A stretch of 35,458 nucleotides of DNA from an uncultured Cryomorphaceae bacterium (GTDB lineage: Bacteria > Bacteroidota > Bacteroidia > Flavobacteriales > Schleiferiaceae): the NCBI GenBank assembly GCA_937129395.1, contig CAKZNE010000335.1, positions 1 to 35,458 on the forward strand. Direction: 5' to 3'. The position numbers were made by a program, and so were the translations under genes. Below are positions 1-35,458 of the stretch, piece after piece. Under the pieces are notes generated by a model that did not search any database, was not told the DNA's origin, and saw only the letters and a program-made list of their open reading frames with translations. Numbering within the stretch: position 1 is the first letter of the stretch; each line of letters opens with the position of its first letter.

Positions 1-212
1 CCCGAGCCATCCTCAATGCTATGGATTACCTTGTTTTCCTCAAAAGTTTTTAGTGTACGAAAAATAGAACTCCTATCGGTGTATGCTAATGCGTTTTCAA
101 TGTCTTTTAACGATTGGGCTTTTTCTTGGCTCAAAAGGTGTCGCAACACTACCGTTCTTACTGCTGTGTTTTTTACTTTTTTTATGTTTAGGATTTCCTC
201 TTCTGTTTGCAT
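1..212 (-). CDS. Fur-family transcriptional regulator, partial (runs off left edge)
   Basis: This frame is not in the ORF track because it runs off the window. It starts at an ATG ending at 212, preceded by ACAGGAAA, a good ribosome site. About 70 codons are open to the edge. The translation has the Fur winged-helix signature: a helix with VRTVVLRHLL, then YTDRSSIFRTLKTFEENKVIH, which matches the Fur/PerR recognition helix pattern TVYRTLxxLxxxGLI. Metal ligands would lie in the missing C-terminal half, so iron, zinc or peroxide specificity cannot be told. It is the last gene of a minus-strand, cassette-like series and may be chromosomal flank or a cassette. Family assignment is fairly firm; the regulon is unknown. 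Confidence 0.8.
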   Translation of the reverse strand, partial: MQTEEEILNIKKVKNTAVRTVVLRHLLSQEKAQSLKDIENALAYTDRSSIFRTLKTFEENKVIHSIEDGS

Positions 213-336
213 TTTCCTGTTTTATTCCTTGTCTATGCGTTGGCTGAAAACAGCTCTTTTGTTTATTTTTGCGTTGGCTTGCGTGTCAGCAAAAAACCAA
301 ATGTGCTGTTTGTGCTGTTGGCTTTTTTTTAATTGG

Positions 337-412
337 GCATAACGACCCGGCTATGCACAGTAAGGGTTTTCGAAGCACAAACCTTTCGAATTGCACCGAG
401 CCAAAGCATTGT
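337..412 (-). repeat. attC-like imperfect inverted repeat 1
   Basis: Read on the minus strand, the site begins near ACAATGC and ends in GTTATGC, an R'-box-like heptamer. Its arms are TTGGCTCGGTGCA and TGCATAGCCGGGTC, which can pair imperfectly. It lies after the stop of the 202-aa gene and before the Fur-family gene, as expected of a recombination site between gene cassettes. It is shorter and less symmetrical than the two sites to the right. The attC assignment is an inference. Confidence 0.45.
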
Positions 413-468
413 ATTTTGTTTTTAATTTATTCATTCTTAAAAGCCAAATCAATGATTTGGCGGACTTT

Positions 469-1077
469 CTATGAAAACCAACTTTTCAATTTAGCAATGA
501 ACCCCTTATTGGGTATAGCCATTGTTGTGGGTAGTGTTTTTTCTTTTTCTTCTGTTCGTTTTTGTACGATTGATTCATTTTCTTTTCCGTGAACATATTT
601 GTCAATCCACTTCCTTGCCTCTTTTTTAAGGACTTCTTCAATGTTGTCTAAGTCCGCACCTTCAAAGTAATAGTTAACTCCAATTTCTTCAAGTTCGTCC
701 CATCCGTGGTAAATCAAGTAGAAGTTCATAAGTCCCGATTCATAGTCATTGTCAACGCAAAGCTGATAGAGAGACTGTAAATTCTTTCTTATCTGTCGGC
801 CGTTCAGAATTTCATTCAAGTGATAATGAGTTTCAGCGATAACAGCACTTTTGTAGTCGAGTTCTTCAAGTCCTAAGTCGTTAAGAACGTTTGTTACATA
901 GGGACTTATTTCAAATCTGTCAATCGGTTTAGAAAATGAAGCAAGCATTAACACATTGTCAGTCTCCTTTCCTTGTCGGATTAAGTCAATCGCCCAATCA
1001 ACCGCTTTAGAATAGTCGAAATGCTCCAATTCCTTGTGGCTTTGAATCAGTCTTAATATGTGCTGTTCGTCTGTCAT
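469..1077 (-). CDS. Hypothetical protein, cassette-like gene (202 aa)
   Basis: I do not recognise this family. The protein is acidic and mostly helical, with no signal peptide or membrane segment. It has a charged, lysine/glutamate-rich region around residues 160-180 and a short basic C-terminus ending KLKSWFS. The ATG lies only about 11 bases after a GTTGTGG box on the same strand, the spacing typical of a cassette ORF following an attC R' box. It carries no promoter-sized upstream region of its own. It may depend on an upstream promoter, as cassette genes usually do. Confidence 0.7.
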   Translation of the reverse strand: MTDEQHILRLIQSHKELEHFDYSKAVDWAIDLIRQGKETDNVLMLASFSKPIDRFEISPYVTNVLNDLGLEELDYKSAVIAETHYHLNEILNGRQIRKNLQSLYQLCVDNDYESGLMNFYLIYHGWDELEEIGVNYYFEGADLDNIEEVLKKEARKWIDKYVHGKENESIVQKRTEEKEKTLPTTMAIPNKGFIAKLKSWFS

Positions 1078-1087
1078 TTTACATTAC

Positions 1088-1280
1088 CCACAACGTCTCG
1101 GCTAAGTGGAGTGCGGGATTGAACAGTAAGATGTTCAATCAGCGTACGAAACTGAGCCAAACCAATTTTTGTGAATTTACTTTATCAAATATAATTCGTC
1201 AAAACTTGTTTTGGCGGATGCATCACGGAAAACATTCTATTAACCCACTAAACCCGCATTACATTTAGCCTTTGTTGTGC
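1088..1280 (-). repeat. attC-like imperfect inverted repeat 2
   Basis: On the minus strand the site runs from GCACAAC to GTTGTGG. The arms GGCTAAATGTAATGCGGG and CCCGCACTCCACTTAGCC pair at about 15 of 18 positions, with unpaired bases as in attC stems. The intervening sequence is about 135 bp, long like VCR-type sites. The upstream gene stops at its left border and the downstream ATG follows its right border, exactly as in an integron cassette junction. Confidence 0.6.
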
Positions 1281-1835
1281 CTAGTTTTTTATTTTCCAAT
1301 GAATTGATACTCTATTTAATATTTTCTCTTTTTCATCTTCGGTAAAATAAAAGCTAATACCTCTGCTGTATAGATTATATGTTAGTGAATCACTTGATAT
1401 GTAATCGTGTTTTTTTCTTTTTCCGAAATATCTATCCAACGGAGGATTAGTATCACCTAGTTTAATTTTTTTATTGATGTGTACATCGTAGAATTCGGTT
1501 TTTTTAATTTCAATTTTTTCTAGAAGCAAGCTGTCTTTTTTTGGTCCGATAAATATGAAATTGATTCCTTTACAACTAATTTCTTTTTTGAATTCATAGC
1601 CGTGTACAGATTCTCCTGTTTCACTGTCAATTCCATCCCAATGAACTGGCGAGGTGTAGAAGAAGTCTTCTAATTCAAAAACATCAAGCACTTCTTTAAT
1701 GGTGGAATGTTTTAGACAAAAAATCTTATGGCCTATTTGTATTTCTTTTCCTGGTCTAATAATTATTTGTTCAGGGTTGAAAGTCACAAAAGAATAATTA
1801 AGACAAATTGTAAATAATAGGATTACGTATCTCAT
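1281..1835 (-). CDS. Secreted hypothetical protein, cassette-like gene (184 aa)
   Basis: The N-terminus MRYVILLFTICLNYSFV is a signal-peptide-like hydrophobic stretch without a clear lipobox, so the product is probably exported to the periplasm or surface. The rest is lysine-rich and beta-strand-like, with no motif I can name. The TAG stop directly abuts attC-like site 2. The ATG follows the GTTGTGC box of site 3 by about 12 bases. This exact packing between two inverted-repeat sites is the main evidence that it is a mobile gene cassette. Function unknown. Confidence 0.7.
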   Translation of the reverse strand: MRYVILLFTICLNYSFVTFNPEQIIIRPGKEIQIGHKIFCLKHSTIKEVLDVFELEDFFYTSPVHWDGIDSETGESVHGYEFKKEISCKGINFIFIGPKKDSLLLEKIEIKKTEFYDVHINKKIKLGDTNPPLDRYFGKRKKHDYISSDSLTYNLYSRGISFYFTEDEKEKILNRVSIHWKIKN

Positions 1836-1847
1836 TTTTTAAATTAG

Positions 1848-2044
1848 GCACAACGGTTCAGTATATGAAAAGTAGCGCTGAAAAAATACACTATCCATTC
1901 GATTAAACTTAAGCCGAATTTTAAATTTTTCTATTTATCTTTTTTTCTAAAATTGCAAAATTTAAAAATTTGGCGACCTCGAAAAAGTGCCCGAACCTTT
2001 GTGTTTGCAACTGCTTGCGCTATTTTTTATATGCATTGTTATAC
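1848..2044 (-). repeat. attC-like imperfect inverted repeat 3
   Basis: Read on the minus strand, the site starts GTATAAC and ends GTTGTGC. The arms GCATATAAAAAATAGCGC and GCGCTACTTTTCATATAC pair at about 15 of 18 positions. The stop codon of the pseudogene to the right (GTATAA) is embedded in the first box, and the next gene starts just after the last box. Size is about 197 bp, similar to site 2. Confidence 0.6.
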
Positions 2045-2378
2045 ACTGGCTTTTTTCTTTTCAGTTAAAATTCTTTCAATTATCCAAATCAGGTTTGTTA
2101 TTCCGATTCCAACAAGTCCAAATTCTCCAATACATGACATTCAGAAAATTCCACTAATTAAAAATCCGAGTTCAATTAAAGAAATCCGATTTACAGTTTT
2201 CCTCCCCCCTAGCTTGAGAAAAAGTCCGTTTAAGATTCCCAATCCGATTGCAAAAAATTCGTAAACGAGAAAATACATTGAAATTGCGATAATGTCGCCA
2301 TTTTCAATATTATATGAATTCTACAAAGTCCAATTAGAAAAAGGTAATTCCAATTAATTTTAAAGTTCCTATTTTCAT
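2039..2378 (-). pseudogene. Degenerate small membrane-protein gene, cassette-like
   Basis: The ATG ending at 2378 opens MKIGTLKLIGITFF and stops at once. Coding sense resumes in other frames: first LIGLCRIHIIL, then NGDIIAISMYFLVYEFFAIG and onward through GLFLKLGGRKTVNRISL. An in-frame TGA follows GIF, after which the frame continues as SCIGEFGLVGIGITNLIWII to KKKASV and a TAA. So at least two frameshifts and one nonsense change interrupt what looks like a roughly 110-residue protein with three or four hydrophobic segments. The plus-strand ORF 1953-2264 is its shadow. Family unknown. Confidence 0.6.
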
Positions 2379-2390
2379 TTTTCAGCTTGT

Positions 2391-2397
2391 GTATAAC
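2391..2397 (-). other. R'-like GTTATAC box upstream of first cassette
   Basis: GTTATAC on the minus strand lies 13 bases before the pseudogene ATG, the same placement as the boxes preceding the other cassette-like genes. I could not find a matching inverted arm to its right. It may therefore be an attI-type insertion point rather than a full attC. Inference only. Confidence 0.35.
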
Positions 2398-2502
2398 TTA
2401 TTATATGAGTAACAAATACCCTGTTTTACCTGTCATTTTTCAGGGATAAGAGTATGTTTTGACTACTGTTATCCCGAATTGTTCGTTGCTCTATATTTAG
2501 GT

Positions 2503-2658
2503 CTAATGGGCTTCCATTTTCATTAACGCTTTGCTAGTTGCATGGGTGTAAATCATTGTCGTTTCTGGTTTCGGGCCGAATATATTGGAGAGATTTATCT
2601 CTTCTATTTTCTCTCCATTAAACTTATCAAGTTCTAGATATTCAGATACAGGGTTATC
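2503..2658 (-). pseudogene. Tyrosine recombinase C-terminal relic
   Basis: A 51-codon open stretch, closed upstream by a TAA and lacking a usable start, reads ...IFGPKPETTMIYTHATSKALMKMEAH and stops. TTMIYTH is the hallmark tail of integron integrases and XerD-like recombinases, where the tyrosine is the nucleophile; TSKAL also fits such tails. The segment before it does not show the usual LGH or HxxR boxes, so the rest is lost or rearranged. It lies on the same strand as, and next to, the cassette-like array. It could be the remnant of that array's integrase or of an unrelated integrase. Confidence 0.45.
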
Positions 2659-2958
2659 TTAAGGATAGTTTTTTTTATAATATGGTTAATGTGATGGTGA
2701 ATATTTTTCTTAAAAAGTTCGTATGATGTTTGAATAAGTGCAACCAAATTACCAAAAAAAAGCGTTCATTTTTAATAATTATTATTACAAGGGCTTAATA
2801 AATTGGACTAGGCAATTAGTTAAGAGAATACTAAGTAAATAATGTAATAAAATGGCAAATAAAGCACGATTAACCGTGAAATGGGGTTTGGGGAAATTCC
2901 CCAACAAGATGTATGTAAATGAAGTGTTAACGGAATGACATGCTATCTTGCTAGACGT

Positions 2959-2995
2959 AAAAAAAGCACCAAGTGGTAAGCGAGGTGCTTTTTTT
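2959..2995 (-). terminator. Intrinsic terminator after the beta-barrel-like gene
   Basis: AAAAAAAGCACC and GGTGCTTTTTTT form a perfect stem around a 12-base loop. On the minus strand the stem is followed by a T run. It lies about 20 bases past the stop of the gene ending at 3017. The flanking A and T runs would let it work in both directions. Confidence 0.85.
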
Positions 2996-3016
2996 GTTGA
3001 GGCGAGAGATGAAGGA

Positions 3017-4036
3017 TTAAAGGGATATTGATACCCCTGCTCTAAGGACAGATCCATCAGGAGCTAAGCCCAACTCGCCGTTAAGAAAAAGTTTTTCCGC
3101 CACTTTATATTTTCCACCTAAGTAGAAATCGTAATATGTACCTGTAGCCTCTCCAGAAATATCACCAAAAATTGTGTTGACGGTTGCAGTGGCCTTAACA
3201 TAGCCTAAAGAAAGTCCAAGGTAAGCTGCTGAGTTTCGTTTGGTCAATAAATAATACCTGACAAAAGGGGCAAAGTGAGTGGCGGTAATTTCGATTCCAT
3301 CTTCATCACCAGACACATAACCTGCTCCAATACCGATACTGAATTTATCTCCTGAAAAATATTCAAAACGCCCATGAATGCCTCCGTATAATAAGCCAAG
3401 AGAAGGCTCAAGGTATTTACACCCCTTCTCCAATTCATTACCGCTTGAACTTTGCCTTTTCCTAGGAAAAGGAGGAGCTGTGCTGGTGTTTTGAAAGCAC
3501 CAGATTTGCTGTTGAAAATTCTCTGCTTTTCTGGAAGTTACATCACCTGTCATGCTTTGTTTTCCTGTAGGAGTAATTTGGAACATTTCAATGGGATTTA
3601 AGGAGAGGTATTTCAATTCTTCTTCACTGATGTCGCTGGTAATAAAAATGGTGGTCATGACTTTACTTCCTGTTTTTCGCTTTTGGCTTGATACCTCAGT
3701 AACCGTGAACCCTCTTATTCCACCTTCAGTTTTAAGTCGAACAAGGCTTCCTTCAGGAATAACTACATTATCTACTCCAGCGTCATTTAGACCCTGATAA
3801 TATACCAGCCAAAAAACTATTTGACTTTTATCATTTTCCTTGTAAACAAAAGCGGAAACCTTAAAACTATAGCCAAACCACAGGCTTCCACCATCTCCAA
3901 GAGTTCCTCCATAAAACTGGAATGTTTCCCCCGTAAAGTCGTCGGTTGACGTGCGTTCAGGATCACAGTCCTGTGCGCCAAGTGGCAGGCAGAACAGTAA
4001 AAGGATAAAAACTACAACACTTAATTTTTTTTTCAT
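3017..4036 (-). CDS. Secreted outer-membrane beta-barrel-like protein
   Basis: The start MKKKLSVVVFILLLFCLPLGAQ is a classic signal peptide with AQ-type cleavage, so I prefer this ATG over the upstream one in the ORF track (4066). The mature part begins DCDPERTSTDDF. A beta-rich segment of unknown type leads into a C-terminal region, from about residue 205, of alternating hydrophobic and aromatic strands (YGGIHGRFEYF, FSIGIGAGYVSG, FVRYYL, AAYLGLSLGY, TYYDFYLGGKY). It ends LRAGVSISL, typical of 8-stranded outer-membrane barrels. The ligand or role is unknown. It is divergent from the XRE regulator at 4053, with only 16 bases between the starts. Confidence 0.75.
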   Translation of the reverse strand: MKKKLSVVVFILLLFCLPLGAQDCDPERTSTDDFTGETFQFYGGTLGDGGSLWFGYSFKVSAFVYKENDKSQIVFWLVYYQGLNDAGVDNVVIPEGSLVRLKTEGGIRGFTVTEVSSQKRKTGSKVMTTIFITSDISEEELKYLSLNPIEMFQITPTGKQSMTGDVTSRKAENFQQQIWCFQNTSTAPPFPRKRQSSSGNELEKGCKYLEPSLGLLYGGIHGRFEYFSGDKFSIGIGAGYVSGDEDGIEITATHFAPFVRYYLLTKRNSAAYLGLSLGYVKATATVNTIFGDISGEATGTYYDFYLGGKYKVAEKLFLNGELGLAPDGSVLRAGVSISL

Positions 4037-4052
4037 AACGATTGATTTTAGA

Positions 4053-4430
4053 ATGAATGATGACAAACATAGAACAAATGTTTATAAATGTGGTAATTTA
4101 TATGAGGTAACACAAAATTACTTCCACCCTCATCTTTGTTTTAAACCAAAGAAGGGGAAATTGAAGAAAGTTAAAGAGGCACAAGCCAAGGAGCTTGATC
4201 CAAGAATAAAGGCTATAGCGGGTAAATTGGAACAAGTTAGAATAGAAAAGGGCTATACTTCCTATGAAAATTTTGCCATTGAACATGGCATTTCGAGGAT
4301 GCAGTATTGGCGAATGGAGAAGGGTTCCAACTTTACTTTTGCCAGTTTTCTAAAAATACTGGATGCCCATGGAATGAGCTTATCGGAATTCTTTAAAGAG
4401 TTTAATGGGAAACGAGATGAAAGGCAATGA
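4053..4430 (+). CDS. XRE-family helix-turn-helix regulator (125 aa)
   Basis: The ORF track begins at 3951, but that would overlap the divergent signal peptide. The ATG at 4053 (MNDDKHRTNVYK) is more likely. Residues about 55-120 form a Cro/C1-type domain: KLEQVRIEKGYTSYENFAIEHGISRMQYWRMEKG, then TFASFLKILDAHGMSLSEFFKEF. This compact C-terminal form is common in Bacteroidota. The first 50 residues are basic, with two cysteines, and unassigned. The 16-base divergent spacing suggests it may control the neighbouring barrel gene, itself, or both. DNA target unknown. Confidence 0.8.
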   Translation: MNDDKHRTNVYKCGNLYEVTQNYFHPHLCFKPKKGKLKKVKEAQAKELDPRIKAIAGKLEQVRIEKGYTSYENFAIEHGISRMQYWRMEKGSNFTFASFLKILDAHGMSLSEFFKEFNGKRDERQ

Positions 4431-4512
4431 CATAATGGTCATGTCAAATGTGAACATTTCTTTTGGCTAACTTAGACGCTTGTTGGAGTTGGTCTTTTGA
4501 TAATTAGAATAT

Positions 4513-5532
4513 ATGGAAAGTTGGGAAGATAAATTGGGATTAGGTGCTTTGGAGAGTATTAGAAAAGTGCAAGAACAGTTTTCTAATTCTTTTGGTCGGT
4601 TGTCGAGGCAACACCAAATAATGACCAGTATAATTCCAAATTCAGGATTGCTTAATGTTCAAGAGCAAATGATTAAAAGTTTAAGCGGTCTGAACATGAT
4701 GTCAGAAATCGCTAAAAGCATGAAGCAATACTCTCAGTTACCACCACTTCATTCATCAGCTCGTGATGCCATTGCTAAATCCACAAGTTTGCACAATAGC
4801 CTTGCGATTCCATCCAACACATTGGCGGCAATTAATTCAATTAATCAGCAACATCAACTTCTGTTTCATAGGCTAATACCTGCTGTTGAACCATTGGTCA
4901 TTACAATACCAGCGATTAGTCAATTGAAAAACCTGGATGTTGCTTTAGGAAGAATTTCAGGTCAATTGGCTGGAATTGCAGTCAAGCAAAAGAATTGGGC
5001 AATACTAGAAGATCTTGATGAGGTAGTGGAGAAAGCACATGATTTTACTGAAGAACTTGATAATTCATCTGAACAGGAGCAACAAAGACAATTTGAAATA
5101 CTTCTTTCATTAGTTCGTACTTTTTATAATAAGCACAAAGCTCGTGGTTCTTTAGTTTTAAAAGTAGTTGGTGTTTTTCTGATGGTGGCTAACATACATC
5201 AGTACTACGATTTTCTGCAAACAAAACCGGATTTGGCAACAAAAGAAGATGTTAAACAAATCACAAAGAGTCAAGACTCCATTTCTAATTTTATAAGAAT
5301 TATAAACCAGGAGCTAAAGGAGCTAAAGAAGTACCGCATAACCAATCGAAATTGTAAAGTAAGATTAAAGCCAAAGATCAATACTCAAATCTTAACAGAA
5401 TTACCTGTCAATTTTGATGTAATTGTAATTCAAATTCACCATAAATGGCTTAATGTAAGCTATTTTGACCCCAAAGACAATTTACCCCAAACAGGTTGGA
5501 TAAGGAAGAAGTATTTAAATAAGCCAAAATAA
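4513..5532 (+). CDS. Membrane protein with C-terminal SH3-like domain
   Basis: This 339-aa protein has a long polar helical N-terminal part (about 1-200) rich in Q, S and N. One hydrophobic segment follows near residues 215-232 (LVLKVVGVFLMVANIHQYY), then a short coiled coil. The C-terminal domain from about 280 reads NCKVRLKPKINTQILTELPVNFDVIVIQ...KWLNVSYF...QTGWIRKKYL, which fits bacterial SH3 domains (V-R-x-x-P, W-x-x-V, G-W-I/V). Such domains bind peptides or cell-wall material. No enzyme motif is visible. It lies between a regulator and the TIR-STING operon and converges on the latter. Function unknown. Confidence 0.65.
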   Translation: MESWEDKLGLGALESIRKVQEQFSNSFGRLSRQHQIMTSIIPNSGLLNVQEQMIKSLSGLNMMSEIAKSMKQYSQLPPLHSSARDAIAKSTSLHNSLAIPSNTLAAINSINQQHQLLFHRLIPAVEPLVITIPAISQLKNLDVALGRISGQLAGIAVKQKNWAILEDLDEVVEKAHDFTEELDNSSEQEQQRQFEILLSLVRTFYNKHKARGSLVLKVVGVFLMVANIHQYYDFLQTKPDLATKEDVKQITKSQDSISNFIRIINQELKELKKYRITNRNCKVRLKPKINTQILTELPVNFDVIVIQIHHKWLNVSYFDPKDNLPQTGWIRKKYLNKPK

Positions 5533-5618
5533 AAAAAACGCTGATCCAATAATCAAGGCTTATCGAATTCGGTTATTTCTGTAAGGAAATATGATTACCA
5601 TGAGAAGATTGCAACAAA

Positions 5619-6323
5619 TCAATCGATGGAATCTGAATCTTCAACTTTCAATATTTTTCTACAATATTCCTCTATTTCCTCTAGTTTTGGAGGTAATTTA
5701 TCCATTATTTCTGAGGATATTTTTCGTAATTCTTTCGAAAACGCAGCGTGATCTTCAGGACTAAGCTGTTTGCTATCAATTCTAAATTTTCTATATCCGA
5801 AGTCCCAATGTTTACTACTATAATCATTAAAAATGGCCTCAATGTATTCACAAAGAGGCTTTTGTAATAACAGTTTATTTAGATGGTAATAATTACCAAA
5901 TTCTTCAATAGCCTTTGAGGCAGCATTTAGCCGATCTTCACTCTCTTTTTTTGCATCTGAATGGATTAATTGTATAGGAGCGGTCCAATGAATCATGACT
6001 GCGTGCAGCTTTTGTAGGTTCCCATAAATTTCCACAAGTGCTTCGGCTCTTTTCTGGTGGAGGTAAGCGTACTCAATTTGAAAAGCCATGTTGTCTTTGG
6101 CAAGAGCTGACTTTAAAGGCTCAATTTTTTCTGCAAGTTTTTCTTTAAAATCTTTCTTAATTATTTCTTGAGCAGATGTCAATTGATCTATAGTGGCTAA
6201 CTCTGCCATCTGCTTACCCATGTACTTCAGAAAAGATTTGTAAAAAAAGAGATATGAAGCCAAAAGAAAAAAAGCCAGCTGGATCAGCCATGAAATTATC
6301 TTTTCCCAGGTTATTGAATCCAT
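5619..6323 (-). CDS. Membrane-anchored coiled-coil protein downstream of TIR-STING
   Basis: The start lies 4 bases after the TIR-STING stop, so the two are one operon. The 234-aa product has an N-terminal membrane segment (ISWLIQLAFFLLASYLFFYKSF, about residues 10-31). A charged coiled coil follows (AQEIIKKDFKEKLAEKIEPL), then an all-helical region ending in an acidic tail. I recognise no catalytic motif. It might be a membrane partner or modulator of the STING effector, or a passenger. It is not a CD-NTase: the GS...D-x-D nucleotidyltransferase signature is absent. Confidence 0.7.
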   Translation of the reverse strand: MDSITWEKIISWLIQLAFFLLASYLFFYKSFLKYMGKQMAELATIDQLTSAQEIIKKDFKEKLAEKIEPLKSALAKDNMAFQIEYAYLHQKRAEALVEIYGNLQKLHAVMIHWTAPIQLIHSDAKKESEDRLNAASKAIEEFGNYYHLNKLLLQKPLCEYIEAIFNDYSSKHWDFGYRKFRIDSKQLSPEDHAAFSKELRKISSEIMDKLPPKLEEIEEYCRKILKVEDSDSID

Positions 6324-6327
6324 AATA

Positions 6328-7278
6328 TTAGAAATTATACTCGATAAATTTTATTACTCTTTGACTGAAGGGATCTGCGTATATCTTGCTTTTAAGAACC
6401 GAAATGAAGTTGTTAATTTCTCGCACCTGGATCAATTGAAATTCCATGGAATTTGGAGAATAATCGTGAGGAAGGTACATTTTGATTGCATCGTGAATTG
6501 TAGTTAAAGTAGTTGGCATGTCACAAATTATAAGCCCATTCTTTTTAGTGGGATCTTGTTTGACCTGGGTCCAAATAGGTCGACCTCCTTCTGGTTTAAA
6601 ACTATGTTCTCTAAACTTGTTGTTCGCAAAATAATCCGAAGCACTATTTTGCATAACATGTTGAAGTTTAGTTGGAATTATGACTTGAATTTCAAAATGA
6701 TCATACCGTTTTTTGTCAATTTCTATGTTGGGCTTTGAACGCAAATAATCACATAATCTTTCTAGAAAATTAGTGTAAAATCCGGCTGCAGCACTGGTTG
6801 AAGGCAGTAATCCAAGTTTTGGTGATTTAAATTTCTCCTTAATATGTTCGCTGATAATTTGAACCTGCGATTGCAGAGATTTAGAGATCTGAATATCATT
6901 TTCCCCACCAAATATTGAAATATGAATTCCATCCAAATCGGAAGGTTTTTTTGCTCCTTTTTGAAGCAACAGTATTGCTCTAAATTGACCTAACTGTCCC
7001 ATGAATAAGCCATATTCAAAAACAACATTGTCTCGAGGAGACATAATATCATTCCCTCTTGAGTAAGTCTTATCGTCTTTGGAGCCAATCAATATTCCAA
7101 AATCGAACATGCTTCCCGCTTTCAATAAGGAGCTAAGATAAGAGGCCCCTAATCCGAAGACGGTGCCATCATTCCAAACTATACATTCTATTGCTGAATT
7201 TTTTTCAAGTTGGTGTTTTACTTTTTGAGCAATAGGTAATCCTTCCATTGAAGAACCAATGAAAATTCTAGGTTTCAT
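6328..7278 (-). CDS. TIR-STING effector (CBASS Cap12-like)
   Basis: Residues 1 to about 120 form a TIR-like nucleotide-hydrolase domain: KPRIFIGSSMEGLPIAQKV at the N-terminus and SPRDNVVFEYGLFMG, where E88 is the likely catalytic glutamate for NAD+ cleavage. Residues about 158-316 fit the prokaryotic STING domain. TSAAAGFYTNFLERL parallels the first STING helix, FEIQVIIP a core strand, the segment around GGRPIW a likely lid, and CDMPTTLTTIHDAIKMY a helix near the ligand pocket. Total length (316 aa) matches known TIR-STING proteins. In characterised systems c-di-GMP made by a CdnE cyclase drives STING oligomers that deplete NAD+. No cyclase gene is recognisable here. Domain call is strong; activity is inferred. 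Confidence 0.85.
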   Translation of the reverse strand: MKPRIFIGSSMEGLPIAQKVKHQLEKNSAIECIVWNDGTVFGLGASYLSSLLKAGSMFDFGILIGSKDDKTYSRGNDIMSPRDNVVFEYGLFMGQLGQFRAILLLQKGAKKPSDLDGIHISIFGGENDIQISKSLQSQVQIISEHIKEKFKSPKLGLLPSTSAAAGFYTNFLERLCDYLRSKPNIEIDKKRYDHFEIQVIIPTKLQHVMQNSASDYFANNKFREHSFKPEGGRPIWTQVKQDPTKKNGLIICDMPTTLTTIHDAIKMYLPHDYSPNSMEFQLIQVREINNFISVLKSKIYADPFSQRVIKFIEYNF

Positions 7279-7708
7279 ATGGAGTAGTTTTTAGTTTCAA
7301 ATTCATGAGAATAATTTCACCAAAAGCGAATATAAACAAAAGGACCCATTTGGTTTTCTAGCATATCTTTCTCTAGGTCAAAATTTACGATACTTTTTTT
7401 GCTGCCAAATTTATTTTTGATACTTGAACTTTTAAATGCTCCTCAAAAAGCACCAATTTACGCTTGGGCTGAGATATCCTAAAATCCATCTTGGAAATTC
7501 ATTACCGTTACCTACTGTGTATAATCGACCCGCTATCGACTGGTTGGATCCACCCCTTTTTACTTCTTTTGATTGCTCTGTTTCATGTTTTAGTTGTTTT
7601 GTAGTTTCTCGAGCATTAATTTTTTTAATAAATAGTATGAGTTTAATTAAAATCCAGAATGATGATTTTTATTTTAATGACTTTTGTAATTATCTATTGC
7701 TTTCGAAA
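7279..7708. other. Interval with decayed minus-strand coding frames
   Basis: No intact gene. Two minus-strand frames read like protein. One (7432-7668) is a hydrophobic start followed by a charged KQLKHETEQSKEVKRGGS stretch. The other (7317-7442), in a different frame and ending GSKKSIVNFDLEKDMLENQ..FW, stops about 40 bases before the TIR-STING start. They could be pieces of one frameshifted gene or unrelated. The plus-strand ORF 7436-7756 appears to be their shadow. Confidence 0.4.
7317..7442 (-). pseudogene. C-terminal coding relic upstream of TIR-STING
   Basis: The 41-codon frame GAFKSSSIKNKFGSKKS...VYIRFW has coding-like composition, is bounded upstream by a stop, and has no suitable start. 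It ends just before the TIR-STING gene in the same orientation, so it could be the tail of a former operon partner. Too short to assign to a family. Confidence 0.3.
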
Positions 7709-7710
7709 AA

Positions 7711-7738
7711 AAAACGCCAACAACAAGGCCAGCGTTTT
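7711..7738 (-). terminator. Intrinsic terminator of the ATPase-Dam operon
   Basis: AAAACGC and GCGTTTT form a stem. Read on the minus strand it is followed by a run of nine Ts. It lies 10 bases beyond the stop at 7749 and closes the five-gene minus operon that starts at 11346. Confidence 0.8.
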
Positions 7739-7748
7739 ACGTATTTAA

Positions 7749-8174
7749 TTATTTAAGCCAAATAGTTTTGGCTTTTTCAAACCCGCACCAGCGGTTGTCG
7801 AGATCATACCCTCTAGCAGATAGTTCAAAACGAATGAACTTTTCTAAAGGAATTTGATACCGAAGAATAAATCGGAGGGTTTCACCATCAAGGATGGAGA
7901 TCATACCTCGAATTGTTTCCCAAAAGGGAAGAGGATCAGTATCCATTGCAATTTCTTGAATAGAATCATAGCCCATCCTCTTAAGGGATTTAGGGAGCTT
8001 TTTAAATTTCTCTCCTATAAATGAAGGATGATCTAGGGAAACCACAAGGTGTTTTCCACTCGACCCTAGAATAGCTCCAAACCTTTGATGATTTAAGCGA
8101 TTTTGAAAGTTGAGCCAAAGGGCATGATCACGAGCTTTTTGTAGGCTTGGATAGGATATCACTTCATTTTTCAT
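7749..8174 (-). CDS. Hypothetical protein, last gene of the ATPase-Dam operon
   Basis: I choose the ATG at 8174 (MKNEVISYPSLQ, 141 aa) rather than the ORF-track start, because it overlaps the upstream stop by 11 bases, a normal coupling arrangement. The longer form would overlap by 50. The protein is soluble and mixed alpha/beta with tryptophans near both ends (HALWLNFQNR, RGYDLDNRWCGF). No known motif is visible. The operon setting ties it to the ATPase and methylase. Function unknown. Confidence 0.65.
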   Translation of the reverse strand: MKNEVISYPSLQKARDHALWLNFQNRLNHQRFGAILGSSGKHLVVSLDHPSFIGEKFKKLPKSLKRMGYDSIQEIAMDTDPLPFWETIRGMISILDGETLRFILRYQIPLEKFIRFELSARGYDLDNRWCGFEKAKTIWLK

Positions 8175-8676
8175 CACCCTCTGCTTTTTTTTCTTTGGGA
8201 AGAACTCTACCATTTAGTGAAATGATGTCTTCACGAGATTTTTTAGCATCCTTGCCTTTCTTTCGAAGGGCACGTTGGGTATTAAATAACGATCGGCACT
8301 TGATGTTAAACTCCGTATAGGAATAAGCATCCTCCTTGTTTTTAAAGGAAGCAACATAAGTTTCATACAATGCTCCATTGGTCATTTGATTTCCCTCCGC
8401 TTTCATTAGCAATTCTAAAACGAGTGTTGCAACGGGGTTAAGCCCATGCTCCTGCTCCGAAAAGCTAAATCCAAGCTCTTCTATTTTAGCTCGCTGATTT
8501 TCATCGGCATACTTCAGTAATACTGAACTATCTTTCCGATAATCTTTAAGGCGATCTACTACCTCCCTTTTTTCGTCTTTGGCTTCTTGAACTTTTTGCT
8601 CTAGTTCATTAAGAAGCTTTTGATCGGTTGTGATGTTCTGGATTAGAACATCTACAATACTTGCATTTTTGCTCAT
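8164..8676 (-). CDS. Hypothetical protein, coiled coil plus helical C-terminal domain
   Basis: The 170-aa product begins with a coiled coil (about residues 12-50, NELEQKVQEAKDEKREVVDRL). It continues into a basic region NGALYETYVASF...SYTEFNIKCRSLFNTQRALRKKGK that resembles a winged-helix or D5-type C-terminal DNA-binding fold. That resemblance is only by eye. The 5' sequence AAAATCAAGTACAATG is nearly the same as that before the 200-aa gene upstream. A DNA-binding accessory role within the operon is possible but unproven. Confidence 0.6.
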   Translation of the reverse strand: MSKNASIVDVLIQNITTDQKLLNELEQKVQEAKDEKREVVDRLKDYRKDSSVLLKYADENQRAKIEELGFSFSEQEHGLNPVATLVLELLMKAEGNQMTNGALYETYVASFKNKEDAYSYTEFNIKCRSLFNTQRALRKKGKDAKKSREDIISLNGRVLPKEKKAEGDEK

Positions 8677-8711
8677 TGTACTTGATTTTGAATTAATAAA
8701 ATTGTTGTGAA

Positions 8712-9314
8712 TTACCTGCCTGCAATGAGAGACAGAATGTGAAGATCATTTTCTTGGAATTGACGTTCATTAATAAGCTCCTTCATAGCTATATCAGCTA
8801 GATCAGGAGACTCATAAAAACGTTTAGGAGGGGAAGTCACTGAGTTGATTTCTTCCTGCTGAGTACCAGCGTCGTAAATGCCATACACTCGGCATATTTT
8901 CCCAGCCTTTACTTGTAGGGAACGATAGTTATTTAAATCATAGGAGTCCCACTCTGAAATTTGCTTAAACCTTAAATAATGGGATTGCAGACCAAGTTGG
9001 TCCAACACTGCGCAAACTCCTTTTGCAGTAATAGATGCATTTTGACAAATTTCCTCATCCCACAGATCAAGGAAATAGCCCAGAATTAAGGTGTCATCTC
9101 CAATAGTCTCAAGAAGCTCTGCTTTACTCATCGCGCCCAGTTTCAGTTCTTTCAATGCTTTGGCATCGTAGATGGAACAAAGGATATTCTTCAATTCATT
9201 TTGGGTAAAAAAAGATTGAAAGAAAGGATCAATTTGGGCAACTTTGGTGTTGCTGATTTCATTGCGAGTCTTCAGCAAAAAATGCCGAAGTACCACGCGT
9301 GTTGTCATGTTCAT
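8712..9314 (-). CDS. Hypothetical protein in the ATPase-Dam operon (200 aa)
   Basis: Starts ATGAACATGACAACA; either ATG could be used, and the first follows AAAATCAAATACA. The protein is soluble and helical, with an acidic middle (DLWDEEICQNASITAKGVCAVLDQLG) and a tail LINERQFQENDLHILSLIAGR. It has no recognised catalytic motif or membrane segment. It lies 18 bases downstream of the methylase gene and 35 bases upstream of the next gene, clearly co-transcribed. Unassigned. Confidence 0.65.
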   Translation of the reverse strand: MNMTTRVVLRHFLLKTRNEISNTKVAQIDPFFQSFFTQNELKNILCSIYDAKALKELKLGAMSKAELLETIGDDTLILGYFLDLWDEEICQNASITAKGVCAVLDQLGLQSHYLRFKQISEWDSYDLNNYRSLQVKAGKICRVYGIYDAGTQQEEINSVTSPPKRFYESPDLADIAMKELINERQFQENDLHILSLIAGR

Positions 9315-9332
9315 TGTATTTGATTTTAAAGA

Positions 9333-10124
9333 TTACGTGATGGGGTAGTTGGCTACTAGGACTTCTGTCTTTCGTGCCAACCGAGGCTTTCCAAATTCTG
9401 CCTTTACGGCGCTTTTGGTTTTGTTATAGGACTGGAGATACCAACCTTGTTTTTTAATATATTTATCCAAAATAGGATTGGGAAATCCGCTTAATAGGAA
9501 TTTCCCTTTAAGGGCAACAAGTGTTTCCAATAACTCTTTGTACTGATCAATAGAATAGCCTTTGTAATGTCCCATATCGGTATGGATATAGGGTGGATCA
9601 ATGTAATGGAAGGTATCAGGGGTATCATATTGAAGAATGACTTTGACGGCATTACCGGTTTCAATCTGTGCAGACTCTAAACGCCTAGGAACAGACTGAT
9701 CAAATGCCATTTTTTTATTCAAGAAAGATTTAGCCCGTTTTCCGTATTTATCTAGTCCCCAAGACCCAATTCTAGAACCGAAGCCCATATTGGTAGCGAC
9801 ATAGAAAGCCCATGCTTGCTGAAGTGGGGAAAATAAGTGGGGCATACGGTATATACTCCATGCTACAGAATAGGTAGCACGAGAGAACAGGGTTGTCTCC
9901 ACTTTTAATTGTAGGGAGTTGAAGCTTGTTTTAGCGATTTCAAAGAAGTTCATCACCATATGATTCACATCATTGATGATTTCAGATTCTGAAGGTTTTT
10001 TAGCAAAGAATACAGCACCACCTCCAAAGAATGATTCAGTATAGATTCGGTGAGTGGGTATATTGGGAAGAATATGACGAAGCATATTCTGCTTACCACC
10101 ATAGTAAGCGATAGGGGTTTTCAT
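9333..10124 (-). CDS. DNA adenine-N6 methyltransferase (Dam/D12 class)
   Basis: The start MKTPIAYYGGKQNMLRHIL at 10124 is preferred to the ORF-track start. The extra 26 residues are hydrophobic and overlap the ATPase gene. The 263-aa protein has the N-terminal YYGGK motif, AdoMet motif I as ESFFGGGAVFF (about 30-40), and catalytic motif IV as DPPY (176-179), followed by GFPN. This order is typical of Dam/DpnM enzymes that methylate adenine N6. No restriction endonuclease is recognisable beside it, so it may be an orphan methylase protecting the element or setting an epigenetic mark. The target site cannot be read from sequence. Class assignment is firm. Confidence 0.9.
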   Translation of the reverse strand: MKTPIAYYGGKQNMLRHILPNIPTHRIYTESFFGGGAVFFAKKPSESEIINDVNHMVMNFFEIAKTSFNSLQLKVETTLFSRATYSVAWSIYRMPHLFSPLQQAWAFYVATNMGFGSRIGSWGLDKYGKRAKSFLNKKMAFDQSVPRRLESAQIETGNAVKVILQYDTPDTFHYIDPPYIHTDMGHYKGYSIDQYKELLETLVALKGKFLLSGFPNPILDKYIKKQGWYLQSYNKTKSAVKAEFGKPRLARKTEVLVANYPIT

Positions 10125-10170
10125 AAATAGAGTAGAGAGAAAGAAAAATGAATAAAAGCGGGTAATAGAA

Positions 10171-11346
10171 TTAGGGAGGAAAAGTCTGAGCTGAAAAAGC
10201 ACGAGAAGGTTTTCCGTTTATCATGAGTCTCAAATAAACCTCAAAGTTTGCGAGGGAGGTAAAGTCAGCAATTTCATATTTAGGAATTCCAAGAGGGATA
10301 AATTCTTTTACCAAAAGGGAAGCATCGGAAGAGGAGCAACGAAAGGCTACCACGGTACCAACGTTACCTAAAAGGGAAGCCCTAACCTCAGAATCCAGTT
10401 GATATAAGAATTGGTTGGCTAAAATTAGCCCAACCTTGAACTTACGAAGCTCAGAGAGCATTTCAGAAACTAGTTCGGTGTTGGTTAAGGTTTGAAATTC
10501 ATCAATATATAGGAAGAAAGGACGCCTTTTAGAAAAAGGGGTATCAATACGAGAAAAGGCAGCTGAAGCTAGGGAAGTGAGAAGTAAGGAGCCCAAAATA
10601 TGAGCTACATCTGAACCCACCTGTCCTTTAGCCAGATTAATCAAGAGCACATTCCCCTTATCCATTGTGGAACGAAGGGATAACTGACGAGTATTTTCAA
10701 CTAGAACCTTTCGAACTATAGGATGAGCTAAAAAAGCGCCTGTTTTGTTTAAGATGGGAAGAAGATCAGCGGATTTGTACTTGGGGAATTCTACTGTCCA
10801 AAATCGTTTCACATCATTGCTGGTAACATACTTTAAGCAAGACATGCGAAAGTTAGTATCTTGAAGAAGTAGAGGGATATCTACGAAATTGGCGGAAGGT
10901 TGACAGAGCAGGGTGAGTAAAGAAAATCGAAGTATATGCTCCATTTTCATTCCCCAGGCACTCTTCCAGTGTCGTTTAAGGATTTCCAAAATGTTAGAGG
11001 CTACAAGAGAATGTTGAGAGGGTTTTACTTTTCGAAAAGGATTGTATCCCCACTCTAAAGTTGGATCGGTAACATCTAAATAGATTACTCTTTCTTTATC
11101 AAAATCAGAAAGACTATCATAAACTTCACGACAAGCATCCCCATGAACATCCAAAAAGGCAAAGCCCCGTGAGGCTTTAAGATCTTGCTCCATAAGGCAC
11201 TTAAGTAGTGATGTTTTTCCAGCACCTGTCTTACCTAGGGCGTAAAAGTGAAAAAGTCGATCGGCTTGTTTGACACCAAAATCTTCACCTGAATTTCTAA
11301 AGTTAGTTTTCCCAAAATAGCTGACCTCATAAAGAGAAGGAATCAT
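10171..11346 (-). CDS. HerA/TraD-like P-loop ATPase (DNA-translocase family)
   Basis: First gene of the minus operon, 391 aa. Walker A is LGKTGAGKTSLL (about 37-47) and Walker B RRPFFLYIDEFQ (about 280-290), followed by an arginine-rich SELRKFKVGLILANQ segment. This matches the DNA-pumping ATPases of the TraG/VirD4/HerA group, which are hexameric motors. There is no N-terminal membrane domain, so it is shorter than true conjugative coupling proteins. A second, separate VirD4-like protein is at 30485. It may move or process DNA with the co-transcribed methylase, or be a transfer component of a mobile element. Its stop lies beyond the chosen methylase start, leaving about 46 bases between them. 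Confidence 0.8.
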   Translation of the reverse strand: MIPSLYEVSYFGKTNFRNSGEDFGVKQADRLFHFYALGKTGAGKTSLLKCLMEQDLKASRGFAFLDVHGDACREVYDSLSDFDKERVIYLDVTDPTLEWGYNPFRKVKPSQHSLVASNILEILKRHWKSAWGMKMEHILRFSLLTLLCQPSANFVDIPLLLQDTNFRMSCLKYVTSNDVKRFWTVEFPKYKSADLLPILNKTGAFLAHPIVRKVLVENTRQLSLRSTMDKGNVLLINLAKGQVGSDVAHILGSLLLTSLASAAFSRIDTPFSKRRPFFLYIDEFQTLTNTELVSEMLSELRKFKVGLILANQFLYQLDSEVRASLLGNVGTVVAFRCSSSDASLLVKEFIPLGIPKYEIADFTSLANFEVYLRLMINGKPSRAFSAQTFPP

Positions 11347-11599
11347 GGAAAGAAGAGAAAAGAAGAAAAACGAATAACTATTGAGTTGAAAGGAACACGC
11401 GAGTGATAGAGGTTTTATTGAGCTGTTCAGTAGTGCTTAAAGATGGTAGAAATTTCTGCTTAGGAGTATTATACCATAATTTGAATTAAAAGAGTAGTCC
11501 ATCAATTCTGTAGAAAATTCTCATCCATTCCCTTTTTTAATATTCTAAAATTTTCTTTTAGATAAAGACCTAGCGCCATTACGTTTGTCATTATCTACT

Positions 11600-12580
11600 T
11601 CATGACTTATTGTTGCGATTAGCTTCCATTGTTTCTCTTTCAATATCGAAGTTATAGACTTTGTCAAACTCTTCAGCTGGTAATCGCAAACTTAAAATAT
11701 CCGAAACTTTAACGGTTTCCAAGAGGTTATTAATTTGAATATGTAAACACCTTTTGGTCTTATATGCAATATCTTTTATTGCATCAATGTTTGTATCTGG
11801 AGAACTCATAACAAATCTCAAAAGGTTATTTTCTTTTTGTAGTTCATTCAGATGAGAGCGAATACCCTCTGTAAAAGCAGGCATCATTAAATATCCAGAA
11901 TTTCCATATTGGTTTTGTGAAGCATTTCTGAAATTCAAACTATCAAGCGCCACAATGGATGGTCGTTGAAAGTCTTTCTTTTTATCTTTTTCCACTTGTT
12001 CTGATGAATAAACTCCATAAGGTCTTAATGCTATACTCAAGCCATGTTTATATTGATCATAAAAAAACTTATGCTTTTTGTAGAATTCAATTAGCTCAAT
12101 AAGAATCTGTCTTAGTCTATCAATAGAGTCATAAATGGTTTTTAGAGTATCCGTTTCCGTAGTTGCCTCAGTCTTTGAAAAGTAAGGAAAGTGAAACATT
12201 TTACAGATGTTCTCATCCTTCATGGAAAAACCTTTGATAAAGGAATCTACCTTTCCCGCATTGTATTTAATGATACTTCTAATAAAGTGGTTTTGATTTT
12301 GTGAAGCTGAGATTAACGCGAATAAGTCTTCAATATATTGCATACTGTGCTGAACTGCTTCAAACAATAAGCCATTTTCAATTTCTTGAGCTATAGTATG
12401 CTCTCCAGCACTTTCATCGGTAGATTTTATTTCCTCAACTATTTCGCGGTAAAAGTCATACTTGTTCTCAAGTCTTTTTTTAATACTTAAGACTTGTATG
12501 TACCTCCATTCTGAATAGTAAGATGAAAAGAATTTATTTATTTGATCACGGTTTATATTTTGTCTTTCTTCCGTTGTCAT
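11600..12580 (-). CDS. Unknown helical protein paired with the RES-domain gene
   Basis: The 326-aa product is almost entirely helical and charged, without signal peptide or membrane segment. The start overlaps the end of the RES-domain gene by 35 bases, pointing to translational coupling. A segment LLFEAVQHSMQYIEDLFALISASQNQ resembles helices of HEPN- or Abi-like proteins, but no R-x4-H motif is evident. It could be the partner or antitoxin of the RES protein, or a second effector subunit. I cannot name the family. Confidence 0.65.
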   Translation of the reverse strand: MTTEERQNINRDQINKFFSSYYSEWRYIQVLSIKKRLENKYDFYREIVEEIKSTDESAGEHTIAQEIENGLLFEAVQHSMQYIEDLFALISASQNQNHFIRSIIKYNAGKVDSFIKGFSMKDENICKMFHFPYFSKTEATTETDTLKTIYDSIDRLRQILIELIEFYKKHKFFYDQYKHGLSIALRPYGVYSSEQVEKDKKKDFQRPSIVALDSLNFRNASQNQYGNSGYLMMPAFTEGIRSHLNELQKENNLLRFVMSSPDTNIDAIKDIAYKTKRCLHIQINNLLETVKVSDILSLRLPAEEFDKVYNFDIERETMEANRNNKS

Positions 12581-13754
12581 TTGTATACTCTGAATATGAG
12601 AGGTTTGAGATTTTTTTTCTTTTTAAATTTGTCAATTTGACTTTCCCTTTACTTAACTCACTATCCCAGAAAAATACTGATGCTTGATAATTCTTATTCT
12701 GTGAAGACGGATATAACATTCCAGATATTTTATTCTTCCTATTCTTATTGAATGGGAATCTTAGAAATTCTGTAACAACCTGAGTTGAAACATACTCTAT
12801 GTGTTCTTTTCCGTCCTTAACGATTGTTTTAGTCATATCTCTTACCAAAGAGTGAATGAATAAAATCAAGTAGTACTTCTTTTTATTCTTAACGCTAAAT
12901 ATGCTTGGGATATTCGGCAGTTTATTAAAGTCGACCACGACTGTGTTTTCAATTGTTTCAAACTCTGCAATTGAGACATATTTCTTCGCTTTATTTTTAC
13001 GACTTACAGTTTCAAGAATTGCTGTGTCAATGTCAAAAGCAGAATAAAACATAGAAATTCCTGAGGGGCTAAATCTATTCGGATAAATTGCATTTTCATT
13101 TGGCGGAGAAGAAATATCTTCAAATCTATTAATTACGGTCTTAAAATCATGTTGTCTACAACGATATAGTTTTGTTCCTTTTGGAATTGCTCTTATAATC
13201 CCCAAAGAGGAGATGAGCTTACCAACTTCTTTGAGGATATGAAAGGCTCGGGTTTGATTTTGATCTCCTGCTGAAAACAGAAATCGAGATTTGTGTTTAA
13301 TCAGATCCTTAAAGTATTTCCACTGATATTCCAAATCATCCTTTACATTATCATAGTATAAGTCAGGTTGAGCCCAAGCAATCATTTCAATGGAATCTAT
13401 AACGTCTTCTACAATTTGAAATGGCTCTGCCATCAGCTCAATTTCGTTGCGAATAATTTCATCTGGGCTATATATTTCACCTAAATAACCTCCTTCTCTT
13501 GAGTTGTAGCTCATAAAATTTGCCGCATCTTCATAGAAATTTGAAATTCCAAACATTAAAAATTCCATCAGATCTTCAAATGAAACCACTTTCAATTTTT
13601 TTTTGCAATAATCACAATGACCATGCTTATAATTCTTTTTGATAAAATTGGTAATACTATTATCTTCAAAGTGTTTGGCACAAATATGTTTATCAGGAAT
13701 ACGGTTTAAGTTCCTCTCCTGTTGTTCCATCCACTTCTGCTTAGCCAGGCCCAT
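12546..13754 (-). CDS. RES-domain protein with N-terminal HEPN/RES-type domain
   Basis: Residues 1-60 hold a likely zinc knuckle (ICAKH at 23-27 and HCDYC at 46-50). A helical region (about 60-185) resembles the HEPN/RES N-terminal domain. From about 190 the RES domain shows KGTKLYRCR, PNRFSPSGISMFYSA and DTAILETV, giving the conserved R, Y and E, then a VVDF strand and a later segment EYVSTQVVTEFLRF. RES proteins are NAD+-degrading toxins or effectors. This long, zinc-knuckle version is typical of defence-type RES proteins rather than the short MbcT/Xre pairs. No Xre-MbcA antitoxin is next to it; the overlapping 326-aa gene is the only candidate partner. Confidence 0.8.
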   Translation of the reverse strand: MGLAKQKWMEQQERNLNRIPDKHICAKHFEDNSITNFIKKNYKHGHCDYCKKKLKVVSFEDLMEFLMFGISNFYEDAANFMSYNSREGGYLGEIYSPDEIIRNEIELMAEPFQIVEDVIDSIEMIAWAQPDLYYDNVKDDLEYQWKYFKDLIKHKSRFLFSAGDQNQTRAFHILKEVGKLISSLGIIRAIPKGTKLYRCRQHDFKTVINRFEDISSPPNENAIYPNRFSPSGISMFYSAFDIDTAILETVSRKNKAKKYVSIAEFETIENTVVVDFNKLPNIPSIFSVKNKKKYYLILFIHSLVRDMTKTIVKDGKEHIEYVSTQVVTEFLRFPFNKNRKNKISGMLYPSSQNKNYQASVFFWDSELSKGKVKLTNLKRKKISNLSYSEYTNDNGRKTKYKP

Positions 13755-13828
13755 ATTAGTTAGTAAAATTGGATGAAAAGCTCAAATGCTTTGATTTTTT
13801 TTTAATGGTTATAGGAATACTAGAGCTT

Positions 13829-14179
13829 TTACCATTGGTATTTTGCTGATGCCATCTTTATCAGCTCCCTTATCTCTTGGACAATCAAGTCTTTTAAATG
13901 ATCGACAGACCTCTCCCTTTCCACGGAGGGTACATTCTCAACTTCATTTTGAAAATTGGTAATGGCATTGTTTCCTACCTTCATTAACGTATCAGTTAGG
14001 TTCTCAATAGTTGCTTGCATGGCAATTAGTCTATTTTTCAAATTCTCAAATTTATCTGATCCTAACTCCAGATTTATGCTAGTAACGACATTCTGATAGT
14101 TATCATGAAGGCGCTTTTTTAACTCACTCTCAAATAGAACCTCTGCTCTTGAAAACAAATTTTCTTCCAAATAGCTCAT
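13829..14179 (-). CDS. Small coiled-coil hypothetical protein (116 aa)
   Basis: Fully helical, acidic protein with heptad-like repeats (AMQATIENLTDTLMKVG, VDHLKDLIVQEIRELIKM). It is soluble and lacks any enzyme motif. It precedes the RES gene by 74 bases on the same strand and could be co-transcribed with it. No antitoxin family is recognised. An IS1595 element sits about 160 bases upstream, outside the coding region, and may have displaced its promoter. Confidence 0.6.
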   Translation of the reverse strand: MSYLEENLFSRAEVLFESELKKRLHDNYQNVVTSINLELGSDKFENLKNRLIAMQATIENLTDTLMKVGNNAITNFQNEVENVPSVERERSVDHLKDLIVQEIRELIKMASAKYQW

Positions 14180-14300
14180 TTATTTTTTATTTACAATTAG
14201 TAGTTTAAAGGCGTTTCAACTTTTATATAAATGTAACAAAATCAGATAAGCATATAGATGTTTTTATACATAAAAAATTAGCTTAATTAAGGCAGATGAT

Positions 14301-14324
14301 CCATACTAGCTATTACTAGTATGG
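14301..14324. repeat. 9-bp dyad next to the IS insertion point
   Basis: CCATACTAG and CTAGTATGG form a perfect palindrome around a 6-base loop. It has no T run on either side, so it is more like an operator or structural hairpin than a terminator. It is 4 bases from the left target duplication of the IS element and upstream of the minus-strand 116-aa gene. Confidence 0.5.
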
Positions 14325-14328
14325 ATAT

Positions 14329-14336
14329 AAAGTTTA
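14329..14336 (+). repeat. Target-site duplication, left copy
   Basis: AAAGTTTA directly abuts the left inverted repeat and is identical to the copy at 15338. Confidence 0.9.
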
Positions 14337-15337
14337 AATGGGTGTCCGCTTCCATAAAGTCCTTATCTTGTAGGAAATAATATTTCTATGGAATTGGCCC
14401 GTTTTTTTCGCAATTATGGAGACGAAGAATCTTGCACTCAGTTATTTAAAGAATTTAGAGATCGGCAAGGAGTAATTTGTAAAGGATGTAAAGGGAAAGA
14501 TCATATTTGGATCCGAACGGTTAGGAAATATGAATGTAAATCCTGTCACTTTCAAACTACTTTACGAAGCGGTACAATATTGCATGCCTCGAAGTTACCT
14601 TACCATTATTGGATTTACGCCATTGTAATGATGACCTATACCAAAAAGAGCATTTCTGCTTTAGAAATGCAACGTCAATTGGGGCATAAACGATATGAGC
14701 CAATTTGGGCGATGATGCATAAAATTCGACGATCCATGGGAGATAGAGATTCCCGGTATCAATTGGAAGAGTTAGTTGAATTGGATGATGGTTTTGTAAA
14801 GAGTTTTAAGGATAAGGATGAAAATGACTCCAATGGGAATAAAGCAGGAAGGGGAACCCAAGAAAACTCTAACATTTTGGTAATGTGCAGGGTTAGTAGT
14901 GGGAAAGATGATAGCAAAAAGAAAAAAGACACCGCCTTTAGGTATGTGAAAATGCGACTAACCCTTAGCCAAAAAGCGGAAGAATTTGAGAAAATAGTCG
15001 AACAGCATATTGACCCTGAAACTTGCCTAATGTCTGATGGTTTTCCATCTTTTAGTAAACTTGACAGTAAGGTAAAAAGCCATCTACAACTAACTGTAAG
15101 CCCCAAGCTTGGTGGTAAAGTTTTACCCTGGGTTCACACAACCATATCGAACCTAAAAAGACAACTGCTGGGTGTCCATTCTGGTGTAAAGCAATCCTAT
15201 TTACAGAATTATCTAGATGAATTCTGCTATAAGACAAATCGAAGGTATTTTGGATTTAAATTGTTTGATAGAGTTATGGTAGCTGCAGTTACTAATCATT
15301 CAAAATATGGAAGCCTTTAGCGAAACGGATACCCATT
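14337..15337 (+). mobile_element. Intact IS1595-family insertion sequence (1001 bp)
   Basis: The ends AATGGGTGTCCG... (14337-14359) and, inverted, AATGGGTATCCG... (15315-15337) match at 19 of 23 positions. The element is flanked by a perfect 8-bp direct repeat AAAGTTTA (14329-14336 and 15338-15345), the duplication size known for IS1595. It encodes one transposase whose stop lies inside the right inverted repeat. The intact duplication implies a simple and probably recent insertion. Confidence 0.92.
14388..15320 (+). CDS. IS1595-family transposase
   Basis: The 310-aa protein begins with a zinc ribbon (CKGC at 31-34 and CKSC at 50-53), followed by FQTTLRSGTILHASKLPYHYW, the signature of IS1595/ISXO2 transposases. 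The DDE-type catalytic core shows ELDDGFV (first Asp), LMSDGFPSF (second Asp) and the downstream HTTISNLKRQLLGVH...LDEFCYKTNRR block. No frameshift is present, so the transposase looks functional. The minus ORFs inside it are shadows. Confidence 0.93.
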   Translation: MELARFFRNYGDEESCTQLFKEFRDRQGVICKGCKGKDHIWIRTVRKYECKSCHFQTTLRSGTILHASKLPYHYWIYAIVMMTYTKKSISALEMQRQLGHKRYEPIWAMMHKIRRSMGDRDSRYQLEELVELDDGFVKSFKDKDENDSNGNKAGRGTQENSNILVMCRVSSGKDDSKKKKDTAFRYVKMRLTLSQKAEEFEKIVEQHIDPETCLMSDGFPSFSKLDSKVKSHLQLTVSPKLGGKVLPWVHTTISNLKRQLLGVHSGVKQSYLQNYLDEFCYKTNRRYFGFKLFDRVMVAAVTNHSKYGSL

Positions 15338-15345
15338 AAAGTTTA
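15338..15345 (+). repeat. Target-site duplication, right copy
   Basis: AAAGTTTA directly follows the right inverted repeat and is identical to the copy at 14329. Confidence 0.9.
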
Positions 15346-15674
15346 TTACTGAAGCCTTGACGTTTTAGAATAGATATTGTACAATGCTTAAGCCTAATTG
15401 TAAAGGCAGGTAAGAGGAATTAAAAGCAGGGAAGTGATCCTTGTTTTTTTTGTTTTCCATTTTGAAGAACCCCCTCTTGCTAAAAACATCTCCATGAGAT
15501 ATACTATTAACCGAACCGATAAACAAAGACTAACACTCGTTGGCCGTTAAGGCACATTCTGATTTTTCGAATCAGAATCAAGGAAACATCGAGGTATATT
15601 TTGTCGGGCATTTTTTAAAAAAAATGTCTGCATCAAATACCCGCTGATTTCCTTGGCGGGTATTTAATGTTTTT
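15346..15674 (+). promoter_or_regulatory. Structured leader region before the tyrosine recombinase
   Basis: No substantial gene. Features in order: a possible 18-codon leader MRYTINRTDKQRLTLVGR starting near 15494; a perfect 9-bp hairpin ATTCTGATT-TTTCG-AATCAGAAT; an A/T-only dyad around TTTTTTAAAAAAAA; and a GC-rich hairpin ending 9 bases before the recombinase ATG. A peptide followed by alternative hairpins suggests post-initiation control of recombinase expression, though none of this is proven. Confidence 0.4.
15635..15665 (+). terminator. Terminator-like hairpin just upstream of the recombinase start
   Basis: AAATACCCGC and GCGGGTATTT form a perfect 10-bp stem around an 11-base loop, followed by AATGTTTTT. 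It ends 9 bases before the ATG at 15675, so it would also cover the translation start region. It may attenuate read-through from outside the element. Confidence 0.6.
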
Positions 15675-16658
15675 ATGCACCTTAATAACGAATCAATAAC
15701 GCTACAAGAATCAATAGATATTTATTTAGACTGGAAGAAGACCCACACGGCAGATGCTTACAAAGCTTACCGAATACGACTGGAACAATTTGTGAGTTTT
15801 ATTGAAACTCAAAAGTTTCAACTAGCCGACATTACTGGAGATGATATAACAGCCTTTCATAATAAGATGTTGGAGAATTTCTCATCAGCAACGGTTGCTT
15901 ATTCTGCCAGAATCCTTCGGAATTATTTTCTTTTTTGGCAGGGAAGAGGAAAGACAAAGTTAAACCCCAAAGAAATTATCCCCATTCGATTTATCAATGC
16001 GGATAAGGATGTTGTGGAGGAGGAAGATTTTGAAGAAATGACGGATTTATTGGATGAAAATTACGTGGATGACTTACAAAAGAAACTTGTTCTTCATCTA
16101 CTCTGGGACACAGGAATGCGAATTAGTGAATTACTAGACCTAAAACTCTCAGATATTGGGGAAAGGGGAGAGAATGGCCTTAGAACAGCAAAGGTGAAAA
16201 CCCGTAAAACGATGCGCTACAATTTGGTGGTTTGGGGAGCTTCAACAGATGATTTACTTATTCGATATTTATCATGGAGAGTTCAAACAGATCATCCCAG
16301 TGATAAATTATTTATAGCCACCCATAAAAAGTATCATAAGGATAAAGCAATAACTCCTCGTACAGTTCAACGCTGGGTGAAGCAATTGGCTAGTGCTGCC
16401 ATGCTTGACAAGAACCTTACCCCTCATAGTTTTAGACATGGTAAGGCGCACTATATGTTGGATAAAGGAGCAAGCGCCGTTGATGTTCAAGCAGTATTAC
16501 GACACCGCAACTTAAACTCAAGTCTAAACTATATGCAGCTTAACCAGAATCAATACCTTAAAACTACTTCTAAGTTTTTGGATCAAACCATGCCTATAGC
16601 GGACACCTTTAAGAGTATCCTTGCCAAAAATGGCAAAAGTGTATACACTCTAGCTTGA
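15675..16658 (+). CDS. Tyrosine recombinase (XerC/D-like integrase)
   Basis: The N-terminal SAM-like core-binding domain (about 5-95, LQESIDIYLDWKK) is followed by a catalytic domain with all residues present: R149 in TGMRISELL, a lysine in the KVKTRKT strand (175-178), H251 and R254 in HSFRH, H277 in LRHRNL, and nucleophile Y286 in SLNYMQL. The 327-aa length matches Xer-type enzymes. It lacks the extra helix insertion expected of integron integrases as far as I can tell. Position next to replication- and mobilisation-type genes suggests it serves integration or dimer resolution of the element. No att site could be identified. Confidence 0.9.
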   Translation: MHLNNESITLQESIDIYLDWKKTHTADAYKAYRIRLEQFVSFIETQKFQLADITGDDITAFHNKMLENFSSATVAYSARILRNYFLFWQGRGKTKLNPKEIIPIRFINADKDVVEEEDFEEMTDLLDENYVDDLQKKLVLHLLWDTGMRISELLDLKLSDIGERGENGLRTAKVKTRKTMRYNLVVWGASTDDLLIRYLSWRVQTDHPSDKLFIATHKKYHKDKAITPRTVQRWVKQLASAAMLDKNLTPHSFRHGKAHYMLDKGASAVDVQAVLRHRNLNSSLNYMQLNQNQYLKTTSKFLDQTMPIADTFKSILAKNGKSVYTLA

Positions 16659-16738
16659 TTCTTTCAAAAGTCATTTTCTTGATAGACATTATTCCATTTT
16701 GTTTATCGGTGACGAAGTCCTATTACCTTAATTATTGC

Positions 16739-16762
16739 AAAGACCTAAATAAAAAGGTCTTT
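16739..16762 (+). terminator. Hairpin downstream of the recombinase
   Basis: AAAGACCT and AGGTCTTT form an 8-bp stem with an 8-base loop, about 80 bases past the recombinase stop. The following T run is weak, so it may be a poor terminator. Confidence 0.5.
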
Positions 16763-16778
16763 CAATAGAAAGGAGCAA

Positions 16779-16836
16779 TGTCGTAAAAGATATAGTAAGG
16801 GACGGGTTGTCGTATTTCCAGAAAAGTTTTACGACA
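16779..16836 (+). repeat. TGTCGTA iteron-like cluster (candidate origin or operator)
   Basis: TGTCGTAAAA (16779), TGTCGTATTT (16808) and the inverted TTTTACGACA (16827-16836) lie within 58 bp. The first and last form a perfect 10-bp inverted repeat. The cluster is about 60 bases upstream of the small gene that precedes a replication-initiator-like gene, where iterons or autoregulatory operators are usual. The number of copies is low for a classic iteron origin. Confidence 0.45.
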
Positions 16837-16897
16837 AAGATCTATCAAGGAAATGACGATGAGAGAATTGGATTATTCTTAAAATCAAAAATCTACT

Positions 16898-17089
16898 ATG
16901 TCTAATTATTACACCGTCTGTTCTGAACGCAATCAGACAGATACTTTAGAAGCCAAAAGCACCTTTCAAAAGATTGGGGTATTAAAGGTTACCGAAAATG
17001 GCGGATGGTTTTTACATCTGTATCAACAGCCTGAAACCTCCTTTCGCATTTTTCCGAATACTGAAGAGGAACTTCCAGTAATAAACTAA
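16898..17089 (+). CDS. Small hypothetical protein upstream of rep-like gene (63 aa)
   Basis: A short soluble protein (MSNYYTVCSERNQTDTLEAK...) with a beta-rich C-terminal half containing GGWFLHLYQQPETSFRIF. It ends 2 bases before the next gene's ATG, so the two are translationally linked. Such small ORFs accompany replication or plasmid-maintenance genes, but I do not recognise this one. Confidence 0.55.
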   Translation: MSNYYTVCSERNQTDTLEAKSTFQKIGVLKVTENGGWFLHLYQQPETSFRIFPNTEEELPVIN

Positions 17090-17091
17090 TT

Positions 17092-17604
17092 ATGGAACTC
17101 AAAAACACGACTCCCGTTCCCAACGGGATTTTTGAGCAGATGGGAATGCTTTCAGGAACAGAACTCAAGGCTTTACTACTAATCACACGAAATACTCTCG
17201 GCTGGAAAGATCAATCCACTGGCAAGCGAAAACAACGAGATTGGATTGCCCATCGCCAATTTGTTGAGAAGGCAGGAATTAGCGACCGCAGTGTTACTAG
17301 TGCAATTCAAGGACTAATCGACAAAGGACTCATAGAAGCTACCGACCGAGTTAACAATGCAATGAATCACCCTAAAGACCGCCAGAAATGTCCACAAGTT
17401 TTTTATGGATTAACTGTGAACAACCAAGAAAAACTTACGGACACCCCCGCAAAAAACCTACAAAATCGTCCGCAAGGATTGCGGACTACAAAAGAAATTT
17501 TACAAAATAGTAGTCAGCAGGAATTGCCCCAATATCCACAAAGGGAACTTATCGAACGAGAACATTACCGCAATCAAGAACAAAGAAATGGTTGGAGGTA
17601 TTAG
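17092..17604 (+). CDS. Winged-helix replication-initiator-like protein
   Basis: Residues about 8-105 read VPNGIFEQMGMLSGTELKALLLITRNTLGWKD, then FVEKAGISDRSVTSAIQGLIDKGLIEATD. This is the winged-helix layout of phage replication protein O and plasmid Rep-type N-termini (P-N-x-x-x-D/E, L-x-x-x-E, RNTLGW, S-x-R-x-V-x-x-x-I-x-x-L). The C-terminal 60 residues are polar and low-complexity. At 170 aa it is short for a complete initiator; a second domain may be absent. The iteron-like cluster upstream supports a replication role. Confidence 0.65.
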   Translation: MELKNTTPVPNGIFEQMGMLSGTELKALLLITRNTLGWKDQSTGKRKQRDWIAHRQFVEKAGISDRSVTSAIQGLIDKGLIEATDRVNNAMNHPKDRQKCPQVFYGLTVNNQEKLTDTPAKNLQNRPQGLRTTKEILQNSSQQELPQYPQRELIEREHYRNQEQRNGWRY

Positions 17605-17778
17605 GCATGAAACCAGTAGCAGAAGAATCAGGCAAGGAATAGAAAATGAAAATCAGAGATTTTCTATCAATAAGGTAGCTTCATTCCAGTTGATGACCAA
17701 GAAACCTTTTAATTTCATCCTCAATGCTGTCTAGTATTACCTAACTTTGAAAAGGAAAAATTAATTCGTGAAAACTCT
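17605..17778. other. Non-coding gap after the rep-like gene
   Basis: Only very short frames (for example MKPVAEESGKE) and a weak hairpin TAGAAAAT/ATTTTCTA are present. Nothing further is supported. Confidence 0.4.
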
Positions 17779-18096
17779 ATGGTAAACAATCAGTTATTCA
17801 GGCAATTAGCATATCACCTCAAAGAACATACGGGTGTAGAGGTCATTGGCATTCAAACTCATGGAGGCAAGTCTAATAAAATTCAATTAGGCGTTCGAGA
17901 CTTTTATCATCCCTCGGATAATAGGCAAGTGACTATAATAGTCGAAAAGCCAGAAGGTGAAACTTCGGAACTGTCAGGTAAAATTAAAGCTGTCTTAGAT
18001 AAGTATTTCACAAGTCATTACATCAACCTTTGTTTCTGTAATGAAGATCATATCTTTTATGTTTTAGAGCTTAACTCGATAACCCAACCATTATAA
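17779..18096 (+). CDS. Small hypothetical protein before DUF4365 gene (105 aa)
   Basis: Soluble mixed alpha/beta protein (QLAYHLKEHTGVEVIGIQTHGGKSNKIQLG...). It stops 6 bases before the ATG of the DUF4365-like gene, so the two form an operon. No family recognised. It could be a co-factor or immunity protein for its neighbour. Confidence 0.55.
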   Translation: MVNNQLFRQLAYHLKEHTGVEVIGIQTHGGKSNKIQLGVRDFYHPSDNRQVTIIVEKPEGETSELSGKIKAVLDKYFTSHYINLCFCNEDHIFYVLELNSITQPL

Positions 18097-18102
18097 AAAT
18101 TG

Positions 18103-19959
18103 ATGGCTAAAAGAACCAGAAGTCATATTCTAGAGGACGAATCAAGAAATCAACTTCAGGCTATTATTCCTTCGGAATGGGTTGTAAGGGATAAACCTAA
18201 GGATTATGGAATTGATTGTGAAATCGAAATTTTCGATAGTAAAGGAAATCCAACAGGGGCTATCTTTTGGGTACAACTAAAAGCTACGGACTCAAAAAAA
18301 ACAGGTTTAGGTTTGAGTATAAAAAAAGAAAAGCTTAAACAGTTTAACTCATATCCTGTACCTGTTTTGTTTTTAAGATATTCTAGCCCTTTAGAATCAT
18401 TTTTTTATGAATGGAGCAATAAGTATTATTTCCTTGGGGTTAATTCTTCCTCGAAATCTATTAGCTTAAAATTTAATAAAGAATGGGACGGAACTACTCC
18501 GACTGATATTCAATCGTATCTAAAAAAAGTTAATCTGATTAAAAGGGGGGATTTTGAATTACCCTTAAGATGCTCAATAGTAAATTATACTAGTTCTGTT
18601 TCCATTGCTTATGCTATTAAATCAAGCTTCGAAAATTATAATGATTGTATCAGGTTTGACAATGAGGGTTACCTTTTTGAAATGACAATCTATGATAATA
18701 AGATGCTAATCACATTGATGAATGAATTCGCTGCATTTTTCTATATCAGTGAGGCTTCATTCAATGCTGATACACTATCTAAATCTATTGGTTGCGGTAT
18801 CTTAGTAATCTTAGCTCAAATTAAAAAATACGATCTATTAAATATTCTCTTTGATAGATTAGATTTAAAGAAATACTTAAGTAAAAATGTTGAAATCCTA
18901 AAATTCCTAATACCACATTTATTCAACGGGGAAAATGAAAACATGAATTTCATTCACCAGTGCATGGATGAAATTGATGATCCAGCTCTTGAGGTTCTTA
19001 CTAACATAACTTTACAAACCAATAGAAACAAAGCTTCAAAAAAAACTAGAGACAATATAATTTCTTTTTACCAGAAACTACTGGACAGTCCTAAAAGGAA
19101 CAGAACTGCGAAATCTACTTACCTGTATAATATTGGCAATATTTATACTTCGCGAGGTGACTACTTAAAAGCATTAAGTTTTTACAACAAAGCAAGAAAA
19201 TATAACCCTAAATATTTAGAATATGATTACTTCTTAGCGGAGTTGGCTGGAGTGCTTTTTGAGAGTGAGAAATATGACCTATCAAAAAAACTTTATAAAA
19301 AATCTCTTGAAATAAATGACTCTGAATATTTGAGATATGCTTTGTATGGTGACGCTTTGATGTTCACAGGTGAGTATTCAGAAGCGGTGAAGAATTTTAA
19401 TATATACTTGATAAATTCTGATGAAGCAAGTTCAGAGTATCAATTGAAATTTACTGCTTTAACCACTTTAATATCCACTGGGTATCCTAAAAGTCAAAAA
19501 AGAAATACTTTAGAATCTTCTAAATTGATTGGTGAGAGAGAAAATACATCACTAGAAAACTTAAAGGAAGCTGTCGGAAGAGATCTATTATGCAAATATG
19601 CCTGGTATGAACTAGGACATAGATATTTAGAACAAGATAAACTTAAGGACGCCTTTATATCTTTTTTGATGTCATCAGTTTTGTATAGATATGTTAATGC
19701 TCCTTGGATAAATTGCACAACATTATCACTTCAAATTAAAGAAACTGATATTTTATACTACCATGTAATTAACTGTTCTTATAGATTTTGTGGAGATGGT
19801 TATATTAGTGAATTAATGGACTATATTCAGAGTCTTAACCTTGATTTTGAAGAACAAATCCTCGAAGCAATAGAAAAGGCAATTCAGCCCATAAATCAAC
19901 CTAAAAAAGAGTTCAGACTAATTGATAATATTGGTGAGGTGATTACAGTTTTCATTTAA
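18103..19959 (+). CDS. DUF4365-like (PD-(D/E)XK nuclease-type) protein with TPR-like repeats
   Basis: The ORF track starts at a TTG; the ATG three bases later (MAKRTRSHILEDES) is preferred, giving 618 aa. Residues about 10-150 fit DUF4365: KDYGIDCEIEIFD, then FWVQLKAT, the D...E-x-K-like nuclease core. Later residues fit the same domain (VPVLFLRY, FYEWSNKYYF). From about residue 330 there are TPR-like helical pairs (YLYNIGNIYTSRGDYLKALSFYNKARKYNPK, YALYGDALMFTGEYSEAVKNF). DUF4365 occurs in restriction- and defence-type proteins; here the TPRs may act as sensor or scaffold. Nuclease activity is inferred from the fold only. Confidence 0.7.
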   Translation: MAKRTRSHILEDESRNQLQAIIPSEWVVRDKPKDYGIDCEIEIFDSKGNPTGAIFWVQLKATDSKKTGLGLSIKKEKLKQFNSYPVPVLFLRYSSPLESFFYEWSNKYYFLGVNSSSKSISLKFNKEWDGTTPTDIQSYLKKVNLIKRGDFELPLRCSIVNYTSSVSIAYAIKSSFENYNDCIRFDNEGYLFEMTIYDNKMLITLMNEFAAFFYISEASFNADTLSKSIGCGILVILAQIKKYDLLNILFDRLDLKKYLSKNVEILKFLIPHLFNGENENMNFIHQCMDEIDDPALEVLTNITLQTNRNKASKKTRDNIISFYQKLLDSPKRNRTAKSTYLYNIGNIYTSRGDYLKALSFYNKARKYNPKYLEYDYFLAELAGVLFESEKYDLSKKLYKKSLEINDSEYLRYALYGDALMFTGEYSEAVKNFNIYLINSDEASSEYQLKFTALTTLISTGYPKSQKRNTLESSKLIGERENTSLENLKEAVGRDLLCKYAWYELGHRYLEQDKLKDAFISFLMSSVLYRYVNAPWINCTTLSLQIKETDILYYHVINCSYRFCGDGYISELMDYIQSLNLDFEEQILEAIEKAIQPINQPKKEFRLIDNIGEVITVFI

Positions 19960-20116
19960 AAAAACAATTTGAGGCAAAAAAAAGAAACGATCTCTATTAG
20001 AAATTACAAGAGAGTAATGACCCAAATTAGAAAACGATAAGAATTTTGAATCATCTTTAAGTTCAAAGAGCTAACAACTTTCTTGGATAGATGTTCAAAG
20101 CTCATTCCAATGATGT

Positions 20117-23100
20117 TTAGCCATTAGACCATATTAAACGATAAAGTTCTTTTTTATTTTTAGGTGTTTCATTGAAAAAAGGCTCAATGTTGTTAGCTAG
20201 CAAGCCTCTTTGATGTGAATGTAGTGAAAAGAAAACTGGCTTCGGAGTTGTAGATTGTTGTACCGATGAATAAATATTGACCTTATCTGCGAGTTTGTAT
20301 TGGTGACCATCACTCGATGTCAAGATTCCATTGAAATATATACCTCGGTTTCCCATTGACACCATAGAGTTATTCACTGTTTCAAAAGTTTCTTCTAGCT
20401 TTTTAGTCCTAGGCACATTGGTATCGGTTCTCCAGTCTTGTTGTATTTCCTTGTATTTATCCGAATCCAAAAAGCGGTAACTATCAATTAAAGCAATGTA
20501 ATACGAGTGCTTCTGTGAAAAATTTTTGGAAGCGAACCTCTCTGCATAACTGGCCAAAAGATGATATCGCCTAGTTATTTTGATGTGATAAAGAATACCT
20601 TCAACAGTAAATGAGCTTCGGTGATTAAGATTAAATAGCTTTTTGAGCGGCTCAATGCACCTATGGTAGTAAATCTTATCGTTTAAATGACCTCTCATTT
20701 GACGGTTGAGGACAAACAACTGGTGCCATGAAGGAGCAGCATCTGGATACTGCTTTACATTCTCGTTAAGTAGTTGAGTGGCCTGGTGGTAAAGGTTTTC
20801 CATCTGTTTTAGATCCAATCTATCATTGCTAATATGAGCGATAAAAATACCAGCATGAACACTATTAACCACATGGTTAAAAGTTTGTGGGTTGTTTTTC
20901 TTAAAGTTGAGAATTACCCTCATAGCTTCCTGTAAGTCCTTCTTGTCCAATAGCCAGTTTGCTAGATGCGTCACTACGACAGGAGAATTACAATACTCTT
21001 TGACTTCTTTGATTAATGCGGAAAGTCGTTCCTTATTTCCAACTGACCACATGTATTTCGCAAAGTTTAGCTTATACCACCAGTTGGGGCGGTTGTTCAA
21101 CTGAATTATCTCCTCATAAAGAGCAGTTATCTCACGTTCGTATATGTCAAACCCTTTGTAGTTTGCCATAGCGTTAAGTATATAAGATCTAATCAAATTT
21201 TCACTATCAATATTTCTATAATAGAGATCAACCATTTTGGAAAACTTGAGAGTCTTATCATTTGTAAATTTGAGCAAATAGTTGAAGTATGTTCTCAGTA
21301 CAGGTAGTTGATGATATCCGTCATCTATCAATTTTTCGATTATACCTTCAGCAGCCTCTGGTTTTTTGTGGTCCAGGTAGTGACGGACAAGCCTATTTCG
21401 GGCGTGTAACGAGTCATCCTCAAAATTGTGGATAATGGTTGTTAATTGCTCTACAGCAAGGTTAACTTGCTTTCTTCGGGAAAAGAGGATGTACAATTCC
21501 ATGTACGTCTTGGGGACATCAGAAGTTTGAAGGTTACTTTCCTTTACGAATTCTTGAAATACCTTAATCAGTTTCTCTTCTTTAGGGATAAGCTCTTTAA
21601 GTAATTCATCATGTTTTAAAAACTTGTTTCTATACACATTGCGCAAAAAATGAATATGTCCTTGCATACTGGATGTCATACATCTTTCAATGGTGTTTTT
21701 AAACAAACCCTTTTTGTAGATTCCCTTTGGATCATCCCTTGACAGGAAAAATGGAATAACGTTCGGGTTACGAACTACCAGTAAATTAGAGCCTTCTACA
21801 AGTTGAAGCGGAAGGTCATGCTTGAAAAGATCAACATGTTCTACCGATGAGATTTCAACTCCAATTATCTCTAAGCACAAAGCGACCTGAGGTTGGATAT
21901 CATAGTAGTTAAAATTGGCAACAACTTTATACAAGGGCTCAAGCTTCTTGAATTCCGGATGACCATCGCAGAATGACAACCAGATGTTCCAATCAAATTT
22001 AAACTGATAACGTTTGGGGTCAAGAGCCCTCAGGTTTTGTAGCAGTTCAAATATTCTCTCAGTAGTTGTTCGGTTAGAATTTTTTACAAAATTTGGCCTG
22101 AAGGCATTAATCTGGGCTACATCAACGATGTTAAGTTTAGCAGCCAATCTCTTAAAAAGGGAAGAGTAAAATTTACTTGAGGAAAAGAAGATACAGTGTT
22201 CAATCGTTTGAATATGAGATGGTGCGATCTCTAAAAAAAATTGGTTCCGCTTTATACTGGTCAGCGATATTTTCTCCGTCATAAGCAAGGTAAAACCGTC
22301 TTCGTAATAGGTTTCAGAGAGTTGTACGATGAATGCTTCTAATTCATTGAAATGCTTGGAATAATTATCCAATAACACCAGCGAGTGTTTTCCTTTCGGT
22401 TCAGGAAAATACGGAATATTCTTTGGGTCATTGATTAGAAAAGTGTTGTAACGGTTATAGAACTGTTTTCCTAACTGGAACAGAAAAGTTGTTTTCCCAC
22501 TTCCCCCTCTTTCATTAATAGTGATAATAGAAGATATGCTGCCGAGAGCATTTTCCTTAAATCGATCTCCAAGATCTATCGGTATCTCATTGTCTGTAAT
22601 TAAGCGGTCACTTCTTTGCACATGAAGCTGATTGTCAATAATGTAGGGCAAAAATGAAGAGTGGCTGTTATTATTGATATAGAATTCCAACAGTTGTTCA
22701 TTGGTTTTTTTAGTTTCCGAAATCTCTTTCCAGTAGAATTTATTGAAATGTATTAAACCCGAAAATTTGATTGAATCAGGGCGATCAATTGGTTTGCGTA
22801 TATTCTTTTTCCATTTTTTTAATTTCTCTTCAAAAGGGATCTTTTGAGGCCTTATACCATTTAAAAACTGTAAGAGTTTTTTTGGTTTTCCATAGTCATA
22901 GTTGTGAAGATTACTAAAAACATTAACGTGCAATCCATTTTCTAAAAAATCAACCAACAATTTGTAAAGGAACTCTATTGTCTCCTCACTTGTAACTGTT
23001 CTGGGTTTCTTTTTATTCGCAGAATATTTTGGATGAGTTATAAAGTTTCGATACAATCTCAATTCGTGAAGAAAATCGATGTTCTTAGTATACCTTTTTA

Positions 23101-23431
23101 ACTCATCGATAGTTTCTCTAAATGAATTAATTATAATTAGTTGGTCGACATATTTCCCATGATAGTTGGAGTTTACATATTTTAATATCAAGGTATGAAT
23201 GACGGTTTCAATTATTATGCTTGCTTCCTTAAGCTTTTCGTTTTCAGATTCTGAATCAATCACCACTTTAAGATGGTGAGATAGCTGTTGTAGGTCAAAA
23301 TAATTCATATAACTATTAAAAAAACCTCTCCAATCGAACTGGAGAGGGGAGGGTTCATATTCAGTTGGGAATACTCTGAGTGAAGCAGAGCTATGCAAAT
23401 CATTTGGGTCGCAAGGCTTATAACGTTTCAC
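20117..23431 (-). CDS. HEPN plus P-loop STAND-like NTPase with helical repeats (1104 aa)
   Basis: The start is GTG; an in-frame TAG lies two codons upstream and the next Met is residue 42. Residues about 45-165 form a helical domain with RNFITH (R128-x4-H133), the HEPN RNase motif. A P-loop follows at NERGGSGKTTFL (306-317), with Walker-B-like HSLVLLDN (about 349-356), in an NTPase module to about 600. The rest is TPR-like helical repeats, then a C-terminal beta segment (GIYFNGILTSSDG...VFFSLHSHQRGLLANNI) resembling a small OB or cold-shock fold. Effector, NTPase and repeat sensor in one chain is the plan of STAND defence proteins such as Avs. It is transcribed after the CARF/sigma-54 activator. 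No nuclease assay or homology search supports this yet. Confidence 0.7.
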   Translation of the reverse strand: MKRYKPCDPNDLHSSASLRVFPTEYEPSPLQFDWRGFFNSYMNYFDLQQLSHHLKVVIDSESENEKLKEASIIIETVIHTLILKYVNSNYHGKYVDQLIIINSFRETIDELKRYTKNIDFLHELRLYRNFITHPKYSANKKKPRTVTSEETIEFLYKLLVDFLENGLHVNVFSNLHNYDYGKPKKLLQFLNGIRPQKIPFEEKLKKWKKNIRKPIDRPDSIKFSGLIHFNKFYWKEISETKKTNEQLLEFYINNNSHSSFLPYIIDNQLHVQRSDRLITDNEIPIDLGDRFKENALGSISSIITINERGGSGKTTFLFQLGKQFYNRYNTFLINDPKNIPYFPEPKGKHSLVLLDNYSKHFNELEAFIVQLSETYYEDGFTLLMTEKISLTSIKRNQFFLEIAPSHIQTIEHCIFFSSSKFYSSLFKRLAAKLNIVDVAQINAFRPNFVKNSNRTTTERIFELLQNLRALDPKRYQFKFDWNIWLSFCDGHPEFKKLEPLYKVVANFNYYDIQPQVALCLEIIGVEISSVEHVDLFKHDLPLQLVEGSNLLVVRNPNVIPFFLSRDDPKGIYKKGLFKNTIERCMTSSMQGHIHFLRNVYRNKFLKHDELLKELIPKEEKLIKVFQEFVKESNLQTSDVPKTYMELYILFSRRKQVNLAVEQLTTIIHNFEDDSLHARNRLVRHYLDHKKPEAAEGIIEKLIDDGYHQLPVLRTYFNYLLKFTNDKTLKFSKMVDLYYRNIDSENLIRSYILNAMANYKGFDIYEREITALYEEIIQLNNRPNWWYKLNFAKYMWSVGNKERLSALIKEVKEYCNSPVVVTHLANWLLDKKDLQEAMRVILNFKKNNPQTFNHVVNSVHAGIFIAHISNDRLDLKQMENLYHQATQLLNENVKQYPDAAPSWHQLFVLNRQMRGHLNDKIYYHRCIEPLKKLFNLNHRSSFTVEGILYHIKITRRYHLLASYAERFASKNFSQKHSYYIALIDSYRFLDSDKYKEIQQDWRTDTNVPRTKKLEETFETVNNSMVSMGNRGIYFNGILTSSDGHQYKLADKVNIYSSVQQSTTPKPVFFSLHSHQRGLLANNIEPFFNETPKNKKELYRLIWSNG

Positions 23432-23448
23432 ACTCTAGTTGTGAAACG
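23424..23448. promoter_or_regulatory. Dyad overlapping the GTG start of the HEPN-STAND gene
   Basis: CGTTTCACA and TGTGAAACG are perfect 9-base arms around a 7-base spacer, and the GTG start codon (23431-23429) lies inside one arm. As RNA it would sequester the start codon. As DNA it could be an operator. Either would limit expression of a toxic product. Confidence 0.55.
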
Positions 23449-23520
23449 AAATTATGCGAAACCGAAGAATTCATAGAACCTTTATCGCTGCATGTCATAC
23501 CATCGGGATTAAGTATCCTA

Positions 23521-23549
23521 AATGTTTAGCATAACATGCTAAACATTTC
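23521..23549. promoter_or_regulatory. Perfect 13-bp dyad between activator and HEPN-STAND genes
   Basis: AAATGTTTAGCAT and ATGCTAAACATTT are perfect arms around AAC. There is no T run. It lies about 90 bases upstream of the HEPN-STAND start and would suit an enhancer site bound by a dimeric sigma-54 activator, or a transcription-ending hairpin after the activator gene. Confidence 0.55.
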
Positions 23550-23622
23550 CTGAACTATTCGATTAGGAACACCTTCACTACATATCCTATCATAGCTTCA
23601 AAAAATGTCAAGCCTTTATATT

Positions 23623-25116
23623 TTATATGCGTGTTAATTTGTACTTCTTGATTTTAGTATCTAATGTTCTCTCCGCAATTCCCAAGGTTTTGTAGGTCCT
23701 GGATTTATTCCACGAAAACATATGGAGTACTTTTTGGATATGCTGCTTTTCCATGTCCTCCAAAAGCTGAGAAGCCGATGTTCCTTCGGGTGAACTTACC
23801 CGCTTAGGTAAATCCAATAACCGCACTTCCGTATTACAAAATGCATAGAGACGCTCCATCAAATGAATCAGTTCTCGGATATTCCCTGGAAAGGCATAAG
23901 CAAGAAGAATTTGCTCTGCTTGCTTGGAAAACTTTAAAGGTTTTCTTGGGCGTAATTTTTTGGCCATTGATCGGTTGAAATGATTGATACAAGCTTTCTT
24001 GTCTTTTAAAGGGAGCTCTCGAAGGGAAGGACATTCAATTTCTGCCACCGCCAGACGGTAAAAAAGATCAGCCCTAAACAAGCCCTTTTCTTTAAGTTCA
24101 AAAAGGTTTTTGTGGGAAGCGACAATCACTCGCACATCAGTGGGTATTTTTTCAAAACCACCAACCGGAGTTATAATACCATCTTGCAGTACCCTTAAAA
24201 GCGTTTGTTGGAACTTTGGCGAAATATCACCGATTTCATCAAGAAAGAGAGTACTACCACTGGCATGTTCAAATGCACCTTTGGTGTCTTTATTAGCACC
24301 AGTAAAGGCTCCTTCTTTATACCCAAATAATCTGCTTTCCAACAAGTCATCATTGTATGCCGCACAGTTTATAACAACAATATCCTTCCCCTTTCGGATT
24401 GAGTTTTCATGGATGTAGTTGGCGATTATATCTTTTCCAGTACCAGTTTCCCCGTGGATCAATACCGTAGGATGTACAGTGGCATGAGCAATTAAATAAG
24501 CTCTTTCGAGGACTTTATCGATTATCTCAGGTCTGAACAAATCTGAGGGAACTTTTTCATTACGCTCATCGTTAACACGGTTTTCAAGGACTCTGGCAAA
24601 ATCAGATTTTGTGACCGCTGTATATATCTTTTGAGGGAGAGCCCCATTTCTTTCATGGGGTGGACGAACCTGAAAAATTTTGACGTTTTCGTACTCACCA
24701 GCAATCAGATATGCCGCTGTTTGCATTGCAGGAGTGCCAGGAGATGTATAGATCTCAACTTGATATATCTCAGAGGAGAGTTCTGAAATGAGACTAACCA
24801 ACTTTGTTTTAATCTCATCGATGTTTATGACATCGGAAATCCCCATACATCTGGGTTTAAGATTATAATTAGGGAAACTTTGAGACAAAACCCTTGTAAG
24901 TTCAGGAAAATGAGGGTCATTATCTAGGTTTTCCCTACTTGTGGTGGCCAACAAATGATGCTCATCATAATCAAATAGATTCTGGTAAAAATCAAAGTGA
25001 GTTCCAGATTGGTTCACTTGAATCCTTCCATTCTCATCTTTTGTAAAATCATGTTTTTTTGCCATCCATGAGATTAGGATTTTCTTTTTCCCTACGATGG
25101 GAGTTTTCTTTTTCAT
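23623..25116 (-). CDS. CARF-like sigma-54-dependent activator (RtcR-type architecture)
   Basis: Residues 11 to about 180 are Rossmann-like: KKILISWMAKKHDF at the start and the loop IYTSPGTPAMQTAA (about 122-135), a motif seen in CARF domains of RtcR and CRISPR effectors that bind RNA-derived nucleotides. The central AAA+ domain has GETGTGKD (222-229), GAFTGA (269-274, the sigma-54 contact loop) and LFLDEIGD (290-297). A Fis-type HTH closes the protein (KVLHMFSWNKSRTYKTLGIAERTL). The architecture is that of RtcR, which senses 2',3'-cyclic-phosphate RNA and switches on rtcBA. No rtcBA is present; the next gene is the HEPN-STAND protein, probably its target. Family call strong, ligand unknown. 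Confidence 0.85.
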   Translation of the reverse strand: MKKKTPIVGKKKILISWMAKKHDFTKDENGRIQVNQSGTHFDFYQNLFDYDEHHLLATTSRENLDNDPHFPELTRVLSQSFPNYNLKPRCMGISDVINIDEIKTKLVSLISELSSEIYQVEIYTSPGTPAMQTAAYLIAGEYENVKIFQVRPPHERNGALPQKIYTAVTKSDFARVLENRVNDERNEKVPSDLFRPEIIDKVLERAYLIAHATVHPTVLIHGETGTGKDIIANYIHENSIRKGKDIVVINCAAYNDDLLESRLFGYKEGAFTGANKDTKGAFEHASGSTLFLDEIGDISPKFQQTLLRVLQDGIITPVGGFEKIPTDVRVIVASHKNLFELKEKGLFRADLFYRLAVAEIECPSLRELPLKDKKACINHFNRSMAKKLRPRKPLKFSKQAEQILLAYAFPGNIRELIHLMERLYAFCNTEVRLLDLPKRVSSPEGTSASQLLEDMEKQHIQKVLHMFSWNKSRTYKTLGIAERTLDTKIKKYKLTRI

Positions 25117-25501
25117 AATTAGAAGGGTCTAAATGCCTTAAAAATTACGGCGTTATGGTGTTTTCTATTGAATTCTGAATTTTTAAATAGCTGGTTATCA
25201 ATGCTAATTTTTAGGGAATAGCTATTGGAATGGGTAAGCCAGAATCGTTCTTTACTTGTTTTCATCGAAATACATTCAAATTAGAAGACCTCTAAACTAT
25301 ATAGGCCCAACGCAAGAGCGTTGCGGAAAACCTCAAGAGGGGTGTGTTCTCTTGAATATTTCGATTTCAGCATGTAAAAGAATTGATTTTAGGATACCCC
25401 AGTTGCCATTTAAGGGAATGGTTTTTATCTCGACTGGCGTTATCCTATCCCTTGTAAAACAACATAGATCTATGGAGATATTAATTTAAATCTATTATCA
25501 G
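25117..25501 (+). other. Intergenic region with paired hairpins
   Basis: No supported gene; the short plus ORF at 25256 has no family features. The segment holds two adjacent small hairpins (CAACGC/GCGTTG at 25308-25323 and TCAAGAG/CTCTTGA at 25333-25355). It must also contain the promoters for the divergent activator and lipoprotein genes. A small RNA or structured leader is possible. Confidence 0.35.
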
Positions 25502-25669
25502 ATGAAAAAATATCTTCTAATTTTAATTGTGAGTATCTTTTCCTTGATCATTATGTCTTGTGAAAAGGATGAGTTTAACTCCTCCAACAACGGCCAAGGC
25601 GATTCAGACTGCTGTGGCCATGAAATACCATTGCCAATTGAACCTGGAGATACTTTAGGGGGAGAGTAG
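25502..25669 (+). CDS. Small lipoprotein (55 aa), missed by the ORF track
   Basis: ATG at 25502 opens MKKYLLILIVSIFSLIIMSC, a lipoprotein signal peptide with a lipobox ending at C20. The mature part is about 36 residues (EKDEFNSSNNGQGDSDCCGHEIPLPIEPGD...), acidic, with a CC pair. It lies just upstream of a strong terminator and the TPR sensor kinase. Short lipoproteins of this kind are common in Bacteroidota and mostly uncharacterised. A ligand or modulator role for the kinase next door is conceivable but not shown. Confidence 0.7.
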   Translation: MKKYLLILIVSIFSLIIMSCEKDEFNSSNNGQGDSDCCGHEIPLPIEPGDTLGGE

Positions 25670-25697
25670 TTTAAGGGCGATTGCTACCTAACTGATG

Positions 25698-25724
25698 AAA
25701 CCCGCACCAGAAGTGCGGGTTTTT
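25698..25724 (+). terminator. Intrinsic terminator between lipoprotein and kinase genes
   Basis: AAACCCGCAC and GTGCGGGTTT form a perfect 10-bp GC-rich stem with a 5-base loop, followed by a T run. It ends only about 20 bases before the kinase ATG, leaving little room for a separate kinase promoter. Confidence 0.88.
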
Positions 25725-25742
25725 CATTTACTTTTATAAAAT

Positions 25743-27725
25743 ATGTTGCACAGATTTATCAATATTACCTCACTTTATATTGGGTTCCTTCTTCTTCTCA
25801 TTAGTTGTTCAGAATCTCACCTAGATTCTGAATCAGAAAACAAACTAAACCAAAAGGATTCTATTGTTTTATTAATTAACAAGGGGAAAATAAGCATTGA
25901 TTCAATATATTATTTAGACATGGCTATAAGGATAGCTGAGACTAAAGGGTATGATTCTTTGTGGTTTTCGGCATTGGATTTTAGAAGTAATCTTTTTTAT
26001 AAAGACAAAAATTATTCTTCTTTTTATTCAGACAGCAAAAATTATTATAATCGAGCATTAGAAAAAAATGATACCCTTCGAAAAGCTGAAGGTGGATTTA
26101 AGCTAGGAAGCTATTTTCTAAAGCGTAATATTTTGGACAGTGCATTCTTTTTCTTTTATCAGGCTAGTAAGGACTATCAATTGTTGAGCGATAGTGTACA
26201 AGCAGCTTCCAACCTGCTTAACATGGCCATTATTCAAAATTATACAAGGGATTTCTTTGGAAGTGAGGAAATTTCAGTTAAGGCTTTAACTCTTCTTAAG
26301 AACAACCCCAAGCCCGTTAAGCTTCTTTTGGGAATTTACAATAACCTAGGAATGGTTACCCGGAATTTGAATCGATATAAAGAATCAGTAAAGTGGTATG
26401 AAAAAAGTCTATCCCTTATTCGTAATCCGAGAGAGAGGATGGTGGTGTTAAACAATATGGGAGTGGGATATAAATTCCAAGGGCAATTTAAGAAAGCCGT
26501 TGCTAATTTCAACGAAGCCCTTTTATTGGACTCGACAAATAAACACATGCTAGTGGTAGCAACCATCCTTGACAATATGGGGCATTGCCATTTACTCGAG
26601 AAGCAAAATGCCACTTTGGATATTTACAATATCCTAAATAGAGCCTATCAAATCAGGATTAAGCAATCCAACCAGTTGGGTTTGTTTGAAAGCAAACTTC
26701 ATTTATCTGAGTATTTCTTTTTAGACGATGACTTAACAAAAGCCTTTGCATTTGCTAAGGAGGCTTTGGTCATTGCACAAAAAAATGGATTTACCTCAAA
26801 TGAACTAAGAGCCTTAAAGGTTTTATCCGAAAGGAGCGTTAATGCCAAGTGGAGCAAAGACCTTCTTTTGAAGATGGATGAAATTGATAGATCTGGAAAA
26901 TCCTATCAGCAGCAATTTGCCTCGATCCTATATGAATCTGAATTAAAGGAAGAAAAGAACCAGTCGCTTCAAAGCATAAACCAGCGTCAGGATAAAAGCC
27001 TGAAAACCCAGAAGAAATGGGGAATTATTTCTCTAGTGGTAATTGGATTGATTGTCATTTTATTAATATCTGTTTATTACAATTACAAGCAACAACAAAA
27101 GCTTCACGAAAGCCAACTCCTTATTGAAAGACTCAAGGCGAAAAGTGAAGAAAAGCATTTATTGTCTTTGCATTTACATGATGATATTTCAACGGATTTG
27201 TTGGTAGGCCTGCAACGGGCTGAGGACCTTATGGGGCAGGGCAATCATAAAGAATGGAGTGAAATATTAGATTTATTTGAAAACACCTATGAAAATTTGA
27301 GGACAATATCTCAAGATATAAGCATAACTAGTTTTCAGATTATCCCTTTTGAAAGGAAAATTGAAAATCTAATTCAGATTTTTTCTTTTAAGAATGGTTT
27401 GAATATCTCTCAAGAAGGAATGGAGGAGATAAATTGGAATGAAATTACGGTTGATTTAAAGGTGGAGTTCTATTTAATTGTAAAAGAGGCATTCAATAAT
27501 ATCATTAAACACTCCAAGGCTACTCAGGCAATTCTGCTGTTTTCCCAAAAAGGAAATAAACTAAATGTATCCATATCAGATAATGGGATTGGAATTGAAG
27601 AAACTCAGGCATCAGGAGTTGGAATGTTAAACATCCAAAGTAGAATTGAAAAAATAGAAGGAAAACTAAAGGTTATATCAGATAATAAAGGGACAACCCT
27701 TTTAATTGTACTACCTAAATTATGA
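25743..27725 (+). CDS. TPR sensor histidine kinase (NarL-type), lipoprotein-like start
   Basis: The start MLHRFINITSLYIGFLLLLISCSES has a lipobox-like LLISC. The extracytoplasmic part (about 30-420) carries TPR-like repeats (LLGIYNNLGMVTRNLNRYKESVKWYEKSL; MGVGYKFQGQFKKAVANFNEAL). A membrane segment follows near 428-447 (WGIISLVVIGLIVILLISVYY), then a HisKA_3-type helix with LHLHDDIST, where H479 is the likely phosphorylated residue, and an HATPase domain (EAFNNIIKHS N-box, DNGIGI, GVGMLNI). The gene overlaps its response regulator by ATGA. The signal is unknown; the TPRs presumably bind a periplasmic partner. Confidence 0.88.
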   Translation: MLHRFINITSLYIGFLLLLISCSESHLDSESENKLNQKDSIVLLINKGKISIDSIYYLDMAIRIAETKGYDSLWFSALDFRSNLFYKDKNYSSFYSDSKNYYNRALEKNDTLRKAEGGFKLGSYFLKRNILDSAFFFFYQASKDYQLLSDSVQAASNLLNMAIIQNYTRDFFGSEEISVKALTLLKNNPKPVKLLLGIYNNLGMVTRNLNRYKESVKWYEKSLSLIRNPRERMVVLNNMGVGYKFQGQFKKAVANFNEALLLDSTNKHMLVVATILDNMGHCHLLEKQNATLDIYNILNRAYQIRIKQSNQLGLFESKLHLSEYFFLDDDLTKAFAFAKEALVIAQKNGFTSNELRALKVLSERSVNAKWSKDLLLKMDEIDRSGKSYQQQFASILYESELKEEKNQSLQSINQRQDKSLKTQKKWGIISLVVIGLIVILLISVYYNYKQQQKLHESQLLIERLKAKSEEKHLLSLHLHDDISTDLLVGLQRAEDLMGQGNHKEWSEILDLFENTYENLRTISQDISITSFQIIPFERKIENLIQIFSFKNGLNISQEGMEEINWNEITVDLKVEFYLIVKEAFNNIIKHSKATQAILLFSQKGNKLNVSISDNGIGIEETQASGVGMLNIQSRIEKIEGKLKVISDNKGTTLLIVLPKL

Positions 27726-28381
27726 AGCATGTAAACGTTTTGATCGTGGAAGATCATGATTTATTAGCAAATGGGATTGAGAGCAAGCTAAAGGAAAAGA
27801 GCAAGTACCAATTTCAAACAAAGGTTGCAACAAATTTAGAACTAGGGCGAAATTACCTAGAGAATGGCTTGTTCGACGTAGTACTATTAGATTTGGTGCT
27901 AAAGTCTGACAAGAAGGATATTAAAGTGCATGGTGGAGAGGAGTTACTCAAGGAGATACGCAAAATGCCAATACCACCAAGGGTAATAGTCATCTCGAGA
28001 ATTGATGCATTGGACATGTTAGATTATGTGGTTAATCATTTACAAGCAGATGGTTATATTTTAAAAAGTAGAAAGAGTTTAACGGAAATACTACCAGCAA
28101 TAGAGCTTGTTTTAAATGGGCAACAATATTTTAGCCCTTCAGTGTTAGCCAACTTAAAGATTACCTCTGATCTTTTAGACTTAGACAGAGCGAACCGATT
28201 AATTGTAAAATTTCTTTCTAATGGATTAAAACATTCAGAGATTGAGCAATCTTTAAAAGAATGCAAAATTAACATTACTGTTTCCGCTATAGAGAAACGA
28301 ATTAAACATTTGAAAGATTTATTTGGAGCCAAAACTACTGCTCACTTGATTGCCTTGGCCTACCAAAAAGGCCTTTTATAA
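27722..28381 (+). CDS. Response regulator paired with the TPR kinase
   Basis: The receiver domain (about 1-135) has acidic residues E10-D11, phospho-acceptor D57 in FDVVLLDLVL, a VIVISR strand and K in YILKSRKSL. A C-terminal domain follows (about 155-219, RLIVKFLSNGLKHSEIEQSLKE...AIEKRIKHLKDLFGAKTTAHLIALAYQKGLL). This last part is the LuxR/NarL helix-turn-helix layout, though with a longer loop than usual. The 4-base overlap (ATGA) with the kinase gene shows they are one operon. Targets are unknown; the mobilisation genes downstream are possible but unproven. Confidence 0.85.
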   Translation: MKHVNVLIVEDHDLLANGIESKLKEKSKYQFQTKVATNLELGRNYLENGLFDVVLLDLVLKSDKKDIKVHGGEELLKEIRKMPIPPRVIVISRIDALDMLDYVVNHLQADGYILKSRKSLTEILPAIELVLNGQQYFSPSVLANLKITSDLLDLDRANRLIVKFLSNGLKHSEIEQSLKECKINITVSAIEKRIKHLKDLFGAKTTAHLIALAYQKGLL

Positions 28382-28505
28382 TCCCTTAAAAACTGAGGTG
28401 GAATTGCAATAGTTAGTGGATTGAATATCCTTAAATCCTTAATAATAAAGCATCTAGTTATTGGCCTAATTTCGGACAGAAGTGCTTGAATAAAAATCAA
28501 GCATA

Positions 28506-29618
28506 ATGAAATCACAAAATTCAACCCAAGAAGTCCAATTCCAGGTTTACGAAAAACCTGAAGCACGTACCCTAATTGAAAAAACAAAACGTGAACTGGG
28601 GGATTCTGCTAAGGAAGCAGGAAAGCGTGATGCCGAATCTAGTTTACCTCGGAAATCCGACAATTTTTTACCTTATATAGGTCATCTATTGATATCCGTT
28701 CAAGAGTTAATCAACTCCTTGAGAAGCATCCATAAAGCGGACGAAAATGTGGCCCAAGCTGTCACCACACAAGAGCGAATATTACAGCAAGCCCGCAATG
28801 AAAGGAATGAAATCCAAACCAAATATTCTAAGGCTGAAGGAGAGTACCAAACTCATAAGGATGGTTTCCCTTCGGTTTTAGCTATCATCATTTCGGTGAT
28901 TATTCTATTACTGGGATTGATGGAAGGGGGCATTTCAGTTCAGGCCATACGTGCGTTTATTCCCCATTATGTATTCGCATTGCTCACCTCAATGGTTTAT
29001 GGCTTGAGTTTAACGATCCTAGCCCATCAAGTGATAACATGGTGGTATATGGGGAAAAGTCAAATAATGAAATGGCTGATCAGAATTTTGATAATTGGAG
29101 GTATCTCAGGAGCCTTCTTCATGATGGGATTGTTACGAAGTGGTCAGATACATTTAGCAAATTTAAGTTTAGAGGAAAGTGGCTCAGCAACCATCTTCAC
29201 TTATGCGGACCGAGAAGAAGCTCTTTTGTTCACTTTAATTTCGTGGCTTGTATTCTTGCCCGCAGTTCTATTAACCAAGTTTGCTCCTACCAAAACGCAA
29301 TGGATTGGGATTTTCAAAGCGCGAAACCAGAAAAAGGCCTTGAAGGAAATTGAGGCTAAACTACAAGAACAAAAAGATCGTATTGCCACGACCCAAAGGG
29401 AAATTGAAAACCTAAAAGCTTTTGAAATCAGTCGCAATAGGGCCGCCATTCGAGACGAAGAAGATGCCCTTAGTTTGGTGGAGCATGTGAAAAGTCATTA
29501 TGTACAGATTAATATCCGCTATCGACTTGATAAAGGATCTTTTCCAAGTTGTTTTGAAAAGGAACTTCACTATCCACTAACTACCTATTTCTATAATCCT
29601 AAATCTTTAAAAAAATGA
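28506..29618 (+). CDS. Multi-pass membrane protein with coiled coils, mobilisation operon
   Basis: The 370-aa protein has a cytoplasmic-type helical start, a coiled coil (about 90-120, ERILQQARNERNEIQTKYSKAEGEY), and four hydrophobic segments between about 125 and 265 (AIIISVIILLLGLMEGG; FALLTSMVYGLSLTIL; WLIRILIIGGISGAFFMMG; LLFTLISWLVFLPAVLL). A second coiled coil lies near 280-325. It begins the operon leading to the coupling protein and overlaps the next gene by ATGA. It could be an inner-membrane partner of DNA transfer. Family not recognised. Confidence 0.65.
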   Translation: MKSQNSTQEVQFQVYEKPEARTLIEKTKRELGDSAKEAGKRDAESSLPRKSDNFLPYIGHLLISVQELINSLRSIHKADENVAQAVTTQERILQQARNERNEIQTKYSKAEGEYQTHKDGFPSVLAIIISVIILLLGLMEGGISVQAIRAFIPHYVFALLTSMVYGLSLTILAHQVITWWYMGKSQIMKWLIRILIIGGISGAFFMMGLLRSGQIHLANLSLEESGSATIFTYADREEALLFTLISWLVFLPAVLLTKFAPTKTQWIGIFKARNQKKALKEIEAKLQEQKDRIATTQREIENLKAFEISRNRAAIRDEEDALSLVEHVKSHYVQINIRYRLDKGSFPSCFEKELHYPLTTYFYNPKSLKK

Positions 29619-30334
29619 AAACGCTACTCCTATTTGGTCTGATACTGCTATTTGCGATAGCCTGTAACACGGACCGTCAACCGCTATTGGATATGACGGT
29701 TTTAAAAGATTCCACCGATGAAATTCCTCACTTAAGCTATGAAGACGTCAGGCAGTTTTTGGATTATTCCAACACAGAACTGATCTGGTATGAAGTTTCA
29801 ATCGCTCAAAGGGAACTCACTGATGTGCGTTATGGTATTATTGCCAACAGTCATTTACCTAAAGGAGAACCAAACCAGACCACAGAACAACAGCGAAAAG
29901 TGGCCGTAAAACGGTTTTTGAAAGAAACTGAGACTATGTTAGGCCAAGATTTCCAGCATGGTTCTCAGGAACAAAGCCACTTGTATTTTGGGATTGCTGA
30001 AGAATTGAATAAGCTATCGAAAGGTAAAGCCCATCATAAGGTTTTGGTGATTTCCAGTAACCTTTTGGAGAATACGAATATTTTTTCAGCTTACCGACCA
30101 AAGGATCTCAAGCTCCTTCAAGAAAATCCAGACTCGGTGATCAATCTACTAAACGATCAACTTCCATTAGAGAATCTAATAGGAGTAAAGGTGTACATCA
30201 TTTATCCTGCTATCCCAGAGGATCACGAGCTTTTTGTATCCATGTCTACGCTCTACAAAACAATGCTTACTCGAAAGGGAGCGAAGGTATATATCGCTGG
30301 AAACTTAATCCCTGAAACCCTAACAGCGCCATGA
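29615..30334 (+). CDS. Lipoprotein in mobilisation operon
   Basis: MKTLLLFGLILLFAIACNTD is a lipoprotein signal with lipobox AIAC. The mature domain (about 220 aa) is mixed alpha/beta with strands such as HKVLVISSNLLENT and VKVYIIYPAIP, and a final strand AKVYIAGNLIP, resembling a Rossmann or vWA-like fold without a clear MIDAS motif. It overlaps its neighbours by ATGA on both sides. It is probably an envelope-facing accessory of the transfer or mobilisation system. No named family. Confidence 0.6.
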   Translation: MKTLLLFGLILLFAIACNTDRQPLLDMTVLKDSTDEIPHLSYEDVRQFLDYSNTELIWYEVSIAQRELTDVRYGIIANSHLPKGEPNQTTEQQRKVAVKRFLKETETMLGQDFQHGSQEQSHLYFGIAEELNKLSKGKAHHKVLVISSNLLENTNIFSAYRPKDLKLLQENPDSVINLLNDQLPLENLIGVKVYIIYPAIPEDHELFVSMSTLYKTMLTRKGAKVYIAGNLIPETLTAP

Positions 30335-30480
30335 AAACTTTTTTAACATTTCTAAAGGCCAGTTTCCTTCTAATGATCAAACTTCTCTTGTTAATTCTTT
30401 TTTTCTGCACCAAGCTGGCAGAGGAGCTATTTAAGGCGATAAACACGGGGCTATCCGAACATATTCAATCTAAAAATTAA
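30331..30480 (+). CDS. Small membrane peptide (49 aa), missed by the ORF track
   Basis: ATGA overlap with the lipoprotein gene. The translation is a single hydrophobic helix (FLLMIKLLLLILFFCTKLAEEL) with a basic start and polar tail, and it stops 4 bases before the coupling-protein ATG. The layout resembles the N-terminus of the next protein (YLLLFLVRLSETMEDL), suggesting a common membrane-anchor module. A small subunit that helps tether the coupling protein is plausible. Confidence 0.65.
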   Translation: MKTFLTFLKASFLLMIKLLLLILFFCTKLAEELFKAINTGLSEHIQSKN

Positions 30481-30484
30481 GACG

Positions 30485-32014
30485 ATGAAAAAAATATTAC
30501 GACACCGAATCAAACAAATCGGGTCATATCTTTTACTTTTTCTGGTTCGCTTATCTGAAACAATGGAAGACTTGGCGGACCATGCTTTGTCACAGTTAGC
30601 AGGAAAGGATCATAGTTTAAAGGCTTCTTTTGCGAAAGAGTCCACTATTTTATCTCCTAGAAACAAAGGTTTTGTGCTTACAGGAACGAAAGCTATCCGC
30701 CCAGAAATTTCCAAAATGGGGGTGCTTATATCTGGAGGAAGTGGATCAGGAAAATCCACCATTGTCGGCATTCCGAATTGTTTGACCACCGAAAATTCCA
30801 AAATTATCCACGACCCTAGTTCTGAGTTATTCGACCAATCTTCTGGCTATTTAAAAAGTCAGGGCTATACCATCATCCGCATCGACTGGTCGGATGCCAA
30901 TCATAGTCACAATTTCAATCCACTGGAAAGGGTGAGCACTTTATCAGAATATAGCAAACTAGCCACCCAATTAGTAGAAGCTTCGAGCAACAAAAAAGAC
31001 AAGGGGAACTTTTGGAATTCGATGGCCATTCAATTATTGGTTTGCATAATCCGTATTGTTAAACAGCTACCAAATGAATATAAAACTCTAACCGAGGTGG
31101 CACATCTTGTAGACCAATTACAATCCAAAAGTGGACAAAAAGAAGTAGATCAACTTGTAGCTATTATTTCGGAGAAGGACGAAGGATTATTTGAAAAATA
31201 TGCTTCTCTAATTGGAAATTCAGAGAATACCTTGAGTGGAATTTTGGGTTCAGCCACTACAGCAGTGCAAATGTACGCCTTGGATGAGAATATAATCCAT
31301 ATTACTTCCAATGACAGTTTAGGAGACTTTAAGAAGTGGAGAAAAGAAAAGACGGTAGTTTATATCCACAGCAGCACGGTGAACATGAATTACTACGCTC
31401 CGCTGTCCAGTATTTTTTTACAACAGTATTTTGAATCTTTATTTAAATCCTTACCAACAGAAGGTGAACTAGATGTTGACTTCATATTGGATGAAACCCC
31501 TATTCTAAGTATAGAATTGGACGTTTTAGCTGCAAATGTTCGTAAATATCGAGGAAGTCTCCTAGTAATATGTCAAGATGCCGAAAATCAGCTTACCAAT
31601 TCCTTCGGAAGGGAAAGAGCACGAAGCATATTATCCAATCTTAAAACCAAGCTCTATCTCACCACTAATTTAGATAGTGCACAGCGATTATCGAAAGAGT
31701 TAGGAACTTATGAATACATGGATAAGAAAACCAAGCAAATAAGGAGAAGAGAATTAATGACTCCAGAAGAGATCATGAGTTTGCCAGCAGATAAGGGATT
31801 AATAACAATAACAGGGCAACAATCGATTCTCGCCAGACTAAGCCCCCATTTTCTTATTCTGAGACTCAAAAGGATGAGTGAATTACCACCTGCTTTGGAT
31901 GATGATCAAATAACAGACAAGCAGCACAATCCCCCTAGACTTTTAAACCTCACCGAATACCTTGAATCATTTCCTTCCTTAACTCCAAAAACAAAAACCG
32001 ATGGCCAGAATTAG
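30485..32014 (+). CDS. VirD4/TraG-like type IV coupling protein
   Basis: The 509-aa protein has a short N-terminal hydrophobic helix (YLLLFLVRLSETM). Walker A follows as GVLISGGSGSGKST (about 79-91), then the nearby HDPSSELFDQSSGYL strand-helix typical of VirD4, NFNPLERV, and Walker B DVDFILDETP (about 325-334). Arginine-rich elements (VRKYRGSLLVICQD) and a C-terminal PEEIMSLPADKGLITITGQ close the domain. Such ATPases bring relaxosome DNA to a type IV secretion channel. No mating-channel genes appear in the window, so the element is probably mobilisable and needs a helper. It overlaps the MobC-like gene by 14 bases. Confidence 0.88.
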   Translation: MKKILRHRIKQIGSYLLLFLVRLSETMEDLADHALSQLAGKDHSLKASFAKESTILSPRNKGFVLTGTKAIRPEISKMGVLISGGSGSGKSTIVGIPNCLTTENSKIIHDPSSELFDQSSGYLKSQGYTIIRIDWSDANHSHNFNPLERVSTLSEYSKLATQLVEASSNKKDKGNFWNSMAIQLLVCIIRIVKQLPNEYKTLTEVAHLVDQLQSKSGQKEVDQLVAIISEKDEGLFEKYASLIGNSENTLSGILGSATTAVQMYALDENIIHITSNDSLGDFKKWRKEKTVVYIHSSTVNMNYYAPLSSIFLQQYFESLFKSLPTEGELDVDFILDETPILSIELDVLAANVRKYRGSLLVICQDAENQLTNSFGRERARSILSNLKTKLYLTTNLDSAQRLSKELGTYEYMDKKTKQIRRRELMTPEEIMSLPADKGLITITGQQSILARLSPHFLILRLKRMSELPPALDDDQITDKQHNPPRLLNLTEYLESFPSLTPKTKTDGQN

Positions 32015-32414
32015 ATCTAAAAAGCTGTATAGCTATCTGAGAGAAAATGATGGCCTAGGCAACCCACGTGAGCTGAAAAGATTAAAACGAGAATACCGCA
32101 GGCAGTATCAAAACCAGTGGGCTCGTCAAAATAGAAAAAAACATGAAATCCGTTTTACCCTCTCAAAGGAGGAATACCAGAAAATTAAAATCCGTTGCCA
32201 GCAGGAATCCAACACACCCACTGAGCTTGCTAAAGACCTTCTGATATGCCGCAGTAAAAACGAACATTTTGTAGCAAACAAGGAAGATTTAATGGCAGTA
32301 GCCAAAGAGCTAGGGCTTGCTATTAACCGTCTAAAATCAGTAAGAGAAATTGACACAATCCTTGAAAAACTCCTTTCGGCTGAAATGAAACTCCTGAACT
32401 ATTTAAACCTTTAG
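32001..32414 (+). CDS. MobC-like relaxosome accessory protein
   Basis: The 137-aa basic protein has a ribbon-helix-helix-like segment (about 48-75, HEIRFTLSKEEYQKIKIRCQQESN...ELAKDLLI), then a helical tail with LAINRLKSVREIDTILEKLLS. This is the usual arrangement of MobC proteins encoded just before relaxases in Bacteroidota. It would bind near oriT and help strand opening. It starts inside the coupling-protein gene and ends 2 bases before the relaxase. Confidence 0.75.
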   Translation: MARIRSKKLYSYLRENDGLGNPRELKRLKREYRRQYQNQWARQNRKKHEIRFTLSKEEYQKIKIRCQQESNTPTELAKDLLICRSKNEHFVANKEDLMAVAKELGLAINRLKSVREIDTILEKLLSAEMKLLNYLNL

Positions 32415-32416
32415 AA

Positions 32417-33265
32417 ATGCCCATACTTAAGATACTTTCGAGAAGGCAATTATCCGCTATTGAGCACACTTTGAATTACATCACTAGAGAAGGGAGTGGA
32501 GTGTCAAAACCTCTTTTACACAATTTGCGTAGTTCCATGGAGGATAGGGATGCTTTAGTAAATGAGTTCATCGTCAATGAAGCTTATCGTAAAATTACCA
32601 GTAATCGAATCTACTGTTATCATAGTATTCTTTCGCTATCGGATTTAGACAAGGAGCAGGCGACACCTAAAGTAATGCAAGCCATAGCTCAAAAGTATTT
32701 GGACTTAAGAGGAGATATCTTAGCGGTGGTAGTACCCCATAATGATACCGATAGCCCTCACCGGCATATCCTTGAATCAGCCACATTATATCGAGAAGGA
32801 AAATCTAGTGGACTTCGAAAACAAGAACTCCATAACCTGAAAATGGAGCTAGAGTATTTTATTCAAGAGCGTTTTCCTGAGTTAGAGAACTCTGGAGTAG
32901 AGCACGGAAAAGGAAAACCTTATGTCAAGGAACCTGAAATCCAGCTTCTAAATCGAAAGGGCACCAGTGAGCGGGAACAACTCCAAAAACTTATAAAAAA
33001 TGCCTACTCATCAGCCAACTCCAAACAACAGTTTTTAGACATTCTTCAAGACCATGGTTATTTTCATTATCAGCGAAATAGCGATGGAATACCTACTGGT
33101 CTTCTTTCAGAAAGTGGAAGGAAGTATCGGTTTAAAACTCTTGGACTATCCTTTGAAAAAATCATGGAGCTTGAAAGTAAAATCGAAAAACAACAAGAGG
33201 AGAAACTGTTAAACCAACTAAAAGAAATTCGACAAAATAAAAACCCTAAAAACCGAGAACGATGA
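32417..33265 (+). CDS. Relaxase/mobilisation nuclease (MOBP-like)
   Basis: The 282-aa protein has an N-terminal part with a possible nucleophile tyrosine (LNYITREG), then YCYHSILSL and the metal-binding HNDTDSPHRHIL (H...H-x-H, about 112-123), the three-histidine motif of MOBP/VirD2-type relaxases. A C-terminal domain (about 205-265, SKQQFLDILQDHGYFHYQRN...GRKYRFKTLGLSFEKI) is a separate small module. It overlaps the next gene by ATGA. It is short relative to most relaxases but has the core residues. It would nick oriT, whose site I could not locate. Confidence 0.8.
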   Translation: MPILKILSRRQLSAIEHTLNYITREGSGVSKPLLHNLRSSMEDRDALVNEFIVNEAYRKITSNRIYCYHSILSLSDLDKEQATPKVMQAIAQKYLDLRGDILAVVVPHNDTDSPHRHILESATLYREGKSSGLRKQELHNLKMELEYFIQERFPELENSGVEHGKGKPYVKEPEIQLLNRKGTSEREQLQKLIKNAYSSANSKQQFLDILQDHGYFHYQRNSDGIPTGLLSESGRKYRFKTLGLSFEKIMELESKIEKQQEEKLLNQLKEIRQNKNPKNRER

Positions 33266-33549
33266 AATTTATAAAAGACTATCTCCTGAAATATAAAGCG
33301 AAATCCCGTCAACATTTTTTTGAACTGATCAGGGACAATGGCATGACAGTACAGTATACTAGAGGGGGAATTCCCAGTGGGGTAAAAGATACCAATGGCC
33401 GCAGCTATTCTTGGCAAAAACTAGGCATTGGACCATCGGACTTCAACAATCTTGATCAAAGATACATACTGCTAAAAATGGATGATCGCCTAAATAAACT
33501 TGAACAATTGCGAGATGGTAAAAAGACCGATAGAAACTTGGAACCCTAA
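33262..33549 (+). CDS. Stand-alone copy of the relaxase C-terminal domain
   Basis: The 95-aa protein (SRQHFFELIRDNGMTVQYTRGGIPSG...RSYSWQKLGIG) aligns by eye with the tail of the upstream relaxase (SKQQFLDILQDHGYFHYQRN.. GIPTG...RKYRFKTLGLS): the same Q-x-F-x-x-x-I/L, GIP-S/T-G, R-x-Y, LG pattern. It is therefore a duplicated domain made as a separate subunit. It starts in the relaxase stop (ATGA). It probably binds nucleic acid within the relaxosome. Function inferred only. Confidence 0.7.
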   Translation: MKFIKDYLLKYKAKSRQHFFELIRDNGMTVQYTRGGIPSGVKDTNGRSYSWQKLGIGPSDFNNLDQRYILLKMDDRLNKLEQLRDGKKTDRNLEP

Positions 33550-33560
33550 ACCTACACAAC

Positions 33561-33968
33561 ATGAAAAAATTCTTCACCCACAATATAAAACTACGCCTAC
33601 AAGCACAAGGAAAACAGGCCTTCGCGGATGATCCCAAAGTATTGGCAGTTATAACCAACCCCGGAGATAACACCTCCTTTTATATTACGGGATATCTTCC
33701 TGATCAGGACATGTTATTCGGCTATGTCAAAGGAAACAATATTGAGGGAAGTTGGGGCAACTTTCCAGTAGATGGAATCGAACGCTTGCATCACCTCCTT
33801 CAAGGTAGAAAACACTCGAAACAAATGCAGGTAATAAAACCTACCCCTATTTCTGAATTCTTTCCCAACATGAAAGAAGCGATAGCAGTTGCCAAGCTAG
33901 ATAGGATAGTAAAGGCTCGTAGTGCTGAGCTAGATAAAAAAGACCAAGAACTAGATCAAGAAATTTAG
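33561..33968 (+). CDS. DUF2958-like protein
   Basis: Residues about 22-80 (DPKVLAVITNPGDNTSFYITGYLPDQDMLFGYVKGNNIEGSWGNF) match the DUF2958 pattern: DP-x-V, then TP-like residues, Y-x-T/E-Y/L-P, FGxVxG, E-x-G-x-F. DUF2958 proteins are common on plasmids and integrative elements, and their role is unknown. The C-terminal half here is charged and helical. It is 11 bases after the previous gene, so in the same operon. Confidence 0.65.
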   Translation: MKKFFTHNIKLRLQAQGKQAFADDPKVLAVITNPGDNTSFYITGYLPDQDMLFGYVKGNNIEGSWGNFPVDGIERLHHLLQGRKHSKQMQVIKPTPISEFFPNMKEAIAVAKLDRIVKARSAELDKKDQELDQEI

Positions 33969-34017
33969 AAATCCCCACGGTTCAATTCAGGTAAATGAAA
34001 AAGCTTAAGCCAAGGTT

Positions 34018-34170
34018 ATGAAAAAGGAAGAAATAGGTTTAAAAATTGGTAAAAACTGGACAGATGAGCAGAAGCTTCAGGTTCATTCCTTCCTTGCTTT
34101 TATGGCGAAATTAGAGTGCGAAAAGTATATTAACACAAAGTCAATGAAGGACTTGTGTGTTTCAAATTAA
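34018..34170 (+). CDS. Short ORF (50 aa), uncertain
   Basis: MKKEEIGLKIGKNWTDEQKLQVHSFL... is a plausible small helical peptide in the gap between the DUF2958-like gene and the serine recombinase, on the same strand. It may equally be the start of a truncated gene. Too short for assignment. Confidence 0.35.
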   Translation: MKKEEIGLKIGKNWTDEQKLQVHSFLAFMAKLECEKYINTKSMKDLCVSN

Positions 34171-34236
34171 TGTCCGTGTTTAGACTGGAACAACTCTAAA
34201 TCACACCGAATTAAATCAATAATACACTTTTAAGAA

Positions 34237-34725
34237 ATGGCAAATGTCATCCTATATTCCAGGGTTTCTACAGATGAACAGGCAGACAAGGGCTTTAGCC
34301 TTCGTCATCAAAAAGAAGTGCTTGAACTGTATTGCAATCAAAAAGGATATTCGATTGCCCAACACTTCAGGGAGGACTATTCTGCAAAGAACTTCAACCG
34401 TCCTGAGTTTAATAATCTCTTAGTCTATCTAAAAGGTAATCGAAAACGAATTGACCAAATCCTTTTTACCCGCTGGGATCGATTCTCTAGAAATCAAGAG
34501 GAAGCTTATCGAGTTATTAGACAGTTCCGGAATATGGGAATTGAGGTAAATGCCATTGAACAGCCTCTTGATCTAACACAAGCCGACTCAAAGGTTATGC
34601 TGGCGGTATATTTAGTGATGCCAGAAGTAGAGAATGATAAAATGTATTTAAATGATCTTGGAAAAATCACGCAAAAATTTTCGACCAAATATGGTCGCCT
34701 AGCCTATTTTCGACCAATTCATTAA
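34237..34725 (+). pseudogene. Serine recombinase, truncated after catalytic domain
   Basis: The N-terminal resolvase domain is intact: ILYSRVSTDEQADKGFSLRHQ with the catalytic serine in RVST (S11) and arginines R9 and RWDRFSRN, then MLAVYLVMPEVENDK. Normally this continues into a helix with RRAKKEGRW and a recombinase DNA-binding domain. Here the reading breaks at ENDK, and the next 27 codons (MYLNDLGKITQKFS...) do not fit the family. So the gene is a fragment cut by recombination or insertion at about 34648. Probably non-functional. Confidence 0.8.
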
Positions 34726-34895
34726 ATGCGATTGGCATTAATGCAATACAAGTAGAGTATCCGTTCAAGCCTTTAAGGGATTTAGAGCGTGAAATTAAAC
34801 CCTGTGTCTTTAGGATTGTTGTACTCGCAGATAGTTTTTCTTCTATAACCCGAAAGAATTTGTTAGGTGCAATCGAAGTTTTCCAAAACCACTGA
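34656..34895 (+). pseudogene. Unassigned coding-like fragment without a start
   Basis: A frame open for 79 codons, not in the ORF track because it has no ATG, reads SWKNHAKIFDQIWSPSLFS... to VVLADSFSSITRKNLLGAIEVFQNH and stops. The composition is protein-like, unlike its antisense shadow (34667-34915). It begins right after the break in the serine recombinase. It looks like the C-terminus of a gene whose front is elsewhere. Family unknown. Confidence 0.4.
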
Positions 34896-34984
34896 TTTCT
34901 GCGATTACTGGTCATAGTCCTGCTGGAGGATGTATTTTGGCGATTTGTTCTGATTATAGAGTGATGGCAGAAGAATCAAAATTT
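34883..34984 (+). pseudogene. Enoyl-CoA hydratase/isomerase (crotonase) fragment
   Basis: The frame PKPLISAITGHSPAGGCILA followed by ICSDYRVMAEESKF is the oxyanion-hole region of crotonase-family enzymes (K-P-x-I-A/S-x-I-x-G, AGG, D-Y-R-V-M-A). Only about 34 codons are present, with no N- or C-terminal part, and the frame then continues as an unrelated ORF. So it is a piece of a beta-oxidation-type gene caught in a rearranged junction. Confidence 0.7.
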
Positions 34985-35305
34985 GATGGTCTTACGCAAA
35001 AACAACAAGCTGCGATTGATTTTGCGATAAACAAAGAGCACCTTAGTGGTTTGTTAAAATCCAATAGGGAAAATGATGTACTCATAGATTTTGTGGTGAT
35101 TGATGGTAAGGACGAATGGCGTGATGGACTTAGAGAAGTCTACGCTAACGTGTCACCAGAGGCTTTGGATAATCTTGTAGATAAACATCAAGCATATATT
35201 CAAGAGCAAGTGGAAAAAGCTTCTTTTTCTCCCTCTGTGCTTCCTTTCGATGGGGGGGATAACGCCTCCCTTCCTCAGAAAACAGGGAATACTGTCCAAA
35301 GGTAG
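34985..35305 (+). CDS. Unrecognised ORF fused in frame to the crotonase fragment
   Basis: The frame continues DGLTQKQQAAIDFAINKEHLSGLL...LIDFVVIDGKDEWRDGLREVYANVSPEALDNLVDKHQAYIQEQ and ends in a polar tail. The part is soluble and acidic and reads like genuine coding sequence, but has no start codon of its own near the junction (the ORF-track start at 34937 is a TTG inside the crotonase fragment). It may be the 3' part of a truncated gene. Family unknown. Confidence 0.4.
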   Translation, partial: DGLTQKQQAAIDFAINKEHLSGLLKSNRENDVLIDFVVIDGKDEWRDGLREVYANVSPEALDNLVDKHQAYIQEQVEKASFSPSVLPFDGGDNASLPQKTGNTVQR

Positions 35306-35424
35306 CTATTGAAGGAAGCAGATTTATTCAGCACCCCGTTGATTTGCGCTCCGCTGCTTTGTGATATTTGACACCGTGTTTGTTTGTTTCAGATAAAAAC
35401 AAAGCGATGTGTGAGAGGTTGTAA

Positions 35425-35458
35425 TGGTGTGTTACATCAGCAATAAAATCTGGGTAAC
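35425..35458 (+). CDS. Possible SRAP (HMCES/YedK-like) protein start, cut by window edge
   Basis: A GTG near 35425 followed by TGT would give MCYISNKIWV, the Met-Cys start needed by SRAP-domain DNA-crosslink proteins, whose Cys2 is catalytic. Only about 11 codons are visible, so this is a weak suggestion. Confidence 0.2.

Follow-up and report, generated by a model that had tools for sequence, protein, structure and literature searches.

The final 0.8 kb of the window analysed here holds a row of short, broken open reading frames, which raises the question of which genes they derive from and how they came to lie end to end beside the genes of a conjugative element. The window is the entire contig C335 (35,458 bp), and the right edge of the mosaic region is the edge of the contig, not of the window alone. 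The contig belongs to a 3.8 Mb draft genome (346 contigs; estimated completeness 91%, estimated contamination 3.9%), and the mosaic is known from this single draft assembly. The contig ends shared no 15-mers in an end-to-end comparison, and a circular contig was not found.

Gene pieces of the mosaic

The analyses revealed at least three broken genes, placed end to end on one strand. The identified pieces are each cut inside a gene and represent three unrelated families with independent, strong similarity; the glycosyltransferase, recombinase and crotonase similarities are far beyond chance. The leftmost piece (34237..34653, plus strand) is the remnant of a serine recombinase gene, which has a start codon and retains the whole catalytic domain but breaks off near residue 139 of about 504-529. 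The N-terminal resolvase catalytic domain was matched by Pfam on the frame 34,237-34,722 (Resolvase, PF00239; E=5.2e-23), and the remnant is 68% identical, up to residue 138, to an intact 529-aa gene of a sister species (G002:C9:77555). Alignment with intact recombinases of roughly 500-530 residues from G002, G061, G064 and one viral contig stops at residue 138-139 ('PEVENDK...LN'), at about 34,653, with nothing in common beyond, and profile homology likewise ends at residue 139 of 504-529, the long C-terminal part (total about 500 aa) being absent. The break after the catalytic domain, proposed in an earlier note on this DNA, was thus recovered. A search of the genome's own assembly, run without a positive control, did not find the missing C-terminal half, and the idea of an insertion that split the recombinase and left the second half at another place in the assembly was rejected because no such half was found.

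The open frame at 34,656-34,892 is exactly 79 codons long, as the earlier note had counted, has no usable start and is preceded and followed by stops. It contains a middle piece of a group-1 (GT-B) glycosyltransferase (34656..34889, plus strand), corresponding to about residues 110-197 of about 415 and lying in another frame than the recombinase. A profile built from two intact group-1 genes of about 415 residues, both from G064, another genus of the same order, matched this frame with E=1.7e-9 over 80 residues, the sole match in the six-frame window, and pairwise BLASTP of the frame with the two genes gave 4e-10 and 9e-8. The same two genes were found repeatedly when genome samples of the order, class and phylum were searched with the composite protein, and the intact G064 relative carries Glycos_transf_1 (PF00534; E=5.2e-12). 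The 79-codon frame itself has no Pfam match, and a genome contig scan queried with the glycosyltransferase piece found no relative. The C-terminal catalytic domain of GT-B glycosyltransferases is absent from the piece. Judged by these similarities, the startless frame is no orphan; it is a glycosyltransferase fragment.

The third piece (34880..34984, plus strand) is a 35-codon internal segment of a 3,2-enoyl-CoA isomerase-like crotonase, corresponding to residues 92-126 of about 256. Positions 93-121 of ECH_1 (PF00378), the crotonase core motif region, were matched with E=5e-7 over 30 residues alone, and a profile of same-order crotonase relatives matched the open frame with E=2.8e-15. The closest solved structure is the mitochondrial 3,2-trans-enoyl-CoA isomerase (1e-7). 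The piece is 60-71% identical to intact 3,2-enoyl-CoA isomerase-like genes in another family of the same order and has the string FPKPLISAITGHSPAGGC in common with its closest relative. The complete crotonase domain of about 250 aa is absent, both domain ends being missing from the 35 residues. Parent genes, the search for which the earlier note had recommended, were also sought in the own assembly, with no match. The genome has crotonase genes, none of them a matching parent, and the crotonase piece found only itself in a DNA search of its own genome and only a weak match (27%) in a protein search. A single frameshifted crotonase gene made up of the glycosyltransferase and crotonase pieces had been considered on account of a joint match and was ruled out by alignment.

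The enoyl-CoA hydratase-family piece continues in frame, as had been noticed earlier, into a dissimilar coding-like piece (34985..35305, plus strand), which ends at a stop codon. No relative of this last piece was found in plasmids and phages (both by tblastn), viral contigs, genome contigs or sampled genomes of the order, class and phylum, and nothing matched it in Pfam, NCBIfam, PHROGs or solved structures; its single-sequence fold had low confidence (pLDDT 44.7). Two GL motifs of the crotonase relatives recur in the piece, ungapped, at the same distance from each other, and a shuffle test of this spacing, whose register had been picked out post hoc, gave p of about 0.004-0.013, as might be expected if the open frame 34,835-35,302 were one real, very divergent crotonase-family protein and the last piece not foreign. 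This is nevertheless very improbable: the ungapped alignment to crotonases has a negative raw score, with 7-8 of 62 identities directly after the stretch of 60-71% identity, and the last piece alone has no ECH match and scores 0-3 bits against crotonase profiles, where shuffles were equally good in 106/2000 and 14/2000 cases. The N-terminal third of the crotonase family is also missing from the open frame. The GL spacing was not taken as homology because of the negative raw score and the profile score of 0-3 bits. The contig ends with a further 153 bp (35306..35458), whose six-frame pieces match no Pfam family.

Joints between the pieces

The glycosyltransferase and crotonase homologies overlap, as had been described for the two frames. 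Homology to crotonases sets in at 34,880, and that to glycosyltransferases extends to 34,883 for certain and to 34,889 by profile alignment, so that the overlap is 4-10 bp (TTTC to TTTCCAAAAC, 34,880-34,889). The overlap is consistent with a microhomology joint. Apparent microhomology is visible at this joint only, because the joint between recombinase and glycosyltransferase is narrowed down no further than 34,643-34,674, and the joint of the crotonase piece to the last piece can be placed only approximately, at about 34,985. The reading frame shifts at two joints, several joints fall within about 350 bp, and the identified pieces all point in one direction.

The earlier note had named an intact homologue with this mosaic order as the case that would speak for a real gene; relatives were examined for one, and neither such a homologue nor the same piece order was found in any of them. 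DNA and protein searches detected no second copy of the mosaic in the same assembly, and neither the mosaic nor a joint was found in plasmids (distant DNA search), viral contigs (exact pattern) or relatives (DNA). A functional fusion is unlikely because the pieces are internal, unrelated and without starts, and the frame changes at two joints. A working product would not be expected from any piece: the glycosyltransferase piece is startless and lies between stops, and neither end of the domain is present in the crotonase piece.

Position relative to the conjugative element

The block at 28,500-33,968 comprises a coupling protein, a mobilisation protein, a relaxase and small genes, and is collinear, mostly at 45-70% protein identity, with blocks in the two sister species, G001 (G001:C29) and G002 (G002:C7), which are both other genomes of the genus. 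In these, the block is followed by a 124-aa paralogue of its last small gene, a 531-aa protein and two genes that, in our own reading of the sequences, encode tyrosine recombinases. The window departs from both at about 33,968; beyond this point lie a 50-codon frame, then the cut-off serine recombinase and the other gene pieces. Element homology therefore stops about 0.7 kb before the mosaic, as the two tyrosine recombinases follow the block in the sister species instead. Because homology ends at about 33,968 and other genes follow, the right module of the element must have been lost, replaced or moved in this genome. These results support the earlier reading of the locus as an element edge insofar as the synteny of the element breaks here, which in itself shows neither an attachment site nor a boundary.

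Several further features of the region were recorded. The 50-codon frame (34018-34170) lies within 33968-34236, between the last conserved element gene and the recombinase; it has no relatives in the compared loci, and searches of Pfam, NCBIfam and PHROGs gave nothing significant. The segment 3951-17412 is inverted as a unit relative to 28500-33968, both blocks being on one strand in G001:C29 and G002:C7, and because of this difference in relative orientation one inversion, or a misassembly, must lie between them. On the minus strand, 6328-7278 encodes a TIR-STING protein, with a CAP12-type TIR domain and a prokaryotic STING domain, whose score does not reach the curated Cap12 cut-off. None of its neighbouring proteins that were scanned matched a CD-NTase model, so that it looks like an orphan. 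The gene immediately downstream of it encodes a 234-aa protein without a named function (5619-6323). An RtcR-like regulator with a CARF domain, a sigma-54 AAA domain and a Fis-type HTH is encoded at 23623-25116 (minus strand) and adjoins a 1104-aa protein (20117-23431) with no PADLOC or NCBIfam match. In G002:C9, the final codons of the intact 529-aa serine recombinase (L013:7556-9145) overlie a tRNA-Arg (TCT) gene (9068-9142) on the opposite strand, and this overlap hints that the 3' end of that integrase gene contains a tRNA attachment site.

Origin of the mosaic and comparison with known systems

The mosaic is probably non-functional genomic debris, formed by illegitimate joining at the edge of a decayed element. 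According to this explanation, a large serine recombinase gene beside the conjugation module would have lost everything past its catalytic domain, presumably after damage or rearrangement at the right side of the element, and short internal pieces of a glycosyltransferase gene, an enoyl-CoA isomerase-like gene and one further gene would have become attached behind it. Illegitimate end joining of the microhomology type, or template switching, would have done this, probably stepwise, with decay to follow. The joints appear to be biological and the joining non-homologous. An appreciably less probable, though possible, origin is an artefact, in which chimeric molecules or a wrong join at the contig end would have placed pieces from other community members behind a truncated recombinase. 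The location at a contig terminus, in a single assembly of 346 contigs with 3.9% estimated contamination, fits such an origin, as does the finding that searches recovered close crotonase relatives from a different family of the order but none from the genome itself, where the donor appears to be absent. Graph assemblers, however, need long words in common to make a join, and the resolved joint, with its overlap of at most about 10 bp, falls short of this; several joints within about 350 bp would each need a physical chimera of their own, and all identified pieces share one orientation. Moreover, a sample of 40 contig starts from this assembly, judged by open-frame length only and not for mosaicism, showed mostly ordinary long genes, so that broken ends are not general in the assembly. 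On balance, a real structure is favoured over an artefact.

The earlier note had offered illegitimate insertion or gene capture, of which the illegitimate joining fits the short overlap, whereas active capture gained no support, no att-like site, tandem unit or second copy being found at the mosaic. Active capture or shuffling of gene pieces by the serine recombinase at its site, with the array serving as a cassette store, would account for pieces in a single orientation directly behind a site-specific recombinase. It is nonetheless highly improbable, since the recombinase has lost its C-terminal part and its intact G002 relative, a full-length gene whose 3' end overlaps the tRNA-Arg gene, has no such break; in addition, the pieces are internal gene fragments without their own starts, and shared bases are visible at one joint only. 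A role of the recombinase as maker of the joints is not supported. Even less credence is given to a reading in which recurrent uptake at the edge of a bacterial mobile element would place short internal fragments of foreign genes, all oriented alike, behind a recombinase, in a manner comparable to gene-fragment capture by eukaryotic transposons.

The case has little significance by itself. It shows that an apparent 'orphan' frame next to a contig end may prove to consist of pieces of genes that can be named, and it marks the departure of a conjugative element from its sister elements. If the joints were confirmed and recurrent elsewhere, they would document a series of adjacent non-homologous joins in a bacterial mobile element.

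The mosaic is an ordinary kind of structure when compared with known systems. The recombinase remnant shares its catalytic domain with large serine recombinases such as the intact gene of G002:C9 (529 aa, 68% identical) and differs from them in lacking the C-terminal three quarters. Homology-assisted illegitimate integration has been described in three naturally competent species (PMC2884548), and homology-facilitated illegitimate recombination is reported, at low efficiency, during conjugation of E. coli (PMC3240628). Such a process would give an insert with a normal and a non-homologous side beside conjugation genes; no homologous anchor was found for the pieces here. Small variable segments of bacterial genomes have also been attributed to illegitimate recombination (PMC2884548). 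The mosaic differs from such microhomology-joined remnants in having several unrelated pieces in a row, not one replaced segment, at a contig end of a single draft; it resembles them in its short foreign or replaced segments, free of a site-specific or transposition signature, and in the few bases shared at a joint.
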